The translations under genes and the position numbers were made by a program. The notes beneath the pieces are model-generated. The model did no database searches. It was not told where the DNA came from and worked only from the letters and a program-made list of their open reading frames with translations. A stretch of 64,000 nt of DNA. It comes from Propionibacteriales bacterium. GTDB lineage: Bacteria; Actinomycetota; Actinomycetes; Propionibacteriales; Nocardioidaceae. Positions within the stretch are counted from its first letter, which is position 1; the number at the start of each line of letters is the position of its first letter. The stretch is from contig JAPLCB010000011.1 of assembly GCA_026392455.1 (NCBI GenBank), positions 1 to 64,000 on the forward strand, written 5' to 3'. This document shows, in pieces, positions 1 to 64,000 of this stretch.

Positions 1-967
1 TCTTGGTGGCCAGATCGATCACGGGTTTGACCGTGACCTTCACGTCGGGGTTCGCGCACCAGCCGGCGACCTGGGTCTGGGTGAGCAGGTGCCCGCCACC
101 GTTCTCGACCCATGCGGTGGGGTTGGTGGTGTCGGCGGGCAGGTGCACGTAGAGCGTCACCGCCCGGCCTGCTGCTCCTGAGCCATCACCGCCGCTGGAG
201 GTTTCGCCGCGGGCCAACCGTCCTAGTGCCATCGCCCGCCTGGCGTCGTGACTGGCTTCGCAGCCTTGGTCCTTCAGGACCTGGGCTTCCTGGTCGAGCC
301 TGGCGTCGAGGTCCAGGGCGTCGGCGAGGTCGAGGGCTCCGTAGACGCTGCTGGTGCCCTGGAATGACACCTGGCGGTGGTCGACCACAACTTGGGGTCG
401 GCTGACGTTGTCAGCAAGGTCCTGGACGTAGTCGGGCATCACCGCGGCGATCGTCTCGTCGATCATCTTCTGGGTGGCCGCAGCACTGAGCTTCCCCGCC
501 AGAGGCGCGATCCGGGTGTCGAGGTCCAACACGGCGTCCTCGGGCAGGATCGTGGTCTCCCTCGCGATGCGGCGGCCCTTGAACGTCGGCAGCGTCCCGG
601 CCTGGATCCGGGCGTAGACGGCCGGGAGGCGGTGGGCCAGCTCGACGGCATCGGCCAGGTAGGCACGGCCGCCGTTGGTGGTGGTCCCGATCACCGCGGC
701 GAACTCCGCGACACACCCCCGTCCGATCAGGGGTGCACCCTCACCGGTCAGGGTGATCGGGGTGTCGCCCCAGGTCTCGGCCAGATCCGCGTCCTCGACC
801 GCGTGCAACGCCGCCCACTCGACGGCGGCAGCGAGCTTGCGGGCCTCAGCAGCGTGTGCGTCGACCTGCGCTGCGCGGACTCCGGCGAGCACGGCAGCAG
901 CCTCCAGCGACCGCCGCGGCTTACGCCGCCGCGCGGTCGGAGGGAGGTGCAGGTCGTTGTCGAGCAT
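1..967 (-). CDS. DUF222 (13E12-type) protein, 3' end outside window
   Basis: Starts at 967 (ATG, MLDNDLHLPP) and runs open to base 1, so only the first 322 residues are visible. The visible part has the DUF222 pattern: an N-terminal helical stretch (AVEWAALHAVED), GRGCVAEFAAVIG near residue 85, then repeated helices and a DALDLDARLDQEAQVL segment. In Actinobacteria this domain usually precedes a C-terminal HNH nuclease domain, as in the mycobacterial 13E12 repeat family, but that part lies beyond the edge and cannot be checked. These genes are often multicopy and sometimes mobile. I see no transposase or integrase beside it. Calling it a nuclease is therefore family inference only. Confidence 0.8.
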   Translation of the reverse strand, partial: MLDNDLHLPPTARRRKPRRSLEAAAVLAGVRAAQVDAHAAEARKLAAAVEWAALHAVEDADLAETWGDTPITLTGEGAPLIGRGCVAEFAAVIGTTTNGGRAYLADAVELAHRLPAVYARIQAGTLPTFKGRRIARETTILPEDAVLDLDTRIAPLAGKLSAAATQKMIDETIAAVMPDYVQDLADNVSRPQVVVDHRQVSFQGTSSVYGALDLADALDLDARLDQEAQVLKDQGCEASHDARRAMALGRLARGETSSGGDGSGAAGRAVTLYVHLPADTTNPTAWVENGGGHLLTQTQVAGWCANPDVKVTVKPVIDLATK

Positions 968-1061
968 GGGTCCAACGCTACGGACGACCACCGACAGAAA
1001 CGGATCGTCAGGCGGGGTCAGCGACAGATTGCGCAGAAATGGAGCCCGGATTGTCGCTCGG

Positions 1062-1661
1062 CTACTCCCCCAGCAACAGCTCGCAGGCCCGACGGATGTC
1101 GATCTCGACCTCGGCCAGGGGCCGGCTGCCGTTGAGGACCATCATCAGCACGCCGAACCAGCACTGGGTGAGCAGCCAGGCGCGTCGGCGCTGGTCCTCG
1201 GTCGGGGCGGCGTTCCAGCGGGCCAGCCTCAGGATGATGTCCTGGAAGGCAACCTTGACGTGCTCGCGGTCCGGGTTCTCGAAGGTCTCGGCGAACACCA
1301 TCGACTGGATCCCGGAGAGCGAGAGGCGACGCCGGGCCGTCATCCGGGCCGTCATCGCGATCAGCAGGTCACCGACTGCCTCGGCCGGGGCCTGGTCCGC
1401 GTCGGCCTTCACCGGGAACCGACCCGCCTCGTCGAGCTGCGAGCGCATCACCGCAACGAAGAGGTGCACCTTCGAGGGGAAGTAGCGGTACAGCGTCGCG
1501 ATCGCCACCTCGGACTCGACCGCGATGTCCTGCATCTGGACGTCCTCGAAGTCCAACCTCGAACCGAGCTCGGACGCAACGTTGAGGATTCGCTGGTAGC
1601 GGGCCTTCTGGCCGTCCGAGCTCGGTTCGGCCGGCGGACGGGAGTCCGTGAGCCGAGCCAC
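1062..1661 (-). CDS. TetR family transcriptional regulator
   Basis: 199 residues. The N-terminal helix-turn-helix is clear: RYQRILNVASEL, then VQMQDIAVESEVAIATLYRY and FPSKVHLFVAVM at about residues 22-70. The C-terminal ligand-binding half ends in a helix with RRACELLLGE. The TLYRYFPSKVHL core and the C-terminal layout resemble the KstR branch of the family (sterol/acyl-CoA catabolism repressors in mycobacteria), but ligand and targets cannot be read from sequence. It follows the UPF0182 gene on the same strand with a 2-nt gap, so the two may be cotranscribed. Confidence 0.9.
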   Translation of the reverse strand: MARLTDSRPPAEPSSDGQKARYQRILNVASELGSRLDFEDVQMQDIAVESEVAIATLYRYFPSKVHLFVAVMRSQLDEAGRFPVKADADQAPAEAVGDLLIAMTARMTARRRLSLSGIQSMVFAETFENPDREHVKVAFQDIILRLARWNAAPTEDQRRRAWLLTQCWFGVLMMVLNGSRPLAEVEIDIRRACELLLGE

Positions 1662-1663
1662 GA

Positions 1664-4663
1664 CTAGCTCTTCTTGTTGTTCTTGATCTCAGCAGCCAGG
1701 GCACGCTCGACCAGCGCACGCCCCTTCGCCACGTAGTCGGCGTACCCGTTGAGGTTCCCGGCCTTCAGGGCCTTGTCCGCCAGGGCGAACTGAGCGTTCG
1801 CCTGGCGCAGCAGGGCCAGTGCCTGACCGGAGATGGTGTCCGGCGTGGTCGGGTCGGTCGGCGTCACCGGGACCACGGGCGTGAGCGGATCGGTCGTCCC
1901 CGACGAGGTGGCGGCGATGTTGTCCAGCGCCTCGGTCAGGGTCTTGCCGATACCGATCTGGTTGCCGTTGCCGTACGACGCGAGCACGAACGACAGCACC
2001 GGGTACTTGCCCGAGCCCCCGGTCCGCACGGTGTACAGCGGCTGCACGTAGAGCAGCCCGCCGTTGATCGGCAGCGTCAGCAGGTTGCCGTAGCGAACCC
2101 CGGCGTTGGCGCCGAGGTTGAACGCCCGCAGCTTGTCGGCGACCTTCGGGTCGGCACTGAACTGGTTCGCGATCTGCGCCGGTCCCGGCACCTGGGTCGA
2201 GTCCGGGAGCCGCAGGATCTGGAACTTCCCGTAGGTCTCCGGATCCGAGGCGTCCGCCCCGACCGACATGAACGCCGTCAGGTTCGACTTCTTGTTCGGC
2301 ACGTACACCGAGGTCAGCGAGAAGAGCGGGTCGGCACCGGGGACCGGCGAGACCGACAGCCGGTACGGCGGCTGCTTGGTGCTCGGCTGGTCCGGGTCGA
2401 CCGGGACGTCCCACTTGTCGTTGCCCTCGTAGAAGGTCTTCGCGTCGGTCACGTGGTACTCGGCCAGCAGGTTCCGCTGCACCTTGAACATGTCCTCGGG
2501 GTACCGGAAGTGGTCCAGCAGGTCCGTCGAGATGGCCTCCTTGGCCTTCACGACGCCCGGGAACGCCCCCATCCAGGCCTTCAGGATCGGGTCGGTCTGG
2601 TCCCACTCGTACAGCGTCACGGTGCCGTCGTAGGCATCGACGGTGGCCTTGACCGCGTTCCGCATGTAGTTGATCTCGTCGGTCGGCAGCGTCGCGTACG
2701 CCGACCGCGGACTGATCGCGTCCGAGGTCATCTCCTGCAGCGAGCGCTTCTCCGAGAGCGGGAACTTGTCCGTCACCGTGTAGCCGTCGAGGATCCAGAC
2801 GATCTTGCCGTCCACGACCGCCGGCAGCGCGTCGCTGTCCACCGTCAACCACGGAGCAACCTTCTGGACCCGCTCGCGCGGGGACCGGTCGTACAGGATC
2901 TTCGAGTCAGCGTGCACCCGGGAGGAGAGCACCATGTTCGGGTCGCCGAGCTTCACGGCGTACAGGAGCTTGTTCACCAGACCCCCGACCTCGACACCGC
3001 CGGCGCCGTCGTACGTGCTGGTCTGGGACTCGCCCGGGGTGCCCTCGCCCTGGGGGACGTCGAGCTCGACGTCGTTGCCGCCGGCCTTCTTGCCGACGAT
3101 CGAGTAGTCCGGGCTGTTCTCCCCGAAGTAGATCCGCCCCTCGTAGCCGGTCCCGGCCGCCTTGGGCTTGCCGTCGGCGTCCTCGCCGGTGAGAACGCCC
3201 TTCGGCGGCAGGCTGTTCTCCGCGAACAGCGGCTGGCCGTCCCCGGTGACCTCGTCGCCGGCCTCGTTGCGCTGGTTGCCGTACGCCGCGATCAGGCCGT
3301 ACCCGTGGGTGTAGACGGTGTGCTGGTTCGCCCAGTTCTTCTGAGCGTCCGGCAGACCGTCGATGTTCATCTCGCGCGCGGCCACCACCATGTCCCGCTC
3401 CTTGCCGTCGACCTGGTAGCGGTCGACGTCGAGCACGGGGTGGACGGTGTAGTAGCCCTTCTGCTGCTGGAGCTGCTCGAACGCGTCCCGGACCACGCTC
3501 GGGTCCAGCAGCCGGATCCCCGGCAGCGAGCTCGAGGCCTTGACCTGCGCGGTGTCCAACCGGGTCTCGGCCGGGTAGGACGTGACCGTGATGCCCTTGA
3601 GGTTGTAGGCCTCCTGGGTCTTCAGGATGTTCTGGGCGATGTACGACGATTCCTTGTCCGGCTCGTCCGGCTTCACCTGGAAGCGCTGCACCATCGCCGG
3701 CCACAACGCTCCGAGCAGGATCGCGGACAGGGCGAAGAGTGCCAGACCGACTCCGGGCAGCATCCAGGTGCGCCGGAAGACGTTGGCGAAGAAGAGGATG
3801 GCGCAGATCACCGCGATCGCGATCAGGATGTTCTTGCTCGGCAGCACCGCGTGCTCCCGGGCATAGGTCATCCCGGTGACCAGGCCGCCGTTGCTCGAGG
3901 TCAGGTCGAACCGGTCGAGGTAGTAGTCGGCCGCCTTGAGGAGTACCAGCAACCCGAGCAGGATCGAGATCTGCACCTGGGCCGGGCCGGAGACCTTGCC
4001 GGAGCGGGCCTGCAACCGGATCCCGCCGTACACGTAGTGCACGAACAACGATGCGATCAGGCCGACGACCAAGGCGGTCATCGCGAAGTCGACCAACCAG
4101 TGCAGCCACGGCAGCGTGAAGACGTAGAAGCCGTAGTCCTTCTCGAAGTACGGGTCCTTGCTGCCGAAGGACTGCCGGTTCTGCCACAGCATGAAGATCC
4201 GCCACTGCCCGGTGGCGGAGGCACCGGCGAAGATCGCGAAGACCAGGCTCGCCGCGACCAGCAGCACCTTGCGGATCGGCGTGATCATCTCGCGGTAGCG
4301 CTCCAGGTTCGCCTGCTCGGCGGAGTTCGCCCGGAACACCGGACGGATCCGGTACGCGACCCACAGGTTGCCACCGACGATCACCGCCATCGCCAGACCG
4401 AACCCGACGGCGAGCCCGATCTTGGTCCCCACCAGCTTGCCGAAGACGTCCCCGCGCCCGACGCTCTCGAACCAGAGCTTCTCGGTCCAGATGTTGGCGA
4501 ACAACGAGAAGCCGATCACCAGGACGGCCAGCACGACCAGGGTCAGGACGAGCGGGCGCGGGCGACGCGACGGGCCGTTCTGGGCCGGTCCACCCTGGCC
4601 GGACCCACCGCGGGGCGGTCCGGGCCTGGTCGGCTCGGCATCGTCGGCGAAGAAGTCACTCAT
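1664..4663 (-). CDS. UPF0182 family large membrane protein
   Basis: About 999 residues from the preferred start MSDFFADD at 4663. That start overlaps the stop of the upstream gene by 8 nt and has a GGAG motif about 10 nt upstream; an earlier in-frame ATG lies at 4684. The N-terminal third holds about seven membrane segments (for example PLVLTLVVLAVLVIGFSLF and ILIAIAVICAILFFANVF). A long soluble region follows, then a Pro/Thr linker near the C-terminus (TPVVPVTPTDPTTPDT) and an alpha-helical tail. This matches the actinobacterial UPF0182 family (M. tuberculosis Rv3193c type), which has no established function. It is the last large gene of a coupled minus-strand cluster behind the PDZ protease. 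Confidence 0.93.
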   Translation of the reverse strand: MSDFFADDAEPTRPGPPRGGSGQGGPAQNGPSRRPRPLVLTLVVLAVLVIGFSLFANIWTEKLWFESVGRGDVFGKLVGTKIGLAVGFGLAMAVIVGGNLWVAYRIRPVFRANSAEQANLERYREMITPIRKVLLVAASLVFAIFAGASATGQWRIFMLWQNRQSFGSKDPYFEKDYGFYVFTLPWLHWLVDFAMTALVVGLIASLFVHYVYGGIRLQARSGKVSGPAQVQISILLGLLVLLKAADYYLDRFDLTSSNGGLVTGMTYAREHAVLPSKNILIAIAVICAILFFANVFRRTWMLPGVGLALFALSAILLGALWPAMVQRFQVKPDEPDKESSYIAQNILKTQEAYNLKGITVTSYPAETRLDTAQVKASSSLPGIRLLDPSVVRDAFEQLQQQKGYYTVHPVLDVDRYQVDGKERDMVVAAREMNIDGLPDAQKNWANQHTVYTHGYGLIAAYGNQRNEAGDEVTGDGQPLFAENSLPPKGVLTGEDADGKPKAAGTGYEGRIYFGENSPDYSIVGKKAGGNDVELDVPQGEGTPGESQTSTYDGAGGVEVGGLVNKLLYAVKLGDPNMVLSSRVHADSKILYDRSPRERVQKVAPWLTVDSDALPAVVDGKIVWILDGYTVTDKFPLSEKRSLQEMTSDAISPRSAYATLPTDEINYMRNAVKATVDAYDGTVTLYEWDQTDPILKAWMGAFPGVVKAKEAISTDLLDHFRYPEDMFKVQRNLLAEYHVTDAKTFYEGNDKWDVPVDPDQPSTKQPPYRLSVSPVPGADPLFSLTSVYVPNKKSNLTAFMSVGADASDPETYGKFQILRLPDSTQVPGPAQIANQFSADPKVADKLRAFNLGANAGVRYGNLLTLPINGGLLYVQPLYTVRTGGSGKYPVLSFVLASYGNGNQIGIGKTLTEALDNIAATSSGTTDPLTPVVPVTPTDPTTPDTISGQALALLRQANAQFALADKALKAGNLNGYADYVAKGRALVERALAAEIKNNKKS

Positions 4664-5222
4664 CGGCCGCTGTCTCCTCATCATCGAGCGTGGCGTGCAA
4701 CTGGACCAACAGACCGGGGACCAGGTCCGGCCCGGTCAGGACGAGGTCATCGGCGTCATGCGACCTTAGCCTCAAAGCGCAAGCGGCTTCGCCGGTACGC
4801 AGCACCGCCGCGACGATCCGCACTTCCTGGCGGTCCGGGTGGTTGGCAGCGAACTCCTGGGCGGCGCTCGGATCCTGCGGCACCTGTCCGTCCGCGTCCG
4901 GGGGAAGGACCAGCCGCTCGGCGATGGCGGCGACCCCGGCAACCTCGGTCGGCCAGCTGATCGACGCGAGGATCTCCTCGAGGGTCTGGCCGCCGGTCAG
5001 CTCCTGCTCGATCGGGGTGAGCTCGGACAGGTCCACCGAGACGTCCATGCCGAGCGCAGCGGCCAGCTCGGGCTCGTCCCGCACCAGGTCGGCCGTGACC
5101 GCGAGCGCGAACAGCTGCTCGGCCTGGTCCCAGCCCGACGCGCTGGCGTGCGCCTCCAGCTCCCGGACGACGTCGTACAACGGGCCGGTGTGGCCCTGCA
5201 TCTGCGCGGGGACCTCGGTCAT
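4656..5222 (-). CDS. PPA1309-type conserved actinobacterial protein
   Basis: 188 residues from MTEVPAQMQG. The start at 5222 is supported by a 4-nt ATGA overlap with the stop of the upstream protease gene; an ATG three codons earlier (5231) is less likely. It is soluble and acidic, with no signal peptide or membrane segment. The order PDZ protease, this gene, UPF0182 recurs in many actinobacteria. Its product belongs to a small conserved family of unknown function. Coupling on both sides (4-nt and 8-nt overlaps) suggests the three products are made together. Confidence 0.8.
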   Translation of the reverse strand: MTEVPAQMQGHTGPLYDVVRELEAHASASGWDQAEQLFALAVTADLVRDEPELAAALGMDVSVDLSELTPIEQELTGGQTLEEILASISWPTEVAGVAAIAERLVLPPDADGQVPQDPSAAQEFAANHPDRQEVRIVAAVLRTGEAACALRLRSHDADDLVLTGPDLVPGLLVQLHATLDDEETAADE

Positions 5223-6340
5223 CCGGCACATCCCTTCAGCTCGGCGTCGGGGTTCTGACGCCAGGTGTTGATCGCGGTCAGGGCGTCGGCGATCGTGTGC
5301 ACCCGCACCAGCCGCATCTTGCTCTTGTCGTAGGGCGACCCGATCGCCTCGGCCCAGTTCTCCGACGGCACCAGGAACAACCGGGCGCCGTCCCGCTGAG
5401 CGCCGACCATCTTCTGCGCGATCCCGCCGATCGCACCGACGGTCCCGTCGGCGGCGATCTCCCCGGTGCCGGCCACGGCTTTGCCACCGGTCAGCGAACC
5501 CGGGGTGAGCAGGTCGTAGATCGAGAGCGCGAACATCATCCCCGCGGACGGACCGCCGATGCTGGTCCCGAGGTTGATCTTCACGTCGAAGGGATAGACG
5601 TAACGCGGTGCTGGGGTGAACCCGATCCTGGTGACCGAGCGGACCACCTCGGGGACCGGCTTGCCAGTGGGGCAGGCTGCTTCCGCGGCGCTCGGGGCCG
5701 GCTGGGCGACCTGCTCCGACCGGGGGCGGACGGTGACCGACTTCAGCATCCCCTTGCGACGGATCACCAGGGCGACGTCCTTGCCGGGCGGGAGTGCCCG
5801 GATCGTCGAGATCAGGCTCGCGACGTCGACCACGTCGGCACCGTTGACCTTCACCAGCTCGTCGTCGACCTCGAGGATTCCCTTCGCGGCCCCGTCGTCG
5901 GCGACAGCACCGACCAGGACGACGGTCTTGTAGGCGATCTTGGCGGCTCCGAGCCCGACCACCACGGCGTTGTCCTGGGACGAGGTCATCTGAAGGGCGG
6001 ACTGCTGGCGCACCGACGCGGCGGTGTCCTGCTTCTTGTAGACGTTCCCCTTCGGCAGGATCGCGGTCGAGGGCGAGAGCCAGCCGCCGAAGACGGTCAA
6101 CAGGTCCAGGTCCTGCTCGGGCCCGGTGGTGTAGACGGTGAGCAACCGCAGCGAACCACCGTCGGAGTAGACCGGGTGGCCCTTGATCTCGATCACCTTC
6201 TGGCCGTCGTACTCACCCAGGACGTTGACCGTCGGTCCGGGCCGGAAGGTCACGTACGGGACCGGCTCCAGCGCAGCGAACAGCACCAGGACGGCGGCCA
6301 GGCCGAGGGCAAGGAGACCAGCAGCGGTCCGGCGACTCAT
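5219..6340 (-). CDS. PDZ domain / Lon-type (S16) serine protease, YlbL family
   Basis: 373 residues. An N-terminal membrane anchor (AAGLLALGLAAVLVLFAAL, about 5-23) is followed by an extracytoplasmic PDZ region (GILEVDDELVKVNGADV, about 154-170) and a C-terminal Lon-like proteolytic domain. The catalytic dyad is visible: Ser265 in GGPSAGMM and Lys310 in GGIAQKMVG, with GTGEIAADGTVGAIGG between them. This is the YlbL-type membrane-anchored protease found in Gram-positive bacteria. Substrates are unknown. It heads the cluster leading to the PPA1309 and UPF0182 genes. Confidence 0.92.
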   Translation of the reverse strand: MSRRTAAGLLALGLAAVLVLFAALEPVPYVTFRPGPTVNVLGEYDGQKVIEIKGHPVYSDGGSLRLLTVYTTGPEQDLDLLTVFGGWLSPSTAILPKGNVYKKQDTAASVRQQSALQMTSSQDNAVVVGLGAAKIAYKTVVLVGAVADDGAAKGILEVDDELVKVNGADVVDVASLISTIRALPPGKDVALVIRRKGMLKSVTVRPRSEQVAQPAPSAAEAACPTGKPVPEVVRSVTRIGFTPAPRYVYPFDVKINLGTSIGGPSAGMMFALSIYDLLTPGSLTGGKAVAGTGEIAADGTVGAIGGIAQKMVGAQRDGARLFLVPSENWAEAIGSPYDKSKMRLVRVHTIADALTAINTWRQNPDAELKGCAG

Positions 6341-6366
6341 GCGGTCAGCCTCTCAAATGCGCAAAG

Positions 6367-6543
6367 TCAGGAGGCGCGCCGGGTCGTCTGCTGCGGGAGC
6401 GGCTTCATGATCGCGGCAGCGAAACGCTCCTGGTCGGCCTCGGTGGGCTCCCGCTCGGAGCGCTCCCGCCCGACCCAGCCGACGTAGAGCATCGCCAGGC
6501 CCGTCGTCACGGCGGCCGGCACCAGCCAGAGCAGGATCTCCAT
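6367..6543 (-). CDS. small membrane protein, 58 residues
   Basis: ATG at 6543 to TGA at 6367-6369. One N-terminal hydrophobic segment (MEILLWLVPAAVTTGLAMLY, about 3-24) is followed by a charged tail with RERSEREPTEADQERF and ending TTRRAS. It lies 26 nt upstream of the YlbL protease gene on the same strand, so it may be the first gene of that operon. I do not recognise a family. Its intact frame, plausible membrane topology and operon position support it as a real gene. Confidence 0.6.
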   Translation of the reverse strand: MEILLWLVPAAVTTGLAMLYVGWVGRERSEREPTEADQERFAAAIMKPLPQQTTRRAS

Positions 6544-6570
6544 GGCTCCATGATGCGACAGCCGGCGCGC

Positions 6571-6633
6571 GGTTGAGGTGCAGCCGCGCCGGGGTCGCCG
6601 GGTTTCGAGGCTCGCTGCGCTCGCACCTCAACC
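6571..6633. repeat. REP-like palindromic intergenic element
   Basis: An 11-bp arm GGTTGAGGTGC (6571-6581) is matched by a perfect inverted arm GCACCTCAACC (6623-6633). Between them lies CGAGGCTCGCTGCGCTCG, itself partly self-complementary. It is followed by two copies of a 13-bp unit (CAGCAGCCTCAAC) running into the cheB stop region. Elements with this GAGGCTCGCTGCGCTCG core recur between genes in Nocardioides-type genomes as I remember them; only one copy is visible here. Confidence 0.55.
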
Positions 6634-6653
6634 AGCAGCCTCAACCAGCAGCC

Positions 6654-7736
6654 TCAACCGATCAGTGCGGTGAGCTTCCCGGCGATGTCCTCGAGCGGCA
6701 GCACTTCGTTGGCCAGGCCCGCGGTCGCCACGGCACCCGGCATCCCCCACACCACCGAGCTGCCCTCGTCCTGGACGATCACGTGGGCGCCCTTCTCCGC
6801 GAGCAGCTGGCACCCGATCAGGCCGTCCGAGCCCATCCCGGTGAGGATCAGAGCCACCGCGGCTCCGCCGAAGACCTCGACCGCGGAGCGGAACAGCGGG
6901 TCGACGGCCGGCCGGCAGAAGTTCTCCTGTGGACCTTCGTCGAGGTGCGCACGGGTGACCCCGGCGGTCCGGGAGATCCGCAGGTGGAAGCCACCCGGAG
7001 CGATCAGCACCTCCCCGGCGACGAGCTCGTCACCCTCGGCGGCCTCGCGCACCCGCAGCGGCGAGACCCGGTCGAGACGCTCGGCGAACATCGTGGTGAA
7101 CAGCGGCGGCATGTGCTGGACCACCAGGACCGGCACCCGCAGCGTCCCCGGCAGGTCCTCCAGGACCCGGGACAGTGCGTCCGGACCGCCGGTGGAGCAC
7201 CCGATCAGCAGCACCTCCGGACGGGTCGTCGTCGGCACCGAGGTCCGCACCACCGGGGCGACCGCCCCCACCGATCGACCGAGATCGGCGTCGCGCGGCG
7301 GGCCGACCTCCCGGCCGCCCCCGACGACCCGGTGGGCGCCGACCAGAGCCTTCAGCTTGGGGATCAGCTGCTCCCGGACGCTGGCCATCGACTCAGCCAT
7401 CGACGTCGTGTTCGAGGGCTTGGTCACGAAGTCCGATGCGCCCAGCGAGAGCGCCTCGAGGGTCTTGGTCGCACCCTTCTCGGTCAGGGTGCTGAACATG
7501 ATGATCGGCAGCCGGGGATGCCGGCGCCGAATGGCGTCCAGGGCGCCGAGTCCGTCCAGGATGGGCATCTCGATGTCCAGGGTGACGGCGTCCGGCTTGA
7601 GCTCGTCGACCATCCCGATCGCCTCGCGACCGTTCGTCGCCTGGCCGGCGACCTCGATCTCCGGGTCCAGTCCCAACGACGTCGTGACGAGTCGGCGTAC
7701 CAACGCGGAGTCGTCTACCACCAGCACCCTGATCAC
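6654..7736 (-). CDS. cheB: CheB chemotaxis methylesterase/deamidase
   Basis: 360 residues, GTG start at 7736 with AGGAG 4 nt upstream. The N-terminal receiver domain has Asp8/Asp9, the phosphorylation site Asp54 (LDIEMP) and KPSN. After a linker (about 125-170) comes the methylesterase domain with catalytic Ser (GCSTGGP), His (VQHMPP) and Asp (LTGMGSDG). CheB removes methyl groups from receptor glutamates, or deamidates glutamines, when phosphorylated by CheA, and opposes CheR. It is divergent from cheR, and a FliA-like promoter box sits directly upstream. Confidence 0.97.
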   Translation of the reverse strand: MIRVLVVDDSALVRRLVTTSLGLDPEIEVAGQATNGREAIGMVDELKPDAVTLDIEMPILDGLGALDAIRRRHPRLPIIMFSTLTEKGATKTLEALSLGASDFVTKPSNTTSMAESMASVREQLIPKLKALVGAHRVVGGGREVGPPRDADLGRSVGAVAPVVRTSVPTTTRPEVLLIGCSTGGPDALSRVLEDLPGTLRVPVLVVQHMPPLFTTMFAERLDRVSPLRVREAAEGDELVAGEVLIAPGGFHLRISRTAGVTRAHLDEGPQENFCRPAVDPLFRSAVEVFGGAAVALILTGMGSDGLIGCQLLAEKGAHVIVQDEGSSVVWGMPGAVATAGLANEVLPLEDIAGKLTALIG

Positions 7737-7743
7737 GACGCTC

Positions 7744-7770
7744 CTATCGGCACCGGCGGTCTCCGTATGA
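7744..7770 (-). promoter_or_regulatory. FliA (sigma-28)-like promoter of cheB
   Basis: Read on the minus strand: TCATACGG, 11 nt, GCCGATAG. The spacing equals that of the enteric FliA consensus, and the -10 box matches GCCGATAA in 7 of 8 positions; the -35 box is weak. The GTG start of cheB lies 7 nt after the -10 box, so transcription would begin at or next to the start codon unless the AGGAG is inside the message. Confidence 0.55.
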
Positions 7771-7820
7771 GGGCGCCGTTGGTCCCGGTCTAGAGAGCCA
7801 TTTAGTTCGCCCCAGACTTC

Positions 7821-7847
7821 TCAGGATCGTCGGACCAGGACCGATGG
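7821..7847 (+). promoter_or_regulatory. FliA-like promoter of cheR
   Basis: TCAGGATC, 11 nt, ACCGATGG. Same geometry as the boxes before cheB, flbD and fliM. The GTG start of cheR begins 7 nt after the -10 box; GGGGA (7846-7850) could serve as a ribosome site only if transcription begins further upstream. Confidence 0.55.
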
Positions 7848-7854
7848 GGACGCC

Positions 7855-8727
7855 GTGACAATTTCCCAGTCGAGCTTCACGTTCGTCTCCGACCTGGTAC
7901 GCCGGGAGACGGCCATGCTCTATGACCCCGGCAAGGAGTACCTCGTCGAGGCGCGCCTTCTGCCCCTGGCCCGCGAGGCCGGTTGTGCAGACGTCGACGC
8001 CTATGTCGTGAAGCTGCAGACGGACTTCGGTGAACGTGCCAAGGTCCTCGACGCTCTCACGATCAACGAGACCTCGTGGTTCCGGGACAACGCGCCGTAC
8101 CAGACCTTCACCGACGTGATGCTGCCCGCGATGATCGCGGCCCGCGCCCACGTCCGACACATCTCCATCTGGTCGGCTGCGTGCAGCAGCGGCCAGGAGG
8201 CGTACAGCCTGGCGATGCTGCTCGACCAGCACCTGCCCTCGGGCTGGACCGCCCAGATCCTCGCGACCGACGTGTCGCCGAAGATGCTGGCGCGGGTCGA
8301 CGCAGGGCGGTACAGCCAGGTCGAGATGAACCGCGGTCTCCCGGCCACGTCGCTGGTGAAGTACTTCACCCGGACCGGCAGCGAGTGGGAGGTCAGTGAC
8401 GATCTGAAGAAGATGGTCCGGACCCAGCCGCTGAACCTCTCGACGCCGTTCCCGTTGCTGCCGACGTTCGACATCGTCTTCATCCGCAACGTGCTCATCT
8501 ACTTCGACATGGAGATGAAGCGCGAGATCCTGCGGAAGGTCCACCAGGTCATCTCGCCGGACGGCTTCATGCTGCTCGGCTCGTCGGAGACGACCCTCGA
8601 CCTGGAGAACCACTGGGGCCGCGAGGCCCACGGGCGCGTGCAGATCCACCGCCCCGCGGGCTACACGCCCACTTCGGCCGTGCTCCAGCCGGCCAGCCTG
8701 AACACCACTGCTATGACGGGAGCCTGA
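7855..8727 (+). CDS. cheR: CheR chemotaxis receptor methyltransferase
   Basis: 290 residues from a GTG start. The N-terminal helical CheR domain (SFTFVSDLVRRETAM) is followed by INETSWFRD and the SAM-binding domain with WSAACSSGQEAYSLAM, LATDVSPKML and IVFIRNVLIYFD. It transfers methyl groups from S-adenosylmethionine to glutamates of chemoreceptors, giving adaptation together with CheB. It leads a plus-strand set cheR-cheY-cheX-cheY. The C-terminal tail (TSAVLQPASLNTTAMTGA) is short and probably disordered. Confidence 0.96.
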   Translation: MTISQSSFTFVSDLVRRETAMLYDPGKEYLVEARLLPLAREAGCADVDAYVVKLQTDFGERAKVLDALTINETSWFRDNAPYQTFTDVMLPAMIAARAHVRHISIWSAACSSGQEAYSLAMLLDQHLPSGWTAQILATDVSPKMLARVDAGRYSQVEMNRGLPATSLVKYFTRTGSEWEVSDDLKKMVRTQPLNLSTPFPLLPTFDIVFIRNVLIYFDMEMKREILRKVHQVISPDGFMLLGSSETTLDLENHWGREAHGRVQIHRPAGYTPTSAVLQPASLNTTAMTGA

Positions 8728-8730
8728 CCC

Positions 8731-9114
8731 ATGTACGCCCTGATCATCGATGACTCACGAGCGATGCGGAGCATCCTGCGTCGCATCGTCACCGACCTCG
8801 GGTTCGAGACCTTGGAGGCCGCGGACGGCCAGGAAGCTCTCGACCACCTGACCGCCGGTCGGATCCCGGCGCTCTGCCTGATCGACTGGAACATGCCGGT
8901 GATGGACGGCTACACCTTCATCACCAACGTCCGGGCCAACGCCGAGTGGCGCGACATCACCCTGATGATGGTGACCACCGAGAGCGAGCACGGGCAGATC
9001 GTGCGTGCCCTCGCCGCCGGCGCCCACGAGTACGTGATCAAGCCGTTCACCCCGGACGCGATCGCGGACAAGCTCGAGCTCCTCGGCCTGGTCGCGAAGC
9101 CGGTGCCGGCATGA
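8731..9114 (+). CDS. cheY: CheY-type single-domain response regulator (first copy)
   Basis: 127 residues, a lone receiver domain. Asp7/Asp8 (IIDDS), phosphoacceptor Asp52 (IDWNMPVMDG), Thr82/Thr83 and Lys104 (YVIKPF) are all present, so it should be phosphorylatable. Phospho-CheY carries the CheA signal to the flagellar switch. It starts 3 nt after cheR, and its stop overlaps the next start (ATGA), linking it to a CheX-type phosphatase. A second CheY-like gene follows, so which one drives the motor is not decided by sequence. Confidence 0.9.
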   Translation: MYALIIDDSRAMRSILRRIVTDLGFETLEAADGQEALDHLTAGRIPALCLIDWNMPVMDGYTFITNVRANAEWRDITLMMVTTESEHGQIVRALAAGAHEYVIKPFTPDAIADKLELLGLVAKPVPA

Positions 9115-9578
9115 GCGCGGTCGTCGCCGAGCCGTCGCTGACGGACGTGGAGATGGTCGTCGAGGAGGTCTGGTCGTCGTTCCTCGGCGCCGAGGACCCG
9201 CTCATGATCGGACCGCCGAGCGAGCTGCAGGTCGGCTGGTCCGCCGCGGTCACCGTCTCCGGCGAGTGGCACGGGATGGTCAGCGTCGAGCTCCCCACCG
9301 CGATGGCCGAGCAGGTCACCCGCCGGATGCTCTGCCTCGACGACGACGGTCAGCCCGCCCCGGACGAGGACGTCGCTGACGCGGTCGGCGAGCTGGTCAA
9401 CATGATCGGTGGCGGCGTGAAGAGCCTGATGCCGGGACCGAGCGCCCTCTCCTTGCCGGTGGTCGCCGCCGGCCGGGTCGCCCGCCCGTCAGACGTCACC
9501 GAAGTCTGCCGTTTCGACGCGTCGTGGGCCGGATCACCGCTGGTGGTCTCGGTACACGTCCAGTCCCGCACGAGCTGA
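9111..9578 (+). CDS. cheX: CheX/CheC-type CheY-P phosphatase
   Basis: 155 residues; ATG at 9111 overlaps the cheY stop by 4 nt. The CheC/CheX active helix is visible: D-x3-E-x2-N in ADAVGELVNMIGGGVKSLMPG (split here as ADAVGELVNMIGG and GVKSLMPG). The Glu and Asn of that motif are the residues that speed CheY-P hydrolysis in this family. Only one such helix is seen, as in CheX. Its position between two cheY genes fits a role in ending the CheY signal. Confidence 0.82.
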   Translation: MSAVVAEPSLTDVEMVVEEVWSSFLGAEDPLMIGPPSELQVGWSAAVTVSGEWHGMVSVELPTAMAEQVTRRMLCLDDDGQPAPDEDVADAVGELVNMIGGGVKSLMPGPSALSLPVVAAGRVARPSDVTEVCRFDASWAGSPLVVSVHVQSRTS

Positions 9579-9588
9579 GGAGCACGCC

Positions 9589-9954
9589 ATGAAGATCCTT
9601 GTTGCCGACGACAGCCGCGTGATGCGTCAGATCGTGATCAGGACGTTGCGCCAGGCCGGCTACACCGGCCACGAGGTGATCGAGGCGGAGAACGGCCGGG
9701 AGGGCCTGGAGAAGGTCCACGCCGAGGCGCCCGACCTGGTCCTCTCGGACTGGAACATGCCGGAGATGACCGGGATCGACTTCCTGGCTGCTCTGCGCTC
9801 GTCCGGGTCGACGGTCCCGTTCGGTTTCGTGACCTCCGAAGGCTCGGCCGACATGCGCGCCCGGGCCTCCGCCGGCGGCGCGCTCTTCCTGATCGCCAAG
9901 CCGTTCACCCCCGAGGCCTTCGACGAGGTCCTCGCACCCGTCCTGAAGCACTGA
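9589..9954 (+). CDS. cheY: CheY-type single-domain response regulator (second copy)
   Basis: 121 residues. Asp7/Asp8 (ADDSR), phosphoacceptor Asp54 (SDWNMPEMTG), Thr82 and Lys104 (LIAKPFTPEAF) are in place. It begins 10 nt after cheX. It resembles the first CheY (both have DWNMP and KPFTP) but is clearly divergent, so this is not a recent duplication. One copy may signal to the motor and the other act as a phosphate sink; that is inference. Confidence 0.9.
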   Translation: MKILVADDSRVMRQIVIRTLRQAGYTGHEVIEAENGREGLEKVHAEAPDLVLSDWNMPEMTGIDFLAALRSSGSTVPFGFVTSEGSADMRARASAGGALFLIAKPFTPEAFDEVLAPVLKH

Positions 9955-9973
9955 GCCTGAAGGGCTGATCCGC

Positions 9974-10465
9974 GTGTACGTCCAGACCTCCTACCTGCCC
10001 AGCACCAAGGAGATCCGGGACCTGCTGACCGATCTCCTCGACCGGGAGATCACGGTCGCGCCCAACGCTCCGCTGGCCCCCACCCCGAACAACCCCTGCA
10101 CGGTGGCGGTCTACGTCGACGACACCCTGCAGGTCACCTCGGTGATCGCCTTCGACCTGCGGCTGTCCGCGTACGCCGGGGCGGCGATCGGCCTGGTCCC
10201 GCCCGCTGGTGCCGAAGCCGCGATCGAGGAACGCATCCTGAACGACACGCTCCGCGAGAACGTCTACGAGGTGCTCAACATCGCCGCGTCGCTGTTCAAC
10301 AAGGACGGCGCCACCCACGTGCGCCTGTACGACGCCCACCACATCGGCGTCCCGGTGCCCGGCGACGTGCTCGCGCGCGCGCTGACCCTGGGCCGGCGCG
10401 AGGACCTGGCCGTCGAGGTCGGCGGCTACGGCGCCGGGCGGCTGTCCGTCGTCCTCGTCGCCTGA
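9974..10465 (+). CDS. unknown protein of the chemotaxis set, possible degenerate CheX fold
   Basis: 163 residues, GTG start at 9974. I do not recognise it as a named family. It begins MYVQTSYLPSTKEIRDLLTDLL and contains RENVYEVLNIAASLFNKDG around residues 94-112. The E-x2-N within EVLNIAASLF resembles the active helix of CheC/CheX proteins (compare ELVNMIGG in the cheX gene two genes upstream), but the Asp/Ser four residues before the Glu is replaced by Glu. A CheX-like fold is therefore a guess. It ends the chemotaxis gene set before the flagellar operon. Confidence 0.7.
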   Translation: MYVQTSYLPSTKEIRDLLTDLLDREITVAPNAPLAPTPNNPCTVAVYVDDTLQVTSVIAFDLRLSAYAGAAIGLVPPAGAEAAIEERILNDTLRENVYEVLNIAASLFNKDGATHVRLYDAHHIGVPVPGDVLARALTLGRREDLAVEVGGYGAGRLSVVLVA

Positions 10466-10547
10466 GCTGCCCTGGTGTCGCGGCTCGCCCCGCCACGCCT
10501 CGACCGACAGGGATCGGGACCTTGGTCCTGAACTAGTCATTTCTTCT

Positions 10548-10575
10548 CAACTCGGACCACTCTCCGACCGAACAA
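10548..10575 (+). promoter_or_regulatory. possible FliA-like promoter before flgB
   Basis: TCAACTCG, 12 nt, ACCGAACA. It is one base longer and weaker than the four other boxes with 11-nt spacing. The 180-bp gap 10466-10645 upstream of flgB holds little else: a CTTGGTCC motif at 10521 also occurs in altered form (CTTGGGCT) upstream of flbD near 21617. Confidence 0.3.
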
Positions 10576-10645
10576 CCCTCTGAGCACGGATCGCTCACCC
10601 CCCGCCACGGACTGGCACCCGCTTCTCGCGTAGACGGAGGCTCCC

Positions 10646-11014
10646 GTGCCGTTCGCCGTGTCCGACAGCGTCAGCCAGGTCCTGGCTGCAGCTCTCGACG
10701 GTGTCTCCCTGCGCCAGCAGGTGATCGCCGACAACCTCGCCAACGTCGACACCCCCGGATTCCGGGCGACCAGTGTCGACTTCGAGTCGCAGCTCAAGGC
10801 CGCGATCAGCGACGGGTCCTTCGACGCCGGGACGCCCGTCGAGACCGGCGCCACCACGACGCCGACCGACACCCCGGTGGGGGCCAACGGCAACAACGTC
10901 GACCTCCGCAAGGAAGCGATGGCCGCGGTCCAGAGCCAGTTCCAGTACCAGATCCTGACCCGCGCGGTGACTGACAAGTTCAACGTCATCAAGACCGCCG
11001 TCTCGGGACAGTGA
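10646..11014 (+). CDS. flgB: FlgB flagellar basal-body rod protein
   Basis: 122 residues, GTG start. The rod signature is visible: QQVIADNLANVDTPGFRA near the N-terminus, and a C-terminal amphipathic helix (FQYQILTRAVTDKFNVIKTAV) typical of axial proteins. FlgB forms the proximal rod on the MS ring. It opens the main flagellar operon after a 180-bp gap, 9 nt before flgC. Confidence 0.95.
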   Translation: MPFAVSDSVSQVLAAALDGVSLRQQVIADNLANVDTPGFRATSVDFESQLKAAISDGSFDAGTPVETGATTTPTDTPVGANGNNVDLRKEAMAAVQSQFQYQILTRAVTDKFNVIKTAVSGQ

Positions 11015-11023
11015 GGACGACTC

Positions 11024-11416
11024 ATGGGCGCCTTCGACATGCTCCGGATCGCGAACACCAGCCTGGGGATGCACCAGACCTGGCTGGACACGCTGGCCAA
11101 CAACATCGCCAACGTCAACACCGCCAAGCGCACCAGCGAGACCGCGTTCCAGGGCCAGATGGTGATCGCCGGGGCCCGGCCCGACGGCGGCGTCGACGTC
11201 GCCGGGATCGCCCTGTCCGACGGTGAGGGCCGGATCGTCAACGACCCGACCAACGCGCTCGCCGACGAGAACGGCAACGTCCGGCTCCCTGATCTCGACC
11301 TGGCCAGCCAGATGAGCCAGCTGGTGATGGCCCAGCGCGGCTTCCAGGCCTCGGTGCAGACCACCAAGACCGCTCAGGACACCTACAACGCAGCACTGCA
11401 GATCGGACGTGCCTGA
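11024..11416 (+). CDS. flgC: FlgC flagellar basal-body rod protein
   Basis: 130 residues. It has the N-terminal axial motif [23 protein letters not shown] and a C-terminal helix with [22 protein letters not shown]. FlgC is a proximal rod subunit assembled with FlgB and FliE. The stop overlaps the fliE start by 1 nt (TGATG). Confidence 0.95.
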
Positions 11417-11742
11417 TGTCGGTATCAGGAATCGAGGGCACCGGCTTCACGCCGTACGTGCCGGCCACGGTGGGGACGGCGAACGTCAGCCCCACCACGG
11501 CGGCACGGACCCAGGAGGCGGGGAACGACTTCGGCAGCCTGGTCCTGGACGGTCTCGACCGTCTCGAGCAGGTCCAGGACCGCTCCGACGGCCTCGCCGT
11601 GAAGGCCGCCACCGGCGACCTGAACGCGATCCACGACTACACGATCGCCGCTACCGAGGCGAGCGTGACCACCCAGCTGACCGTCGCGGTCCGTAACAAG
11701 GCCGTTGAGGCGTTCACCGAGATCATGCGGATGCAGGTCTGA
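11416..11742 (+). CDS. fliE: FliE MS-ring/rod junction protein
   Basis: 108 residues. The conserved C-terminal part is clear: [24 protein letters not shown] followed by [13 protein letters not shown]. FliE joins the MS ring (FliF) to the rod and is one of the first exported subunits. One-base overlaps with flgC and fliF show tight coupling. Confidence 0.93.
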
Positions 11743-13355
11743 TGAAAGACACGATCAGTCGTTCCTTCGCGCGCTACCAGCGCACGTTCATGGCGTTCAC
11801 GACCGGGCAGAAGCTCGTCGCCGTCCTGGGCACCGGCGCCCTGCTGCTCGCCGGCTTCCTGGTCTTCCAGTGGGCCGCCAAGCCGAGCTACTCGCCGCTC
11901 TTCTCGAACCTCTCCGCCAAGGACGCCTCGGCCGTCGTCGACAAGCTCGACGCCGCCGGGACCCCGTACGAGATCACCGACGGTGGTGCCACCGTGATGG
12001 TCCCGAAGGACCAGGTCTACACCTCGCGGATCGCCCTGTCGGGCGCAGGCATCCCGAGCGGGAGCGGGAGCGACGGCAGCGGCTACTCGATCCTGGACAA
12101 GCAGAGCCTCTCCACCTCCCAGGCCCAGGAGCAGACGAACTTCAAGCGGGCGATGGAGGGCGAGCTCGCCAACACCGTCGAGGCCATCGACGGCGTCGAG
12201 ACCGCCGTGGTGCACCTCGCCCTGCCCGCCAAGCAGGTCTTCGCCGACAGCCAGGACCCCGCCACCGCCTCGGTGCTGGTGGCGACCCGGCCGGGAAGCA
12301 CCATGAACCCCGAGCAGGTGCAGGCGATCGTGCACCTGGTCGCCTCCAGCATCGACGGCCTCGACCCGACCAAGGTCACCGTCGCGGACTCCACCGGCCG
12401 GGTGCTCTCCTCGACCGACGGAGGCGGCGCCGACGGTGCCGCCAGCACCCGTACCCAGCAGATCAACGAGTTCCAGGACCAGACCCGCGACCGCATCCAG
12501 GCGATGCTCGACCGCGTCGTCGGCCCCGGGAACTCCACCGTCGCCGTGACCGCGAACCTCGACTTCGACAAGTCGGTCACCGAGACCAAGAAGTACACGT
12601 CGAACAAGAACGCGCTGCCGCTGTCCCAGACCGAGAACGTCGAGAAGTACAGCGGTGACGGGACCGGGACCGGCTCCAGCCAGACCGGCGTCGTCGGCCC
12701 TGACGGGCAGATGGACTCCACCGGGACCGGGACGACGACCGGCGCCGGCTCGGCGTACGAGAAGAGCTCGAAGACGTCGGACAATGCCGTCGACACCACC
12801 GTCGAGCGCCGGGAGAACGCTCCGGGCGCCGTCCGCAACCTGCACGTCAGTGCGGTCCTGGACGCCGCCGCGGCGCGCAACATCAACGCCAACACCATCC
12901 AGTCGCTGATCGTCAACGGCGTCGGCATCGACGCCACCCGGGGCGACACCGTGGCCGTCTCCACGCTGCCGTTCGACCGCAGCGCCGAGAAGGCCGCAGC
13001 CGCCGAGCTCGCGGCCGCCAAGAAGGCTGACGCCAGCGCCAACCAGATGAACCTGATCCGCAACTCAGGGTTGGTCGTCGCGGTCCTGATCATCCTGCTG
13101 CTGGCCTGGCTCAAGGGCCGCAAGCACGCCAAGGCGCGCGCCGCCGCCACGTCCTACGTGGTCGAGCAGCTCAAGCAGGAACAGCTCGAGCGGTCCGCGG
13201 TCGCCCACCTCGAGACCTCCCCGGCGATGCTCGCCCTGGAGAGCACCGAGCAGTCCGAGACCGAGGAGATGCTCGACGAGCTCGCGGCCCTGGTGGAACG
13301 TCAGCCCGAGGACGTCGCGTCCCTGCTGCGCGGCTGGTTGGTGGAGCCGAAGTGA
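11742..13355 (+). CDS. fliF: FliF flagellar MS-ring protein
   Basis: 537 residues. The first membrane helix is at about 24-44 (KLVAVLGTGALLLAGFLVF) and the second at about 442-457 (LVVAVLIILLLAWL). The periplasmic ring-building region between has AMEGELANTVEAIDGVETAVVHLALP. The C-terminal cytoplasmic tail, the FliG-binding part, has EEMLDELAALVERQPEDVASLLRGWL. FliF is the platform for export gate, rod and C-ring assembly. A GTGA overlap couples it to fliG. Confidence 0.97.
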   Translation: MKDTISRSFARYQRTFMAFTTGQKLVAVLGTGALLLAGFLVFQWAAKPSYSPLFSNLSAKDASAVVDKLDAAGTPYEITDGGATVMVPKDQVYTSRIALSGAGIPSGSGSDGSGYSILDKQSLSTSQAQEQTNFKRAMEGELANTVEAIDGVETAVVHLALPAKQVFADSQDPATASVLVATRPGSTMNPEQVQAIVHLVASSIDGLDPTKVTVADSTGRVLSSTDGGGADGAASTRTQQINEFQDQTRDRIQAMLDRVVGPGNSTVAVTANLDFDKSVTETKKYTSNKNALPLSQTENVEKYSGDGTGTGSSQTGVVGPDGQMDSTGTGTTTGAGSAYEKSSKTSDNAVDTTVERRENAPGAVRNLHVSAVLDAAAARNINANTIQSLIVNGVGIDATRGDTVAVSTLPFDRSAEKAAAAELAAAKKADASANQMNLIRNSGLVVAVLIILLLAWLKGRKHAKARAAATSYVVEQLKQEQLERSAVAHLETSPAMLALESTEQSETEEMLDELAALVERQPEDVASLLRGWLVEPK

Positions 13356-14368
13356 CCGCCGCCACCCTCGCCGGGCTCGGCGTGCGCAAGGCCGCCATCC
13401 TGCTGATCCAGATGGGCCGCGACCGCGCCTCGAGCGTGCTCGCCCACCTCGCCGACAGCGAGGTCGAGGCGATCTCGGCCGAGATCGCCCGGCTGGAGTC
13501 GATCAGCTCGTCGGAGACCCAGCAGGTGATCACCGAGTTCCGCGACATGATGACCGCCCGGCAGCACATCTCCCAGGGCGGGATCTCCTTCGCCCAGCAG
13601 CTGCTGGAGCAGTCGCTGGGCCCCGAGCGGGCCGCCGAGATCATGGGACGGGTCAAGGCTGCGGCCGTCCAGATGCCGTTCCAGTTCCTGCACCGTGCCG
13701 ACCCGGCCCAGCTGCGCTCCTTCATCGTCGACGAGCACCCGCAGGTGATCGCCCTGGTCCTGGCGCACATGACCCCGGACAAGGCCTCCTTGCTGCTCTC
13801 CGGCCTGGCCCCCGACCAGCAGGCCAAGGTCGCGCACCGGATCGCCGTGATGGACCGGACCTCGCCGGAGATCATCCGGGCGGTCGAGAGCACCCTGGAG
13901 CGCAAGCTCTCCTCGATGCTGCAGCCCGCCGAGATGTCCCGGGTCGGCGGCGTGGACCCCCTGGTGAACATCATCAACCGCTCCGACCGGTCCACCGAGC
14001 GTCAGATCGTCGACGGCCTGGAGGCCCTGGACGCCGCTCTCGCCGACGAGGTCAAGAGCCGGATGTTCATGTTCGAGGACATCGTCAACCTGGACGACCG
14101 CTCGGTGCAGCTGGTGCTGCGCTCGGTGGAGGGCAACGAGCTCGCGCTGGCCCTCAAGGGTGTCACCGACGCGGTCCGCGACAAGATCACCACCAACCTG
14201 TCCAGCCGGGCCGCGGAGAACCTGGTCGAGGAGGTCGAGCTGCTCGGTGCGGTCCGCCTGACCCAGGTCGAAGAAGCCCAGCAGTCCATCATCCGCACGA
14301 TCCGCCAGCTCGAGGAGCAGGGGCAGATCATGGTTCGACGGGGGAACGACGATGAGTTCGTCTCCTGA
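13352..14368 (+). CDS. fliG: FliG flagellar motor switch protein
   Basis: 338 residues, GTG start inside the fliF stop. Visible landmarks are GVRKAAILLIQMG at the N-terminus, the EHPQ motif at about residue 128 (VDEHPQVIALVLAHM) and the C-terminal torque helix region MFMFEDIVNLDDRSVQLVLRSV. FliG binds FliF, FliM and the stator MotA and generates torque. fliH starts 17 nt inside its 3' end. Confidence 0.97.
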   Translation: MTAATLAGLGVRKAAILLIQMGRDRASSVLAHLADSEVEAISAEIARLESISSSETQQVITEFRDMMTARQHISQGGISFAQQLLEQSLGPERAAEIMGRVKAAAVQMPFQFLHRADPAQLRSFIVDEHPQVIALVLAHMTPDKASLLLSGLAPDQQAKVAHRIAVMDRTSPEIIRAVESTLERKLSSMLQPAEMSRVGGVDPLVNIINRSDRSTERQIVDGLEALDAALADEVKSRMFMFEDIVNLDDRSVQLVLRSVEGNELALALKGVTDAVRDKITTNLSSRAAENLVEEVELLGAVRLTQVEEAQQSIIRTIRQLEEQGQIMVRRGNDDEFVS

Positions 14369-15017
14369 GCCGCGGACCGAGACCTGGGACGTGGCCGTGG
14401 TGCCGCTCCCCGAGCTCCGTACCGGCGCCTGGACCCGGTTCGGGAACAGCGCCGTTCTCGGCGACGCCATCACCGAGCAGACCTTGAGCGCACTCGCCGA
14501 GAGCACCCGGGTCGCCGCGGGCTCCCAGGGGTACGCCGTCGGCTGGGCCGAGGGCCAGCGCGCGGCCAGGGCTGCCGCGCAGGTCGAGGCCGCCGCAGTT
14601 GCCGAGGCCGACGCGCAGGCCGAGGCGCGCCGCGGCGCCGAGCACGCCGCAGCGGTCGCTGCCCTGAACGAGGCCACCCGCCAGCTCCACCAGGCCGTCA
14701 CCGAGGTCTGCGCCACCCTGGAGTCCCAGGCCAGCGAGCTCGCCTGGGAGCTGACCCAGGAGCTGGTCGGGCACGAGGTCTCCGGTCCCGGCATCGACGT
14801 CGTCCGCCGGGTGCTGGCCCTGACCCCCACCGAGAACATCCTCCGGGTGCGGCTGCACCCCGCCGACCTCGGCCGCGCGGCCGACGAGCTCGGCGACCTC
14901 CTGGTGGTCGGCGACCCCACCCTGGACCGGGGCGACGCCCTGGTCGAGATCGACGACCACGTCCTGGACCTTCGCCTCCAACCGGCACTGCAACGCGTCC
15001 GCGAGGCCCTGCGATGA
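14352..15017 (+). CDS. fliH: FliH-type flagellar export ATPase regulator
   Basis: 221 residues. A long Ala/Glu-rich helical stretch (about 75-110, QVEAAAVAEADAQAEARRG) is followed by a C-terminal domain with LTQELVGHEV and LVEIDDHVLDLRLQPALQRV. Overall similarity is low, as is usual for FliH. Its position between fliG and fliI and the stalk-like composition support the call. FliH binds and restrains the FliI ATPase and docks it at the export gate. Confidence 0.85.
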   Translation: MSSSPEPRTETWDVAVVPLPELRTGAWTRFGNSAVLGDAITEQTLSALAESTRVAAGSQGYAVGWAEGQRAARAAAQVEAAAVAEADAQAEARRGAEHAAAVAALNEATRQLHQAVTEVCATLESQASELAWELTQELVGHEVSGPGIDVVRRVLALTPTENILRVRLHPADLGRAADELGDLLVVGDPTLDRGDALVEIDDHVLDLRLQPALQRVREALR

Positions 15018-16333
15018 GCTCGCTCACCCTGGACCTCCGTCAGCGCGCCGCGAGCTCCGCGACACCGCTGCGACTGGGGCGCGTCAGCGAGCTCGTCGGA
15101 CTGCACCTGCTGGTCGTCGGCCTGGACGCTGCGGTGGGCGACCTGGTCGAGGTGAGCCGCCGTGACGCTGAGCCCGTGCTGGCCGAGGTCGCCGCCAGCG
15201 GCCCCCGCGGCCTGATCTGCCTGCCGCTCTCGCACACCACCGGCCTCCAGGCCGGCGACCTGGTCCGGCACACCGGCGGACCGCTGCAGATCCCGATCGG
15301 CGACGCCTTGCGCGGCCGCGTGCTCGACGGGTTGGGCCGTCCCATCGACGGCGGCCCCGCCGTGGACCGGCTCCCGCAGGTCAGCATCGACAACACCCCG
15401 CCGGGCGCCCTGTCCCGACCACGGATCCAGACCCAGCTCGGGCTCGGCGTTCGCGCCCTCGACACGCTGGTTCCCTGCGGTCGCGGGCAGCGGATCGGCA
15501 TCATGGCCGGCTCCGGTGTCGGCAAGTCCACCCTGCTGTCCATGATCGCCCGGGGTACCGAGGCCGAGGTCTCGGTGATCGCCCTGGTCGGCGAGCGTGG
15601 TCGCGAGGTCCGCGAGTTCATCGACAACGACCTGGGACCCGAGGGTCTGGCCCGGTCCGTGGTCGTGGTCGCCACCAGCGACGCTCCCCCGGTCGAGCGG
15701 TTGCGCGCCGCGTTCGTGGCGACCCGGATCGCCGAGTCGTTCCGCGACGCCGGCAAGCACGTCGTCCTGATGATGGACAGCCTGACCCGGGTCGCGATGG
15801 CCCAGCGCGAGATCGGCCTCTCCGCCGGCGAACCCCCGGCCACCCGCGGCTACCCGCCCAGCGTGTTCGCCCTGCTCCCCCGGCTGCTCGAGCGTGCCGG
15901 CACCTCACCGACCGGCAGCATCACCGGGCTCTACACGGTGCTGGTCGAGGGCGACGACATGCAGGACCCGATCGGCGACACCGCGCGCTCGATCCTGGAC
16001 GGGCACGTCGTCCTGTCCCGCGCCCTGGCGACCAGCGGCCACTTCCCCAGCATCGACGTCCTCGAGTCCATCTCCCGGGTCACCAACGCCGTCACGAACC
16101 CGGACCAGCAGCTCGACGCCACCACCCTGCGGCGGCTGCTGGCAGCGCACCGCAACGTCCGCGAGCTGGTCGAGATCGGTGCCTACGTGCCCGGCGCCGA
16201 CGCCGACGCCGACATCGCGCTGGCCCTGATGCCGCAGATCAACGCGTTCCTGACCCAGGCCCTGGGCCAGAGCACCCCGACCGCCGAGGCCTGGACCCGG
16301 TTGGCCGCGCTGGTGGACGGGAGCGCCCGATGA
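15014..16333 (+). CDS. fliI: FliI flagellum-specific ATPase
   Basis: 439 residues. Walker A is GSGVGKST near 166-173, Walker B is VVLMMDSLTRVAM, and other F1-like motifs are visible (LVGERGREVREFI, GEPPATRGYPPSVFALLPRLLERAG). FliI is the hexameric ATPase that helps unload chaperones and feed substrates to the flagellar type III export gate. Its start overlaps the fliH stop by 4 nt and its end overlaps fliJ by 4 nt. Confidence 0.97.
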   Translation: MSSLTLDLRQRAASSATPLRLGRVSELVGLHLLVVGLDAAVGDLVEVSRRDAEPVLAEVAASGPRGLICLPLSHTTGLQAGDLVRHTGGPLQIPIGDALRGRVLDGLGRPIDGGPAVDRLPQVSIDNTPPGALSRPRIQTQLGLGVRALDTLVPCGRGQRIGIMAGSGVGKSTLLSMIARGTEAEVSVIALVGERGREVREFIDNDLGPEGLARSVVVVATSDAPPVERLRAAFVATRIAESFRDAGKHVVLMMDSLTRVAMAQREIGLSAGEPPATRGYPPSVFALLPRLLERAGTSPTGSITGLYTVLVEGDDMQDPIGDTARSILDGHVVLSRALATSGHFPSIDVLESISRVTNAVTNPDQQLDATTLRRLLAAHRNVRELVEIGAYVPGADADADIALALMPQINAFLTQALGQSTPTAEAWTRLAALVDGSAR

Positions 16334-16767
16334 GCACCGTTCACGATCCGGGCCTGCACGCGGTCGCCCGTGTCCGCGGCGTGCGCGAGACCGACAGCCG
16401 GATCGGCCTGCGCACCGCCTGGAACGAGACCCGGGCAGCCCAGAGCCGTGTCGACGACCTGCGCGGCCAGCTCGAGCAGGCCAGCGCCTTCAGCACCGGC
16501 TCGGCCGCGTCGTTCCTCGCGCTGCGTCAGTCGCTGCAGGTCCTCGGGGACGTCCTGATCGCTGCCGAGGACGCCCGGGACGCCAGTCAGCTGATCAGCG
16601 ACACGGCGTACGCCCGCTGGCAGGTGGACCGGACCCGCTTGGCTGCGGTGGAGAACCTTCTCGAGCGACGCAGCGCTGCCCGCAGCGCCGAGGTCGCCCG
16701 CAAGGAAGCCGCGGAGCTCGACGACATCGCCGCCCAGCGGTGGTTGCGACGCGAGGTGAACCGATGA
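16330..16767 (+). CDS. fliJ: FliJ-like export chaperone
   Basis: 145 residues, almost wholly helical, with long heptad-like stretches (TAWNETRAAQSRVDDLRGQL; RLAAVENLLERRSAARSAEV) as expected for the FliJ antiparallel coiled coil that sits in the FliI ring. Sequence conservation is low in this family, so placement directly after fliI and the length (about 145) are the main evidence. Confidence 0.8.
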   Translation: MSTVHDPGLHAVARVRGVRETDSRIGLRTAWNETRAAQSRVDDLRGQLEQASAFSTGSAASFLALRQSLQVLGDVLIAAEDARDASQLISDTAYARWQVDRTRLAAVENLLERRSAARSAEVARKEAAELDDIAAQRWLRREVNR

Positions 16768-17717
16768 GCGTCACCGACGTCACCGCCCGGATCGCCCAGA
16801 TCCAGTCCCAGCTGGCCATGCTCGCCCCGCAGACGAACGCCTCCTCGGTCGCGTTCAGCTCGGCGCTGGAGTCGGCCACCGACGCGACCGCCGCCGGCAC
16901 GAATGCCAGGGTCGCGCCGAGCGGCGACGCCGTGGTCACCGAGGCACGCCGCTACCTCGACGTCCCCTACGTCTGGGGCGGCACCGACCCCGACAAGGGC
17001 CTGGACTGCTCGGGCCTGGTCCAGGTCGTCTACAAGAACCTCGGCTACGACCTGCCCCGGCTCTCCGCCGACCAGGCGAAGGCCGGCACGCCGGTCGCCA
17101 GCATGGCCGACGCCCAGCCCGGCGACCTGATCGCCTGGGACAACTCCAGCCGCAACAACGGCGCCGACCACATCGCCATCTACGTCGGCAACGGCAAGAT
17201 GATCGAGGCCCCGCGGACCGGGCTGAACGTCCGGATCGTCGACGTTCCGTCCACCCCGGACTACATCCGCCGGATCGTGCCGGCCGACGGCGCCGTCACC
17301 ACGGTGTCCGGCGCACGGCTCGGCTCCGGGGTCTCGACCAGCACCCCGTACGGCGACCTGTTCACCCGGGCAGCGGAGAAGTACGGCGTCCCCGCGGGGC
17401 TGCTCTCCGCGGTCGCCAAGCAGGAGTCCGGGTACAACCCGAAGGCCGTCAGCCCGGCCGGCGCCCAGGGCCTGATGCAGCTGATGCCCGGCACCGCCAA
17501 GGGGCTCGGCGTGACCAACTCGTTCGACCCGGCCCAGGCCGTCGACGGCGCCGCCCGGATGCTGCGTGACCTGACCAACCGTTTCGGCCGCACCGACCTG
17601 GCGCTGGCGGCGTACAACGCCGGGCCCGGCGCGGTGCTCAAGTACGACGGCATCCCCCCGTACCCGGAGACCCAGCGCTACGTGCGCAACGTACTCGCCA
17701 CCATGAAGGGCGCCTGA
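16764..17717 (+). CDS. bifunctional NlpC/P60 peptidase and SLT lytic transglycosylase of the flagellar operon
   Basis: 317 residues; ATG at 16764 overlaps the fliJ stop. A short N-terminal coiled stretch is followed by an NlpC/P60 domain (about 50-165) with catalytic Cys82 in GLDCSGLVQVVY and His136 in DHIAIYVG. After a linker comes a lysozyme-like SLT domain (about 190-315) with Glu221 in AVAKQESGYNP, then AGAQGLMQLMPGTA and LALAAYNAGPGAV. It should cut both peptide crosslinks and glycan strands. Lying between fliJ and fliK, it likely clears peptidoglycan for the rod, the job of FlgJ elsewhere. No signal peptide is visible, so export through the flagellar gate is plausible. Confidence 0.9.
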   Translation: MSVTDVTARIAQIQSQLAMLAPQTNASSVAFSSALESATDATAAGTNARVAPSGDAVVTEARRYLDVPYVWGGTDPDKGLDCSGLVQVVYKNLGYDLPRLSADQAKAGTPVASMADAQPGDLIAWDNSSRNNGADHIAIYVGNGKMIEAPRTGLNVRIVDVPSTPDYIRRIVPADGAVTTVSGARLGSGVSTSTPYGDLFTRAAEKYGVPAGLLSAVAKQESGYNPKAVSPAGAQGLMQLMPGTAKGLGVTNSFDPAQAVDGAARMLRDLTNRFGRTDLALAAYNAGPGAVLKYDGIPPYPETQRYVRNVLATMKGA

Positions 17718-19072
17718 TGACGATCCAACCGATGGCAACCGCAGTCCCGGTGCCCGCAGTTCCCGCGGGCACCGGGGAGGCGGCCGCGACGCCGGCCGAC
17801 TTCCTGGCGGCGTTGCTCGACGCGCTGGGCGGCGAACCGATGGATGGCGGACCGACAGGCGCCCCGGTAGCGGCCGCGGACGGCTGCCCGACCGTGGCTC
17901 CCGCGGGCGAGGATGCCGTCACCACCGCCGAGCCGACGGACGCGACCGACACGACCGTCGTCGCGCCGCCACCGATCGTGATCGACCCGGCCCTGGCCGC
18001 TCTGGCGCTCCAGCAGTCCCCGGCCACGCCGGTCGTCGACACCGGCGCGGCCCCGACGGAACCGCACGACGCGCGCCGCGGCACGCCGTCGGCAGCCGGC
18101 GTCGAGCACCGGGCCACCCCGGCCAGCCCCGCTACTCCCGCGGTACCGGCGAACCGGGCGACCCCGGCCGCAACCCTCGCTCCTGCCGCTCCCGGAGCGA
18201 CGCCGGAGCGCCCGACGGGTACGGCCAACGCCCCCGCCGTTCCCGCCACCCCGGCCGACTCCGACCGTGCGGACGGGACCAGCCCCGAGGCCGCGACCGG
18301 GCCTGCAGCACCCCACGGCCACCGACCCGTCGGTGTGGGCACCGGAGCCTCAGGAGCCGACGCGGACCCGATGTCGGAGCACGGTTCCGAGGCCGGCAGC
18401 CCGGCTACCCCGGCGACCCCGGCCACCCCAGCCACCCCGGCGAGCTCGGCCGGCCCGGCCACCCCGGCGACCCCGGCCAGCCCGGCACTGCCGACCGCAG
18501 CCGTCGCCCCACCGACGGCGGTCGCGCCGGCCGCCGCGGCGCCGGCTCCGCTGGTGGCCAACACCAACCCGCTGGACCAGGTCTCGGCCCAGGTCTTCCC
18601 CGAGGTGACCGGTCTGGTCAGCCGCGGCAACGGCACCCACCGGATCACGATGACCCTGAACCCCGAACAGCTCGGTGAGGTCCGCGTCGTGATGACGATG
18701 CGCGACGGTGCCGTGCACGTCCGGATGGCGGCCGGCAGCGAGGCCCGAGCGGCACTCCTGGACGGATCCCCGGAGCTGTCCAGGTTGCTGGAGACCGCCG
18801 GTGCGACCGACACCCGGATCGTCGTCCGCGAGCTTCCGGCGGCCGCACTCTCCCCCACGAACCCCCACTCCGGATCGACGAGCACCCTGCTCGGCGGCGA
18901 CCGGGGACCAGATCAGCACGCAGGGACGCGTGCTGACCACCAGGCCAGGGACGGCTCCGACCACAGCAACCGGAGGTCCGCACGGGCCGACGGTGCGATC
19001 CCGGGGCTTGCCCCGCGGTCGATCCAGTCGGTCACCGACACCCGCGTCGCGGGCGTCGACCTGACCATGTGA
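17717..19072 (+). CDS. fliK: FliK hook-length control protein
   Basis: 451 residues. The N-terminal two-thirds is low complexity, rich in Ala, Pro and Thr. The C-terminal FliK core is at about 305-375: HRITMTLNPEQLGEVRVVM, then GAVHVRMAAGS and LPELSRLLETAGA-type helix. FliK measures hook length and switches export from hook to filament substrates. The expanded Pro/Ala region may act as the ruler. It precedes flgD and flgE as expected. Confidence 0.88.
   Translation: MTIQPMATAVPVPAVPAGTGEAAATPADFLAALLDALGGEPMDGGPTGAPVAAADGCPTVAPAGEDAVTTAEPTDATDTTVVAPPPIVIDPALAALALQQSPATPVVDTGAAPTEPHDARRGTPSAAGVEHRATPASPATPAVPANRATPAATLAPAAPGATPERPTGTANAPAVPATPADSDRADGTSPEAATGPAAPHGHRPVGVGTGASGADADPMSEHGSEAGSPATPATPATPATPASSAGPATPATPASPALPTAAVAPPTAVAPAAAAPAPLVANTNPLDQVSAQVFPEVTGLVSRGNGTHRITMTLNPEQLGEVRVVMTMRDGAVHVRMAAGSEARAALLDGSPELSRLLETAGATDTRIVVRELPAAALSPTNPHSGSTSTLLGGDRGPDQHAGTRADHQARDGSDHSNRRSARADGAIPGLAPRSIQSVTDTRVAGVDLTM
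18400..18490 (+). repeat. Ala-Thr-Pro coding repeat inside fliK
   Basis: Codes for a tandem run based on PATPATPAT and PAS units at roughly FliK residues 229-258. It is built from near-identical 9-bp units (such as CCGGCCACC and CCGGCGACC). Such a tract could change length by slippage and so alter the length of the FliK ruler. Confidence 0.7.
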
Positions 19073-19084
19073 AGGAGGCACACC

Positions 19085-19534
19085 ATGTCCATCCCTGCGA
19101 CCGAGGCCGTGACGTCCGGCATGTCCGGCATGTTCGGCACCGCCGGAACACCGGGCACAGCAGGTACGGCTGACAAGGAGATGTTCCTGCAGCTCCTGGT
19201 CGCGCAGATGCGCTACCAGGACCCGATGAACCCGACGGACTCGAGCCAGTTCCTGGCGCAGTCCGCCCAGTTCACGGCGCTGGAGAAGATGCAGGACGTC
19301 GCCGACAAGACCGCGCAGCTCTTCCAGGCCCAGATCTCGTTCGGGGCCAGCGGGCTGATCGGCAAGACCGTCACCTGGAACGACTCCGACGGGGTCAAGC
19401 AGACCGGTCAGGTCAAGGGCGTCACCTTCGGCGCGGACGGTCCAGTCCTGGACGTCGGGGCGAAGGACCCGCTCTCGATCGCCTCCGTGCTCTCCGTCAA
19501 CGACGGCTCCACGCCCACCGCCGCTTCGGCCTAG
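19085..19534 (+). CDS. flgD: FlgD hook-cap assembly protein
   Basis: 149 residues. It carries the core motif MFLQLLVAQMRYQDPMNPTD followed by SSQFLAQSAQFTALEKMQ and a C-terminal SLIGKTV-type beta region (SGLIGKTVTWNDSDG). It lacks the long C-terminal Ig-like domains of enteric FlgD, a common short form in Gram-positives. FlgD caps the growing hook for FlgE insertion. An AAGGAGG-like site lies 12 nt after the fliK stop. Confidence 0.94.
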   Translation: MSIPATEAVTSGMSGMFGTAGTPGTAGTADKEMFLQLLVAQMRYQDPMNPTDSSQFLAQSAQFTALEKMQDVADKTAQLFQAQISFGASGLIGKTVTWNDSDGVKQTGQVKGVTFGADGPVLDVGAKDPLSIASVLSVNDGSTPTAASA

Positions 19535-19545
19535 ACCCACCCACC

Positions 19546-19567
19546 AGTTAGACCTACCTCTAGTTAG
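19546..19567 (+). repeat. short direct repeat AGTTAG before flgE
   Basis: AGTTAG occurs at 19546-19551 and again at 19562-19567, 16 nt apart, in the 42-bp gap between flgD and flgE (contexts CAGTTAGACC and TAGTTAGGAC). It is unusually AT-rich for this operon and may mark a binding site or an internal promoter. Function unknown. Confidence 0.35.
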
Positions 19568-19576
19568 GACGACACC

Positions 19577-20431
19577 ATGCTTCGCTCGCTCTTCGCCGGA
19601 ATCTCCGGTCTCCGCGTCAACCAGACCATGCTCGACGTGACCGGCAACAACATCGCCAACGCGAACACCACCGGCTTCAAGTCCAGCTCCACGGTCTTCC
19701 AGGACACCCTGAGCCAGATGCTCACCGGGGCCTCGGCCTCGAACGCCAACCGTGGCGGCACCAACCCGATCCAGGTCGGTCTCGGGGTCCAGCTGGCTGC
19801 GACCAACGCCAACTTCACCCAGGGTTCGACCCAGACCACCGGGCGTCCGACCGACCTGATGATCCAGGGCGACGGCTTCTTCGTGACCACCAAGGGCAAC
19901 GAGCAGCTGTACACCCGGGCCGGGGCGTTCACCTTCGACAACGCCGGGACCTTGGTCGGCCCCACCGGGAACCGGGTCCAGGGGTACGCGGTCGACATCG
20001 CAGGCCTGCCGACCGGAGGTCTGATCGACGTCACCCTCGACTACACGGCCCTGGCTGACCCGGTCCCGCCGGGCGTGCTGCTGACGTCGTACAACATCGG
20101 CAGCGACGGCAAGCTCCGCGGCATCTTCGACGACGGGATCCAGCGCGACATGGCGCAGATCGCGATCGCCGACTTCAACAACCCGATGGGTCTGGAGAAG
20201 GTCGGCGAGACGTCGTACCGGGAGTCCTCGAACTCCGGTGCCGCGAACGTGTCCACCCCCGGGAGCGGCCGCAACGGCACCCTCGTCGGCGGCGCGCTGG
20301 AGATGTCCAACGTCGACCTGGCGGCCGAGTTCACCAACCTGATCCTGGCCCAGCGCGGTTTCCAGGCGAGCTCGCGCGTGATCACCACCTCCGACCAGGT
20401 CCTCGAGGACCTGGTCAACATCAAGCGCTGA
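19577..20431 (+). CDS. flgE: FlgE-type flagellar hook protein, short form
   Basis: 284 residues. N-terminal axial motif LDVTGNNIANANTTGFKSS, then GLGVQLAATNANFTQGSTQTTG and DLMIQGDGFFV. The C-terminus has EKVGETSYRESSNSG, GALEMSNVDLAAEFTNLILA and QRGFQASSRVITTSDQVLEDL. These fit FlgE rather than FlgG. It is shorter than typical hook proteins (often about 400 residues), so the surface-exposed middle domain is reduced. No flgF or flgG gene is in the window. It ends the operon before a strong hairpin. Confidence 0.9.
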   Translation: MLRSLFAGISGLRVNQTMLDVTGNNIANANTTGFKSSSTVFQDTLSQMLTGASASNANRGGTNPIQVGLGVQLAATNANFTQGSTQTTGRPTDLMIQGDGFFVTTKGNEQLYTRAGAFTFDNAGTLVGPTGNRVQGYAVDIAGLPTGGLIDVTLDYTALADPVPPGVLLTSYNIGSDGKLRGIFDDGIQRDMAQIAIADFNNPMGLEKVGETSYRESSNSGAANVSTPGSGRNGTLVGGALEMSNVDLAAEFTNLILAQRGFQASSRVITTSDQVLEDLVNIKR

Positions 20432-20464
20432 TCCAGCTAGCCAGCGCCGAGCTCCACGCTAGGC

Positions 20465-20513
20465 CCGAGTGGCAGGTGAGACCCGTTCCCTGGGTCGCTC
20501 ACCTGCCACTCGG
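20465..20513 (+). terminator. terminator hairpin after flgE
   Basis: A perfect 16-bp inverted repeat: CCGAGTGGCAGGTGAG (20465-20480) and its complement at 20498-20513, with an inner ACCC/GGGT pair in the loop. No T-run follows. It lies 33 nt after the flgE stop. Its long perfect stem could also be a repeated intergenic element. The rest of 20432-20658 holds the AT-rich region before the GH16 gene. Confidence 0.7.
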
Positions 20514-20549
20514 CGCTTGTCGGGCTGATCCCAACACCACCAGCCCCTT

Positions 20550-20586
20550 TTGTGACAAACGTCCTAATTCGGACAAAAGCCGCTAA
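20550..20586 (+). promoter_or_regulatory. AT-rich palindromic site before the GH16 gene
   Basis: CTTTTGTGACAAACGTCC, then TAATTC, then GGACAAAAG. The core GTCC-TAATTC-GGAC is a palindrome, and the outer CTTTTGT and ACAAAAG can also pair. It lies about 75-110 nt upstream of the GH16 start in an otherwise GC-rich region. A regulator site or leader element is likely; I cannot name the regulator. Confidence 0.45.
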
Positions 20587-20658
20587 ATTGATATCGGGGG
20601 TACTCCCGCACGCTTCTGCCGTGAACGCGTCGCTGCCCTCACGAGGAGGGACTGCGCC

Positions 20659-21540
20659 ATGAGGAAGACCATCGTCAGCCTGTTGACCATCGTCATCGGG
20701 ACCGTCGCCCTGGCCGGGCCGGCCGATGCCGCGAGACGCAAGCCGCCGCCCCCGCCGCCCCCGACCACCGACGCCTGCGGAACGGTGCTGGCCAAGGCCG
20801 ACGGGACGCCGTGGAGCTGCACCTTCGCCGACAACTTCGACGGCACCGCCCTGAACCGCGCCAACTGGCTCCCGCAGACCCAGTTCGCGATGGGGACCCA
20901 GGCCGCCCACACCTGCTACGCCGACGACCCGTCCACCATCTCGGTCGCGAACGGCGCCCTGAACCTGACCATGCGCAAGGTCGCCACCCCGGTCTCCTGC
21001 ACCTTCGGCGGCATGTCAGGCCCCACCAACTACGTCAGCGGCAGCGTGATGACCTACCGGCTCTTCAGCCAGCAGTACGGACGCTTCGAGGCCCGGATCA
21101 AGAACACCGCCACCACCGCCCCCGGCCTGCACGAAGCGTTCTGGCTCTGGCCCGACGACCGCTACTCCGACGGCACCGTCTGGCCCTACGCCGGCGAGAT
21201 CGACATCAGCGAGACCTACTCGGTCTACGCGAACCTGTCGATCCCGTTCCTGCACTACAGCGCCGACGCCTACGGCGCTCAACCCGGCCTGAACACCGCC
21301 TGGAACTGCACGGCGTACCGCGGTGTCTGGAACACTTACACCCTCGAGTGGACCGCGACCAAGCTCCAGATCTTCGTCAACGGCACTTCCTGCCTGGTGA
21401 ACACCTCCGGCGACCCCGCCTTCGCCAAGCCGTACATCATGGCTCTCACCCAGGGCATGGGGACCACCGGCAACGTCTACGACGGTCGGGCCCCGCTCCC
21501 GGCCACCATGAGCGTGGACTACGTCAAGGTCTGGAAGTAG
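20659..21540 (+). CDS. secreted glycoside hydrolase family 16 protein
   Basis: 293 residues with a signal peptide (KTIVSLLTIVIGTVALAGPADA, cut near residue 24) and a short Pro-rich linker. The GH16 active site ExDxxE is intact: Glu180 and Glu185 in GEIDISETY. FADNFDGTALNRANW and the C-terminal MSVDYVKVWK are also typical. GH16 enzymes cleave beta-1,3 or beta-1,4 glucans and galactans; the substrate is not determined. It has a strong site GAGGAGGG before ATG. It sits alone between two flagellar transcription units with terminators on both sides, so it is a separate unit. Confidence 0.92.
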   Translation: MRKTIVSLLTIVIGTVALAGPADAARRKPPPPPPPTTDACGTVLAKADGTPWSCTFADNFDGTALNRANWLPQTQFAMGTQAAHTCYADDPSTISVANGALNLTMRKVATPVSCTFGGMSGPTNYVSGSVMTYRLFSQQYGRFEARIKNTATTAPGLHEAFWLWPDDRYSDGTVWPYAGEIDISETYSVYANLSIPFLHYSADAYGAQPGLNTAWNCTAYRGVWNTYTLEWTATKLQIFVNGTSCLVNTSGDPAFAKPYIMALTQGMGTTGNVYDGRAPLPATMSVDYVKVWK

Positions 21541-21563
21541 CGCCAGCTGCCTGACCTGGCACC

Positions 21564-21599
21564 CGAACGGCCCGTCCCGGCACCGGGACGGGCCGTTCG
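21564..21599 (+). terminator. terminator hairpin after the GH16 gene
   Basis: A perfect 17-bp stem: CGAACGGCCCGTCCCGG (21564-21580), 2-nt loop, complement at 21583-21599, starting 24 nt after the stop codon. No T-run. The rest of the 208-bp gap to flbD contains the FliA-like promoter described next and a CCTAGAACCTAGG palindrome at about 21713. Confidence 0.8.
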
Positions 21600-21655
21600 T
21601 CGTCCCGGACCGGGACCTTGGGCTCGAATTCGCCGAACCCCGGCCGACAAGTCCC

Positions 21656-21682
21656 TCAGGTAGCCCGGTCACGGGCCGATCA
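21656..21682 (+). promoter_or_regulatory. FliA-like promoter of the flbD-motAB-fliL unit
   Basis: TCAGGTAG, 11 nt, GCCGATCA. The -10 box matches the FliA consensus GCCGATAA in 7 of 8 positions, and the -35 box shares TnAnGT with TAAAGTTT. Here the flbD start is 66 nt downstream and has its own ribosome site (GGAAGG), so this transcript would have a normal leader, unlike cheB, cheR and fliM. Confidence 0.65.
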
Positions 21683-21748
21683 GAGATCTCGAAGGGCCAA
21701 GGACGGCCCTGACCTAGAACCTAGGTACGTGCACACGGAAGGTGCGCC

Positions 21749-22057
21749 ATGATCACGCTGACCCGTCTCTCGGGATCGGTGTTCGTTCTGAACGCCGACC
21801 TGATCGAGCGCATCGACGCCACCCCCGACTCGGTCGTCACCCTGGTGGACGGCAAGAAGTACGTCGTGGCCGAGTCCCTCTCGGAGATCATCGACGAGAT
21901 CCGGATCTACCGGGCCGAGGTGATCGCGGTGAGCGCCCACCTCGCCGACGTCTCGTTGGTCGACCCGGCACCGCCCACGCGGAGCCACGAGAGCGGCCAG
22001 GAGCGTCCTCTCGCGACCGTCGCCACCCTGCCGTCCGCTTCCCACGGGGAGCGCTGA
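21749..22057 (+). CDS. flbD: FlbD family flagellar protein
   Basis: 102 residues. The conserved part is N-terminal: MITLTRLSGSVFVLNADLIE, then RIDATPDSVVTLVDGKKYVV and ESLSEIIDEIRIYRAEVI. The tail is low complexity. This is the small FlbD (YlzI/FlbEa) type found in Gram-positive flagellar operons, not the Caulobacter regulator of the same name. Function is unclear. The stop overlaps the motA start by 1 nt. Confidence 0.88.
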   Translation: MITLTRLSGSVFVLNADLIERIDATPDSVVTLVDGKKYVVAESLSEIIDEIRIYRAEVIAVSAHLADVSLVDPAPPTRSHESGQERPLATVATLPSASHGER

Positions 22058-22827
22058 TGGACCTCGCCCCCACCATCGGGATCGGTGGCGGTTTCGCCGT
22101 CGTCGTAGCCGCGAACGTGCTCGAGGGCGGCAACCCGATGAGCCTGCTCCTCGGCCCCCCGCTGATGCTCGTCTTCGGCACCACCATCCTGATCTGCGTC
22201 GCCGGCGGCACGATGATGGATGCCAAGAACATCCCCAAGTCGCTCAAACGCGCCTTCACCGGCAAGGTCGAACCGGCGGCCGCGATGATCCCCGAGGTCG
22301 TCGGCCTCGCCGAGCGTGCCCGCCGGGAAGGGCTGCTCGCCCTGGAGGAGTCGATCTCCACCATCGACGACCCGTTCCTGGTCAAGGGCGTCACGATGGC
22401 GATCGACGGCACCGACCCCGAGGAGGTCCGCGACATCCTCGAGGCCGAGGTCTACGCCAAGAAGTCCGAGGACAAGCAGGGAGCGAAGTTCTTCGCCGAC
22501 GCCGGCGCGTACGCGCCGACGATCGGGATCATCGGCACCGTGATGGGTCTGGTGCACGTGCTGGAGAACCTGGCCGCACCCGAGGAGCTGGGTCACCTGA
22601 TCGCGGCGGCCTTCGTCGCCACCCTGTGGGGGGTCACCTCGGCGAACGTGATCTTCCTGCCCCTGGCCAGCCGGCTCAAGCGGCTCAGCGAGCTGGAGGT
22701 CGCCCGGATGGAGCTGGCGATCGAAGGCGTCTGGGCGATCCAGTCCGGGGCCAACCCGCGGATCATCGCGCAGAAGCTGCGCTCGCTGCTGCCCGCCGGT
22801 CAGCAGCCCGAGGCCGAGGCAGCGTGA
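22057..22827 (+). CDS. motA: MotA stator protein
   Basis: 256 residues. Four membrane segments, the first at about 5-20 (IGIGGGFAVVVAANVLEGG), then LMLVFGTTILICVAGGT, and a C-terminal pair in the region GAYAPTIGIIGTVMGLVHVL and LIAAAFVATLWGVTSANVIFLP. The cytoplasmic loop between carries the charged FliG-facing segment. With MotB it forms the ion-driven stator. The start is fixed by the TGATG overlap with flbD. Confidence 0.95.
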   Translation: MDLAPTIGIGGGFAVVVAANVLEGGNPMSLLLGPPLMLVFGTTILICVAGGTMMDAKNIPKSLKRAFTGKVEPAAAMIPEVVGLAERARREGLLALEESISTIDDPFLVKGVTMAIDGTDPEEVRDILEAEVYAKKSEDKQGAKFFADAGAYAPTIGIIGTVMGLVHVLENLAAPEELGHLIAAAFVATLWGVTSANVIFLPLASRLKRLSELEVARMELAIEGVWAIQSGANPRIIAQKLRSLLPAGQQPEAEAA

Positions 22828-22828
22828 C

Positions 22829-23737
22829 ATGTCAGCGCGACGAAAGCGTCATGACGACCACGAGGAGCACGAGAACCACGAACGCTGGTTGGTCACCTAC
22901 GCCGACATGGTGACCCTGCTGATGGTGCTGTTCATCGTCATGTTCGCGATGAGCCAGGTCGACCAGAAGAAGTTCAACGCGCTCAAGACCGGCCTGGCGG
23001 CCGGCTTCGGTCAGTCCACCTCCTTGCACGACGGCTCCGAGTCGATCCTCGACCAGCCCGGCCTCGCGATCACGGCGCCGATCGCCCCGAACAAGAACGC
23101 CGTCGAGGTCAAGGAGGTGAAGACCTCCGCCGAGTCCAAGGCGATCGCAGACCACGAGGACCTCAAGCGCAAGATGCAGTACAACGACGCCAGCGCCGAG
23201 GTGTCCCGGCTCGCCGGCGTCCTCGCCCGGTTGCAGGAAGCCCTGGAGAAGAACCACCTCACCGAAGACGTCCAAGCCACGATCGACGACCGCGGCCTGG
23301 TGGTCAGCCTGGTCTCCAAGCACATCGTCTTCGAACCGAACCTGGCTTCGCTCACGGCTCGGGGACAGCTGCTGGTCGACACCCTGGCTCCGGTCCTGCG
23401 CGACATCCCTGACCCGTTGCAGATCGACGGTCACACCAACCAGGTGAAGGTGAAGCCGAAGTACTACCCCACCGACTGGGAGCTCTCGTCGGCCCGCGCG
23501 ATCACGGTGCTCCGACGCCTGGTCGAGGTCGACCGGCTGCCCAACGAACGGCTCACCGCCTCGGCCTTCGGCCACACCAAGCCCCTGATCGACCCGTCCA
23601 GGCCGGGCTCGCAGGCGATCAACAAGCGGGTCGACATCGTGGTGCTCTCCACGCTGCCGAGCGAGACCAAGGACCGGTTCAAGGACGTCCTGGAGAACGA
23701 CAAGAAGAACACCGCCCAAGGAGGGCCGCACCCATGA
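22829..23737 (+). CDS. motB: MotB stator protein
   Basis: 302 residues. A His-rich N-terminus (RKRHDDHEEHENHERW) precedes the single membrane helix with the ion-binding Asp26 in TYADMVTLLMVLFIVMFAM. The C-terminal OmpA-like peptidoglycan-binding domain has IDGHTNQVKVKP and ELSSARAITVLRRLVE. MotB anchors the stator and carries the proton (or sodium) site. A 4-nt overlap with fliL follows. Confidence 0.95.
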   Translation: MSARRKRHDDHEEHENHERWLVTYADMVTLLMVLFIVMFAMSQVDQKKFNALKTGLAAGFGQSTSLHDGSESILDQPGLAITAPIAPNKNAVEVKEVKTSAESKAIADHEDLKRKMQYNDASAEVSRLAGVLARLQEALEKNHLTEDVQATIDDRGLVVSLVSKHIVFEPNLASLTARGQLLVDTLAPVLRDIPDPLQIDGHTNQVKVKPKYYPTDWELSSARAITVLRRLVEVDRLPNERLTASAFGHTKPLIDPSRPGSQAINKRVDIVVLSTLPSETKDRFKDVLENDKKNTAQGGPHP

Positions 23738-24174
23738 CCGTGACAGCGATGGCACCGACCGCCACTCCCGCAGCCGAGGAGGGGACCCCGAAGAAGAGCA
23801 AGAAGAAGCTGATCATCATCGTGGTCGGCGTGCTGGCCCTGGTGGGCGGCATCTACTACATGTTCCTGATGCCGAAGCCGGAGAAGCCACCCGAGCCCGG
23901 TGAGGTGGTCGCGCTCGAGCCCATCCAGATCAACCTCGGCGAGGAGCACTACCTCCGGATCGGGCTGGCGCTCCAGCTGACCACCAAGGCGAAGGAGGCC
24001 GACGGGAGCAAGGCTCTGGACGCCGCGATCGCGCTCTTCTCCGGCCTGCCGGTGGAGGAGGTCAACAACCCCAAGCACCGCAAGGAGCTCAAGAAGGAGC
24101 TGGAGACCGAGCTCGTCGAGCTGTACGAGAAGGAAGTGATGGGGGTGTACTTCACCGAGTTCGTCACCCAGTAG
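23734..24174 (+). CDS. fliL: FliL basal-body associated protein
   Basis: 146 residues. A Lys-rich start (KKSKKKL) precedes one membrane helix at about 27-46 (IIIVVGVLALVGGIYYMF) and an extracytoplasmic domain with EPIQINLGEEHYLRIGLALQ and the end VYFTEFVTQ. FliL surrounds the stator and supports torque. It ends 72 nt before fliM, where a new promoter is seen. Confidence 0.92.
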   Translation: MTVTAMAPTATPAAEEGTPKKSKKKLIIIVVGVLALVGGIYYMFLMPKPEKPPEPGEVVALEPIQINLGEEHYLRIGLALQLTTKAKEADGSKALDAAIALFSGLPVEEVNNPKHRKELKKELETELVELYEKEVMGVYFTEFVTQ

Positions 24175-24211
24175 CCGGTTCGGTGGTGGTCCAGACCACC
24201 ACTTCAAACGC

Positions 24212-24238
24212 TCAGGTCCGCTCACGGGGCGCCGATAC
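24212..24238 (+). promoter_or_regulatory. FliA-like promoter of fliM
   Basis: TCAGGTCC, 11 nt, GCCGATAC. It is the closest match in geometry and -35 sequence to the box before flbD. The GTG start of fliM begins 8 nt after the -10 box and no ribosome site is visible between them, so the message would be leaderless or nearly so. Confidence 0.65.
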
Positions 24239-24246
24239 GTCACCAC

Positions 24247-25215
24247 GTGAGCTTCCTAGCGTCGGCCCCCGGGCAGTTGTCCGCACCCCGTTCCGGGACT
24301 GCGGGGGCCCGGACGCGCCGTCGTAGCGGTGCCGAGCCGGTCGCGTACGACTTCCGTCGACCGATCCAGCTGTCGCGCGAGCACTCCCGGATCCTGCAGC
24401 TCGGTTTCGACGGGTTCGCACGCCAGGCGACCACCGTCTTCACCTCGTCGTTGCGGACCGTCTGCGCGGCCTCGTTGACGACCATCGAGCAACGCAGCTA
24501 CGCCGAGTACGTCGACTCGCTGGACGCCTCGACGTACCTGACCATGTTCGCCGCCGACCCGATGCCCGGTCTCGGCGTGCTCGAGATCCCGTTGACCGCG
24601 ACGATGTCCTGCGTCGACCACATGCTCGGCGGGCCCGGCACCGCCGACCAGCCGCAGCGCCCCCTGACCGAGATCGAGGCCGGGGTGATCGGCGGTCTGA
24701 TCGAGCGGCTCCTGAGCGAGATGCGGTACTCGCTGGCCGGCATCGTGCCGTTGGAACCGACCATCACCGGCGTCGAGTACAGCCCCCAGTTCGCCCAGGT
24801 CGCCGGCGCCGCCGACGTGATGGTGGTGGCCTCGTTCGACCTCCGGGTGGACGACCGGCCGCACAAGATGACCGTCTGCCTCCCGTTCAGCGGACTGCTG
24901 CCACACCTGGCCAGCGCCGCGGCACCGGCACCCGCCTCCGACCGCGAGCGCGCCAAGCGCGCCCAGGCCGCCGAGCTTCTCCAGGCCCAGTTCGCCGAGG
25001 TCCCGCTCGAGGTCGGCGTCAGGTTCCGCTCCACCCGGCTGCGGCCGGACGCGCTGAGCGAGCTCAAGCCCGGTGACGTGGTCCGGCTGGCCCACCCCTC
25101 CTCGGCACCCCTCGACGTCACCGTCGACGACACCGTCTTCGCACACGCCACCGCCGGCGCCCAGGGTCAGCGTCTCGCTGCCCTGATCGTCGGCACTCGT
25201 AAGGAGATCCAATGA
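24247..25215 (+). CDS. fliM: FliM motor switch protein lacking the CheY-docking peptide
   Basis: 322 residues, GTG start. The middle domain is recognisable from YDFRRPIQLSREHSRILQLG (residue about 38 on), through MLGGPG and LTEIEAGVIGGLIERLL, to MTVCLPFSGLLPHL. The C-terminal SpoA region has LEVGVRFRSTRLRPDAL and LKPGDVVRLAHPSSAPLDV. The N-terminus (about 35 residues, AGARTRRRSGAEPVA) is basic and has no LSQDEIDALL-type motif, which in other bacteria binds CheY-P. FliM links FliG to FliN in the C-ring. It overlaps fliN by 4 nt. Confidence 0.93.
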   Translation: MSFLASAPGQLSAPRSGTAGARTRRRSGAEPVAYDFRRPIQLSREHSRILQLGFDGFARQATTVFTSSLRTVCAASLTTIEQRSYAEYVDSLDASTYLTMFAADPMPGLGVLEIPLTATMSCVDHMLGGPGTADQPQRPLTEIEAGVIGGLIERLLSEMRYSLAGIVPLEPTITGVEYSPQFAQVAGAADVMVVASFDLRVDDRPHKMTVCLPFSGLLPHLASAAAPAPASDRERAKRAQAAELLQAQFAEVPLEVGVRFRSTRLRPDALSELKPGDVVRLAHPSSAPLDVTVDDTVFAHATAGAQGQRLAALIVGTRKEIQ

Positions 25216-26072
25216 CCACCTCCCCGACCGCGCAGCCCACCGGTGCCGACCTCGCCCTCGCCGTCGCAACGGCCGCAGCAGCGGTGCTTCCCTCGATCGA
25301 GCCGTTGGTGGCAGCAGGTGCGCAGCCGGGCAACGAGCACGTCACGGCCTCCTTCTCGGGCGCCGCGATCGTCGAGGTCGAAGGCTCCGCGAGCGGCCGG
25401 ATCGCGATCCTGGTCTCGGACGAGCTGACCGGCGCGCTGGAGTCCAGCCCGATCGAGGGCCTCGACCTCGCCGCTGCCACCCAGCCCGCGATGGACGCAG
25501 CTGCGGCTGTTCTCGGCGCGTCGGCGAAGGCCGCCCGCACCGTTGCCCTCGACCTGGTGGTCTCCGACATGGGTAACGACTTCACCGTCGTGCCGTTGAT
25601 CGGCGCCGGCATCGCCGCCTCCGTGCTGATCCAGGACCAGCTGCTCGACGACGCTCCGGCTGCTCCGGCTCCGGTCGTGGCCGAGCCCGCGGTCGCCGCA
25701 GCACCGGTAGCCGAGCCGGCAGCGGACCCGGCAGCCGGTCCCCGCGTCGAGACCGTCGAGACCCCGGAGATCCCGCGCAGCTCCCCGGCCGCGTCACCCT
25801 CGGCCTCGGTCACCCCGCTCCCCCGCCGCGGCATCGAGATGCTGCACGGCGTGGACATGGAGGTCACCGTCGAGCTCGGTCGGACCCGGATGACGGTGCG
25901 CGACCTGCTCGCCCTGACTCCCGGCGCAGTCCTCGAGCTGGACCGGGCCGCCGGTAGTCCCGCAGACCTGCTGGTGAACGGCAGGTTGATCGCCCGGGGC
26001 GAGGTGGTCGTGGTCGACGAGGACTTCGGGCTCCGCGTCACCGAGATCATCGACGACTCCGTGGCCGGCTGA
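25212..26072 (+). CDS. fliN: FliN/FliY-type switch protein with extra N-terminal domain
   Basis: 286 residues, about twice the size of classical FliN. The C-terminal 85 residues are the SpoA domain (MLHGVDMEVTVELGRTRMTV, VRDLLALTPGAVLELDR, LVNGRLIARGEVVVVDEDFG). Residues 1-145 form a separate domain (SGRIAILVSDELTGALESSP, AATQPAMDAAAAVLGAS) followed by an Ala/Pro linker. The layout is like FliY, which has a CheC-type phosphatase domain, but the D/S-x3-E-x2-N active motif is not visible here. An AAGGAG site precedes ATG. Confidence 0.9.
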   Translation: MTTSPTAQPTGADLALAVATAAAAVLPSIEPLVAAGAQPGNEHVTASFSGAAIVEVEGSASGRIAILVSDELTGALESSPIEGLDLAAATQPAMDAAAAVLGASAKAARTVALDLVVSDMGNDFTVVPLIGAGIAASVLIQDQLLDDAPAAPAPVVAEPAVAAAPVAEPAADPAAGPRVETVETPEIPRSSPAASPSASVTPLPRRGIEMLHGVDMEVTVELGRTRMTVRDLLALTPGAVLELDRAAGSPADLLVNGRLIARGEVVVVDEDFGLRVTEIIDDSVAG

Positions 26073-26089
26073 GCTGTAGGTCTGCTGCC

Positions 26090-26587
26090 ATGCTGGAACT
26101 CACCGTTCGACTGATCGTCTCACTGGCGATCGTGGTCGGACTCCTCCTCGTCCTGGCCCGCTTCGGCGCGCGCAAGTTCAAGGGGAACAGCGGCGCCCTG
26201 GTGCACGTCGTTCACCGGCAGGCACTGAGCCGCACGTCGTCGGTCTCGGTGGTGACCGTGGGCACCCGGGTCCTGGTGCTCGGCACCACCGAGCAGCAGA
26301 TCAGCGTCCTCGCCGAGCTCGACCCCGAGGAGCTGGAGCTGGAGCTGGACGACGTCGCCGAGCTGGCTGACGTGAGCTTCCTGCAGCCGCCGCTCCTCGA
26401 CGTTCCCGCAGCGCCGGCCGCCCTGGATCCGCCGCGTGCTGCCAGGACCCCCGGTTCGCACCGGGCCGGCCCCGCCACCAAGAGCAGCGCGTCGGTCCCG
26501 TCCGCTGCGACCGGAGCCCTGGCCGGGTCCGTGCTCTCCCTGCAGACCTGGCGGCAGGCCATCAATGCTGCCCGGCGGGCCTCGTGA
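26090..26587 (+). CDS. fliO: FliO export-gate assembly protein
   Basis: 165 residues. One N-terminal membrane helix (LIVSLAIVVGLLLVLARFGA) is followed by the short conserved region (VVHRQALSRTSSVSVVTVGTRV, LVLGTTEQQISVL). The C-terminal half is a variable Pro/Ala tail. FliO helps assemble the FliP ring. Low conservation is normal for the family; position between fliN and fliP supports the call. Confidence 0.87.
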   Translation: MLELTVRLIVSLAIVVGLLLVLARFGARKFKGNSGALVHVVHRQALSRTSSVSVVTVGTRVLVLGTTEQQISVLAELDPEELELELDDVAELADVSFLQPPLLDVPAAPAALDPPRAARTPGSHRAGPATKSSASVPSAATGALAGSVLSLQTWRQAINAARRAS

Positions 26588-27453
26588 GGTCGCTGGGCCT
26601 CCTGCTGGGCCGGCTGCTCGTCCTGGTGGTCGCCCTGGGCGGGCTCCTCCTGCTGGGAACCGGCTCCGCCACCGCCGCGCCGTCACCGGCCGGGGTCGCC
26701 GCGCTCACCCCGATGCCGGACACGCCGGTCACCCCGGGTCCCACCGGTCCGACCGGACCCGCCGGAACCGGGAACGGCTCCGACACCTCGGTCACCGTCG
26801 ACCTCGGCGGCCTGACCAACAAGCCCAGCACCTCGGTCACCGTAATCGTGGCGATGACCCTGCTGTCGCTGCTGCCCGCGATCCTGCTGACCTGCACCAG
26901 CTTCACCAAGATCCTGGTGGTCCTCGGACTGACCCGCAACGCGCTCGGCCTCCAGCAGACGCCACCCAACCAGGTGCTCGCCGGACTGGCCCTGTTCCTG
27001 AGCCTGTTCATCATGGGGCCGGTCCTGGGCCAGATCAACGACGACGGCGTCCAGCCCTACCTGAAGGGCGACAAGACCACCTCGCAGGCCTACACCGACG
27101 GCGTCAAGCCGTTGAAGGGGTTCATGCTCGACCACACCGACGACGCCGAGCTGCAGCTGCTGACCAACGTCGCGAAGCGCGAGCTGCCCAAGAACCGCGA
27201 CGACGTCTCGATGGCGACCCTGGTCCCGGCGTTCGTGCTCAGCGAGCTCAAGGAAGCCTTCATCATCGGCTTCATCGTGTTCATCCCGTTCCTGGTGATC
27301 GACATCGTCGTCAGCGGCGCCCTGATGGCGCTCGGCATGATGATGATGCCGCCGGTGATGGTCTCGCTGCCGTTCAAGCTGTTGCTCTTCGTCCTCGTCG
27401 ACGGTTGGGGACTGGTCATCAAGTCCCTGGTCGCCAGCTACGGATCGGGTTAG
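26584..27453 (+). CDS. fliP: FliP export-gate protein
   Basis: 289 residues, GTG start overlapping the fliO stop by 4 nt. A cleavable signal sequence (about 1-32) and a Pro/Gly/Thr-rich stretch precede the FliP body: TVIVAMTLLSLLPAILLTCT, SFTKILVVLGLTRNALGLQQ, the central loop, and AFVLSELKEAFIIGFIVFIP through LMALGMMMMPPVMVSLPFKL. FliP forms the core of the export channel with FliQ and FliR. Confidence 0.96.
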   Translation: MRSLGLLLGRLLVLVVALGGLLLLGTGSATAAPSPAGVAALTPMPDTPVTPGPTGPTGPAGTGNGSDTSVTVDLGGLTNKPSTSVTVIVAMTLLSLLPAILLTCTSFTKILVVLGLTRNALGLQQTPPNQVLAGLALFLSLFIMGPVLGQINDDGVQPYLKGDKTTSQAYTDGVKPLKGFMLDHTDDAELQLLTNVAKRELPKNRDDVSMATLVPAFVLSELKEAFIIGFIVFIPFLVIDIVVSGALMALGMMMMPPVMVSLPFKLLLFVLVDGWGLVIKSLVASYGSG

Positions 27454-27463
27454 GTGACCCGCG

Positions 27464-27733
27464 ATGTCTGACACCACGATCATCCAGCTGGCGCTGCAGA
27501 CGATGCTGGTCGCCCTGAAGCTCTCGGCCCCGATCCTGGTCACCTCGCTGGTGATCGGCTTCACGGTCTCGCTGTTCCAGTCGATGACCCAGATCCAGGA
27601 GTTCACGCTCTCGTTCGTCCCGAAGCTGATCGGCGTCGGAGTCGCCCTGCTGGTCTGCGGCAACTGGATGCTGCACACCCTGATGGACTTCACGATCGAC
27701 CTCTTCGAGAGCCTCCCCGGGCTCCTGAGTTGA
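27464..27733 (+). CDS. fliQ: FliQ export-gate protein
   Basis: 89 residues with two membrane helices (LQTMLVALKLSAPILVTSLV and KLIGVGVALLVCGNWMLHTL), and the conserved TVSLFQSMTQIQEFTLSFVPK between them. It is the normal size of FliQ. It begins 10 nt after fliP. Confidence 0.96.
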   Translation: MSDTTIIQLALQTMLVALKLSAPILVTSLVIGFTVSLFQSMTQIQEFTLSFVPKLIGVGVALLVCGNWMLHTLMDFTIDLFESLPGLLS

Positions 27734-27752
27734 ACGGCGCCGGCTCGAGCTC

Positions 27753-28517
27753 ATGACCATCACCGTCGCCGGCGAACCTCTGATCGCCTACCTGCTGGCC
27801 TCCGTCCGGATCGTCGCGTGGCTGGCGATCGTGCCGCCGTTCTCCTCCAGGGCAGTCCCGGCGATGGCCAAGGTGGTGCTCTCCCTGGGCCTGGCGTTCG
27901 CGGTCACCCCCGGGATGTCCGGCGACATCCCGCTGAGCTTCTGGGCGCTGACCGTCAACATCGTCACCCAGGTGCTGATCGGGGCCGGGATGGGTTTCGT
28001 GACCTACTTGCTGTTCCAGGCGATCGCCACCGCCGGCAGCCTGATCGACCTCTTCGGCGGATTCGCCCTGGCCCAGGGCTTCGACCCGCTCGGCCTGACC
28101 ATGAACACGGTCTTCGGCAAGTTCCACCAGATGCTCGCCACCATGCTGCTCTTCGCCACCGGGGCCCACCTGCTGATCATCGGCGGCCTGCTGCGCACCT
28201 TCCACTTCCTGCCGGTCGGCACCAACCCGGACGTGAACAAGCCGACCGACATCCTGGTCACCGCGATGGGCATGTTCTTCACCACCGCGGTCCAGATCGC
28301 CCTGCCGATGATCGCGGTCCTCTTCATCGCCGACCTCGGGCTGGCGCTGCTGACCAAGGTCGCCCCGCAGCTCAACGCGATCAACGTGATGTTCCCGGCG
28401 AAGATCGCCCTGACGCTGCTGCTGCTGGGCCTGTCGTTCCCGGTGCTCCCGGTCGCCACCGAGCGACTCGTCGACCTGGCGAACCAGGCCATGGCCACCA
28501 TCTCCGGGGCGGGGTGA
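27753..28517 (+). CDS. fliR: FliR export-gate protein
   Basis: 254 residues, strongly hydrophobic, about six membrane segments. Conserved features include ARIVAWLAIVPPFSSRAVP-type start (VRIVAWLAIVPPFSSR), GFVTYLLFQAIATAGSLIDL, FGGFALAQGFDPL and the C-terminal APQLNAINVMFPAKIALTLL. FliR completes the channel with FliP and FliQ. It begins 19 nt after fliQ. Confidence 0.95.
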   Translation: MTITVAGEPLIAYLLASVRIVAWLAIVPPFSSRAVPAMAKVVLSLGLAFAVTPGMSGDIPLSFWALTVNIVTQVLIGAGMGFVTYLLFQAIATAGSLIDLFGGFALAQGFDPLGLTMNTVFGKFHQMLATMLLFATGAHLLIIGGLLRTFHFLPVGTNPDVNKPTDILVTAMGMFFTTAVQIALPMIAVLFIADLGLALLTKVAPQLNAINVMFPAKIALTLLLLGLSFPVLPVATERLVDLANQAMATISGAG

Positions 28518-28521
28518 CGCG

Positions 28522-29703
28522 ATGAGCAGCGGTGGCGAGAAGACCGAGAAGCCGACTCCGAAACGGCGCAAGGAGAACCGCAAGGAAGGCCAGGTCCCGC
28601 GGACCCAGGAGCTGGGCGGCTGGAGCTCGCTGCTGGTGGTGGCGATGACCTTCCCGGTGCTGCTCGGCCACGAGCTGAGCGCGCTGCGCGAGATCATGGT
28701 GACCAGCCTGACCGCGGGCGACACCGCCAGCACGGCGCTGGCCCTGCGCCTGCTGGTCGACGCGGCCCAGCACGTGTTCTTCAGCCTGGTCCTGCTCGGC
28801 AGCGGGATCCTGCTGATCGGCGTCGCGGCCGCACTGGCCCAGGGCGGCTTCTTCCTGGCGACCAAGAGCATCAAGCCGAAGTGGTCCAAGCTCGACCCGA
28901 TCAAGGGCGCCAAGCGGATCTTCGGTCCGCAGGCCGCGTGGGAGGGCGCCAAGATGCTGCTGAAGAGCTCCCTGGTCGGGCTGGTGGCGTACGTCGGGAT
29001 CAAGTCGATGATGCCGCTGATCGGCGGCCTGGTCCCGATCCCGACGGTCATCGAGATGGTCAGCGACAAGTCGCTCGCCCTGATCCGCAACATCGGCCTG
29101 GTCGGACTCGCCATGGCGGGCGCCGACTACGCCGTGACCCGACGACGGATGGGCAAGCAGACCCGGATGTCGAAGGAGGAGATCAAGCAGGAGTACAAGC
29201 AGACCGAGGGCGACCCGATGATCAAGAGCGCGATCCGGTCGCGCCAGCTCGCCGCGGCCCGCAACCGGATGATGGCCGACATCAAGGAAGCCGACGTCGT
29301 CCTGGTGAACCCGACGCACGTGGCCGTCGCGCTGCGCTACGACGCCCAGAAGGGCGCGCCGCGCGTGGTGGCCCGCGGCGCCGGCGCGATCGCCGCGAAG
29401 ATCCGGCAGGTCGCCGCCGAGGAGTCGGTGCCGCTGGTCCGCGACGTGCCGCTGGCCCGCGCGCTCTACCGGTCGACCAAGGTCGGCCAGGAGATCCCCC
29501 CGGAGCTCTTCGGTGCGGTCGCCCAGGTCCTGGCGTTCGTGATCAGCCGGCGCACCCGCGGTCAGCGCGGCGGCAGCCACCGCTCCCCCCGGGGCGAGGC
29601 CGAGCTGCCCGCCGTCCTGGACGCCGGACGACGACGGCGCTACGAGCCCGGTACCAGGACTGGTGCGAAGAAGCACTCAGCCCGGCTCGCCACCAGCCGA
29701 TAG
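28522..29703 (+). CDS. flhB: FlhB export switch protein
   Basis: 393 residues. The N-terminus KTEKPTPKRRKENRKEGQV is typical. Four membrane helices follow, then the cytoplasmic domain with the autocleavage motif NPTH at Asn263-Pro264 (LVNPTHVAVALRYD). FlhB switches export specificity from rod and hook to filament after self-cleavage, acting with FliK. The C-terminal tail beyond residue 350 is an extra basic, Arg/Gly-rich stretch. Confidence 0.96.
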   Translation: MSSGGEKTEKPTPKRRKENRKEGQVPRTQELGGWSSLLVVAMTFPVLLGHELSALREIMVTSLTAGDTASTALALRLLVDAAQHVFFSLVLLGSGILLIGVAAALAQGGFFLATKSIKPKWSKLDPIKGAKRIFGPQAAWEGAKMLLKSSLVGLVAYVGIKSMMPLIGGLVPIPTVIEMVSDKSLALIRNIGLVGLAMAGADYAVTRRRMGKQTRMSKEEIKQEYKQTEGDPMIKSAIRSRQLAAARNRMMADIKEADVVLVNPTHVAVALRYDAQKGAPRVVARGAGAIAAKIRQVAAEESVPLVRDVPLARALYRSTKVGQEIPPELFGAVAQVLAFVISRRTRGQRGGSHRSPRGEAELPAVLDAGRRRRYEPGTRTGAKKHSARLATSR

Positions 29704-29709
29704 GGAACC

Positions 29710-29728
29710 CGACGGCAGGATGCCGTCG
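29710..29728 (+). promoter_or_regulatory. short hairpin between flhB and flhA
   Basis: CGACGGCA (29710-29717), loop GGA, TGCCGTCG (29721-29728): an 8-bp perfect stem with a 3-nt loop, 7 nt after the flhB stop and 43 nt before flhA. It has no T-run. It may partly terminate or protect the upstream message, lowering flhA expression relative to flhB. Confidence 0.45.
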
Positions 29729-29770
29729 CCCTGCGCCATGGACGGCCGGTGAAGACCTGCGGAGCGTTCC

Positions 29771-31834
29771 ATGAAGCGAATGATGCAGCTCGGTGTCCCT
29801 GTCGGCATCGTGTTCATCGTGGTGATGCTGGTTGTCCCGCTGCCGGCGATCCTGCTCGACCTGCTGATCGCCCTGAACATCACCGGCGCGTTGCTGATCC
29901 TGCTCACCGCCATGTTCATCGCCCGGCCGCTGGACTTCGCGTCCTTCCCGGCCGTGATCCTGGTGATGACGCTCTTCCGGCTCGCGCTCAACGTCAGCGC
30001 CACCCGGCTGGTCCTGCTGGACGGGTACGCCGGCAAGGTGATCGACACCTTCGGCCACTTCGTGGTCGGTGGCTCGCTGATCGTCGGCCTGATCGTCTTC
30101 GCGATCCTGCTGGTGATCCAGTTCGTGGTCATCACCAACGGTGCCGGCCGCGTCGCCGAGGTCGGCGCCCGGTTCACCCTCGACGCCATGCCCGGCAAGC
30201 AGATGGCCATCGACGCGGACCTGAACTCCGGCCTCATCGACGAGGACCAGGCCCGCCTGCGTCGCCTCGAGGTGCACGCCGAGGCCGACTTCTACGGTGC
30301 GATGGACGGTGCGTCGAAGTTCGTGAAGGGCGACGCGATCGCCGCGATCATCATCACCCTGGTCAACCTGATCGGTGGCTTCGCGATCGGCGTCGGCCAG
30401 AACGGGATGCCGTTCGGCGAGGCGATCACCACCTACAGCCTGCTCTCGATCGGTGACGGTCTGGTCTCCCAGATCCCGGCGCTGCTGCTCTCGGTGGCCA
30501 CCGGCCTGATCGTGACCCGCGCGGTCAGCGACGGCGACATGGGCTCCGACATCCTCGGCCAGCTCACGGCGCGCAAGGCACCGCTGCGGGTGGCCGGTTT
30601 CGCGGCGCTCTCGCTGTGCCTGATCCCCGGACTGCCGAAGCTCCCGTTCATCATCGCCGGCGGGATCATGCTGCTGGCCAGTACCCGGGTCGAGGACGAG
30701 CCCACCAGCACGGCCGCCGAGGTCGAGGCCGACCGCGCCCTGGCAGCGCTCCCCTCACCGGACTCGCCCGAGGTCCTCGCCGCCGAGATCCAGGTGGATC
30801 CGCTCGGGCTGGAGCTCTCCGCCGACATCATCGACCTGGTCGACCCGAGCGCGGGCGGCGACCTGCTGGAGCGGGTCAAGGCACTGCGGCGCAAGGTCGC
30901 CTCCGACATCGGCATCGTGGTGCCTCCGGTGCGGACCCGCGACAACATGGACCTGCCCAGCCGGACCTACGCCATCAAGCTGTTCGGCATCGAGGTCGCC
31001 CGGGGCGAGTCGCCGGCCGGCACCGTGCTGGCGATCGGCGACTTCCTCGGCTCGTTGCCGGGCGAGCCGACCCGCGAACCGGTCTTCGGGCTCGAGGCGA
31101 AGTGGATCCCGGCCGAGATGCGGAACCAGGCCGAGCTCTCCGGGGCCACCGTGGTCGACCGGGCGTCGGTGATCACCACCCACCTGGCCGAGGTCGTCAC
31201 GACCCACGCCGCCCGGTTGCTGGGCCGCGAGGACGTCAAGCTGCTCACCGACGTGGTCAAGCGCACGCACCCGGTGGTGGTCGACGAGCTGACCCCGGCC
31301 CAGATGACCCTCGGCGAGGTGCAGCGGGTGCTGCAGACGCTGCTGGACGAAGGCGTCTCGGTCCGCGACCTGGTCCGGATCTACGAAGCCCTGTCGCTGA
31401 AGGCGCAGAGCACCAAGGACCTCGATTCCCTGGTCGAGTCGGCCCGCCAAGCGCTGGGACCGGCCATCGTGGCGCCGTACGCCACCCGGGACGGGCAGGG
31501 CGACCGGATGGTCCACGTGATCAGCTTCGAGCCCCAGCTGGAGCAGCAGATGCTCGAGGACCTCCGGCCCACCGACCAGGGCCTGGTGATCGCGATGAAC
31601 CCCGAGCTCGGCGGTTCGGTGCTCACCCAGCTCAGCACGATGCTCACCGAGGCCGAGAACCACAACCAGCGCCCGGTCCTCGTCTGCTCGCCCCAGCTGC
31701 GTGCCGCCGTCCGCCGCCTGGTGCGGCCGTCGCTGCACCAGCTTCCTGTCCTCTCCTACACCGAGCTCGTCGGCGCCGACCAGGTCCGGTCGGTCGGCGT
31801 CGTCACCTCTGACCGAATGGCGGTGTCAGCATGA
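29771..31834 (+). CDS. flhA: FlhA export-gate protein
   Basis: 687 residues. About eight N-terminal membrane helices (for example VGIVFIVVMLVVPLPAILLD, LLIALNITGALLILLTAMF) contain the family motif near LDFASFPAVILVMTLFRLAL. The cytoplasmic nonamer-ring domain starts near residue 320 and holds the chaperone-docking platform. FlhA is the proton-coupled export engine. A GGAG site lies 7 nt before ATG. It is the last recognised flagellar gene of the locus; flhF and flhG do not follow. Confidence 0.97.
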   Translation: MKRMMQLGVPVGIVFIVVMLVVPLPAILLDLLIALNITGALLILLTAMFIARPLDFASFPAVILVMTLFRLALNVSATRLVLLDGYAGKVIDTFGHFVVGGSLIVGLIVFAILLVIQFVVITNGAGRVAEVGARFTLDAMPGKQMAIDADLNSGLIDEDQARLRRLEVHAEADFYGAMDGASKFVKGDAIAAIIITLVNLIGGFAIGVGQNGMPFGEAITTYSLLSIGDGLVSQIPALLLSVATGLIVTRAVSDGDMGSDILGQLTARKAPLRVAGFAALSLCLIPGLPKLPFIIAGGIMLLASTRVEDEPTSTAAEVEADRALAALPSPDSPEVLAAEIQVDPLGLELSADIIDLVDPSAGGDLLERVKALRRKVASDIGIVVPPVRTRDNMDLPSRTYAIKLFGIEVARGESPAGTVLAIGDFLGSLPGEPTREPVFGLEAKWIPAEMRNQAELSGATVVDRASVITTHLAEVVTTHAARLLGREDVKLLTDVVKRTHPVVVDELTPAQMTLGEVQRVLQTLLDEGVSVRDLVRIYEALSLKAQSTKDLDSLVESARQALGPAIVAPYATRDGQGDRMVHVISFEPQLEQQMLEDLRPTDQGLVIAMNPELGGSVLTQLSTMLTEAENHNQRPVLVCSPQLRAAVRRLVRPSLHQLPVLSYTELVGADQVRSVGVVTSDRMAVSA

Positions 31835-31907
31835 GCGAACGCAGTGAGCTCCACGACGGCACGGTTCCCCCGGGCTCAGGTCCGGGCCGAGCGAAGCGAG
31901 GACGGGA

Positions 31908-32150
31908 ATGAGCCCTCTTTCCGGCTGGGTCCTGGGGGCGGCGACCGTGGTCGCCTCACCGGCGCTCTGGTCCACCTTCGTCGAAGGTTCGATGCCGATG
32001 GACGTGGCCCTGATGCGCTTCCTGATCGCGGTGCCGATCTCCTGGCTGCTGATCAGCCTGGTCGCCGAGATGGCGTTCCCGGCTCCGGGCACGGTCAAGC
32101 CGGCTCCCGAGGCGTCGCCTCCGGAGCCCGATCCGGCCGAGCGGACCTAG
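31908..32150 (+). CDS. small membrane protein after flhA
   Basis: 80 residues with two hydrophobic stretches (SGWVLGAATVVASPALWSTF and MRFLIAVPISWLLISLVAEM) and a Pro/Glu-rich tail. I do not recognise a family. It lies 73 nt after flhA on the same strand with a GAGGACGGGA stretch before ATG, so it may be the last gene of the flagellar unit. Its TAG stop lies in CTAG (32147-32150), which also provides the stop of the convergent 29-residue gene. Confidence 0.65.
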   Translation: MSPLSGWVLGAATVVASPALWSTFVEGSMPMDVALMRFLIAVPISWLLISLVAEMAFPAPGTVKPAPEASPPEPDPAERT

Positions 32151-32236
32151 CCGCCGACCAGCGCGGCCAGGATCGAGGCCGCGCCGGTGAGCACCATCGC
32201 CGCCACCAGCACGAGGGCGACCACCCGGGTGTTCAT
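32147..32236 (-). CDS. 29-residue hydrophobic peptide coupled to pepA
   Basis: ATG at 32236 overlaps the pepA stop by 4 nt (ATGA). The peptide runs MNTRVVALVLVAAMVLTG then AASILAALVGG, a single likely membrane helix. The coupling to pepA, a clean stop and the hydrophobic pattern argue that it is translated, but no homologue is known to me. Its stop shares CTAG with the convergent gene ending at 32150. Confidence 0.5.
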   Translation of the reverse strand: MNTRVVALVLVAAMVLTGAASILAALVGG

Positions 32237-33741
32237 CGACCGACCCCGTCGATCGGCGCGTCCGAGCCCAACCAGTGCAGCAGCAGTCGGACGCCGAACC
32301 CGGTCGGGCCCGCCGTCCAGACACCCTGGTCCCGCGCGGCGTCACCGACCGAGGCGATGTCGAAGTGCATCCAGGGCAGCCCGCCGGTGAAGTGCTGGAG
32401 GAACAGCGCCGCCGTGATCGCCCCGGCCCGGCCCGGAGCGTTGTCGGCGTCGGCCACCTTGGAGGCCAGGAAGGACTCGTACTCCTCGGCCAGGGGCATC
32501 CGCCAGATCCGCTCCCCCGACGCCGCGCTCGCGGTCTCCAGGTGCGCGGCCGCGGCGTCGTCGGTGGCGAAGTAGCCGCCGATGTTCAGCCCCAGGGCGA
32601 CCTTCATGGCCCCGGTCAGGGTGGCCACGTCGACCAGCAGGTCCGGCTTCAACCGGGTCGCCGCGTACTGCAACGCATCGGCCAGGACGAGCCGTCCCTC
32701 GGCATCGGTGTTGGTGACTTCGGTGGTGCGGCCGCCCCAGTGGGTGATCACGTCGCCGGGGCGCAGGGCGTTGCCGCCGATCGCGTTCTCGGCGATCGCC
32801 AGCAGGCCGGTCACCCGTACGGGGCTGCCGACCGCCGCCAGTGCGCTCATCACCGAGGCGACCACCGCGGCCCCGGTCATGTCCCGCTTCATGTTCAGCA
32901 TCGCCTCGCCGGGTTTGATCGAGAGACCACCGGTGTCGAAGGTGATCCCCTTGCCGACCAGCACGACGTGCGGAACAGGTCCGGCACCGCGGCCGACCTT
33001 CGCCGGTTCGTAGTCGATCTGCACCAGGTACGGCGGCGTGGCCGAGGCCTGCCCGACCGCAACGATGCCGCCGAAGCCTTCCTTCTCCAGGGCGGCGGCG
33101 TCCCAGACCTTCACCTTCAGCCCGCTGGGCGCCACCAGCTCCTTGACCTGGGCCACCAACCAGGCCGGGGACTTGATGTTCGACGGTGTGGTCGCCAACC
33201 GACGGGCCTGCCAGCTCGCGGTCGCGATCGCGACCGCGACGTCCAGGACGTCCTGGCGGTCGGAAGCCGTGCACGCCAGCACGAACCGGCGCACGGGCGG
33301 CTTGTCGGTCTCCGCCGAACGCATGCTGAACCGGAACGACGCCAGCACGGCACCGGCGACGAACCCGATCAGGCCGTCGTCGTCGGAGACCGCCTGGACC
33401 GCGGAGGTCACCTCGGCGTGACCGGCACCCGCGCGGGCGACCGCAGCCCCTGCGGCGCGCATCGCCTCGGCACCGGCGTCACCGACGCCGACCGCCAGCA
33501 AGGTCACCCCGGGCAGCGGCAGCGCGGTGAGAGCACCGGCCGCGGCGCTCGCCGAGGCCTGCTCCAGCAGGGCCAGGACGTCGATCCCCGACGGCAGTGC
33601 CTCGATCAGCTGCGCGGCACCCGGACCAAGACTGAGCTCACCGCCGTCGTCCAGCAGGGCCAGGGCGACCACGACGGCCTTCTCCGCGGGACCCGAGGCG
33701 CGGAGCGAGAACGTGGGCGGCACTGCTCGGGTCGGTGGCAT
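32233..33741 (-). CDS. pepA: leucyl aminopeptidase (M17)
   Basis: 502 residues. The C-terminal catalytic domain has the M17 signature NTDAEGRLVLADAL, the metal/Lys site VLVGKGITFDTGGLSIKPGE and KRDMTGAAVV. The N-terminal macrodomain-like half is more variable. It is a cytoplasmic two-metal enzyme releasing N-terminal residues, involved in peptide turnover and glutathione-type recycling. Transcription should stop in the CTAG overlap region; the start is preceded by a bidirectional hairpin at 33755-33794. Confidence 0.95.
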   Translation of the reverse strand: MPPTRAVPPTFSLRASGPAEKAVVVALALLDDGGELSLGPGAAQLIEALPSGIDVLALLEQASASAAAGALTALPLPGVTLLAVGVGDAGAEAMRAAGAAVARAGAGHAEVTSAVQAVSDDDGLIGFVAGAVLASFRFSMRSAETDKPPVRRFVLACTASDRQDVLDVAVAIATASWQARRLATTPSNIKSPAWLVAQVKELVAPSGLKVKVWDAAALEKEGFGGIVAVGQASATPPYLVQIDYEPAKVGRGAGPVPHVVLVGKGITFDTGGLSIKPGEAMLNMKRDMTGAAVVASVMSALAAVGSPVRVTGLLAIAENAIGGNALRPGDVITHWGGRTTEVTNTDAEGRLVLADALQYAATRLKPDLLVDVATLTGAMKVALGLNIGGYFATDDAAAAHLETASAASGERIWRMPLAEEYESFLASKVADADNAPGRAGAITAALFLQHFTGGLPWMHFDIASVGDAARDQGVWTAGPTGFGVRLLLHWLGSDAPIDGVGR

Positions 33742-33754
33742 CCCGTGACAATAC

Positions 33755-33794
33755 CGAAGGCCCCGCCCACCCGCTCGGGGTGCCGGGGCCTTCG
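33755..33794 (-). terminator. terminator hairpin between DUF3117 gene and pepA
   Basis: CGAAGGCCCCG (33755-33765) and its perfect complement at 33784-33794, an 11-bp stem with an 18-nt loop. It lies 21 nt downstream of the DUF3117 stop on the minus strand, so it likely ends that transcript just before pepA. Confidence 0.75.
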
Positions 33795-33814
33795 ATCGCT
33801 CGTGGGGGTCGGCG

Positions 33815-33982
33815 TCAGCCGACCACGTTCTTCAGTGCGTCGCCCAGGTTGCCGGCCTCTTCCGCATTGAGTTCGACCACCAGCCGTCCACCGCCCTCGA
33901 GGGGAACCCTCATGACGATGCCACGACCTTCCTTGGTGACCTCCAGCGGCCCGTCGCCGGTCCGCGGCTTCATCGCCGCCAT
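33815..33982 (-). CDS. DUF3117 domain protein
   Basis: 55 residues from MAAMKPRTGDGPLEVTKEGR, ending LGDALKNVVG. This is almost identical in layout to the mycobacterial Rv1211 protein, a conserved actinobacterial small protein of unknown function. The start at 33982 fits the family; an earlier in-frame ATG (34012) would add a non-conserved MEQGEGRGVR. A purine-rich GGAAGAGG lies about 9 nt upstream. Confidence 0.92.
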   Translation of the reverse strand: MAAMKPRTGDGPLEVTKEGRGIVMRVPLEGGGRLVVELNAEEAGNLGDALKNVVG

Positions 33983-34044
33983 GCGTACACCTCTTCCTTC
34001 GCCCTGTTCCAACGCGCCGAGTAGAATGTGACGCTGTTCGCACC

Positions 34045-34080
34045 CATTATTCCCTATTCAGGGTTACCTCCGATAATCCG
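34045..34080 (+). promoter_or_regulatory. AT-rich divergent promoter region
   Basis: The gap between the DUF3117 gene and the enoyl-CoA hydratase gene (33983-34109) contains an AT-rich patch. GATAAT near 34071 is a plausible -10 for the plus strand, and CCCTATTCAGGG near 34051 is a short palindrome. No confident -35 is visible. Confidence 0.3.
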
Positions 34081-34109
34081 TCGGAAACCGGGATGGCAAA
34101 CTCGCCCTC

Positions 34110-34907
34110 ATGGCTGATGAAACCCCGGTGACCTATCACGTCGACAACGGCGTCGCGACGATCACGCTCGACCGGCCCGAGGGCATGAACGGTCTGACCA
34201 TCGCGACCAAGGAGGCCCTGCTCGCCGCGGTGACCGCGGCCGCCGAGGACACCGCGGTCCGCGCCGTGGTGCTGACGGGGACCGGCCGGGCCTTCTGCGT
34301 CGGACAGGACCTGAAGGAGCACATCGCCCTGCTCGAGAACGGCGGCTCTGACGAGCTCTTCACCACCGTCGAGAAGCACTACAACCCGATCGTGACCGCG
34401 ATCGCGACCATGTCGAAGCCGGTGATCGCTGCCGTCAACGGCGTCGCTGCAGGAGCCGGTGCGAGCCTGGCGTTCGCCTGCGACCTGCGCCTGCTGGCCG
34501 AGTCGGCCGGGTTCAACCTGGCCTTCCCCGGCGTCGCGCTCTCCTGCGACACCGGCGCCTCCTGGACGCTGCCCCGGCTCGTCGGGCAGGCCAAGGCCCT
34601 GGAGCTTTTCTACTTCCCCAGCACCATCGGCTCGGCAGACGCCCTGGCTCTCGGCCTGGCTACCCGGGTCGTCCCGGACGCCGACCTGGCCGCGGAAGCA
34701 GCAGCGCTCGCGGCGAAGCTCGCGGCCGGGCCGACCCTGTCGTACGCGTCGATCCGGCAGTCGGTGAACTACTCGGCCAGCCACTCCTTCGAGGAGTCCC
34801 TGGCGTACGAAGGCTCCAAGATGACCCTGACCGGGGCCAGCGACGACCACCGTCGCGCCGTCACGGCGTTCGTGACCAAGACCAAGGCCACCTTCACCGG
34901 GAGCTGA
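34110..34907 (+). CDS. enoyl-CoA hydratase/isomerase family protein
   Basis: 265 residues of crotonase fold. TLDRPEGMNGLT, VVLTGTGRAFCVGQDLKEHI and the oxyanion-hole region AAVNGVAAGAGASLAFACDL are visible. The usual Glu pair is partly altered (LAFPGVALSCDTGASWTLPR), which resembles PaaG/PaaB-type members rather than the classical hydratase. It probably acts in fatty acid or phenylacetate oxidation. Its last 14 bases overlap the 3' end of the convergent peptidase gene. Confidence 0.88.
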   Translation: MADETPVTYHVDNGVATITLDRPEGMNGLTIATKEALLAAVTAAAEDTAVRAVVLTGTGRAFCVGQDLKEHIALLENGGSDELFTTVEKHYNPIVTAIATMSKPVIAAVNGVAAGAGASLAFACDLRLLAESAGFNLAFPGVALSCDTGASWTLPRLVGQAKALELFYFPSTIGSADALALGLATRVVPDADLAAEAAALAAKLAAGPTLSYASIRQSVNYSASHSFEESLAYEGSKMTLTGASDDHRRAVTAFVTKTKATFTGS

Positions 34908-35661
34908 ACACCGCGCCCAGCAACCCGGTCGGACCGGTCACCTGGGACTGGTAGGTCGTCACCCGGGCGCCGTACTCGACGGTCAGCGCAGCACCAGCGT
35001 GGTGCCGGTTGAACCACTGGGTCATGGTGCCGTGGCAGCCGCTGGTGCAGTTGAAGACCTTCCGCGGCAGCCGGAGCCCCTGGGCCAGGCGCAGCGCCAG
35101 GGGTCGCGCCTTCCCGTAGGACGTGTCCACGCCGTACAGCGGCTGGTGCAGGCTGACCACGAAGTCAGGATCGACGGCGTTCAGGAATCGCATCAGCGCC
35201 CGGGTCTCGGGTTCGGAGGCCGCCGCACGTCCGGAGTAGTACTTCCCCGTCTGCCGCTTCCAGTCGGTCGGGAAGTTGCGGTTCAGGTCGACCCCGCGGG
35301 CGTTCTTGCGGGTACCGCGGGCGAAGCCGTCGCGGTTCAGGTACGGGATGATCCAGATGTCCGCCCCGGAGATCGACGGACCGCGCATCAGGTCCAGCAA
35401 GATCCTGGCCTTGCCGGCCTCGTCCCCGTGCATCGTCGACAGCAGGACGACCTTGCGGGTCGCCGCCGGGTCACCGACCCGGTACGCACGCAGGGCCCGC
35501 CCTTTCACCGAGGTGCCGAAGACCCGGACCTGCGAGACCGTCGGGGCCGGAGGCTCGGGCACCGGATCGGCCGCCCGCGCCGGAGCCACCACGGCGGCAG
35601 CGGCCAGGAGAGTCCCGACCAGCGCCAGCGATCCGAGCAGGGTTCCCGAGGTCTTGCGCAT
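34894..35661 (-). CDS. secreted M14 family zinc carboxypeptidase
   Basis: 255 residues from MRKTSGTLLG (35661), with GAAGGG about 8 nt upstream. Signal peptide about 1-30. Zinc ligands His78 and Glu81 (TMHGDEAG), substrate residues in VDLNRNFP (127-130), third ligand His172 (SLHQPL) and catalytic Glu229 (TVEYG) are all present. It probably trims peptides or peptidoglycan stems outside the cell. Length is short but complete for the domain. It follows the DivIVA-like gene. Confidence 0.87.
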   Translation of the reverse strand: MRKTSGTLLGSLALVGTLLAAAAVVAPARAADPVPEPPAPTVSQVRVFGTSVKGRALRAYRVGDPAATRKVVLLSTMHGDEAGKARILLDLMRGPSISGADIWIIPYLNRDGFARGTRKNARGVDLNRNFPTDWKRQTGKYYSGRAAASEPETRALMRFLNAVDPDFVVSLHQPLYGVDTSYGKARPLALRLAQGLRLPRKVFNCTSGCHGTMTQWFNRHHAGAALTVEYGARVTTYQSQVTGPTGLLGAVFSSR

Positions 35662-35677
35662 CTGCGACCCTTCTCGA

Positions 35678-35920
35678 TCAGTCCGGGAGCTGGGCCGACA
35701 ACCGCTCCAGCAGGGCGTCGACCTCGCTGGCTCGGTACCCACGGAACGCGGTGGTGAAACGGATCCCGTGCAGGTCGCCCGCGGTCAGCGGCCCGCTGGC
35801 CGGTACGACGACGTCCGGCCGGTCGTCGTAGACCGGGGCGAGCGGGTCCCCACCTCCGGAGGCGACCACGGCGATCCCGCCGATCACCAGCACGATCAGC
35901 ACCGCGAAGACCCACATCAT
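35678..35920 (-). CDS. small membrane protein with DivIVA-like motif
   Basis: 80 residues: an N-terminal membrane helix (MWVFAVLIVLVIGGIAVVA) and a C-terminal DivIVA-type segment (IRFTTAFRGYRASEVDALLERL) close to the GYxxxEVDxFL pattern. Such proteins may follow membrane curvature or the cell-division machinery. The start overlaps the LOG gene stop by 4 nt (ATGA). Confidence 0.8.
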   Translation of the reverse strand: MMWVFAVLIVLVIGGIAVVASGGGDPLAPVYDDRPDVVVPASGPLTAGDLHGIRFTTAFRGYRASEVDALLERLSAQLPD

Positions 35921-36660
35921 CGGGCGGTCCCCATTAGCGCGACCGCTTCGTCGACGTCGTCGGTCAGCTTCAGGGCGTCCAGGTCGGCCTCGGAGATCTT
36001 GCCGTCGACCAGCACGGTCCCACGGAGCCAGTCGATCAGACCGCTCCAGTAGTCGACCCCGACCAGCACCACCGGGAACGACGTCACCTTGTGCGTCTGC
36101 GCCAGGGTCAGCGCCTCGAACAGCTCGTCGAAGGTACCCATCCCCCCGGGCAGCACCACGAAGCCCTGGGAGTACTTCACGAACATGGTCTTGCGGGCGA
36201 AGAAGTACCGGAAGTTCACACCGACGTTCACGAACTCGTTGACGCCGTCCTCGAAGGGCAGCTCGATGCCGAGCCCGACACTGACTCCGCCGGCCTGGGC
36301 AGCCCCCTTGTTCGCCGCCTCCATCGCACCCGGGCCACCCCCGGTGATCACCGCGTAGCCCGCCTCGACGAGCTTGGCGCCGATCTGGACGCCCTTGTCG
36401 TAGAACGGGTCGTCGGTGCGGGTGCGCGCGGACCCGAAGACACCGATCGCGGGCCCGAGCTCGGCCAGCGCCCCGAAGCCCTCGACGAACTCGGCCTGGA
36501 TCCGCAGCACCCGCCAGGGGTCGGTGTGCACCCAGTTGCTGTCACCGCGGGTGTCGAGCAGGCGTTGGTCGGTGGTCGAGAGATCGACCTGGTCGTCGCG
36601 CAGGAAGGTCGGGCCCTTGCGCTTCACCTTGCGCGGCTTGGGGTTTCCGGTGCTGCTCAT
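35917..36660 (-). CDS. LOG family protein (TIGR00730 type)
   Basis: 247 residues. Rossmann-like nucleotide-binding fold with GVFGSARTRTDDPFY, ITGGGPGAMEAANKGA and the LOG motif PGGMGTFDELFEALT. LOG proteins hydrolyse nucleotide monophosphates to release the base (cytokinin riboside in plants). The bacterial role is not settled. It starts at 36660 and overlaps the dapE stop by 1 nt, so it is in one unit with dapE. Confidence 0.9.
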   Translation of the reverse strand: MSSTGNPKPRKVKRKGPTFLRDDQVDLSTTDQRLLDTRGDSNWVHTDPWRVLRIQAEFVEGFGALAELGPAIGVFGSARTRTDDPFYDKGVQIGAKLVEAGYAVITGGGPGAMEAANKGAAQAGGVSVGLGIELPFEDGVNEFVNVGVNFRYFFARKTMFVKYSQGFVVLPGGMGTFDELFEALTLAQTHKVTSFPVVLVGVDYWSGLIDWLRGTVLVDGKISEADLDALKLTDDVDEAVALMGTAR

Positions 36661-37718
36661 CAGGCTCCCAACCAGGAACGCAGGGTTCGTTCGCACTGAC
36701 GGATCTGCTCGAGCGGCACGTTTTCCTCCTGCTTGTGGGCCAGCACCGGGTCCCCGGGGCCGTAATTGACCGCCCCGATGCCGAGCGCGGTGAAACGGGC
36801 GACGTCGGTCCACCCGAACTTGGGACTGACCGTGCCACCCACGGTCGTCACGAAGGCCTGGGCCGCCGGTCGGTCCAGACCGGGCAGGGCCCCGGGGGCG
36901 GAGTCGGTGACCACCACGTCGTAGCCGGCGAAGAAGTCCCGGACGAAGTCCAGGGCCGCGGCCTCGCTGCGGTCGGGGGCGAACCGGTAGTTCACCGTGA
37001 CCACGCAGGCGTCCGGGATCACGTTGGTCGCGACTCCCCCGGAGATCAGCACGGCGTTCAGGCCCTCGTGGTACTCGAGCCCGTCGATCACCGGCTTGCG
37101 GGGCTGGTAGGAGTTGAGCCGGGCGAGGACCTCGGCCGCGCCGTGGATCGCGTTCACCCCGCGCCACGACCGCGCCGAGTGCGCGCGCTCTCCCCGGGTG
37201 GACACCTCCACCCGCAGGGTTCCCTGGCAGCCGGCCTCGATCCCGGCGTTCGAGGGCTCCATCAGGATCGCGAAGTCGCACGCCAGCAGGTCGGGGCGGG
37301 CCTCGGCGATCAGTCGCAGCCCGTTGAACTCCGAGGCGATCTCCTCGCCCTCGTAGAAGACGTAGGTGACGTTGCGGTTCGGGGCGACGACCTCGGCGGC
37401 CAGCTTCAGCGCGACCGCGACACCGCCCTTCATGTCGCAGGTCCCCAGCCCGTGCAGCAGGGTGCCGTCGTTGCGGGCCGGCAGGTTGTCGTTCAGCGGC
37501 ACCGTGTCGAGGTGACCAGCGATCACGACCCGCTCGGGGTGGCCCAGCTCGGTCCGGGCGACCAGGGAGTTCCCGATCCGGGTGACGGACAGGTGGCCGC
37601 AGCCGGCGAGCGCCTCGGCGACCTGATCGGCGATCGGCTGCTCGTTGCGGCTGACCGACTCGATGTTGACCAGTGCCTCGGTGAGGGCGACGACGTCCGC
37701 GCTGAGGTCCAGGGCCAT
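36660..37718 (-). CDS. dapE: succinyl-diaminopimelate desuccinylase
   Basis: 352 residues of M20 metallopeptidase fold. Motifs: [39 protein letters not shown], and [18 protein letters not shown]. It removes succinate from N-succinyl-LL-diaminopimelate in lysine and peptidoglycan synthesis. It is divergent from dapD, 43 nt apart, so the two steps of the succinylase branch share a promoter region. Confidence 0.95.
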
Positions 37719-37761
37719 GCACCCATCTTGTCAGTACCTGCACCCCGGTAACCTGAGAACC

Positions 37762-38715
37762 ATGTCTGCCGCAGTTCCGACTCCCGCCACCCGCGCCTGG
37801 GGCTTCGGCCTCGCGACCGTCGACTCCGAGGGCGCCACGCTCGACACCTGGTACCCCGAGCCCGCTCTCGGCGACGCCCCCGACGACGCCGTCGCACCGG
37901 CGTACCTGACCGCGCTGGTCACCAAGGACGACGTTCGCCGGGTGACCACCGAGGTCGTCCTCCGCTCGATCGAGCTGGCCGGGGCTCCCGCGGACGCCAG
38001 TGACGTCTACCTCCGGCTGCACCTGCTCAGCCACCGGCTGGTGGCACCGCACGGGCTGAGCCTGGACGGCCAATTCGGCCTGCTCGCGAACGTCGTCTGG
38101 ACGAGCCGGGGCCCGTGCGCGGTGACCGGGTTCGAGGCGGTCCGCGCCGGCCTGAAGGCGACCGGACCGGTGGAGGTTTTCGGGATCGACAAGTTCCCCC
38201 GGATGACCGACTACGTGGTCCCGAGCGGCGTCCGGATCGCCGATGCCGACCGGGTCCGGCTCGGCGCGCACCTGGCCGAGGGCACCACGGTGATGCACGA
38301 GGGCTTCGTGAACTTCAACGCCGGAACCACCGGGACCTCCATGGTCGAGGGACGGATCTCGGCCGGGGTCGTCGTCGGTGACGGCTCCGACGTCGGTGGC
38401 GGCGCCTCGATCATGGGCACCCTGTCAGGCGGCGGCAACCAGGTGATCTCGATCGGGCGTCGCTGCCTGCTCGGTGCGAACTCCGGCATCGGCATCTCGT
38501 TGGGCGACGACTGCGTCGTCGAGGCCGGGCTCTACGTCACCGCCGGCACCAAGGTCAGCCTGACCGACGCGGCCGGCCCGAGCACCGTGAAGGCCGTCGA
38601 GCTCTCCGGGCGGAGCAACATCCTGTTCCGGCGGAACTCGGTCACCGGGACCATCGAAGCCGTTCCGTGGCGTGCCGAGGGCATCGCCCTCAACGCTGAT
38701 CTGCATGCGAACTAG
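37762..38715 (+). CDS. dapD: tetrahydrodipicolinate N-succinyltransferase
   Basis: 317 residues from [10 protein letters not shown]. The C-terminal left-handed beta-helix is clear in [40 protein letters not shown] and [20 protein letters not shown]. It is the actinobacterial trimeric DapD type. It adds succinate to tetrahydrodipicolinate, two steps before DapE. Its last 11 bases overlap the start of the next gene. Confidence 0.95.
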
Positions 38716-39544
38716 ATTCGTCGTCTTCCTGGCGGTCCTGGCTGTCGTCGCCGGGGTCTCCGTCGCCATCTGGCGGGGCGCCGGCCCGTTGGCCGACCCC
38801 GAGGGTTGCTCGGCCACGGTCGCCGGTCGGACGGTGTCGCTGGATCCGGAGCAGGGCCAGATCGTCGCCCTGATCGCTGCGGTCGCCGACGACCGCGGCC
38901 TGCCGGCCCGGGCGGTGACCATCGCGATCGCCACGGCGTACCAGGAGAGCAAGATCCGCAACATCGCCCACGGTGACCGCGACTCGGTCGGCATCTTCCA
39001 GCAGCGGCCCTCCCAGGGCTGGGGCACGGTGGCGCAGATCCGCGACGAGCACTACACGATCAACAAGTTCTTCGAGGCGCTGGAGAAGGTCGACGGGTAC
39101 GAGGACCTGGAGATCACCGACGCTGCGCAGAAGGTGCAGCGCTCCGGTTTTCCGCAGGCGTACGCCGACCACGAGTCGGACGCCCGGGTCCTCGCGTCCG
39201 CCCTGACCGGCAACAGCCCCGGAGGCGCCTTCAGCTGCGTCGTCGACGCCACCGACGACCGCGGCACCGCAGCCGCCGTCGAAGAATCCGTCACCGCGGC
39301 CTTCGGCGGTCTCGACGTCACCCGGGGCACCCGTCAGGACACCGTGGTCCGGGTCAGCCCGGACGCGGTCGGGGTACGCCGGGGCTGGGCCGTGGCCCAG
39401 TACCTGGTCGCCTACGCCGGCCCGCTGAAGATCCGGTCCGTCTCGTACGACGGCCGCACCTGGCAGGTCGGTCGGGATTCCGAGGACGGCTGGACGCCGT
39501 CACCGTCGGTCGACAGCAGCCGCGTGGTGGCGTCGCTCGGCTAG
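38705..39544 (+). CDS. secreted or membrane-anchored lysozyme-like protein
   Basis: 279 residues from [10 protein letters not shown] inside the dapD 3' end. N-terminal hydrophobic helix ([19 protein letters not shown]), then a domain with [20 protein letters not shown] and [15 protein letters not shown]. This Glu-Ser plus GIFQQRPS pattern resembles transglycosylase/lysozyme folds. A cell-wall role would fit its coupling with dapD, but activity is not proven by sequence. The stop (39544) is 1 nt from a copy of the ychF 3' end. Confidence 0.75.
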
Positions 39545-39545
39545 C

Positions 39546-39577
39546 TCACACGTTGAAGCGGAACTCCACCACGTCGC
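39546..39577. repeat. 32-bp direct repeat, distal copy of the ychF 3' end
   Basis: Identical over 32 bp to 40192-40223, which encodes the stop and the last residues of YchF (DVVEFRFNV). The copy begins at the complement of the ychF stop codon and ends at 39577. Together the two copies bracket the toxin-antitoxin islet, like a target duplication or attachment-site pair. Confidence 0.9.
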
Positions 39578-39585
39578 GTGACGGA

Positions 39586-39960
39586 TCAACCTGAGCCATC
39601 ACGCCATGAGCGAAGACGCGCAGCGGCCGCACCGAACTCGACCTCGCCGGCCGCCATCCCCACCACCAGGTCGAAGGCGTCATCGTCAGGCGCGTCGAGG
39701 TCGACGCCGTTGAGCCCGTAGAAGACGACAACGGCCAACCAGCCGATCCGCTTGTTGCCGTCCACGAGCGGGTGGTTGCGGACGAGCGACTCCAGGAGAA
39801 CAGCGGCCTTGTCATCGAGTCCCGGGTAGGCATCATGCCCGTACAACGAGGTCGTCGGTCGGTGCGCGGCAGAGTCGAGGAGCCCGAGATCACGGATCGG
39901 CCCGACCCCTAGATCGGATACCAGCTGGAGCAGATCTTCCAGCGTCAGGTACGTCGTCAC
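39586..39960 (-). CDS. doc: Doc-type (Fic fold) toxin
   Basis: 124 residues, GTG start overlapping the antitoxin stop by 4 nt. The Fic/Doc active motif is HPLVDGNKR (His63-Arg71). N-terminal TLEDLLQLVSDLGVGPIRDL and LLDSAAHRP are typical of death-on-curing proteins. Doc phosphorylates elongation factor Tu and halts translation. It lies inside a 646-bp islet bounded by a 32-bp repeat at the 3' end of ychF. Confidence 0.9.
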   Translation of the reverse strand: MTTYLTLEDLLQLVSDLGVGPIRDLGLLDSAAHRPTTSLYGHDAYPGLDDKAAVLLESLVRNHPLVDGNKRIGWLAVVVFYGLNGVDLDAPDDDAFDLVVGMAAGEVEFGAAAARLRSWRDGSG

Positions 39961-40160
39961 CGACCGAGTCGCTCCAGCAGGTCGGCGTAGCGCTCGCGGG
40001 CCGACGAGGAGAGGGCGAGGACCCGGTCCTCATGACCGCGACGTGCCGCAGCGTCCACGATGGCGCGCACTGCAGCTTCCTGCTTGCTCACGCCGTCGGC
40101 ACGCGCCAGCGCTTCGAGGGCTCGGTCGTGCTCGTCGGACAACCGCAAGGTCATGGCCAT
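39957..40160 (-). CDS. ribbon-helix-helix antitoxin partner of Doc
   Basis: 67 residues: MAMTLRLSDEHDRALEALAR followed by a helix (KQEAAVRAIVDAAARR) and a C-terminal helix (SARERYADLLERLGR) likely to bind the toxin. The N-terminal beta strand and two helices match CopG/Arc-type DNA-binding antitoxins rather than Phd. It should repress its own promoter at the palindrome at 40168-40186. Confidence 0.85.
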   Translation of the reverse strand: MAMTLRLSDEHDRALEALARADGVSKQEAAVRAIVDAAARRGHEDRVLALSSSARERYADLLERLGR

Positions 40161-40167
40161 GACCCGA

Positions 40168-40186
40168 TGGTATCAACTTGATACCA
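40168..40186 (-). promoter_or_regulatory. palindromic operator of the toxin-antitoxin unit
   Basis: TGGTATCAA, C, TTGATACCA: a perfect 9-bp inverted repeat around one base, 7 nt upstream of the antitoxin ATG. It is AT-rich relative to its surroundings and sits between ychF and the antitoxin. It is a likely autoregulatory site. Confidence 0.8.
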
Positions 40187-40191
40187 GCGGG

Positions 40192-40223
40192 TCACACGTT
40201 GAAGCGGAACTCCACCACGTCGC
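40192..40223. repeat. 32-bp direct repeat, copy within the ychF 3' end
   Basis: Identical to 39546-39577. This copy provides the stop codon and last residues of the intact ychF gene. Confidence 0.9.
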
Positions 40224-41268
40224 CGTCCGCCATCACGTACTCCTTGCCTTCCATCCGCACCTTGCCCGCCGACTTCGCGGCAGCCATCGACTCGGCCGCG
40301 ACCAGGTCGTCGAAGGAGACGATCTCGGCCTTGATGAAACCCTTCTGGAAGTCGGTGTGGATCACGCCGGCGGCCTCGGGTGCGGTCGCGCCCTTCCTGA
40401 TGGTCCAGGCGCGCGTCTCCTTGGGGCCGGCGGTCAGGTAGGTCTGCAGTCCGAGGGTGTCGAAGCCGACCCGCGCCAGCACCTCGAGACCGGGCTCGGT
40501 GATCCCCATCTCGGCGAGCATCGCGCGAGCCTCGTCGTCGTCACCGAGCTCGACCAGCTCGGACTCGAACTTGGCGTCCAGGAAGATCGCCTCGGCCGGC
40601 GCGACCAGGGCCCGCATCTCGTTCTTGAGCGCCTCGTCACCGAGCTCGTCGGCGTCGCAGTTGAAGACGTAGATGTACGGCTTCGCGGTGAGCAGGCTCA
40701 GCTCGCGGACGAGCTCGAGGTCGAGCGCCGACGCGATGATCGGCGTACCGGCCTCGAGCAGCTCCTTGGCCTCGACGGTGGCCGCGAGGTTCGCGGCGAT
40801 CGCCTTGTTGCCCCGGGTCTCCTTCTCCAGCCGCGGGATCGCCTTCTCCACGGTCTGCAGGTCGGCCAGGATCATCTCGGTCTGGATGGTGGTGATGTCC
40901 GAGGCCGGGTTCACCTCGCCGTCGACGTGGGTGACGTCCTCGTCGCGGAAGACCCGGGTGACCTGGCAGATCGCCGAGGCCTCGCGGATGTGGGAGAGGA
41001 ATTTGTTCCCCAGGCCCTCACCCTGGGAGGCACCGGCCACGATGCCGGCGATGTCGACGAACTCGACGCTCGCGGGCAGGACCTTCGCCGAACCGAAGAT
41101 CTCGGCGAGCTTGTCGAGCCGCTCGTCCGGCACGGCGACGACGCCGACGTTCGGCTCGATCGTGGCGAACGGGTAGTTCGCCGCGAGCACGTTGTTCTTG
41201 GTCAGCGCGTTGAAGAGGGTGGACTTGCCTGCATTGGGGAGTCCGACGATGCCGATAGTGAGAGCCAC
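40192..41268 (-). CDS. ychF: YchF redox-regulated P-loop ATPase
   Basis: 358 residues, GTG start (MALTIGIVGLPNAGKST). Walker A is GLPNAGKST and the switch region VEFVDIAGIVAGASQGEGLG, followed by the coiled-coil and the C-terminal TGS domain (VGFDTLGLQTYLTAGPKETR; HTDFQKGFIKAEIVSFDDL; MEGKEYVMADGDVVEFRFNV). YchF (OLA1) binds ATP and associates with ribosomes. Its 3' end was the target of the toxin-antitoxin islet insertion. Confidence 0.97.
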   Translation of the reverse strand: MALTIGIVGLPNAGKSTLFNALTKNNVLAANYPFATIEPNVGVVAVPDERLDKLAEIFGSAKVLPASVEFVDIAGIVAGASQGEGLGNKFLSHIREASAICQVTRVFRDEDVTHVDGEVNPASDITTIQTEMILADLQTVEKAIPRLEKETRGNKAIAANLAATVEAKELLEAGTPIIASALDLELVRELSLLTAKPYIYVFNCDADELGDEALKNEMRALVAPAEAIFLDAKFESELVELGDDDEARAMLAEMGITEPGLEVLARVGFDTLGLQTYLTAGPKETRAWTIRKGATAPEAAGVIHTDFQKGFIKAEIVSFDDLVAAESMAAAKSAGKVRMEGKEYVMADGDVVEFRFNV

Positions 41269-41279
41269 GAGCGGTGATT

Positions 41280-41714
41280 CTAGGTGCGCGGAGGGGTGGC
41301 AGCCGAATCGCCGCTGAGCAGCTCGCCCCGGTGCCGCCAGGACCAGGTCAGGACTGTCACCCCGAAGATCAGCGTGAGCGTCACGATCACGGCCTCGAAC
41401 GCACCCCCACCGCCCTGGGTGAAGATCCCGTTCTCCAGGTCGTAGAGGAAGTCCATCGCGAACAGGTACAGCGCCGCGCTCCCCGAGCAGAGCAGCCAGA
41501 GCAGGGCGCTCGGCCGACCGGCGCGCAGGGTGATCAGTGCCAGCAGGCAGGAGACCCCGAGCCAGGTGTCGGCCAGCGGGAAGGCGTTCTCGAACTCGTA
41601 GTACGCCTCGTTCTTCTCGCTCGCGATCCAGTCGCGGTGGGAGAACCACAGCGCCCAGTAGGTGATGTCCAGGGCGATGGCGACCACGAGCATGCCGGAG
41701 ATGAGTCGACGCAT
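41280..41714 (-). CDS. four-helix membrane protein, function unknown
   Basis: 144 residues with about four membrane helices (GMLVVAIALDITYWALWFS, LGVSCLLALITL, ALLWLLCSGSAALYLFAMDF, AVIVTLTLIFGVTVLTWSW). No family recognised. It ends 11 nt before the ychF start and so may be in the same unit, on the minus strand. It lies 7 nt downstream of the DUF2236 gene. Confidence 0.75.
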   Translation of the reverse strand: MRRLISGMLVVAIALDITYWALWFSHRDWIASEKNEAYYEFENAFPLADTWLGVSCLLALITLRAGRPSALLWLLCSGSAALYLFAMDFLYDLENGIFTQGGGGAFEAVIVTLTLIFGVTVLTWSWRHRGELLSGDSAATPPRT

Positions 41715-41721
41715 GCGCCGA

Positions 41722-42534
41722 TCACATCACGCGGCGGTGCTCGCGCAGCCGTCTCCGCATCCCGCGCAGCACCAGCCGCGAGTGCAGCGTCCGCAGCGGC
41801 TTGGGGACCCGGGGGTAGACCGCCCGGAACAGCGTCCAGAACCCGTCGTAGAGGCGCTGGTCGGTACGCGACCACGTCAGTGCCAGGATCTCGCGGACGT
41901 GCGGCTCCAGGTTGCCGCGGGTCAGCAGGTTCTGCAGCGCGATCGCCGGTCGCAGCACCAGCGGAGCACCCTTGGTGCTGAGCAGCTTGGCGGCGTACGC
42001 CTGGACGACGGGGTCAGGGCTGAGCTCGCCCTGCATCTGCTCCCAGTACGTCGTGAACGCGCTCCGGGTCGCCGGCCAGGCCTCCTGCGGCACCTGCAGC
42101 GCAGTACCGAAGATCCAGCACTCCCGGCAGGAACGCTCCCGGGCCGCCTCGCTCAGCGGGCCGAAGGTCTTCTCGTAGATGAACTCGCCGTTCTGGGCCA
42201 GGGTCGCCGCGACCCAGAGCTGGAGGTGCGGGTCGAACGCGGTGTAGTCGGGCCCCTTGACCGTGCGGTGCGCCCTGTTCACCATCCGGGCGACGGCCTT
42301 GCGCTCGTCCTCGGTCCCCAAGGTCATCACGTAGACGTAGGTCAGCGTCGTGCGCAGCCGGTCCAGCGGGCGGTCGAGGGTGTTGGAGTGCTCGGCGACG
42401 CCCTTGCCGACGCCGTAGAGGGCCAGCTGGTTCATCACCGTGGAGCCGGCACCCAGCAGCAGGGCACCTTCACCGATGTAGTCGGCCAACCCGAGCTCAG
42501 CCACCGGGCCCTGCTGTTCTGCGAGCACTGTCAT
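41722..42534 (-). CDS. DUF2236 (oxygenase MpaB-type) protein
   Basis: 270 residues. Features: GAGSTVMNQLALYGVGKGVA, TLTYVYVMTLGTEDERKAVA, NRAHRTVKGPDYTAFDPHLQLW and VAATLAQNGEFIYEKTFGPL. These match the DUF2236/ER-bound oxygenase MpaB family, helical proteins with conserved His that may bind heme. Substrate unknown. It is divergent from the TetR gene, with an inverted-repeat operator between them, so it is likely the TetR target. Confidence 0.87.
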   Translation of the reverse strand: MTVLAEQQGPVAELGLADYIGEGALLLGAGSTVMNQLALYGVGKGVAEHSNTLDRPLDRLRTTLTYVYVMTLGTEDERKAVARMVNRAHRTVKGPDYTAFDPHLQLWVAATLAQNGEFIYEKTFGPLSEAARERSCRECWIFGTALQVPQEAWPATRSAFTTYWEQMQGELSPDPVVQAYAAKLLSTKGAPLVLRPAIALQNLLTRGNLEPHVREILALTWSRTDQRLYDGFWTLFRAVYPRVPKPLRTLHSRLVLRGMRRRLREHRRVM

Positions 42535-42541
42535 GCGCGCA

Positions 42542-42568
42542 ACAGTACAACAGATTTTGTTGCATTGT
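42542..42568. promoter_or_regulatory. operator between DUF2236 and TetR genes
   Basis: ACAGTACAACA, GATTT, TGTTGCATTGT: the arms match in 9 of 11 positions as an inverted repeat. It fills most of the 47-bp gap between the two divergent starts. The AT-rich palindrome fits a TetR dimer site controlling both genes. Confidence 0.7.
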
Positions 42569-42581
42569 GTAGAGTCGATCC

Positions 42582-43181
42582 ATGACCGAGATCCCGGTGG
42601 AGAGCCTCCTCGACGCGGCTCGTGCGCAGTTCCTGCGCACTGGTGTACGCCGGACCAGCGGCGACGACATCGCCCGCCGAGCCGGGGTCAACCGGGCCAC
42701 CCTGTACCGCCGGCTGGGCACCAAGGACGAGATCGTCCGGCGCACCTACCGCCAGGAGACCGAGCGGGTCCTCGCCGCGATCGAGGCGGCTACCGGCCCG
42801 GTGCCGGCACCCGGGACCCCGGGTTTCGACGCCGAGGCCCACGTCGAGCGCTTCTTCACCGTCACGGTCACCGAGCTCCGCGAGAACGCGCTGCTCGCCC
42901 AGCTCCTCGAGATCGACCGCGAGCAGACCCTGCTCGGTCTCACCCTCGGCGCCGGCGACACGCTGGCGGTCTCCAGCCTCCTGGTCGCCGACCGGATCCG
43001 CGCACTGCGGGCGTACGTCGGCAACGTCCGCACCGACGACGTCGACGACCTGGCCGCGACTCTGGCTCGGTTGGCGCAGTCACTGCTGATCACCCCGGAC
43101 GCTCCCCCACGGTTGGGGTCGAAGTCCCGGATGAACCAGTACGCCCGGTCCGTGATCGCCCCGATGATCCTGGGGCGGTAG
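42582..43181 (+). CDS. TetR family regulator, divergent to DUF2236 gene
   Basis: 199 residues. N-terminal HTH: FLRTGVRRTSGDDIARRAGV and NRATLYRRLGTKDEIVRRTY. The C-terminal half has ARVAQSLLITPD-like helices (LARLAQSLLITPDAPPR). It most likely represses the DUF2236 gene and itself through the palindrome at 42542-42568. Ligand unknown. It ends 9 nt before xthA. Confidence 0.9.
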   Translation: MTEIPVESLLDAARAQFLRTGVRRTSGDDIARRAGVNRATLYRRLGTKDEIVRRTYRQETERVLAAIEAATGPVPAPGTPGFDAEAHVERFFTVTVTELRENALLAQLLEIDREQTLLGLTLGAGDTLAVSSLLVADRIRALRAYVGNVRTDDVDDLAATLARLAQSLLITPDAPPRLGSKSRMNQYARSVIAPMILGR

Positions 43182-43190
43182 CCTCCCGGC

Positions 43191-43973
43191 GTGCGCATCG
43201 CCACCTGGAACGTCAACAGCCTCCGCTCCCGCATCGACCGTGTCGAAGCCTTCCTGGACCGGCACGAGATCGACGTGCTCGCCGTCCAGGAGACCAAGGC
43301 GAAGGAGGAGCAGCTCCCCCTGATGGGGTTGCAGGCCCGCGGCTACGAGGTCGCCGCAGCCGGCTACAGCCAGTGGAACGGCGTCGCGATCATCTCCCGG
43401 GTCGGACTGGAGGAGGTCGAGGTCGGTTTCCCCGGGATGCCGGAGTTCGACGGCGCCAGCGAGGCCCGGGCGATCGGGGCGCTGTGCGGAGGGGTGAAGC
43501 TCTGGTCCCTGTACGTGCCGAACGGCCGCAAGATCGGCGACCCGCACTACGTCTACAAGCTCGACTGGTTGGCCCGGCTGCAGGAAGCCGCCGCGACCTG
43601 GTCCGACCGCCCGGTGGCCCTGGTCGGCGACTGGAACATCGCACCGACCGACGAGGACGTCTTCGACGTGGCCCAGTTCGCTACCTCGACCCACGTGACC
43701 CCGCCGGAACGCGCGGCCTTCCAGGCCTTCCTGGACAGCGGGTACGCCGAGGTCACCCGCGACCACACACCGGGCCCCGACGTCTACACCTACTGGGACT
43801 ACTACCGGCAGCGGTTCGAGCGGAACCGCGGCCTGCGGATCGACTTCGCGCTGTGCACGGCACCGCTGGCGGCGCGCGTCACCGGCGCCTTCATCGACAC
43901 CGACGAGCGTGATCCCGCGCAGGGCACCGGAAGCCCCAGCGACCATGCTCCGGTCGTGTTCGACATCGCCTGA
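43191..43973 (+). CDS. xthA: exodeoxyribonuclease III
   Basis: 260 residues, GTG start. AP-endonuclease fold motifs: ATWNVNSLRSRI, LAVQETKAKEEQLP, YVPNGRKIGDPH, ALVGDWNIAPTDEDV and GSPSDHAPVVFDIA. It acts at abasic sites and on 3' ends in base excision repair. A 52-bp piece of this gene (43803-43854) recurs inverted at 44844-44895, beyond the Abi gene. Confidence 0.96.
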   Translation: MRIATWNVNSLRSRIDRVEAFLDRHEIDVLAVQETKAKEEQLPLMGLQARGYEVAAAGYSQWNGVAIISRVGLEEVEVGFPGMPEFDGASEARAIGALCGGVKLWSLYVPNGRKIGDPHYVYKLDWLARLQEAAATWSDRPVALVGDWNIAPTDEDVFDVAQFATSTHVTPPERAAFQAFLDSGYAEVTRDHTPGPDVYTYWDYYRQRFERNRGLRIDFALCTAPLAARVTGAFIDTDERDPAQGTGSPSDHAPVVFDIA

Positions 43974-43992
43974 GAGGCTTGTGGATTGCGGC

Positions 43993-44021
43993 TTGAGGTC
44001 GAACCCCATGCGTTCTAGACT
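43993..44021 (+). promoter_or_regulatory. sigma-70-type promoter of the Abi RNA/gene
   Basis: TTGAGG (43993-43998), 17 nt, TAGACT (44016-44021). Spacing is ideal and both boxes match the TTGACA/TATAAT pattern in key positions. Transcription would begin near 44028, just at the start of the structured leader. Confidence 0.55.
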
Positions 44022-44025
44022 GGAA

Positions 44026-44085
44026 CTCGTAACGCCCCAGTGGACCTTCGGCTAACCCCGGAACCCTGGGGCTAACGCTTTTCTC
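44026..44085 (+). ncRNA. structured leader RNA upstream of the Abi gene
   Basis: Stem GCCCCAG (44034-44040) pairs with CTGGGGC (44066-44072) over a 25-nt loop that contains GGCTAACCCCGG. CTAACGCTTTTCT follows, which looks like a weak terminator. The related strings GGCTAAC and GCTAACGC recur, so other pairings are possible. Rfam describes an abiF RNA motif found just upstream of Abi-family genes; this could be one, but I cannot run the covariance model. Confidence 0.5.
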
Positions 44086-44099
44086 GGAGGGTGGCCACG

Positions 44100-44792
44100 T
44101 TGGACCCGGCACAATTAGATGGCCTTGAAGAGTTCGTGAGCGTTCCTCGGTTCGGTCGGTACCTGAGCAGATATCAAGGGTCTCGAACGCACGCGTCGCG
44201 GATGTACGGATGGAACGTTGCAGCCTCGGCGGCATTCTGGGGCCCGATCTGCATCCTCGAGGTAGCGGTGCGCAACGCCATCCACGACCAGTTGGTCGAA
44301 GGACGCAAACGCGACGACTGGTGGAATGACCCGTACCTCAACCTGTGCCACCACGAGAGAGACGGCATCCAGTCCGCGATCAGCACCTTGTCCGCGCGAG
44401 GCACCGAGAACCCGAGCAGCGATCAAGTTGTCGCCGCAACCTCGTTCGGCCTGTGGGTTGGACTGACCGGCGAAGGAATCCTCCACAGGAGGGAACTGCG
44501 CTACGAGACGACGCTTTGGCAACCGCGGATCGTCAAGGCGTTCCCCCATGCCGGCGCACGCCGGCGGAAGTACATCCATGCGGAACTGGACAAGGTAAGA
44601 AGGTTGCGCAATCGGATCGCACATCACGAGCCGATCTACGCGGCGCCGCTGACTCAGATCTACGAGTCGATCCTTGACGTTTCAGGCATGGTTCATCCCG
44701 ACGCTCAGACGCTCATCCGAGATTCAAGCCGGGTGCGTGAAGTGATTGCGGACATGAGGAACGCCCTCACCAGCGGCGACGTCCGGTTCTGA
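44100..44792 (+). CDS. Abi family (AbiD/F-like) HEPN protein
   Basis: 230 residues from TTG at 44100, chosen because GGAGG lies 9 nt upstream; an in-frame GTG at 44091 touches that site with no spacer. N-terminal LEEFVSVPRFGRYLSRYQG, then WGPICILEVAVRNAIHDQLV. The HEPN RNase motif is RRLRNRIAHHEPIY (R-x4-H) in the C-terminal half. Abi-type proteins stop phage growth by arresting the infected cell. A TTA codon and many A/T-ending codons differ from neighbours and suggest transfer. Confidence 0.82.
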   Translation: MDPAQLDGLEEFVSVPRFGRYLSRYQGSRTHASRMYGWNVAASAAFWGPICILEVAVRNAIHDQLVEGRKRDDWWNDPYLNLCHHERDGIQSAISTLSARGTENPSSDQVVAATSFGLWVGLTGEGILHRRELRYETTLWQPRIVKAFPHAGARRRKYIHAELDKVRRLRNRIAHHEPIYAAPLTQIYESILDVSGMVHPDAQTLIRDSSRVREVIADMRNALTSGDVRF

Positions 44793-44829
44793 CTAGGACC
44801 AATCAACAGATCCCGACCTGCGAGCCTTC

Positions 44830-44895
44830 CACCTACTGGGACTACAGCGCGAAGTCGATCCGCAGGCCGCGGTTCCGCTCGAACCGCTGCCGGTA
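44830..44895 (-). pseudogene. fold-back remnant of xthA
   Basis: 44844-44895 is a perfect inverted copy (52 bp) of xthA 43803-43854. It is preceded by a 16-bp direct copy (44830-44845) of the adjoining xthA bases 43787-43802. The direct and inverted pieces meet head to head, as in a template-switch fold-back. It carries no open product and marks the far edge of the Abi insertion. Confidence 0.9.
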
Positions 44896-44898
44896 CGC

Positions 44899-45285
44899 TC
44901 AGGCAGGCCAGGGGTCCGTCGCCACCAGGTGCGCGCGGACCAGTGCGCCCGTCCGGTGTGCGGTGATCCCCTGGTAGTCGGGGTCCTTCACCATGGCGAT
45001 GAACGCCTGGCGGGACGGGTACCTGACGATGATCACCGCGTCCCACCAACCCGCACCGTCGTCGCCGATCACGACCTGCCCACGATCCCCGGCATAGGTG
45101 ATCGTGGCACCGGCACGGTCGAGGTGAGGTCTGATCGCCTCGACGTAGGTCAGGTACCCCGCGGCGCCGTCCGCTCCGAACGCCAACAGGTTGAGCATCT
45201 GGACGGGCCCGTCGGAGGTCTCCGCCTCGGCCTGAAGAGCTGCGAACTGGTCGCGGGTCGGGTCAACCGGATAGTCGTGCGTCAT
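44899..45285 (-). CDS. DUF1330 domain protein
   Basis: 128 residues from MTHDYPVDPT. GPVQMLNLLAFGADGAAGYL, YVEAIRPHLDRAGATITYAG and WWDAVIIVRYPSRQAFIAMV are typical of the DUF1330 dimeric alpha-beta barrel family. Function is unknown. The start at 45285 has GAGGAA about 9 nt upstream. Its stop is 3 nt from the xthA fold-back remnant, so the rearrangement ended right behind it. Confidence 0.85.
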   Translation of the reverse strand: MTHDYPVDPTRDQFAALQAEAETSDGPVQMLNLLAFGADGAAGYLTYVEAIRPHLDRAGATITYAGDRGQVVIGDDGAGWWDAVIIVRYPSRQAFIAMVKDPDYQGITAHRTGALVRAHLVATDPWPA

Positions 45286-45367
45286 CGGCGTAATTCCTCG
45301 TGCTCTCGGTGGCGTGGACCCGTGATGGCGCCCTGAGCCCTGACTGACCGGCAGGAACACCGGCGGA

Positions 45368-45406
45368 CGGGAGCCCCGCGGACGTCAAGCGTCCGTGGGC
45401 CTCCCG
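45368..45406 (-). terminator. terminator hairpin after the surface protein gene
   Basis: Arms CGGGAGCCCCGCGGACG (45368-45384) and CGTCCGTGGGCCTCCCG (45390-45406) pair with 15 of 17 matches around a 5-nt loop. It lies 11 nt beyond the stop of the LPDTG protein. Confidence 0.75.
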
Positions 45407-45416
45407 CCTCCGGAGG

Positions 45417-48400
45417 TCAGTGCCGGCGCTCTCGACGCCGCGTGGTCAGGACCAGTACCCCACCGGCGCCGAGCAGGACGACTCCCGCCAGCAGCAGCAG
45501 GCGATCGGGTCCGCCCGTGTCCGGCAGGTCGGTGCTACCCGGAACCGGGGGCTCCGGGTCCGGCGGGGTAACGACCGGGGGCTCGACTGCGTTCACGCAG
45601 ATGATCGCCTGTGCCGCGCTCTGCAGGTCGGTCGGCGTGGTGCCGTCACCGCCGAGCCAAGCCAGGTTGTCGAACGGCGGGGCACACCCTCCAGCGGTCT
45701 CCTCGGGCACCGACAGGTTCAGGTCGTAGCCAAACACCACGGGCGTGCCGGCCGCGTTCCAGAGCGCGTCACCCAGCTTGGCCGGGTTGGCGGCGTTGTT
45801 GACCTTGTTGTCGTAGACCGCGATCGACTTGTCCACCTCGACCGGCGCGTTCCAGCTCAGCGCCGCCGGGGTGGTCGTCGCCATTCCGACGAGGCCCCAG
45901 GTGACGTCGGCCGCGTGGGTGCCGGAGTAGACCGACGGCTCGGCACCGTCGTTGGTCGGCGGTGTCGCCGTGGTGCAGGTGAAGTTGACCGTGGCGTTCT
46001 CGTCGGAGGCCAGCACGAACGGCACCGCCGTGTCGTACACGCACGACTCGTCCACGCCGCCCAACAGCTCGGCGACCCCGGTCACCGTGATCGGGTCGAT
46101 CGCCGCGTCGGTGTTGTCGTTGTCGATGGTGATGCTGCCGGTCACGGTCCAAGCGCTGTCCACCCGAGCGAGCGGGTTGGCGACCACCTGGTAGGAGAAG
46201 GTGTGGTCGGCGCTGTTGGTGCTGACCTGCTGCGACTTCTGGTCCGTGTCGATGAACTTGTCGATTCCCCAGGTGTACGTCCGGGTGTAGTCCCCGACCG
46301 CGCCGTCGACGATGCTGAGCCCCAGCGGGTTGCAGACCTGGACGGTCGCGCTGTTGTTACCGGCGTTCTGGTCGGCGTCCAGCTGGGTCTCACCGTCACC
46401 GACGATCCAGGCGGTGTTGACCTTGGTGCCACAGGTACCGCCGACCGGAAGGTCCTGCAGGTCCACGGAGTACTTCAGCACCTGCTGGTGGTTCGGCATC
46501 GCGTGCACGTCGTCCCAGTCGAGGGTGGCGATGACGTTGTCCTCGCCGGCGGCATGGTCGTCGTGCACGGTGACGGTCGCGTTGACCAGGGTCTGGGTCC
46601 AGTTGGCCTCGGTGACACCGAGACCGTCGCTGACCGAACCGTTGGGCGTCGACGCCGCTGCCTGGTCCCAGTTCACGGTCGCGTTGACCGTCCCGCTGTA
46701 GCTCGGCTGGATGCCGCCGAAGGAGCAGCTGTAGGTGAAGCCGTGCGATCCGCTGGCCGGGATCACGACCGGGAAGACCTCACCGGTGACCGCACAGGTG
46801 CCGCCGCCGGTGTAGGTCACCGGCACGCTGGTCACCGACACCGACTCGAACGTGTTCGGGTTGTTCGCCGTGATCGTCCCGGACATCGCCCAGTCGCTGT
46901 CGGTACCGTCGCCGGCGGTCACGGTGACCTCGTAGTCAGCCGTGGCGGCGCCTCCGTTGACGACCAGCTTCGGGGTGGTCGTCGTCTTCTGGATCGCCCA
47001 CGGGAACGTCCGCTTGAAGCCACGGACGTCCATCCGGGTGATCGAGAGGTCCTGGGCCGCGCAGATCTTGCCCGACGCGGTGTCGGTGTCCAGGACACCG
47101 GTGGTGGCACCAGTCAGGGTGGCCGTGTTGACCACGGTCGCCGAGCAGCCGCCCGGGACCGCGGAGAAGTCGATCGTGTAGACGTCCGAGGTGTTCACGT
47201 CGCCCTGGTCCGACCAGGTGTAGGTCAGCGCCGGGTTGAAGACGTGGTGGCTGTCGGTGACGGTCACGGTCTTGTCGATCGACGTGGTCTCCGCCCCGAA
47301 GGCGTAACCGGCGGTCGGGCTGATCGAGTAGCTGCCGGCAGCGTTGACGTCACCCTGCACCTGCGGGTAGTCGGACTTGTCCCAGCTGACCGAGGCGGTG
47401 TTCGTGCCCGTGAGCTGGGCCAGGGTCGGGACGCCCGCGAAGGAGCAGACGTAGGCGTACGGCACCGTGCTGCTGGCCGGGACGGCAACCGTGTGGGTGG
47501 CACTGCCGGCGACCAGGCAGGTAGCTCCGGGCAGCGAGTCGCTGATGTCGGCAGTGACGGCCGACGTGTTCGGGTTGGTCACGCTGATGTTGCCGCTGAC
47601 CTTGTAGTTCGTGGTGGTACGGGCCCCCTCGGTGACCTTGACCCGGTAGAACAACGACGCCAGGGTCAGGTTGCCGTTCGCCGGCACGTTCTTGGTGATC
47701 GCGTCGTCGACCCAGCCGTCCTGGCCGTTCGGCGACACCTCCTTGACGATCGACCACGCGTACTGCGCGGTGTACGTCGGGTTCGCGGTCTTGGTCGCCG
47801 TCAGCGCCTGGAACTGCTTCGGGTCGTTGAAGGTGAAGGTGACCGTCTGGCTCGGACCGACCAGGGTCGGGCCCTGCGACGTCTGCGCCGGCAGCAGGTA
47901 GCCCGGCGGCGGCGAGGTCTCGGTGACCGTGTACGACTCGTTCGGGTCGACCGGGCTGATCTCGATGACGCCGTTGGCCGGGTCCTTGTCCTTGGAGTCG
48001 TTGTCGGTGATCGAGTACGGGGTCCCGTTCGCCAGGGTCGGGTCCGGGTTCGGGCTGACCGAGAACGTCGCACCACCGACGGACTTTCCGGCCAGGTCCT
48101 GCTTGTTGATCACGATCTTGCCGCAGGTCGACGGGGTGTTCACGCCGAGCGGGGTGACGTAGTCCTCGAGTGCGGAGGTGGCGAACGCGTTGCCGGTCAC
48201 CGAACGGATGCTGGTGGTGCCGAAGGTGCCGGAGCAGGTCCCGTTGCCGAAGAACAACGAGATGTTGATGGCGCCCTCGAAGAAGGTGCCGTCAGCGTTG
48301 GTCTGCTGGGCGAACGCCGCCGGCGGGATCGGGATGGTGCACCAGCCGGCGGTGTTGTTGGCGGTGGTGCTGAAGCAGGACCCGTTCGACCAGGCCGGCG

Positions 48401-49244
48401 ACGAGACCAGGGTGTACTTCTTGGCGTCGGTGAAGACGATCGGGTCGCTGCCGGTGCTGGAGAAGCGGAACAGCAGATCACCGGGCGATCGGTTCGGCAC
48501 GGCATAGCCGCCGCCGTTGACCACCGGGTTGAGCTGGTTGTACTCCAGGTCGAACTGGCTGGTGCCGCCCGACGTGGAGTCGTTGGTGAGGCCGAAGAAA
48601 CCGTAGACCTGGCCGCCGGAGACCTGCGAGTAGGCCCAGGCGGTGCCGATGTCGGACTTGCCGTTCGGGCTTCCGCCCACCGTCCAGGAGGTCGGCGGGT
48701 CGTTCTCGGACGCGCCTTGGGTGAACCCGGTGACGTCGTCGAAGCCGTCCTCGACCGAGGAACCGGTGTTGCTCCAGTCCTTGTTGACCGGGGCCTGGGC
48801 ACAGGTGTTGCCATCGATCTCGAAGCCGCCGACCGGGACGCCCGGGCCGCCGGTACAGGCCACGGCCAGCGCGGCCGCCGCCGGCGAGGCGGTGATCTTC
48901 GAGAGGCTCGGACCGGGTGCCGCGACCGGGCCCGTGCTGGCGCCTTCGACGGCGCCGTCGGTGGACGGAGCAACCGCGTTCTGCTCCCCTTCGCTGAGGG
49001 CAGCAGGGTCCGTCGGAGCGCTCGGTGCCTCGGCCTCAGGGGCAGGGTCCTGGGTCTCGTCGACGGGCGGGGTCGGCTCCTCCGGCGGCGGCGCCGCCTC
49101 GGTCACCGTCTCGACAGGGGCCGGGTCCGGCGCGACGTCGTCGGCCTGGACGACCCCGCTGCTGAACACCAGCAGCGCGGTCACCGTGCCGGCCATCAGC
49201 AAGGAGAGCGGACGGTAAAGTCGAGTACGGCGCACGTTCATCAA
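45417..49244 (-). CDS. sortase-anchored surface protein with SpaA-like and repeated beta domains
   Basis: 1275 residues. Signal peptide about 1-34, then an acidic Pro/Glu region (to about 110). Next comes a Cys-bearing beta-rich domain (about 130-370) and a prealbumin-like/SpaA-type domain (about 370-475: GKIVINKQDLAGKSVGGATF, YTVTETSPPPGYLLP). Three related modules of about 245-255 residues follow, opening YAWSIVKEVSPNG, FPWAIQKTTTTPK and YTWGIDKFIDTDQ at about 493, 748 and 990. The end is a sorting signal: LPDTG near 1242, a hydrophobic helix and RRRERRH. It is displayed on the cell wall, likely as an adhesin or stalk. No sortase is in the window. Confidence 0.88.
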   Translation of the reverse strand: MMNVRRTRLYRPLSLLMAGTVTALLVFSSGVVQADDVAPDPAPVETVTEAAPPPEEPTPPVDETQDPAPEAEAPSAPTDPAALSEGEQNAVAPSTDGAVEGASTGPVAAPGPSLSKITASPAAAALAVACTGGPGVPVGGFEIDGNTCAQAPVNKDWSNTGSSVEDGFDDVTGFTQGASENDPPTSWTVGGSPNGKSDIGTAWAYSQVSGGQVYGFFGLTNDSTSGGTSQFDLEYNQLNPVVNGGGYAVPNRSPGDLLFRFSSTGSDPIVFTDAKKYTLVSSPAWSNGSCFSTTANNTAGWCTIPIPPAAFAQQTNADGTFFEGAINISLFFGNGTCSGTFGTTSIRSVTGNAFATSALEDYVTPLGVNTPSTCGKIVINKQDLAGKSVGGATFSVSPNPDPTLANGTPYSITDNDSKDKDPANGVIEISPVDPNESYTVTETSPPPGYLLPAQTSQGPTLVGPSQTVTFTFNDPKQFQALTATKTANPTYTAQYAWSIVKEVSPNGQDGWVDDAITKNVPANGNLTLASLFYRVKVTEGARTTTNYKVSGNISVTNPNTSAVTADISDSLPGATCLVAGSATHTVAVPASSTVPYAYVCSFAGVPTLAQLTGTNTASVSWDKSDYPQVQGDVNAAGSYSISPTAGYAFGAETTSIDKTVTVTDSHHVFNPALTYTWSDQGDVNTSDVYTIDFSAVPGGCSATVVNTATLTGATTGVLDTDTASGKICAAQDLSITRMDVRGFKRTFPWAIQKTTTTPKLVVNGGAATADYEVTVTAGDGTDSDWAMSGTITANNPNTFESVSVTSVPVTYTGGGTCAVTGEVFPVVIPASGSHGFTYSCSFGGIQPSYSGTVNATVNWDQAAASTPNGSVSDGLGVTEANWTQTLVNATVTVHDDHAAGEDNVIATLDWDDVHAMPNHQQVLKYSVDLQDLPVGGTCGTKVNTAWIVGDGETQLDADQNAGNNSATVQVCNPLGLSIVDGAVGDYTRTYTWGIDKFIDTDQKSQQVSTNSADHTFSYQVVANPLARVDSAWTVTGSITIDNDNTDAAIDPITVTGVAELLGGVDESCVYDTAVPFVLASDENATVNFTCTTATPPTNDGAEPSVYSGTHAADVTWGLVGMATTTPAALSWNAPVEVDKSIAVYDNKVNNAANPAKLGDALWNAAGTPVVFGYDLNLSVPEETAGGCAPPFDNLAWLGGDGTTPTDLQSAAQAIICVNAVEPPVVTPPDPEPPVPGSTDLPDTGGPDRLLLLAGVVLLGAGGVLVLTTRRRERRH

Positions 49245-49429
49245 GGCTCAGCCCCTCATAGCGACGGGCCGCCTGCAGGTGGACCCGGTTCAACCGAGAT
49301 TCGTCGAGTACCGGACGGGGTCGGCCGTCTGTTCCCCAACACATTCAGCAGGGAGACCTGCCGAACGCGTCCTAGTGGACGACTGGATCAACGACCGACA
49401 CAAGATTCGGGCTTTTTCGGGCAGCCAGC

Positions 49430-49439
49430 GGACTAGTCC
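49430..49439. promoter_or_regulatory. palindrome in the gap before the surface protein gene
   Basis: GGACTAGTCC, a perfect 10-bp palindrome; a related GTCC-TAGT-GGAC lies near 49369. They sit in the 272-bp gap 49245-49516 between the secreted protein gene and the surface protein gene. A TTTTT run is at 49413. I see no confident promoter in this gap. Confidence 0.3.
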
Positions 49440-49516
49440 AGTAGTGGTCGTGCCGGCACCCTCCGTTCGAGGACGTCCCTGGGTGAACGTCTCACCGTCG
49501 TCCGCGGCGACCTGGG

Positions 49517-50488
49517 CTAGCGACGCACGTAGTCCGGGCGCGGGGCCCAGGTGGTCGTCGTACCGGCGGCAACCGCGCGGTACTGCCGGACGTTCGCCGC
49601 CCGGAAGCGGTAGCTGGTGGTGCCGTCACGGTTGGTGGTCCGAACCCGGAGCCGTTGCCAGGAGCAGGTGCCGCAGGTCCGGTAGGACAGCACGACCGTG
49701 CGGTTCGACCAGGCCTTGAACCGGTTGGCGCTCGGCGAGTAGTGCGTGGACCTGGTCCGCAGCGTGACGTAGCGACCCGAACGGGAGCTGGTCAGGCTGA
49801 GCCGGGAGTCGAGCTTCATCACCAGCCGGGTGGTGTTCTGCGGCACGGTCTCGTTCGAGCTGTTCTTGGCGCTGTTCGGGCGCACGGTGTACGTGCCGGT
49901 GTACTCGTCGTCGTAGATCCGCCAGGTGTCGGTGCTGGTCCCGCTGAAGATGAAGGTCTGGGCGAACCCACCCACCGGGTGCCGGGCCTCCCAGGCCGCG
50001 TACGTGGTGCCCAGCGCGGTGCAGGTCCGGCTCAACCGCGCGGTGACCAGGAACGAGCGCGCCTGCATCCGGACCGTCCGCGGCAGCACGATCGCGCAGG
50101 TCGGTGGGGTCCCGGTCGAGACGGTGAAGGGCAGGCTGGCCTCGTGGCCGTTGTTGTCGGTGACCGAGAAGACGTAGGACCCCGGGCTCAGTGCACTGAC
50201 CCTGAGCTCGGGCCGGGTGAAGGACCCGTTGAAGTCGTACTGCTTCTTGGTGCCGACCAGCACCGGCACGCCGCCACCGCTGGGGACCTTCTCCACGTAG
50301 TAGTCGTAGGCGTCGATCGGTGCGTCCTCGAACTCCACCACGAACGGGCCGTTGAAGCCGCTGTAGTGGGTACGGCTCAGCGGGGCGATCACCGGGTTGC
50401 CGGTTCCGACAGCCTCGGCGACAGCCATCGGGGCCGCCACCAGAGCAGCAGCGAGCAGCAGAGCGACCAGAGCCCGTGACCCGCGCAT
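49517..50488 (-). CDS. secreted protein of unknown function
   Basis: 323 residues from MRGSRALVAL, with GGGAGG 6 nt upstream; an earlier ATG (50542) is less likely. Signal peptide about 1-26. The mature part is beta-rich: an N-terminal Ig-like domain (SPGSYVFSVTDNNGHEASLP), then a region with YTGTYTVRPNSAKNSSNETV, and a C-terminal SH3-like region with CGTCSWQRLRVRTTNRDG. No catalytic motif recognised. It neighbours the LPDTG surface protein on the same strand. Confidence 0.75.
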   Translation of the reverse strand: MRGSRALVALLLAAALVAAPMAVAEAVGTGNPVIAPLSRTHYSGFNGPFVVEFEDAPIDAYDYYVEKVPSGGGVPVLVGTKKQYDFNGSFTRPELRVSALSPGSYVFSVTDNNGHEASLPFTVSTGTPPTCAIVLPRTVRMQARSFLVTARLSRTCTALGTTYAAWEARHPVGGFAQTFIFSGTSTDTWRIYDDEYTGTYTVRPNSAKNSSNETVPQNTTRLVMKLDSRLSLTSSRSGRYVTLRTRSTHYSPSANRFKAWSNRTVVLSYRTCGTCSWQRLRVRTTNRDGTTSYRFRAANVRQYRAVAAGTTTTWAPRPDYVRR

Positions 50489-50559
50489 GCCCACCTCCCG
50501 AGGAGAACCGGTCCGACAATCGATCATAAGTGTCGGAGGCAACTGGCACCGTGGAGGCC

Positions 50560-51717
50560 ATGGAGATTCTGCTTCCCCTGATCACCTTGACCCTCGGCCT
50601 CGCGCTCGGCGTCGCTGCGGCGTTGGTCTGGTTGCGCCGAGCGCCGTCGCCGGCCGACCTGGCCGACATCGCCGGCGAGGGCGCCGTGATCCGCGACGGG
50701 CTGGACCGCCTCCACGACCGGATGCGCGACCTGGAGCACCAACGGGTCTCCTGGCAGAGCACCCTGCACCAGCAGGTCGACGAGGTGCGGCACTCCACCG
50801 ACACCCTGCGCCGCGAGACCAGCGCACTCGCCACGGCCCTGCGCAAGCCCCACGTCCGCGGGCAGTGGGGCGAGCTGCACCTGCGCCGGACCGTCGAGCT
50901 CGCCGGGATGGTCGAGCACTGCGACTTCGAGGAGCAGGTCAGCCTGAGCGGAGCGGACGCGAACCTGCGCCCGGACGTCGTGGTCCGCCTGGCCGGCGGG
51001 AAGAGCGTCGTGGTCGACGCGAAGGTGCCGCTGGCCGCGTTCCTGGACGCCCAGGCCACCGACGACTCCGACGAGCGAGCGGCGCACGTCGCCCACCACG
51101 CCCGCCAGGTCCGGGCGCACGTCGACCAGCTCTCCACCAAGCGGTACTGGCAGGCACTGACCCGGAACGGGTCGCCCTCCCCCGAGTTCGTGGTGCTGTT
51201 CCTGCCGGCCGAGTCGTTCCTGTCCGCGGCGCTGGACGCGGACTCCGGTCTGCTCGAGTACGCCGCCGGCCGCAACGTCGTCCTGGCCACCCCGACCACG
51301 CTGATCGCCCTGCTGCGGACGGTGGCCCACGGCTGGACCACCGCGACCCTCGCCGAGCGCACCGCCGAGGTCCACCAGCTGGGCCGGGACCTCTATGCCC
51401 GCCTCGGCACCGTCGGTGGCCACCTCGACAAGCTGGGGCGCTCGCTGAAGAGCAGCGTCGAGGCCTACAACAGCGCCATCGGTTCGATCGAGACCCGCGT
51501 CCTGGTCACCGCACGGCACTTCGCCGACGTCGCGGAGCTCGACCAGCAGCTTCCGGTACTGCGGCCCGTCGAGGACGGCCCCCGGGTGCTGACAGCCGTG
51601 GAGCTCCTCGACGCCGTCGCCGATCCCCGGCCCGAGCTGGTCGACCTGAGCGAGCCGGATCACACGGGCGCCCCCGGCGTGGCTTCCCCCAGCGCTCGCA
51701 GGGCCGACCTACGTTAG
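50560..51717 (+). CDS. rmuC: RmuC family protein
   Basis: About 385 residues from ATG at 50560; GTG at 50530 or 50551 is also possible. An N-terminal membrane helix (LITLTLGLALGVAAALVWL) and coiled-coil lead to the RmuC nuclease-like domain: VRGQWGELHLRRTVELAGM, LRPDVVVRLAGGKSVVVDAK and NVVLATPTTLIALLRTVAHG. RmuC limits recombination of inverted repeats in E. coli. Its C-terminal tail is Pro/Ala-rich. Confidence 0.92.
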   Translation: MEILLPLITLTLGLALGVAAALVWLRRAPSPADLADIAGEGAVIRDGLDRLHDRMRDLEHQRVSWQSTLHQQVDEVRHSTDTLRRETSALATALRKPHVRGQWGELHLRRTVELAGMVEHCDFEEQVSLSGADANLRPDVVVRLAGGKSVVVDAKVPLAAFLDAQATDDSDERAAHVAHHARQVRAHVDQLSTKRYWQALTRNGSPSPEFVVLFLPAESFLSAALDADSGLLEYAAGRNVVLATPTTLIALLRTVAHGWTTATLAERTAEVHQLGRDLYARLGTVGGHLDKLGRSLKSSVEAYNSAIGSIETRVLVTARHFADVAELDQQLPVLRPVEDGPRVLTAVELLDAVADPRPELVDLSEPDHTGAPGVASPSARRADLR

Positions 51718-51721
51718 TGGG

Positions 51722-52237
51722 GTGAGTGCACCCACGGTGTGGGAGGAAGGCCGCTGGTCCGGCAGTCGGGTCACGCGGTTCTCGGTCTTTGCCTGTGTCG
51801 TGCTCGCCTCGGCCTCCATCGCTGTCTCGGGACGGCTCGGCCCCGTCTTCGACGTCGGCTTCGTCGCGCTCTGCCTCGCCACGGCCCTGTCGATCCGACC
51901 GTCCGAGTTCTTCACCGTCGGGATCCTGCCGCCGCTGCTCCTCCTCGGCGTGAGCACCATCCTCGGCGTCGTGCACCGCGGCTGGATCGCCCCGAGCGAC
52001 GACGGCCTCGTGCAGGCCGTGATCTCCGGGTTGGCCCATCACTCCGGTGCGCTCCTCGGTGGCTACTCGCTCGCACTCGCGGTGCTGGCGATCAGGACCC
52101 GGGTGCTGCGCTACTCGAACCGGGCAGCGTCCCCGGCGCCGTACCGGGTCACCTCGGAGACCCCCGAGGTGAAGTCGACGACCGTGGTCGGCAACGAGCC
52201 GGACTCGCCGCAGTCGATGACCGCGTCCAGCAGCTGA
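51722..52237 (+). CDS. DUF6542 domain membrane protein
   Basis: 171 residues, GTG start. Four membrane helices (FSVFACVVLASASIAVSG, VGFVALCLATALSI, FTVGILPPLLLLGVSTILG, ALLGGYSLALAVLAI). The domain ends near residue 135; the last 42 codons lie antisense over the Sua5-type gene and look like an unconserved tail. Function unknown. It begins 5 nt after rmuC. Confidence 0.8.
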   Translation: MSAPTVWEEGRWSGSRVTRFSVFACVVLASASIAVSGRLGPVFDVGFVALCLATALSIRPSEFFTVGILPPLLLLGVSTILGVVHRGWIAPSDDGLVQAVISGLAHHSGALLGGYSLALAVLAIRTRVLRYSNRAASPAPYRVTSETPEVKSTTVVGNEPDSPQSMTASSS

Positions 52238-52731
52238 TCCAGCTCGTCCTTGACCAACCAACCCTCGGTCATCGGTTCGGTCTCGCCCGGCAGGATCAAG
52301 GTGCTCGACAGCAGCGGCTCGCCCAGCTCCTCCAGCAACGCGCGCACCAGCGGGTGGTCCGGGATCCGGACGCCGACGGTCTTCTTCTTCGGGTGCATCA
52401 GCCGCTTCGGCACCTCGGCGGTGGCCGGCAGGATGAACGTGTACGGGCCGGGGGTCGCGGCCTTGATCGCCCGGAACGCAGCATTGTCGATCTGCACCAG
52501 CTGCCCGAGCTGGGCGAAGTCGCGGCAGACCAGGGTGAAGTGGTGCTTGTCGTCGAGCTGACGGATCGAACGGATCCGCTCCAGGCCGTCCCGGTTACCG
52601 AGCTGGATCCCGAGCGCGTAGCCGGAGTCGGTCGGGTACGCCAGCAGTCCGTCCTCGCGCAGCAGGGAGACGGCCTGCCCGATCAGCCGAGGCTGCGGGT
52701 CGACCGGGTGGATGTCGAGGTAGCGCGCCAT
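52111..52731 (-). CDS. Sua5/YciO/YrdC family protein (L-threonylcarbamoyladenylate synthase type)
   Basis: 206 residues. GLLAYPTDSGYALGIQLGNR, LVCRDFAQLGQLVQIDNAAF and AATPGPYTFILPATAEVPKR match the YrdC domain; KKTVGVRIPDHPLVRALLEE and PTTVVDFTSG follow. It makes threonylcarbamoyl-AMP for the t6A tRNA modification if it is a true YrdC; the YciO branch may differ. It overlaps the convergent DUF6542 gene by 127 bp and the ispH stop by 1 nt. Confidence 0.88.
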   Translation of the reverse strand: MARYLDIHPVDPQPRLIGQAVSLLREDGLLAYPTDSGYALGIQLGNRDGLERIRSIRQLDDKHHFTLVCRDFAQLGQLVQIDNAAFRAIKAATPGPYTFILPATAEVPKRLMHPKKKTVGVRIPDHPLVRALLEELGEPLLSSTLILPGETEPMTEGWLVKDELDQLLDAVIDCGESGSLPTTVVDFTSGVSEVTRYGAGDAARFE

Positions 52732-53750
52732 CAGGACGTCGGCTGGGCTGCCTTGGCCGCGAGCTCGGCGGCCCGGATGTCCTTGCGAAGCTCCGGAGGC
52801 AGCGCGAAGATCAGCGACTCCTCGGCCGTGTGCACCGCCCGCGCGTCCGGGTACCCCCGGTCGGCCAGGAAGGAGAGCACTCCGTCGACCAGCTCCTCGG
52901 GCACCGAGGCGCCGGACGTCACGCTCACCTTGTCGACGCCGTCGAGCCAGGACTCCTCGATCTCCGAGGCGTCGTCGACCCGGTACGCCGCTGCCGCCCC
53001 GGCCTCGAGCGCCACCTCGGCGAGCCGCACCGAGTTCGACGAGTTCGCCGAACCGACCACGATCACCAGGTCGGCGTCCGGACTGATCTCCTTGACCGCG
53101 AGCTGACGGTTCTGGGTGGCGTAGCAGATGTCGTCGCTGGGCGGGTCGAGCAGATCGGGGAAGCGCTCCCGGATCGCGTTCACCGTGGCCATCGTCTCGT
53201 CGACCGAGAGGGTCGTCTGCGACAGCCAGGCGACCCGCTTCGGGTCACGGACCACGATGTTCGGCACGTCCTCGGGGCTCTGCACCAGCTGGATGTGGTC
53301 GGGCGCCTCGCCAGCAGTGCCCTCGACCTCCTCGTGCCCCTCGTGACCGATCAGCAGGATGTCGTAGTCGTCGGCGGCGAACCTCTTGGCCTCGTGGTGC
53401 ACCTTGGTCACCAGCGGGCAGGTCGCGTCGATCGTCTTCAGCCCGCGCACCGAGGCCTCGGCATGCACGGCCGGGGACACACCGTGGGCCGAGAAGACGA
53501 CGGTCTCGCCGGCCGGAACCTCGTCGAGCTCCTCGACGAAGATGGCGCCACGGGACTCGAGGTTCGCGACCACGTGCTTGTTGTGGACGATCTGCTTGCG
53601 CACGTAGACCGGCGCGCCGTAGAGGTCCAGCGCCTTCTCAACGGTGATCACCGCACGGTCCACGCCCGCGCAGTAGCCCCGGGGAGCAGCCAGCAGCACG
53701 GAGCGTTCCGCATCGCCGAGAACGCGCGGCATCGCCAGGTCGGTGTCCAT
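52731..53750 (-). CDS. ispH: 4-hydroxy-3-methylbut-2-enyl diphosphate reductase
   Basis: 339 residues from [10 protein letters not shown] (an alternative ATG six codons later). Three Fe-S cysteines are present: Cys27 (PRGYCAGV), Cys111 (IDATCPLV) and Cys209 ([11 protein letters not shown]), with VFSAHGVSP and the HHEA active segment. It makes IPP and DMAPP, the last step of the MEP isoprenoid pathway. It is divergent from xseA. Confidence 0.96.
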
Positions 53751-53786
53751 GACCTCATCGTAGTGCGCTGCAACTAGGGTTCCCCC

Positions 53787-55040
53787 ATGGCCTTGTCGAC
53801 CTCTCCGGAGAGCCCGGTGCCGGTTCGTCAGGTCGTGAGCATGATCGGCAGCTGGGTGGACCGGCTCGGCGCGGTCTGGGTCGAGGGCCAGGTCGTCCAG
53901 CTCAGCCGCCCGGCGAACTCCAACACCGACTTCCTCACCCTGCGAGACAAGCTCGCCGACGTGTCGGTCCAGCTGACCTGCCCGCGCGCGGTCATCGACT
54001 CGCTGCCGACGCCGCTGGTCAACGGCGCCCAGGTAGTCGCGTACGCCAAGCCGAGCGTGTACCCGAACCGCGGCTCCCTGTCCCTCCAGGTCCGCGAGCT
54101 CCGGCTGGTCGGCGAGGGCGAGCTCCTGGCCCGGCTCGAACGTCGTCGTCAGCTGCTCGCCGCGGAGGGGCTCTTCGCCCTCGACCTGAAGCGCCCGCTG
54201 CCCTTCCTGCCCCGCCGGATCGGCCTGGTGACCGCCAAGGGGTCGGCTGCCGAGAAGGACGTCGTCGAGAACGCGCTGCGCCGGTGGCCCGGGGTCGACT
54301 TCGAGATCCGGTACGCCTCGATGCAGGGCGTCAACGCTGCGGAGCAGGTGATCGCCGGGCTCGAGGCCCTCGATCGCGAACCTGACGTCCAGGTGATCGT
54401 GATCGCCCGCGGCGGCGGCTCGCTCGAGGACCTGCTGCCCTTCTCCGACGAGGCCCTGGTCCGTGCCGTCGCCCGGGCCACGACCCCGGTGGTCTCCGCG
54501 ATCGGCCACGAGCCGGACTCACCGCTGCTGGACCTGGTGGCTGACCTGCGGGCCTCCACCCCCACCGACGCGGCGAAGCGGGTGGTCCCGGACGTCGCCG
54601 AGGAAGCGGTCCGGGTCCACCAGCTCCGCGATCGCGGCCGGCGGACGGTCACCCAGCTCCTGGACCGGGAGCAGGCCAGGATCGACGGGGTCCGCAGCCG
54701 GCCGAGCATGGCGGACCCGCGCAACGACCTCGATTCCCGCCTCGCCGAGGTGCGGGCCCTGGCCGAACGCGGCCGCCGGGTGCTGGGGCACGTGCTGGAC
54801 CGCGCGTACGACGACCTCGACCACGGTCTGGCCCGGGTCCGGGCGCTCTCCCCGCTGGCGACGCTGCGCCGCGGCTATGCGGTGCTCTCCGACGCCGACG
54901 GCGCCCTGTTCTCCAGCGTGGACGGCGTCAGCGCGGGGGCCGCCCTCACCATCCGCGTCGCCGACGGTCGGATCAACGCCACCGTCACCGACCTCGAGTC
55001 CATCCCGCTACCCACCCCTGTGGAGGATCACGATGCCTGA
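53787..55040 (+). CDS. xseA: exodeoxyribonuclease VII large subunit
   Basis: 417 residues. N-terminal OB-fold ([26 protein letters not shown]), then the catalytic domain with [40 protein letters not shown] and [20 protein letters not shown]. Helical C-terminus. With XseB it degrades single-stranded DNA. An 8-nt overlap couples it to xseB. Confidence 0.96.
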
Positions 55041-55248
55041 GTCACCCGAAGCGCCGGAAGCCCTGACCTACGAGGACGCTCGCGACCAGCTGGTCGAGGT
55101 GGTCCGCACCCTCGAGCAGGGGGGCACCACCCTCGCCGAGTCGCTGGCGCTCTGGGAGCGCGGCGAGGAGCTGGCCAAGACCTGCCAGAACGCCTTGGAC
55201 GGCGCGAGGGCGCGCCTCGACACCGTCCTGGGGCAGGACGAGGACTAG
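55033..55248 (+). CDS. xseB: exodeoxyribonuclease VII small subunit
   Basis: 71 residues: [20 protein letters not shown] followed by [20 protein letters not shown], the conserved XseB core. Its ATG lies inside the xseA 3' end. Its TAG stop is in CTAG (55245-55248), which also holds the stop of the convergent DUF4245 gene. Confidence 0.94.
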
Positions 55249-55817
55249 GGAGTCGTCGGAGCCGGGTTCCTCGGCTCCAGCGTCTGCGCGAAGTCGTGGA
55301 TCTGGGCCTGCGACCCGGAGCCGTGGACGAGAACGGCCTCGGAACCACCGGTGGGCGCATCGACCTCGCGGGAGATCCCGTAGTCGCCGCCGGAGAACTT
55401 CCAGGACTGCCAGACCACCCCGCCCAGGGTGACGTCAGCGCCCTCGGTGGCATCTTCGTCGATGCCCTCCACCAACGTCCGGCCCGAGCTCAGGGCCTCG
55501 GCGAGACTGACGGTCCGGACGTTGTCGGTCCGCAGTGCGAGCTCCCAGCGCGGGAACCGGCCCCCGGAGTAGCGGGCGTCCTTCGCGCTCCACCCGAGCG
55601 GGAGAACCTTCGGCGCGTACAACGCCAGGGCATCAGCGCGGTCCCCGACGCCCACCGCCACCGTCCAGTCGACCACCCGGGGCGGCGGGGACGGCGGGTC
55701 GGAGATGAAGGAGCGGAAGCCGACCCAGCCGACGACCACCACGACCACCACGACCATCGACCCGATCATGCCGGCGACCGAGCGCTGGGTGTGCGGGTTC
55801 GGTTCCGGCTGGCTCAT
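55245..55817 (-). CDS. DUF4245 domain membrane protein
   Basis: 190 residues. The membrane helix contains eight consecutive valines ([14 protein letters not shown]), coded by a GACCACCAC-type tandem repeat at about 55732-55760. The exported part has [20 protein letters not shown] and a C-terminal strand ending near [15 protein letters not shown]4245 proteins are common in actinobacteria; function unknown. It often neighbours xseB and glpX, as here. Confidence 0.88.
55732..55760. repeat. short tandem repeat coding a poly-valine helix
   Basis: About three units of GACCACCAC (plus strand) encode the Val run of the DUF4245 membrane helix. Slippage would change the helix length by whole residues. 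Confidence 0.6.
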
Positions 55818-55857
55818 GGGTCCATCTTGCCAACACCACCCTCGCTACGCTCACCCG

Positions 55858-57093
55858 GTGGCCCCGGTCCTGAACCTCGTGGTCCCGCTGCTCGCGCTCG
55901 CGGTGCTGCTGGGGGCGGCGTACATGCACCTTCGTCCGCGCACCGAGGCCCTGGTGGCGGTCGCCGCGGGGGCAGCGGTCCTGGCCACCGGCTCCCTGGG
56001 CCGGACCGACCTCAACCGCGAGCGGGACCACCTGCTGCCGGTGGTGCTCTTCCTGATCGCCATCCTGGTGGTCGCCGAGTGCTGCCGTGCGGCCGGTCTC
56101 TTCGCAGCGATCGGCTCCCGGTTGGCCGCCGGCGGCCGACCGCGGCTGATGTTCGCGGCGACCTTCGCGGTCGCCGCTGCTACCACGGTGGTGCTCAGCC
56201 TGGACGCGACCGTCGTGCTGGTGACCCCGGTCGTGATGGCGTCGGCAGCGGCCTCCGCGCTGTCACCGCGCCCGTTCCAGCTCATCTGCGTCCGGCTCGC
56301 GAACAGCGCCTCGTTGCTGCTCCCGGTGGCGAACCTGACGAACCTGCTGGCGATGCCGGACCTCGACCTCTCGATCGGCCGGTTCGCGCTGCTGATGGCC
56401 CCGGTCTGGCTCCTGGTCCTGGGTGTCGAGTACGTGGTGCACCGGATCTGGTTCCGGGACGAGCTGGCGGCCTCACCGCGAGCGGCCCGCGGCGCGCCCC
56501 TGCCGCTCCCCCGTTTCCCGCTGGTCGTGGTCGCCGTGATGCTCGGCGGTTTCGCGGCCGGATCCTGGGTCGGTCCCGCCTGGGTCGCCGGTGGTGCCGC
56601 CCTGGTGCTGGTCCTGCGCGGCCTGCTGACCGGCGACGTCACCGTCGGGCAGGCGGTCCGCGCCGGGCAGCCGGGATTCGCCCTCTTCGTGCTGTCCCTG
56701 GGGCTGGTGGTCGCCGCACTCGGCGAGGGGGTCTTCGGGGACGCTCTGGCCCACGTGGTCCCGAACGACCACGGCCTGGTCGCACTGCTCGGCGTGGCCG
56801 CCGTCGGCGCCGTGCTCGCCAACCTCGTCAACAACCTGCCGGCCACCCTGCTGCTGGTGCCGCTGGTCGCCGGGCTCGGCCCGGTGGCAGTACTGGCGAC
56901 CCTGATCGGCATCAACCTCGGCTCCTCGATGACCTGGGCCGGCTCCCTGGCGAACCTGCTCTGGCGTCGTACGGTCCGCGCCGAGGGCGGCGTCGCCGAC
57001 AGCCGCGACTTCCACCTGGTCGGCCTGCTGGCAACGCCGGTCTCGATCGTTGCCGGCGTCGTGGTCCTGCACCTGTGGTCGCAGCTGGTGTGA
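55858..57093 (+). CDS. ArsB/NhaD-type (ion transporter superfamily) membrane protein
   Basis: 411 residues, GTG start. About ten to twelve membrane helices. Characteristic segments: TTVVLSLDATVVLVTPVVMA near the middle and ANLVNNLPATLLLVPLVAGL plus INLGSSMTWAGSLANLLWRR in the second half, the repeated half-helix motifs of ArsB, CitM and NhaD families. Substrate is not decided (arsenite, citrate-like anions or Na+/H+). No ars regulator is nearby. Confidence 0.87.
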   Translation: MAPVLNLVVPLLALAVLLGAAYMHLRPRTEALVAVAAGAAVLATGSLGRTDLNRERDHLLPVVLFLIAILVVAECCRAAGLFAAIGSRLAAGGRPRLMFAATFAVAAATTVVLSLDATVVLVTPVVMASAAASALSPRPFQLICVRLANSASLLLPVANLTNLLAMPDLDLSIGRFALLMAPVWLLVLGVEYVVHRIWFRDELAASPRAARGAPLPLPRFPLVVVAVMLGGFAAGSWVGPAWVAGGAALVLVLRGLLTGDVTVGQAVRAGQPGFALFVLSLGLVVAALGEGVFGDALAHVVPNDHGLVALLGVAAVGAVLANLVNNLPATLLLVPLVAGLGPVAVLATLIGINLGSSMTWAGSLANLLWRRTVRAEGGVADSRDFHLVGLLATPVSIVAGVVVLHLWSQLV

Positions 57094-57112
57094 TTGCGGC
57101 ACAGTTGCCCCC

Positions 57113-57517
57113 ATGAGCGAACCTGGCACCAGCCGTTACCGGATCGCCGAGGCAGCCGACATCCTCGGTGTCAGCGACGACACCGTCCGACGCTGGATCG
57201 ACCAGGGCCGCCTGGTCGCGACCCAGGTCGACGGCCGGTCGAGCATCGTCGGCACCGACCTGGCCGCACTGGCCGAGGCTCTCGCGGACTCGCCGGACCA
57301 CGAAGGTCGGCGGACTTCCTCGGCCCGCAACCGGCTGCACGGCATCGTCGTGCAGGTCAGGGCAGACACCGTGATGGCGCAGGTCGAGATGATCTGCGGT
57401 CCGGCCCGGATCGTCTCCCTGATGTCCGCCGACGCCGCCGCCGAGCTCGGACTGGTACCCGGCGCCCGGGCGGTGGCGTCGATCAAGTCGACGAACGTGG
57501 TCGTCGAACGCCCGTGA
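57113..57517 (+). CDS. helix-turn-helix plus TOBE (molbindin) protein
   Basis: 134 residues. An N-terminal MerR/excisionase-like HTH ([34 protein letters not shown]) and a C-terminal TOBE domain ([51 protein letters not shown]). This is the small actinobacterial molybdate-binding regulator layout. It may sense molybdate or tungstate; no mod genes are in the window. Confidence 0.87.
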
Positions 57518-57543
57518 GCCTCGGACCCGATAACATCGCCCCC

Positions 57544-58569
57544 ATGTCCGAATCTCACCTGCCCGAAGCGCTGGCCGTGTCCCCCAGCTCGCCCGATCGC
57601 AACCTTGCCCTCGAGCTCGTCCGGGTGACCGAGGCCGCCGCGATGGCGGCCGGCCGCTGGGTGGGCAAGGGCGACAAGAACGGCGCCGACGGCGTCGCTG
57701 TCAACGCGATGCGGACCCTGATCTCGACCGTCGGCATGCGCGGGACCGTCGTGATCGGCGAGGGCGAGAAGGACAACGCCCCGATGCTCTACAACGGCGA
57801 GGAGGTCGGCGACGGCACCGGACCCGAGTGCGACGTCGCGGTCGACCCGATCGACGGCACCACCCTGACCGCCAAGGGGATGGCCAACGCGGTAGCGGTC
57901 CTGGCCGTCTCGCCACGCGGCTCGATGTACGACCCGTCAGCGGTCTTCTACATGGAGAAGCTGGTCACCGGCCCGGAGGCTGCCGACGTCGTCGACATCC
58001 GTTACCCGGTCTCCGAGAACATCCACCTGGTCGCCAAGGCCAAGGGCGGCAAGCCCGAGGACGTCACCGTGGTGCTGCTGGACCGTCCTCGTCACGAGGA
58101 GATGGCCCGCGAGATCCGGGACACCGGCGCCCGGATCAAGTACATCACCGACGGCGACGTCGCCGGCGCGATCATGGCGGCCCGCGCGGACACCGGGGTC
58201 GACCTGCTGCTCGGCATCGGCGGCACCCCCGAAGGCATCATCACCGCGTGCGCGATCAAGTGCATGGACGGCGTCATCCAGGGCAAGCTCTGGCCGACCA
58301 GCGACGACGAGCGCGAGAAGGCGCTGGCCGCAGGCCTGGACCTCGACCAGATCCTGCTCACCGACGACCTGGTCTCCGGGGACGACTGCTTCTTCGTCGC
58401 CACCGGGATCACCGACGGCGAGCTGATGAAGGGCGTCCGATACCGCGCCGGCGGTGCGTCGACGCACTCCCTGGTGATGCGCAGCCGCAGCGGCACGATC
58501 CGCGAGATCATCAGTGACCACAAGCTCAGCAAGCTGCGCGCCTACGCCAACGTCGACTTCGATCGCTGA
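57544..58569 (+). CDS. glpX: class II fructose-1,6-bisphosphatase
   Basis: 341 residues. Motifs: [40 protein letters not shown] and the metal site [36 protein letters not shown] is also typical of GlpX. It hydrolyses fructose-1,6-bisphosphate in gluconeogenesis, the main FBPase in actinobacteria. It precedes a PfkB-type sugar kinase. Confidence 0.96.
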
Positions 58570-58581
58570 GCCCCGACCGAC

Positions 58582-59508
58582 GTGATCGTCGTGGTCGGCG
58601 AGTCCCTGATCGACGTCGGTGCCGGTGACCAGGGACCGCACGAGAGCGTCGGTGGATCACCGCTGAACGTGGCGGTTGCCCTGGGGCGCCTGGAGGTTCC
58701 GGTCCTGCTGGTCACCGAGACCGGGTCCGACGAACGGGCCACCACCATCGCGGCGCACCTCGCCGCGGCCGACGTCGAAGTGATCTCGGCCCCCACCCCG
58801 TCCGGACGGACCCCGACCGCGACCGTGATCCTCGACGACGGCGACCCGCTCTACACCGTGGACCTGACCTGGGACCTTCCGCACACCGAGCTTCCCGAGT
58901 GCGATGCCCTGCACATCGGTTCCCTGGCGACCGTGCTGGAGCCCGGGCGTGACACCGTGCTCGACCTCGTCGAGCAGGCGTGGGCCCGGGACGTGTTCGT
59001 CAGCTACGACCCGAACGTGCGCGCGGGGCACCTGACCGACCACGACCACGACCAGGCCTGGGGAGACATCGAGTCGCTCGCGAACCGGGCCCAGCTGGTC
59101 AAGCTCAGCGAGCAGGACGTCGAGTTCCTCCACCCCGGCGCCGACCCCGGCCAGATCGCCCGGTCCCTGCTCACCGGCGAGGCGACCGAGCTGGTGATCC
59201 TCACCCGCGGAGCGCGGGGCGCGTCGGCGTACACCGAGGCCGGCGAGGTGCACACCCCGGGGAACGCGGTCGAGGTGCAGGACACCGTCGGCGCCGGCGA
59301 CGCCTTCATGGCGGCCGTGCTCGCAGTGCTGTTCGAGTCCGACTCGCTCGGGCACTTCGGACCCGGTCTGCCCAACGACGCCGAGCGCCTGGACCTGCTG
59401 CTGCGCGCCGCGAACCAGGCAGCCGGACTCAGCTGTTCGCGCGCGGGCGCAGCGGCACCACTGCGTGCCGACCTCCCCGACGGCTGGCCCTCGGGGACAC
59501 CGGCCTAG
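58582..59508 (+). CDS. PfkB family sugar kinase
   Basis: 308 residues, GTG start. GGSPLNVAVALGRLEVPVLL, the middle DPNVRAGHLTD and the C-terminal DTVGAGDAFMAAVLAVLFES with catalytic Asp in GAGDA. It is close to fructokinases. It starts 12 nt after glpX, so both may serve hexose interconversion. Substrate not certain. Confidence 0.9.
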   Translation: MIVVVGESLIDVGAGDQGPHESVGGSPLNVAVALGRLEVPVLLVTETGSDERATTIAAHLAAADVEVISAPTPSGRTPTATVILDDGDPLYTVDLTWDLPHTELPECDALHIGSLATVLEPGRDTVLDLVEQAWARDVFVSYDPNVRAGHLTDHDHDQAWGDIESLANRAQLVKLSEQDVEFLHPGADPGQIARSLLTGEATELVILTRGARGASAYTEAGEVHTPGNAVEVQDTVGAGDAFMAAVLAVLFESDSLGHFGPGLPNDAERLDLLLRAANQAAGLSCSRAGAAAPLRADLPDGWPSGTPA

Positions 59509-59537
59509 CACTGGCCGTCGGCGAGGACCCGGTGCAG

Positions 59538-60398
59538 TCAGGAGGAGGCGATCCCGCGGACCTGGTGGTCACCCGTCCCACCGTCGGCTGACGCAGCGCG
59601 AGCCACCCGGTCCGCGCGCTGCCCGACCAGGGCCCGGCTCACCTCGTCGAAGACCCGCGGGTCGAGCGCCATCCCGATGTGGCTGGCGGTGACCTCGACC
59701 GGGATCGCGGCCGGGTCCAGGCAGGCCCGCCAGTCCACGATGCCGTCGCGCTGCGAGTAGATCGCGGTGAAGCCGACCTCGGGGGCCAACGGCGCCTGGG
59801 ACTCCTCGAAGGAGGCCAGGGCGCACGCACCGGCGATGCAGTCCGCACTCATCAACCCGCCGAAACCGGCCCGGGTCAACCGGGTGAGCAGCTCGGCGTC
59901 CTTGAGCAGGACCTCGTGGACGGCGCCCGGGGCCAGGACCGGGCTGCCCATCGACACGATCCCGGCGATCAGGTCCGGACGCCGTGCGGCGAGGCCACGG
60001 GCGAGCATGCCCCCGAGGCTGTGCCCCACGATGCTGACCTTGCGGCCCCTCTTGGTGGCGATCGACTCGACCCGTCGCTCCATCCGGTCGGCGGCCTCCC
60101 GGGTGCACCCCATGTTGACGACGATGCGCGAACGGTAGGTCCGGTAGCCGGCACCGCGCAGCATCGCGGCCATCGGCGCCAGCGTGTAGTCACCCGCCAT
60201 GAAGCCCGGGATCAGCAGGACCGGTTCGGACGAAGCAGGGTGGCCGGGGCCGACGTACGGCCGGGACCCGCGAACCCGGCGGTCGGTCCGGCTCCGGGCC
60301 CCGTAACGGGCCGCTTCGGCGACCAGGCTCCCCTCGCGGAGCAGGGCTCGCAGGCCCTGCGGGCCGACGTACCCCACAGGTCGGAGAAAGTCGCCCAT
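59538..60398 (-). CDS. alpha/beta hydrolase (lipase-like)
   Basis: About 286 residues from MGDFLRPVGY at 60398; the start is uncertain because no ribosome site is clear, and a GTG at 60410 is possible. Nucleophile elbow VSIVGHSLGGMLARG, oxyanion region VLLIPGFMAGDYTL and GFTAIYSQRDGIVDWRACL (acid) and ASHIGMALDP (His). It resembles actinobacterial esterase/lipase or thioesterase types. Cytoplasmic or membrane-associated. Confidence 0.82.
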   Translation of the reverse strand: MGDFLRPVGYVGPQGLRALLREGSLVAEAARYGARSRTDRRVRGSRPYVGPGHPASSEPVLLIPGFMAGDYTLAPMAAMLRGAGYRTYRSRIVVNMGCTREAADRMERRVESIATKRGRKVSIVGHSLGGMLARGLAARRPDLIAGIVSMGSPVLAPGAVHEVLLKDAELLTRLTRAGFGGLMSADCIAGACALASFEESQAPLAPEVGFTAIYSQRDGIVDWRACLDPAAIPVEVTASHIGMALDPRVFDEVSRALVGQRADRVARAASADGGTGDHQVRGIASS

Positions 60399-60495
60399 CG
60401 GTGAGTTCACGAGGCCGAACGTAACGGATACCACCGTTCTAGCAACCGGAAACGACGGATTTCGTGACCCGTGTCGACGAACGTACGATGCCCCC

Positions 60496-61443
60496 ATGCC
60501 GCGTATCCCCTCCCGCCGCCGTCCCGGTTCGACCGGCGCCACCGAGGCCGCCGTCGTGGTGAGCGAGGAGCTCTTCGCGCCGGTCAGCGCCGACGTCGAG
60601 CTCTGCTACCAGACCTTCGGGGACCCCGACGCCGAGCCGCTGCTGCTGGTGATGGGCCTGGGCGGCCCGATGACGTGGTGGGACCAGGACCTGTGCACGC
60701 TGCTGGCACGCAGGGGTTTCTACGTGATCCGGTACGACAACCGCGACGTCGGTCGGTCGAGTCGCGGCACCGGCCAGGTCACCAGGTCGATGGTGGTCCG
60801 GGCCGGCCTCGGCCGGAAGGTCAAGGCCCCCTACTCGCTGGTCGACATGGCCAACGACGCCTTCGGCCTGCTCGACCACCTCGGCGTCCCGGCAGCCCAC
60901 GTCGCCGGTATCTCCATGGGCGGGATGATCGCCCAGACCATGGCGATCACCGGTCCCGACCGCGTCCGCAGCCTGGTCTCGATCATGTCCTCGACCGGCC
61001 GCCGTACCGTCGGCTGGCAGGACCCGCGCCTGATTCCCGCGATGCTCGCTCCCCGCGGGACCGACAAGGAGACGTACGTCGCGAGTGCCCGCAAGGTAGG
61101 GCAGCTGATCGGTTCGCCGGGCTATCCCGAAGCCGAGGCCGACGCTCGCGCCCGCGCCGAGGTGACCTACGAGCGCGGGCTCAACCCGGCGGGCGTACTG
61201 CGCCAGATGCTCGCGGTCCTGACCCAGCCCGACCGGGGTCGCGCCCTGCAGGCGTGCACCATGCCGGCCGCCGTCGTGCACGGCATGGCCGACCGGCTGG
61301 TGCACCCCTCGGGCGGCCGCGCGACCGCGCAGGCCATCCCCGGGGCCACCTTGCTGCTGATCCCCGGGATGGGCCACGACCTTCCGGTCGAGCTGCACGA
61401 GACCTTCGCCGACACGATCCGCCGGACCGCCGACAAGGCCTGA
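60496..61443 (+). CDS. alpha/beta hydrolase
   Basis: 315 residues. LLLVMGLGGPMTWWDQDLCT, FYVIRYDNRDVGRSSRG, nucleophile GISMGGMIAQTMA, and C-terminal GMADRLVHPSGG (acid) and PGMGHDLP (His). A haloalkane-dehalogenase/esterase-like monomer. It diverges from the other hydrolase gene. Substrate unknown. Confidence 0.87.
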   Translation: MPRIPSRRRPGSTGATEAAVVVSEELFAPVSADVELCYQTFGDPDAEPLLLVMGLGGPMTWWDQDLCTLLARRGFYVIRYDNRDVGRSSRGTGQVTRSMVVRAGLGRKVKAPYSLVDMANDAFGLLDHLGVPAAHVAGISMGGMIAQTMAITGPDRVRSLVSIMSSTGRRTVGWQDPRLIPAMLAPRGTDKETYVASARKVGQLIGSPGYPEAEADARARAEVTYERGLNPAGVLRQMLAVLTQPDRGRALQACTMPAAVVHGMADRLVHPSGGRATAQAIPGATLLLIPGMGHDLPVELHETFADTIRRTADKA

Positions 61444-61453
61444 GCCGACTGTC

Positions 61454-61918
61454 CTAGGAGCCGCACTTCTCCACGACGTAAGCGTTCAGCTTCTGGGCGT
61501 TCTCGGTCAGCCGGACGGTGAGCTCCTGCGCTTTGGCTGCATCCAGGGAGGTCGGGTTCTTGTACATCTCGCCAAGCGCGAGGAACGCCGCCTTGACCTC
61601 GTCGAGCGCCTTCTGGATGTCGGCCGGCGCGCCTTGCTTCAACCCGTCGAACTGCGCTGCCGCGGCGGCCATCGCCGACGAGAGGTCCGCGCCGGAGGTG
61701 AGGTCCTGCTGCAGCTCGGCCGCCTTCTGCTGACCGGCCAGGAACTTGGCGCACTGGGCGGACAGGTCGCCGGTGTCCACGGACGGTTCCGAGCTCGCGC
61801 TGGTCTCCGGGCTGGTCGGCGTGCTGACATCGCCGCTCGCGTCCTTGGTGTCGTCACCGCCGCACCCGGTCAGTCCAGCGGCAAGAACCAGGGCAAGAAC
61901 TCCGAGACGCAGACGCAC
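61454..61918 (-). CDS. small lipoprotein
   Basis: 154 residues, GTG start with GGAGAAG 5-7 nt upstream. Lipobox LTGC with Cys19 after a signal helix (LGVLALVLAAG). A Ser/Thr/Asp linker precedes a helical domain (CAKFLAGQQKAAELQQDL; LSSAMAAAAAQFDGLKQG; AQELTVRLTENAQKLNAYVV). Likely outside the membrane. Function unknown. Confidence 0.85.
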   Translation of the reverse strand: MRLRLGVLALVLAAGLTGCGGDDTKDASGDVSTPTSPETSASSEPSVDTGDLSAQCAKFLAGQQKAAELQQDLTSGADLSSAMAAAAAQFDGLKQGAPADIQKALDEVKAAFLALGEMYKNPTSLDAAKAQELTVRLTENAQKLNAYVVEKCGS

Positions 61919-61989
61919 GATCTTCTCCTTCAGCGGTAAAAGTTGACTCACGTTAGCAGCGGGGAACCGCGACCAACTACCCTCGTCCG

Positions 61990-63707
<1,718 letters not shown>

Positions 63708-63711
<4 letters not shown>

Positions 63712-64000
63712 CCCGCCCGGACCCGGTAGCCCCCGGACCGGGTCAGCTCTCGGTCTGGGACTTCCCTCGTCCGCCGTCCCTGGTGCAGTGGGGCGAGCGG
63801 GTGGTGGTCGAGCTGGCGGGGGCGGTCATCGCCGAGACCACCGCAGCGTGGTGCGTGCTGGAGACCAGTCACCCACCGACGTACTACCTGCCGGCCGACT
63901 CGTTCGTCGCCGGCTCGTTGCGCTCGACGAGCGGTACCTCGTTCTGCGAGTGGAAGGGCCACGCTGCCTACCTCGATCTCGTCGCCGGTGACCAGGTGGC
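63708..64000 (+). CDS. DUF427 domain protein, 3' end outside window
   Basis: Starts at GTG 63708 inside the fumarase stop (GTGA) and is still open at base 64000, giving 97 residues. [35 protein letters not shown] and [16 protein letters not shown] match the DUF427 small beta-barrel family of unknown function. Coupling to fumarase may be incidental. Confidence 0.85.

What the first reader, a model, noticed from the sequence alone, without database searches (positions are those of the whole stretch)
43993..44792. Abi/HEPN gene with its own promoter and structured leader RNA
A near-consensus promoter (TTGAGG-17-TAGACT) feeds a short RNA with a 7-bp stem just before a HEPN-motif Abi gene that has foreign codon use. 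Rfam lists an abiF RNA found in this position. If the RNA binds and restrains the protein, this would be an RNA-controlled (type III-like) phage-defence system.
Basis: partly seen in the sequence, partly recalled or inferred. Interest (0 to 1): 0.72.

Follow-up and report, generated by a model that had tools for sequence, protein, structure and literature searches.

The report
RNA-restrained HEPN toxin, new RNA family
A bacterial suicide-type defence gene is preceded by a small, folded RNA that related genes in other bacteria also carry, often on the opposite DNA strand, which suggests that the RNA is a separate safety catch on an RNA-cutting toxin rather than just the start of the toxin's message.

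Summary
The gene (start most likely TTG 44100) encodes a HEPN protein of the PD-T4-5/Abi_2 group. Its leader is conserved as one hairpin in the window and 11 relatives (type I). Rfam's abiF model does not match in this genome; the hairpin belongs to an RNA family that my Rfam 15 searches did not recognise. A model (R2) from 17 relatives' RNAs shows strong covariation (8 of 14 pairs changed on both sides; 0 of 500 shuffles). It matches 41 of 77 sources at E<=0.01 (17 are training), on the strand opposite the toxin gene; the window's leader matches more weakly (E 0.025). A -10 box precedes the RNA in 60 of 65 R2-matched and 12 of 13 type-I RNAs (background 1.8%). Of 66 hits in 394 genomes, 43 lie within 1 kb of a PD-T4-5-model gene, all 43 opposite and at its 5' side. 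The window's same-strand arrangement forms one clade of the protein tree. A cis-only leader does not explain this. Best reading: a type III-like RNA antitoxin holding a HEPN RNase in check. Expression, binding, toxicity and phage defence are inferred, not shown.

The parts
43993..43998 (+). -35 hexamer TTGAGG of the RNA/toxin promoter
   Evidence: sequence; TTGA-type hexamers at the matching place in several type-I relatives by eye
44016..44021 (+). -10 hexamer TAGACT, 7 nt before the conserved 5' GUAACG
   Evidence: 12 of 13 type-I RNAs (L117 included) have TANNNT at this place; background 1.8%
44029..44082 (+). small structured RNA; inferred 5' end at GUAACG, inferred 3' end at the U-run
   Evidence: R1 60.6 bits (it is a training sequence); independent model R2, built without it, 16.2 bits, E 0.025 over 382 kb and 4e-5 over 601 bases; folding z -3.1
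44034..44072 (+). hairpin: outer stem 44034-44040/44066-44072, bulge 44041, pairs 44042-44043/44064-44065, internal loop 44044-44046/44063, upper stem 44047-44051/44058-44062, loop 44052-44057
   Evidence: pairs kept by changes on both sides in relatives; minimum-energy fold
44079..44082 (+). U-run 6 nt after the hairpin, possible termination or processing point
   Evidence: sequence; TTTT near this place in 6 of 13 type-I RNAs; no canonical terminator found
44086..44091 (+). Shine-Dalgarno GGAGGG, overlaps the GTG that the ORF list gives as start
   Evidence: sequence and position before TTG 44100
44100..44792 (+). HEPN/Abi toxin gene of the PD-T4-5/Abi_2 group, 230 aa
   Evidence: PADLOC PD-T4-5 E 1.2e-14; 26 of 32 members of A9 match Pfam Abi_2 at E<=0.01, the window protein itself does not
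44607..44624 (+). HEPN motif R-N-x-x-x-H (RNRIAH, residues 170-175)
   Evidence: R170, N171, H175 invariant in 32 aligned sequences

Best explanation
It is a two-part RNA-controlled toxin. The protein is a HEPN ribonuclease of the AbiF/AbiD superfamily (PD-T4-5 branch), probably a dimer, that can cut cellular RNA and arrest the cell. The hairpin RNA of about 54 nt is made in excess from its own promoter, is bound by the protein and blocks its active site, probably through the conserved pyrimidine-rich internal loop. In the window's clade the RNA lies in front of the gene on the same strand, and the toxin is made only when transcription reads on past the hairpin; in other clades the same kind of RNA is transcribed divergently as a separate gene. 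When a phage upsets RNA synthesis or stability, the RNA would run short and the toxin be freed. Shown here by sequence: the RNA family, its structure, promoters, strand flip, genetic linkage and the conserved HEPN residues. Inferred: expression, excess, binding, inhibition, RNase activity, dimer, phage defence.
For: Leader conserved at about 50-65% protein identity in Nocardioides, Brevibacterium, Curtobacterium and Mycolicibacterium. Covariation: 3 of 15 pairs changed on both sides in 8 type-I sequences (score 0 of 500 shuffles, though 57 of 500 shuffles reach 3 such pairs; slid partners none); 8 of 14 in 17 divergent ones, score 0.384 against 0.158 shuffled (0 of 500), slid 0.04-0.10; RNAalifold finds nearly the same structure unaided. 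Reciprocal detection: R1 (type I only) matches 15 places in 14 of 67 non-training sources at E up to 10, 11 at E<=0.1 and 6 at E<=0.01, all 15 on the strand opposite the gene; R2 (divergent only) gives the window's leader as the best match of the window. Promoters: TANNNT 3-11 nt before the RNA in 39 of 41, 21 of 24 and 12 of 13 RNAs; other strand 3 of 41, 0 of 24, 0 of 13; background 1.8%. Linkage: 66 R2 hits at E<1e-4 in 394 genomes, 43 within 1 kb of a PD-T4-5-model gene (4 of the 43 are training RNAs), 43 of 43 opposite and 5'; 25 of 30 loci fetched for the best hits lie beside an Abi homologue. Strand flip on the protein tree: the 11 type-I rows form one set, 96/88. Precedents: RCd22 binds and neutralises AbiFCd (PMC12373285; abstract, sections 6 and 7 and passages); PbAbiF-ncRNA structure 8VZ6, nucleotides in an ncRNA bulge inhibit the RNase (PMC12737573, passages); PD-T4-5 gives Abi-type defence, is called TA-like and a distant relative of AbiF/D (PMC9519451, passages).
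Against: No expression or binding data. Rfam abiF does not match. The window RNA has one hairpin, not the repeats usual in type III systems; R1 finds one copy in the genome above chance. R2's match to the window is weak (16.2 bits; E 0.025 in 382 kb), and the genome scan at E<=0.01 with stricter filters lists no match for this genome. 24 of 77 sources have neither an R2 match at E<=0.01 nor a type-I RNA. 23 of the 66 RNA hits have no PD-T4-5-model gene within 1 kb; 5 of 30 loci fetched have no Abi homologue by tblastn. 21 of 64 PD-T4-5-model gene places have no listed R2 hit upstream, the window among them. No structure model could be made. The PDB profile hit to 8VZ6 is weak (E 0.99), below false hits to designed ankyrin proteins.
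Confidence: 0.75

Rival explanations
1. The hairpin is only a cis-acting leader of the toxin mRNA (attenuator, translation block, or an operator to which the protein binds to limit its own synthesis); it has no separate life as an RNA.
For: In the window it lies between promoter and ribosome site with no room for another promoter, and a U-run follows. AbiFCd expression is also affected by its RNA in cis (PMC12373285, section 7 and passages).
Against: 41 of 77 sources have the RNA on the strand opposite the gene at E<=0.01 (43 of 44 such matches; the one exception is a second, palindromic match in L063), with its own -10 box, so there it cannot be that gene's leader. No canonical terminator was found in the window stretch.
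Confidence: 0.1
2. The RNA is a guide or activating cofactor (Cas13-like or otherwise) that directs the HEPN nuclease to a target, rather than an inhibitor.
For: AbiF is described as the forerunner of Cas13 (PMC12737573, passages); the RNA is closely linked to the protein and has a variable apical loop.
Against: By eye no spacer-like segment: only the short apical loop and stem letters vary; one copy, no repeat array.
Confidence: 0.06
3. RNA and protein form a toxin-antitoxin pair as above, but its role is to stabilise mobile DNA rather than to defend against phage (overlaps with the best explanation; only the last step differs).
For: Relatives are found in 522 of 72,556 plasmid records; the window copy lies after xth beside a scar, with foreign base composition.
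Against: PD-T4-5 is reported to give Abi-type phage defence (PMC9519451, passages). Both roles can coexist.
Confidence: 0.25
4. The hairpin is a chance GC-rich inverted repeat and the gene an Abi gene without RNA control.
For: Inverted repeats are expected in DNA of 70% GC; the longer stretch folds no better than shuffles (z -0.9).
Against: Conservation, covariation, promoter and linkage statistics.
Confidence: 0.02

Closest known systems
AbiF with its ncRNA (RCd22/AbiFCd of C. difficile; PbAbiF/AbiFr, PDB 8VZ6; Rfam RF03085)
   Same: HEPN protein of the Abi_2 superfamily; upstream structured hairpin RNA with its own promoter; same-strand arrangement with read-through in the window clade; a bulge or internal loop in the hairpin.
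   Different: RNA not recognised by RF03085; one hairpin instead of RCd22's two abiF motifs; PD-T4-5 rather than AbiF branch of the protein; in many relatives the RNA is divergent, an arrangement I did not see described in what I read (abstract, sections 6-7 and passages of PMC12373285; passages of PMC12737573).
PD-T4-5 (E. coli anti-phage system)
   Same: Best PADLOC match, E 1.2e-14; Abi-type defence, called TA-like and a plasmid-borne distant relative of AbiF/D (PMC9519451, passages).
   Different: No RNA partner in the passages read; 'RNA antitoxin', 'non-coding' and 'noncoding' have 0 occurrences in that text. An E. coli plasmid relative (L077, PD-T4-5 model E 8.6e-16) has by eye, on the opposite strand, TATAAT, a folded stretch and a strong terminator, but R1 and R2 do not match it.
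Type III toxin-antitoxin systems (ToxIN, CptIN, TenpIN)
   Same: RNA antitoxin and RNase toxin side by side with the RNA in front, in the window clade.
   Different: Different toxin fold (recalled); RNA repeats are a key feature there (PMC12373285, passages), one unit here.

Membership tests
Rfam abiF RNA (RF03085) | covariance-model match over the gathering score of 37 bits | tested here: not met
   none in the window, the genome or 12 records; not among listed matches for 17 and 18 loci at E<=1 and E<=5. No control genome passed the cut-off either
Pfam Abi_2 / AbiF-AbiD protein superfamily | profile match | tested here: inconclusive
   window protein E 0.019, 15.7 bits against cut-off 25.6; 26 of 32 members of A9 match at E<=0.01, the window's not among them
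PD-T4-5 defence protein group | PADLOC PD-T4-5 profile match | tested here: met
   E 1.2e-14, residues 14-184; no curated cut-off is given
PD-T4-5 defence protein group | abortive-infection protection against phage | not testable with these tools
   needs experiment
HEPN ribonucleases | R-x(4)-H type motif (R-N-x-x-x-H), conserved | tested here: met
   R170, N171, H175 invariant in 32 aligned sequences
HEPN ribonucleases | four-helix HEPN fold, dimer | not tested
   structure prediction unavailable
Type III toxin-antitoxin | RNA gene linked to the toxin gene | tested here: met
Type III toxin-antitoxin | antitoxin RNA binds and inhibits the toxin protein | not testable with these tools
   inferred from AbiF precedents only
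Type III toxin-antitoxin | tandem repeats in the antitoxin RNA | tested here: not met
   one R1 match above chance in the genome; one hairpin in the leader
CRISPR-Cas13 | two HEPN domains (recalled) and a repeat-spacer array | tested here: not met
   230-aa protein with one R-N-x-x-x-H motif in the alignments; the repeat finder on 43000-45400 shows no array

The most novel reading that the evidence does not exclude
PD-T4-5-type Abi proteins as a whole are the toxin half of an unrecognised RNA-antitoxin family. Their antitoxin is an autonomous small RNA that has switched between a divergent gene and a co-transcribed leader at least once, so toxin and antitoxin are balanced by two different circuits built from the same parts, and the RNA can persist alone after loss of the toxin (possible orphans such as L117).
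Probability: 0.5. Interest if true: 0.75.

Novelty: new variant of a known kind. Interest (0 to 1): 0.62.

Why it matters
PD-T4-5 was described as a TA-like Abi gene; the passages I read name no partner for it. This work points to one: a small hairpin RNA, found next to such genes in Actinomycetes and on alphaproteobacterial plasmids and not recognised by my Rfam 15 searches. If right, single-gene Abi annotations become two-part RNA-protein systems, the covariance models find the RNA half, and the AbiF group, from which Cas13 is proposed to descend, gains a branch. The natural strand flips are a ready-made test of cis against trans action. A practical warning follows: assays that clone the ORF without its upstream 150 nt would leave out the safety catch.

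Tried and rejected
Rfam: no useful match. The best near-hit in the leader, sR34 on the minus strand (22.5 bits against 40 needed, E 0.024), was rejected as chance. Folding energy of the 68-nt leader was not significant (z -0.9); only the core defined by conservation is (z -3.1). The first MAFFT alignments of the divergent RNAs misplaced the 3' side of the outer stem by one column in part of the rows. For the model I kept 17 of 29 sequences that align consistently; the other 12 (L058, L047, L053, L046, L068, L065, L049, L063, L074, L050, L021, L059) were left out and then found by R2 at E<=0.01. Alignment A7 (59 matches up to E 10; counted: 12 of 14 pairs with a change on both sides) is fitted to the model and includes chance matches; I do not lean on it. 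In one search two measures do not exceed the shuffles (3 pairs with change on both sides: 57 of 500; further pair types: 500 of 500). Counts: from 44 R2 matches at E<=0.01 I dropped L023 (partial) and the second match of L063, and L029 fell out as a copy of L017, leaving 41; from the 30 genome-scan loci I dropped 6 already in that set (L090, L094, L095, L108, L111, L115), leaving 24, of which 5 have no Abi homologue. U-runs after the RNA are not universal (24 of 41, 8 of 24, 6 of 13), and my stem picker gave a bonus for TTTT, so the first of these counts is biased; the -10 box was not used for picking. In the first orientation pass I read '-' matches unflipped; corrected. Sources without an R2 match at E<=0.01 or a type-I RNA (24 of 77): L003 and L004 (E 0.05, 0.02), L005, L006, L009, L011, L012, L013, L014, L016, L024, L026, L028, L037, L040, L043, L051, L062, L067, L076, L077, L080, L081, L083; several of these show a GC-rich hairpin by eye, others none. 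Five loci with no Abi homologue beside an R2 hit were read: L092, L101, L105, L113, L116. R1 in 394 genomes: 4 matches at E<=0.01, namely the window, G593 (L118, same place as L045), G661 (L117) and G425 (L119, partial, probably chance). Tree: only loci with an RNA label were put in; L061 fell out (ambiguous bases), L027, L036 and L037 were not entered; the 4 'iv' labels and L011 were set by eye, L003 and L004 on weak R2 matches. The second strand flip (L011) rests on a weak R2 match (10.2 bits, E 3.2) and a -10 box seen by eye, so it is tentative. The RNA set contains near-copies (L017/L018/L029; L007/L008; L045/L084), so sequence counts are not independent events. A viral-contig scan gave no relative; 4 of 50,697 phage records did.

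Full report
What was checked. Two corrections. The start is most likely TTG 44100: relatives align from this codon with ATG, GTG or TTG, and GTG 44091 overlaps the Shine-Dalgarno GGAGGG. And the promoter is weak by the E. coli consensus (8 of 12 by my count; a scan needing 9 found none). GC3 is 0.75 against 0.92-0.94 in five of six other window genes tested and 0.82 in the sixth.

The protein. Pfam Abi_2 is below its cut-off for this protein (E 0.019), but PADLOC's PD-T4-5 model matches at E 1.2e-14, and 26 of 32 members of alignment A9 match Abi_2 at E<=0.01. Over these 32 sequences R17, Y36, N39, E54, R58, N59, W74, W119, W140, R170, N171 and H175 are invariant; the last three are the HEPN R-N-x-x-x-H. 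A profile search of the PDB lists 8VZ6 'Abi family protein' at E 0.99, below false matches to designed ankyrin proteins; a review says 8VZ6 is PbAbiF with its ncRNA (PMC12737573, passages). In the genome the gene is single. In its family 28 of 341 genomes, its own included, have a match. The closest named relatives are in Nocardioides soli (65%), Brevibacterium (62-63%), Curtobacterium (51-53%) and on a Mycolicibacterium plasmid (60%).

The RNA. Rfam's abiF is not found. Yet the leader is conserved: GUA(A/G)CGCCCC, then a hairpin closed by GGGGC, in L030-L036 and L069, each with a -10-like box just before it. L037, whose gene match is partial, shows no such leader. In 8 sequences 3 of 15 pairs change on both sides, and the slid controls have none; the covariation score beats 500 of 500 shuffles, but 57 of 500 shuffles also reach three such pairs. 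L072, L045 and L084 carry a variant of the same hairpin. The window and these 11 make up type I; in all 12 the RNA is on the gene's strand.

The strand flip. Many more distant relatives also have a hairpin with CCCCGG...CCGGGG before the gene, but the type-I features, a -10 box, G(U/A)A, the CCCC stem, a U-A pair above a pyrimidine-rich internal loop, GGGG, often a U-run, appear when it is read on the opposite strand. To test this without choosing by eye I built a covariance model from type I only (R1) and searched 79 sources. It gave 31 matches at E up to 10: 12 training, 4 reverse-strand echoes of training hairpins, and 15 in 14 of the 67 other sources; all 15 lie on the strand opposite the gene, 11 at E<=0.1 and 6 at E<=0.01. 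A second model from 17 divergent RNAs (R2) gave 44 matches at E<=0.01 in 41 of 77 sources, 24 of these not used in training; 43 of the 44 are opposite the gene, the exception being a second, palindromic match in L063. It also gave the window's leader at 44030-44080, + strand, 16.2 bits: E 0.025 over 382 kb, and 4e-5 when only 601 bases around it are searched. Another 24 sources have neither an R2 match at E<=0.01 nor a type-I RNA. Covariation in the 17: 94.5% of cells paired, 8 of 14 pairs changed on both sides, score 0.384 against 0.158 in shuffles (0 of 500 as high) and 0.04-0.10 when slid.

Promoters. The -10 box was not part of either model. TANNNT ends 3-11 nt before the RNA start in 39 of 41 R2 matches in relatives' loci, in 21 of 24 matches from the genome scan (30 loci less 6 already in the first set), and in 12 of 13 type-I RNAs (the 12 of type I and the orphan L117; L030 is the miss). 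The gaps found run from 3 to 9, mostly 6 or 7. On the other strand of the same hairpins it is 3 of 41, 0 of 24 and 0 of 13; at random places in the loci 1.8%. This supports both the direction and the 5' end.

Linkage seen from the RNA side. R2 over 394 genomes of the class gives 69 genomes with a match at E<=0.01. Of 66 hits at E<1e-4, 43 lie within 1 kb of a place found by the PD-T4-5 model; all 43 are on the opposite strand and at the gene's 5' side; 4 of the 43 are RNAs from which R2 was built, and some genes have two RNAs, so 43 hits are not 43 genes. Of the 30 loci fetched (best hit of 30 genomes), 25 have an Abi homologue by tblastn (19 of 24 if loci already known are left out), again all on the opposite strand. 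Five have none. From the gene side, 43 of 64 gene places have a listed R2 hit at E<=1e-3 within 600 nt upstream; the 21 without include the window and G593, which carry type I.

History. In a tree of 57 proteins (only loci with an RNA label were entered) the 11 type-I proteins form one set (96/88); L011, whose sense RNA is tentative, sits apart; the sense label needs 2 changes against a shuffled mean of 11. A hairpin that keeps its sequence features, fold and promoter while changing strand relative to the gene is hard to explain as a leader and easy to explain as a separate RNA.

How it most likely works. By analogy with AbiF, where the RNA neutralises the toxin in cis and in trans by direct binding (PMC12373285, abstract) and where nucleotides in a bulge of AbiFr block the RNase (PMC12737573, passages), I infer that this RNA is the antitoxin of a HEPN RNase. 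In the window only 17 nt separate the U-run from the start codon, so there is no room for a second promoter and the toxin must come from read-through; this resembles RCd22-abiFCd, where the short RNA dominates and a longer transcript carries the toxin (PMC12373285, section 7). Release on phage attack is a guess based on type III systems and on PD-T4-5's Abi-type defence (PMC9519451, passages).

Setting. The cassette sits after xth; a 52-nt perfect inverted copy and a 16-nt direct copy of xth lie beyond it. A search with xth found it in 23 of 24 genomes of the genus, the window's included; in 3 of the other 22 the list shows a partial second copy of the same part of xth shortly downstream. I read these 3 and 5 others: the 3 have other small genes between xth and the partial copy, the 5 have no such copy. 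This looks like a variable insertion site.

What is known in print. Searches of the held library brought up AbiF papers but none describing this RNA or a divergent RNA with PD-T4-5 genes, judging by listings and the passages read. The paper of Zilberzwige-Tal et al. did not appear under its own entry in these listings, and I read only what others say of it, so overlap with it cannot be excluded.

Noticed in passing
43787-43854 and 44830-44895: A 52-nt perfect inverted copy of xth (43803-43854) at 44844-44895 and a 16-nt direct copy (43787-43802) at 44830-44845: scar of a rearrangement behind the cassette. In 3 of 22 congeners with xth a partial second copy lies shortly downstream, with other small genes between.
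   Followed up: partly
L117 1501-1561: A type-I RNA (58.2 bits) with no Abi homologue found by tblastn; by eye a transposase-like ORF lies about 110 nt downstream. Possibly an antitoxin that outlived its toxin.
   Followed up: partly
L092, L101, L105: Strong R2 RNAs with no Abi homologue found beside them.
   Followed up: partly
L009, L012, L077, L081: PD-T4-5-type genes whose leaders R1 and R2 do not match, but which by eye show, on the opposite strand, a -10 box and a strong terminator-like hairpin; their proteins form one set, 100/100.
   Followed up: partly
L056 1160-1214 and 1365-1421; G448:C2 786834-786948 and 773501-773616: Two divergent RNAs in tandem in some loci, reminiscent of repeat units in type III antitoxins.
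   Followed up: no
L003 2293-2402: TPP riboswitch (RF00059, E 2e-9), unrelated.
   Followed up: no
L036: Type-I RNA intact while the first part of the toxin reading frame looks out of frame (tblastn covers residues 64-229 only).
   Followed up: no
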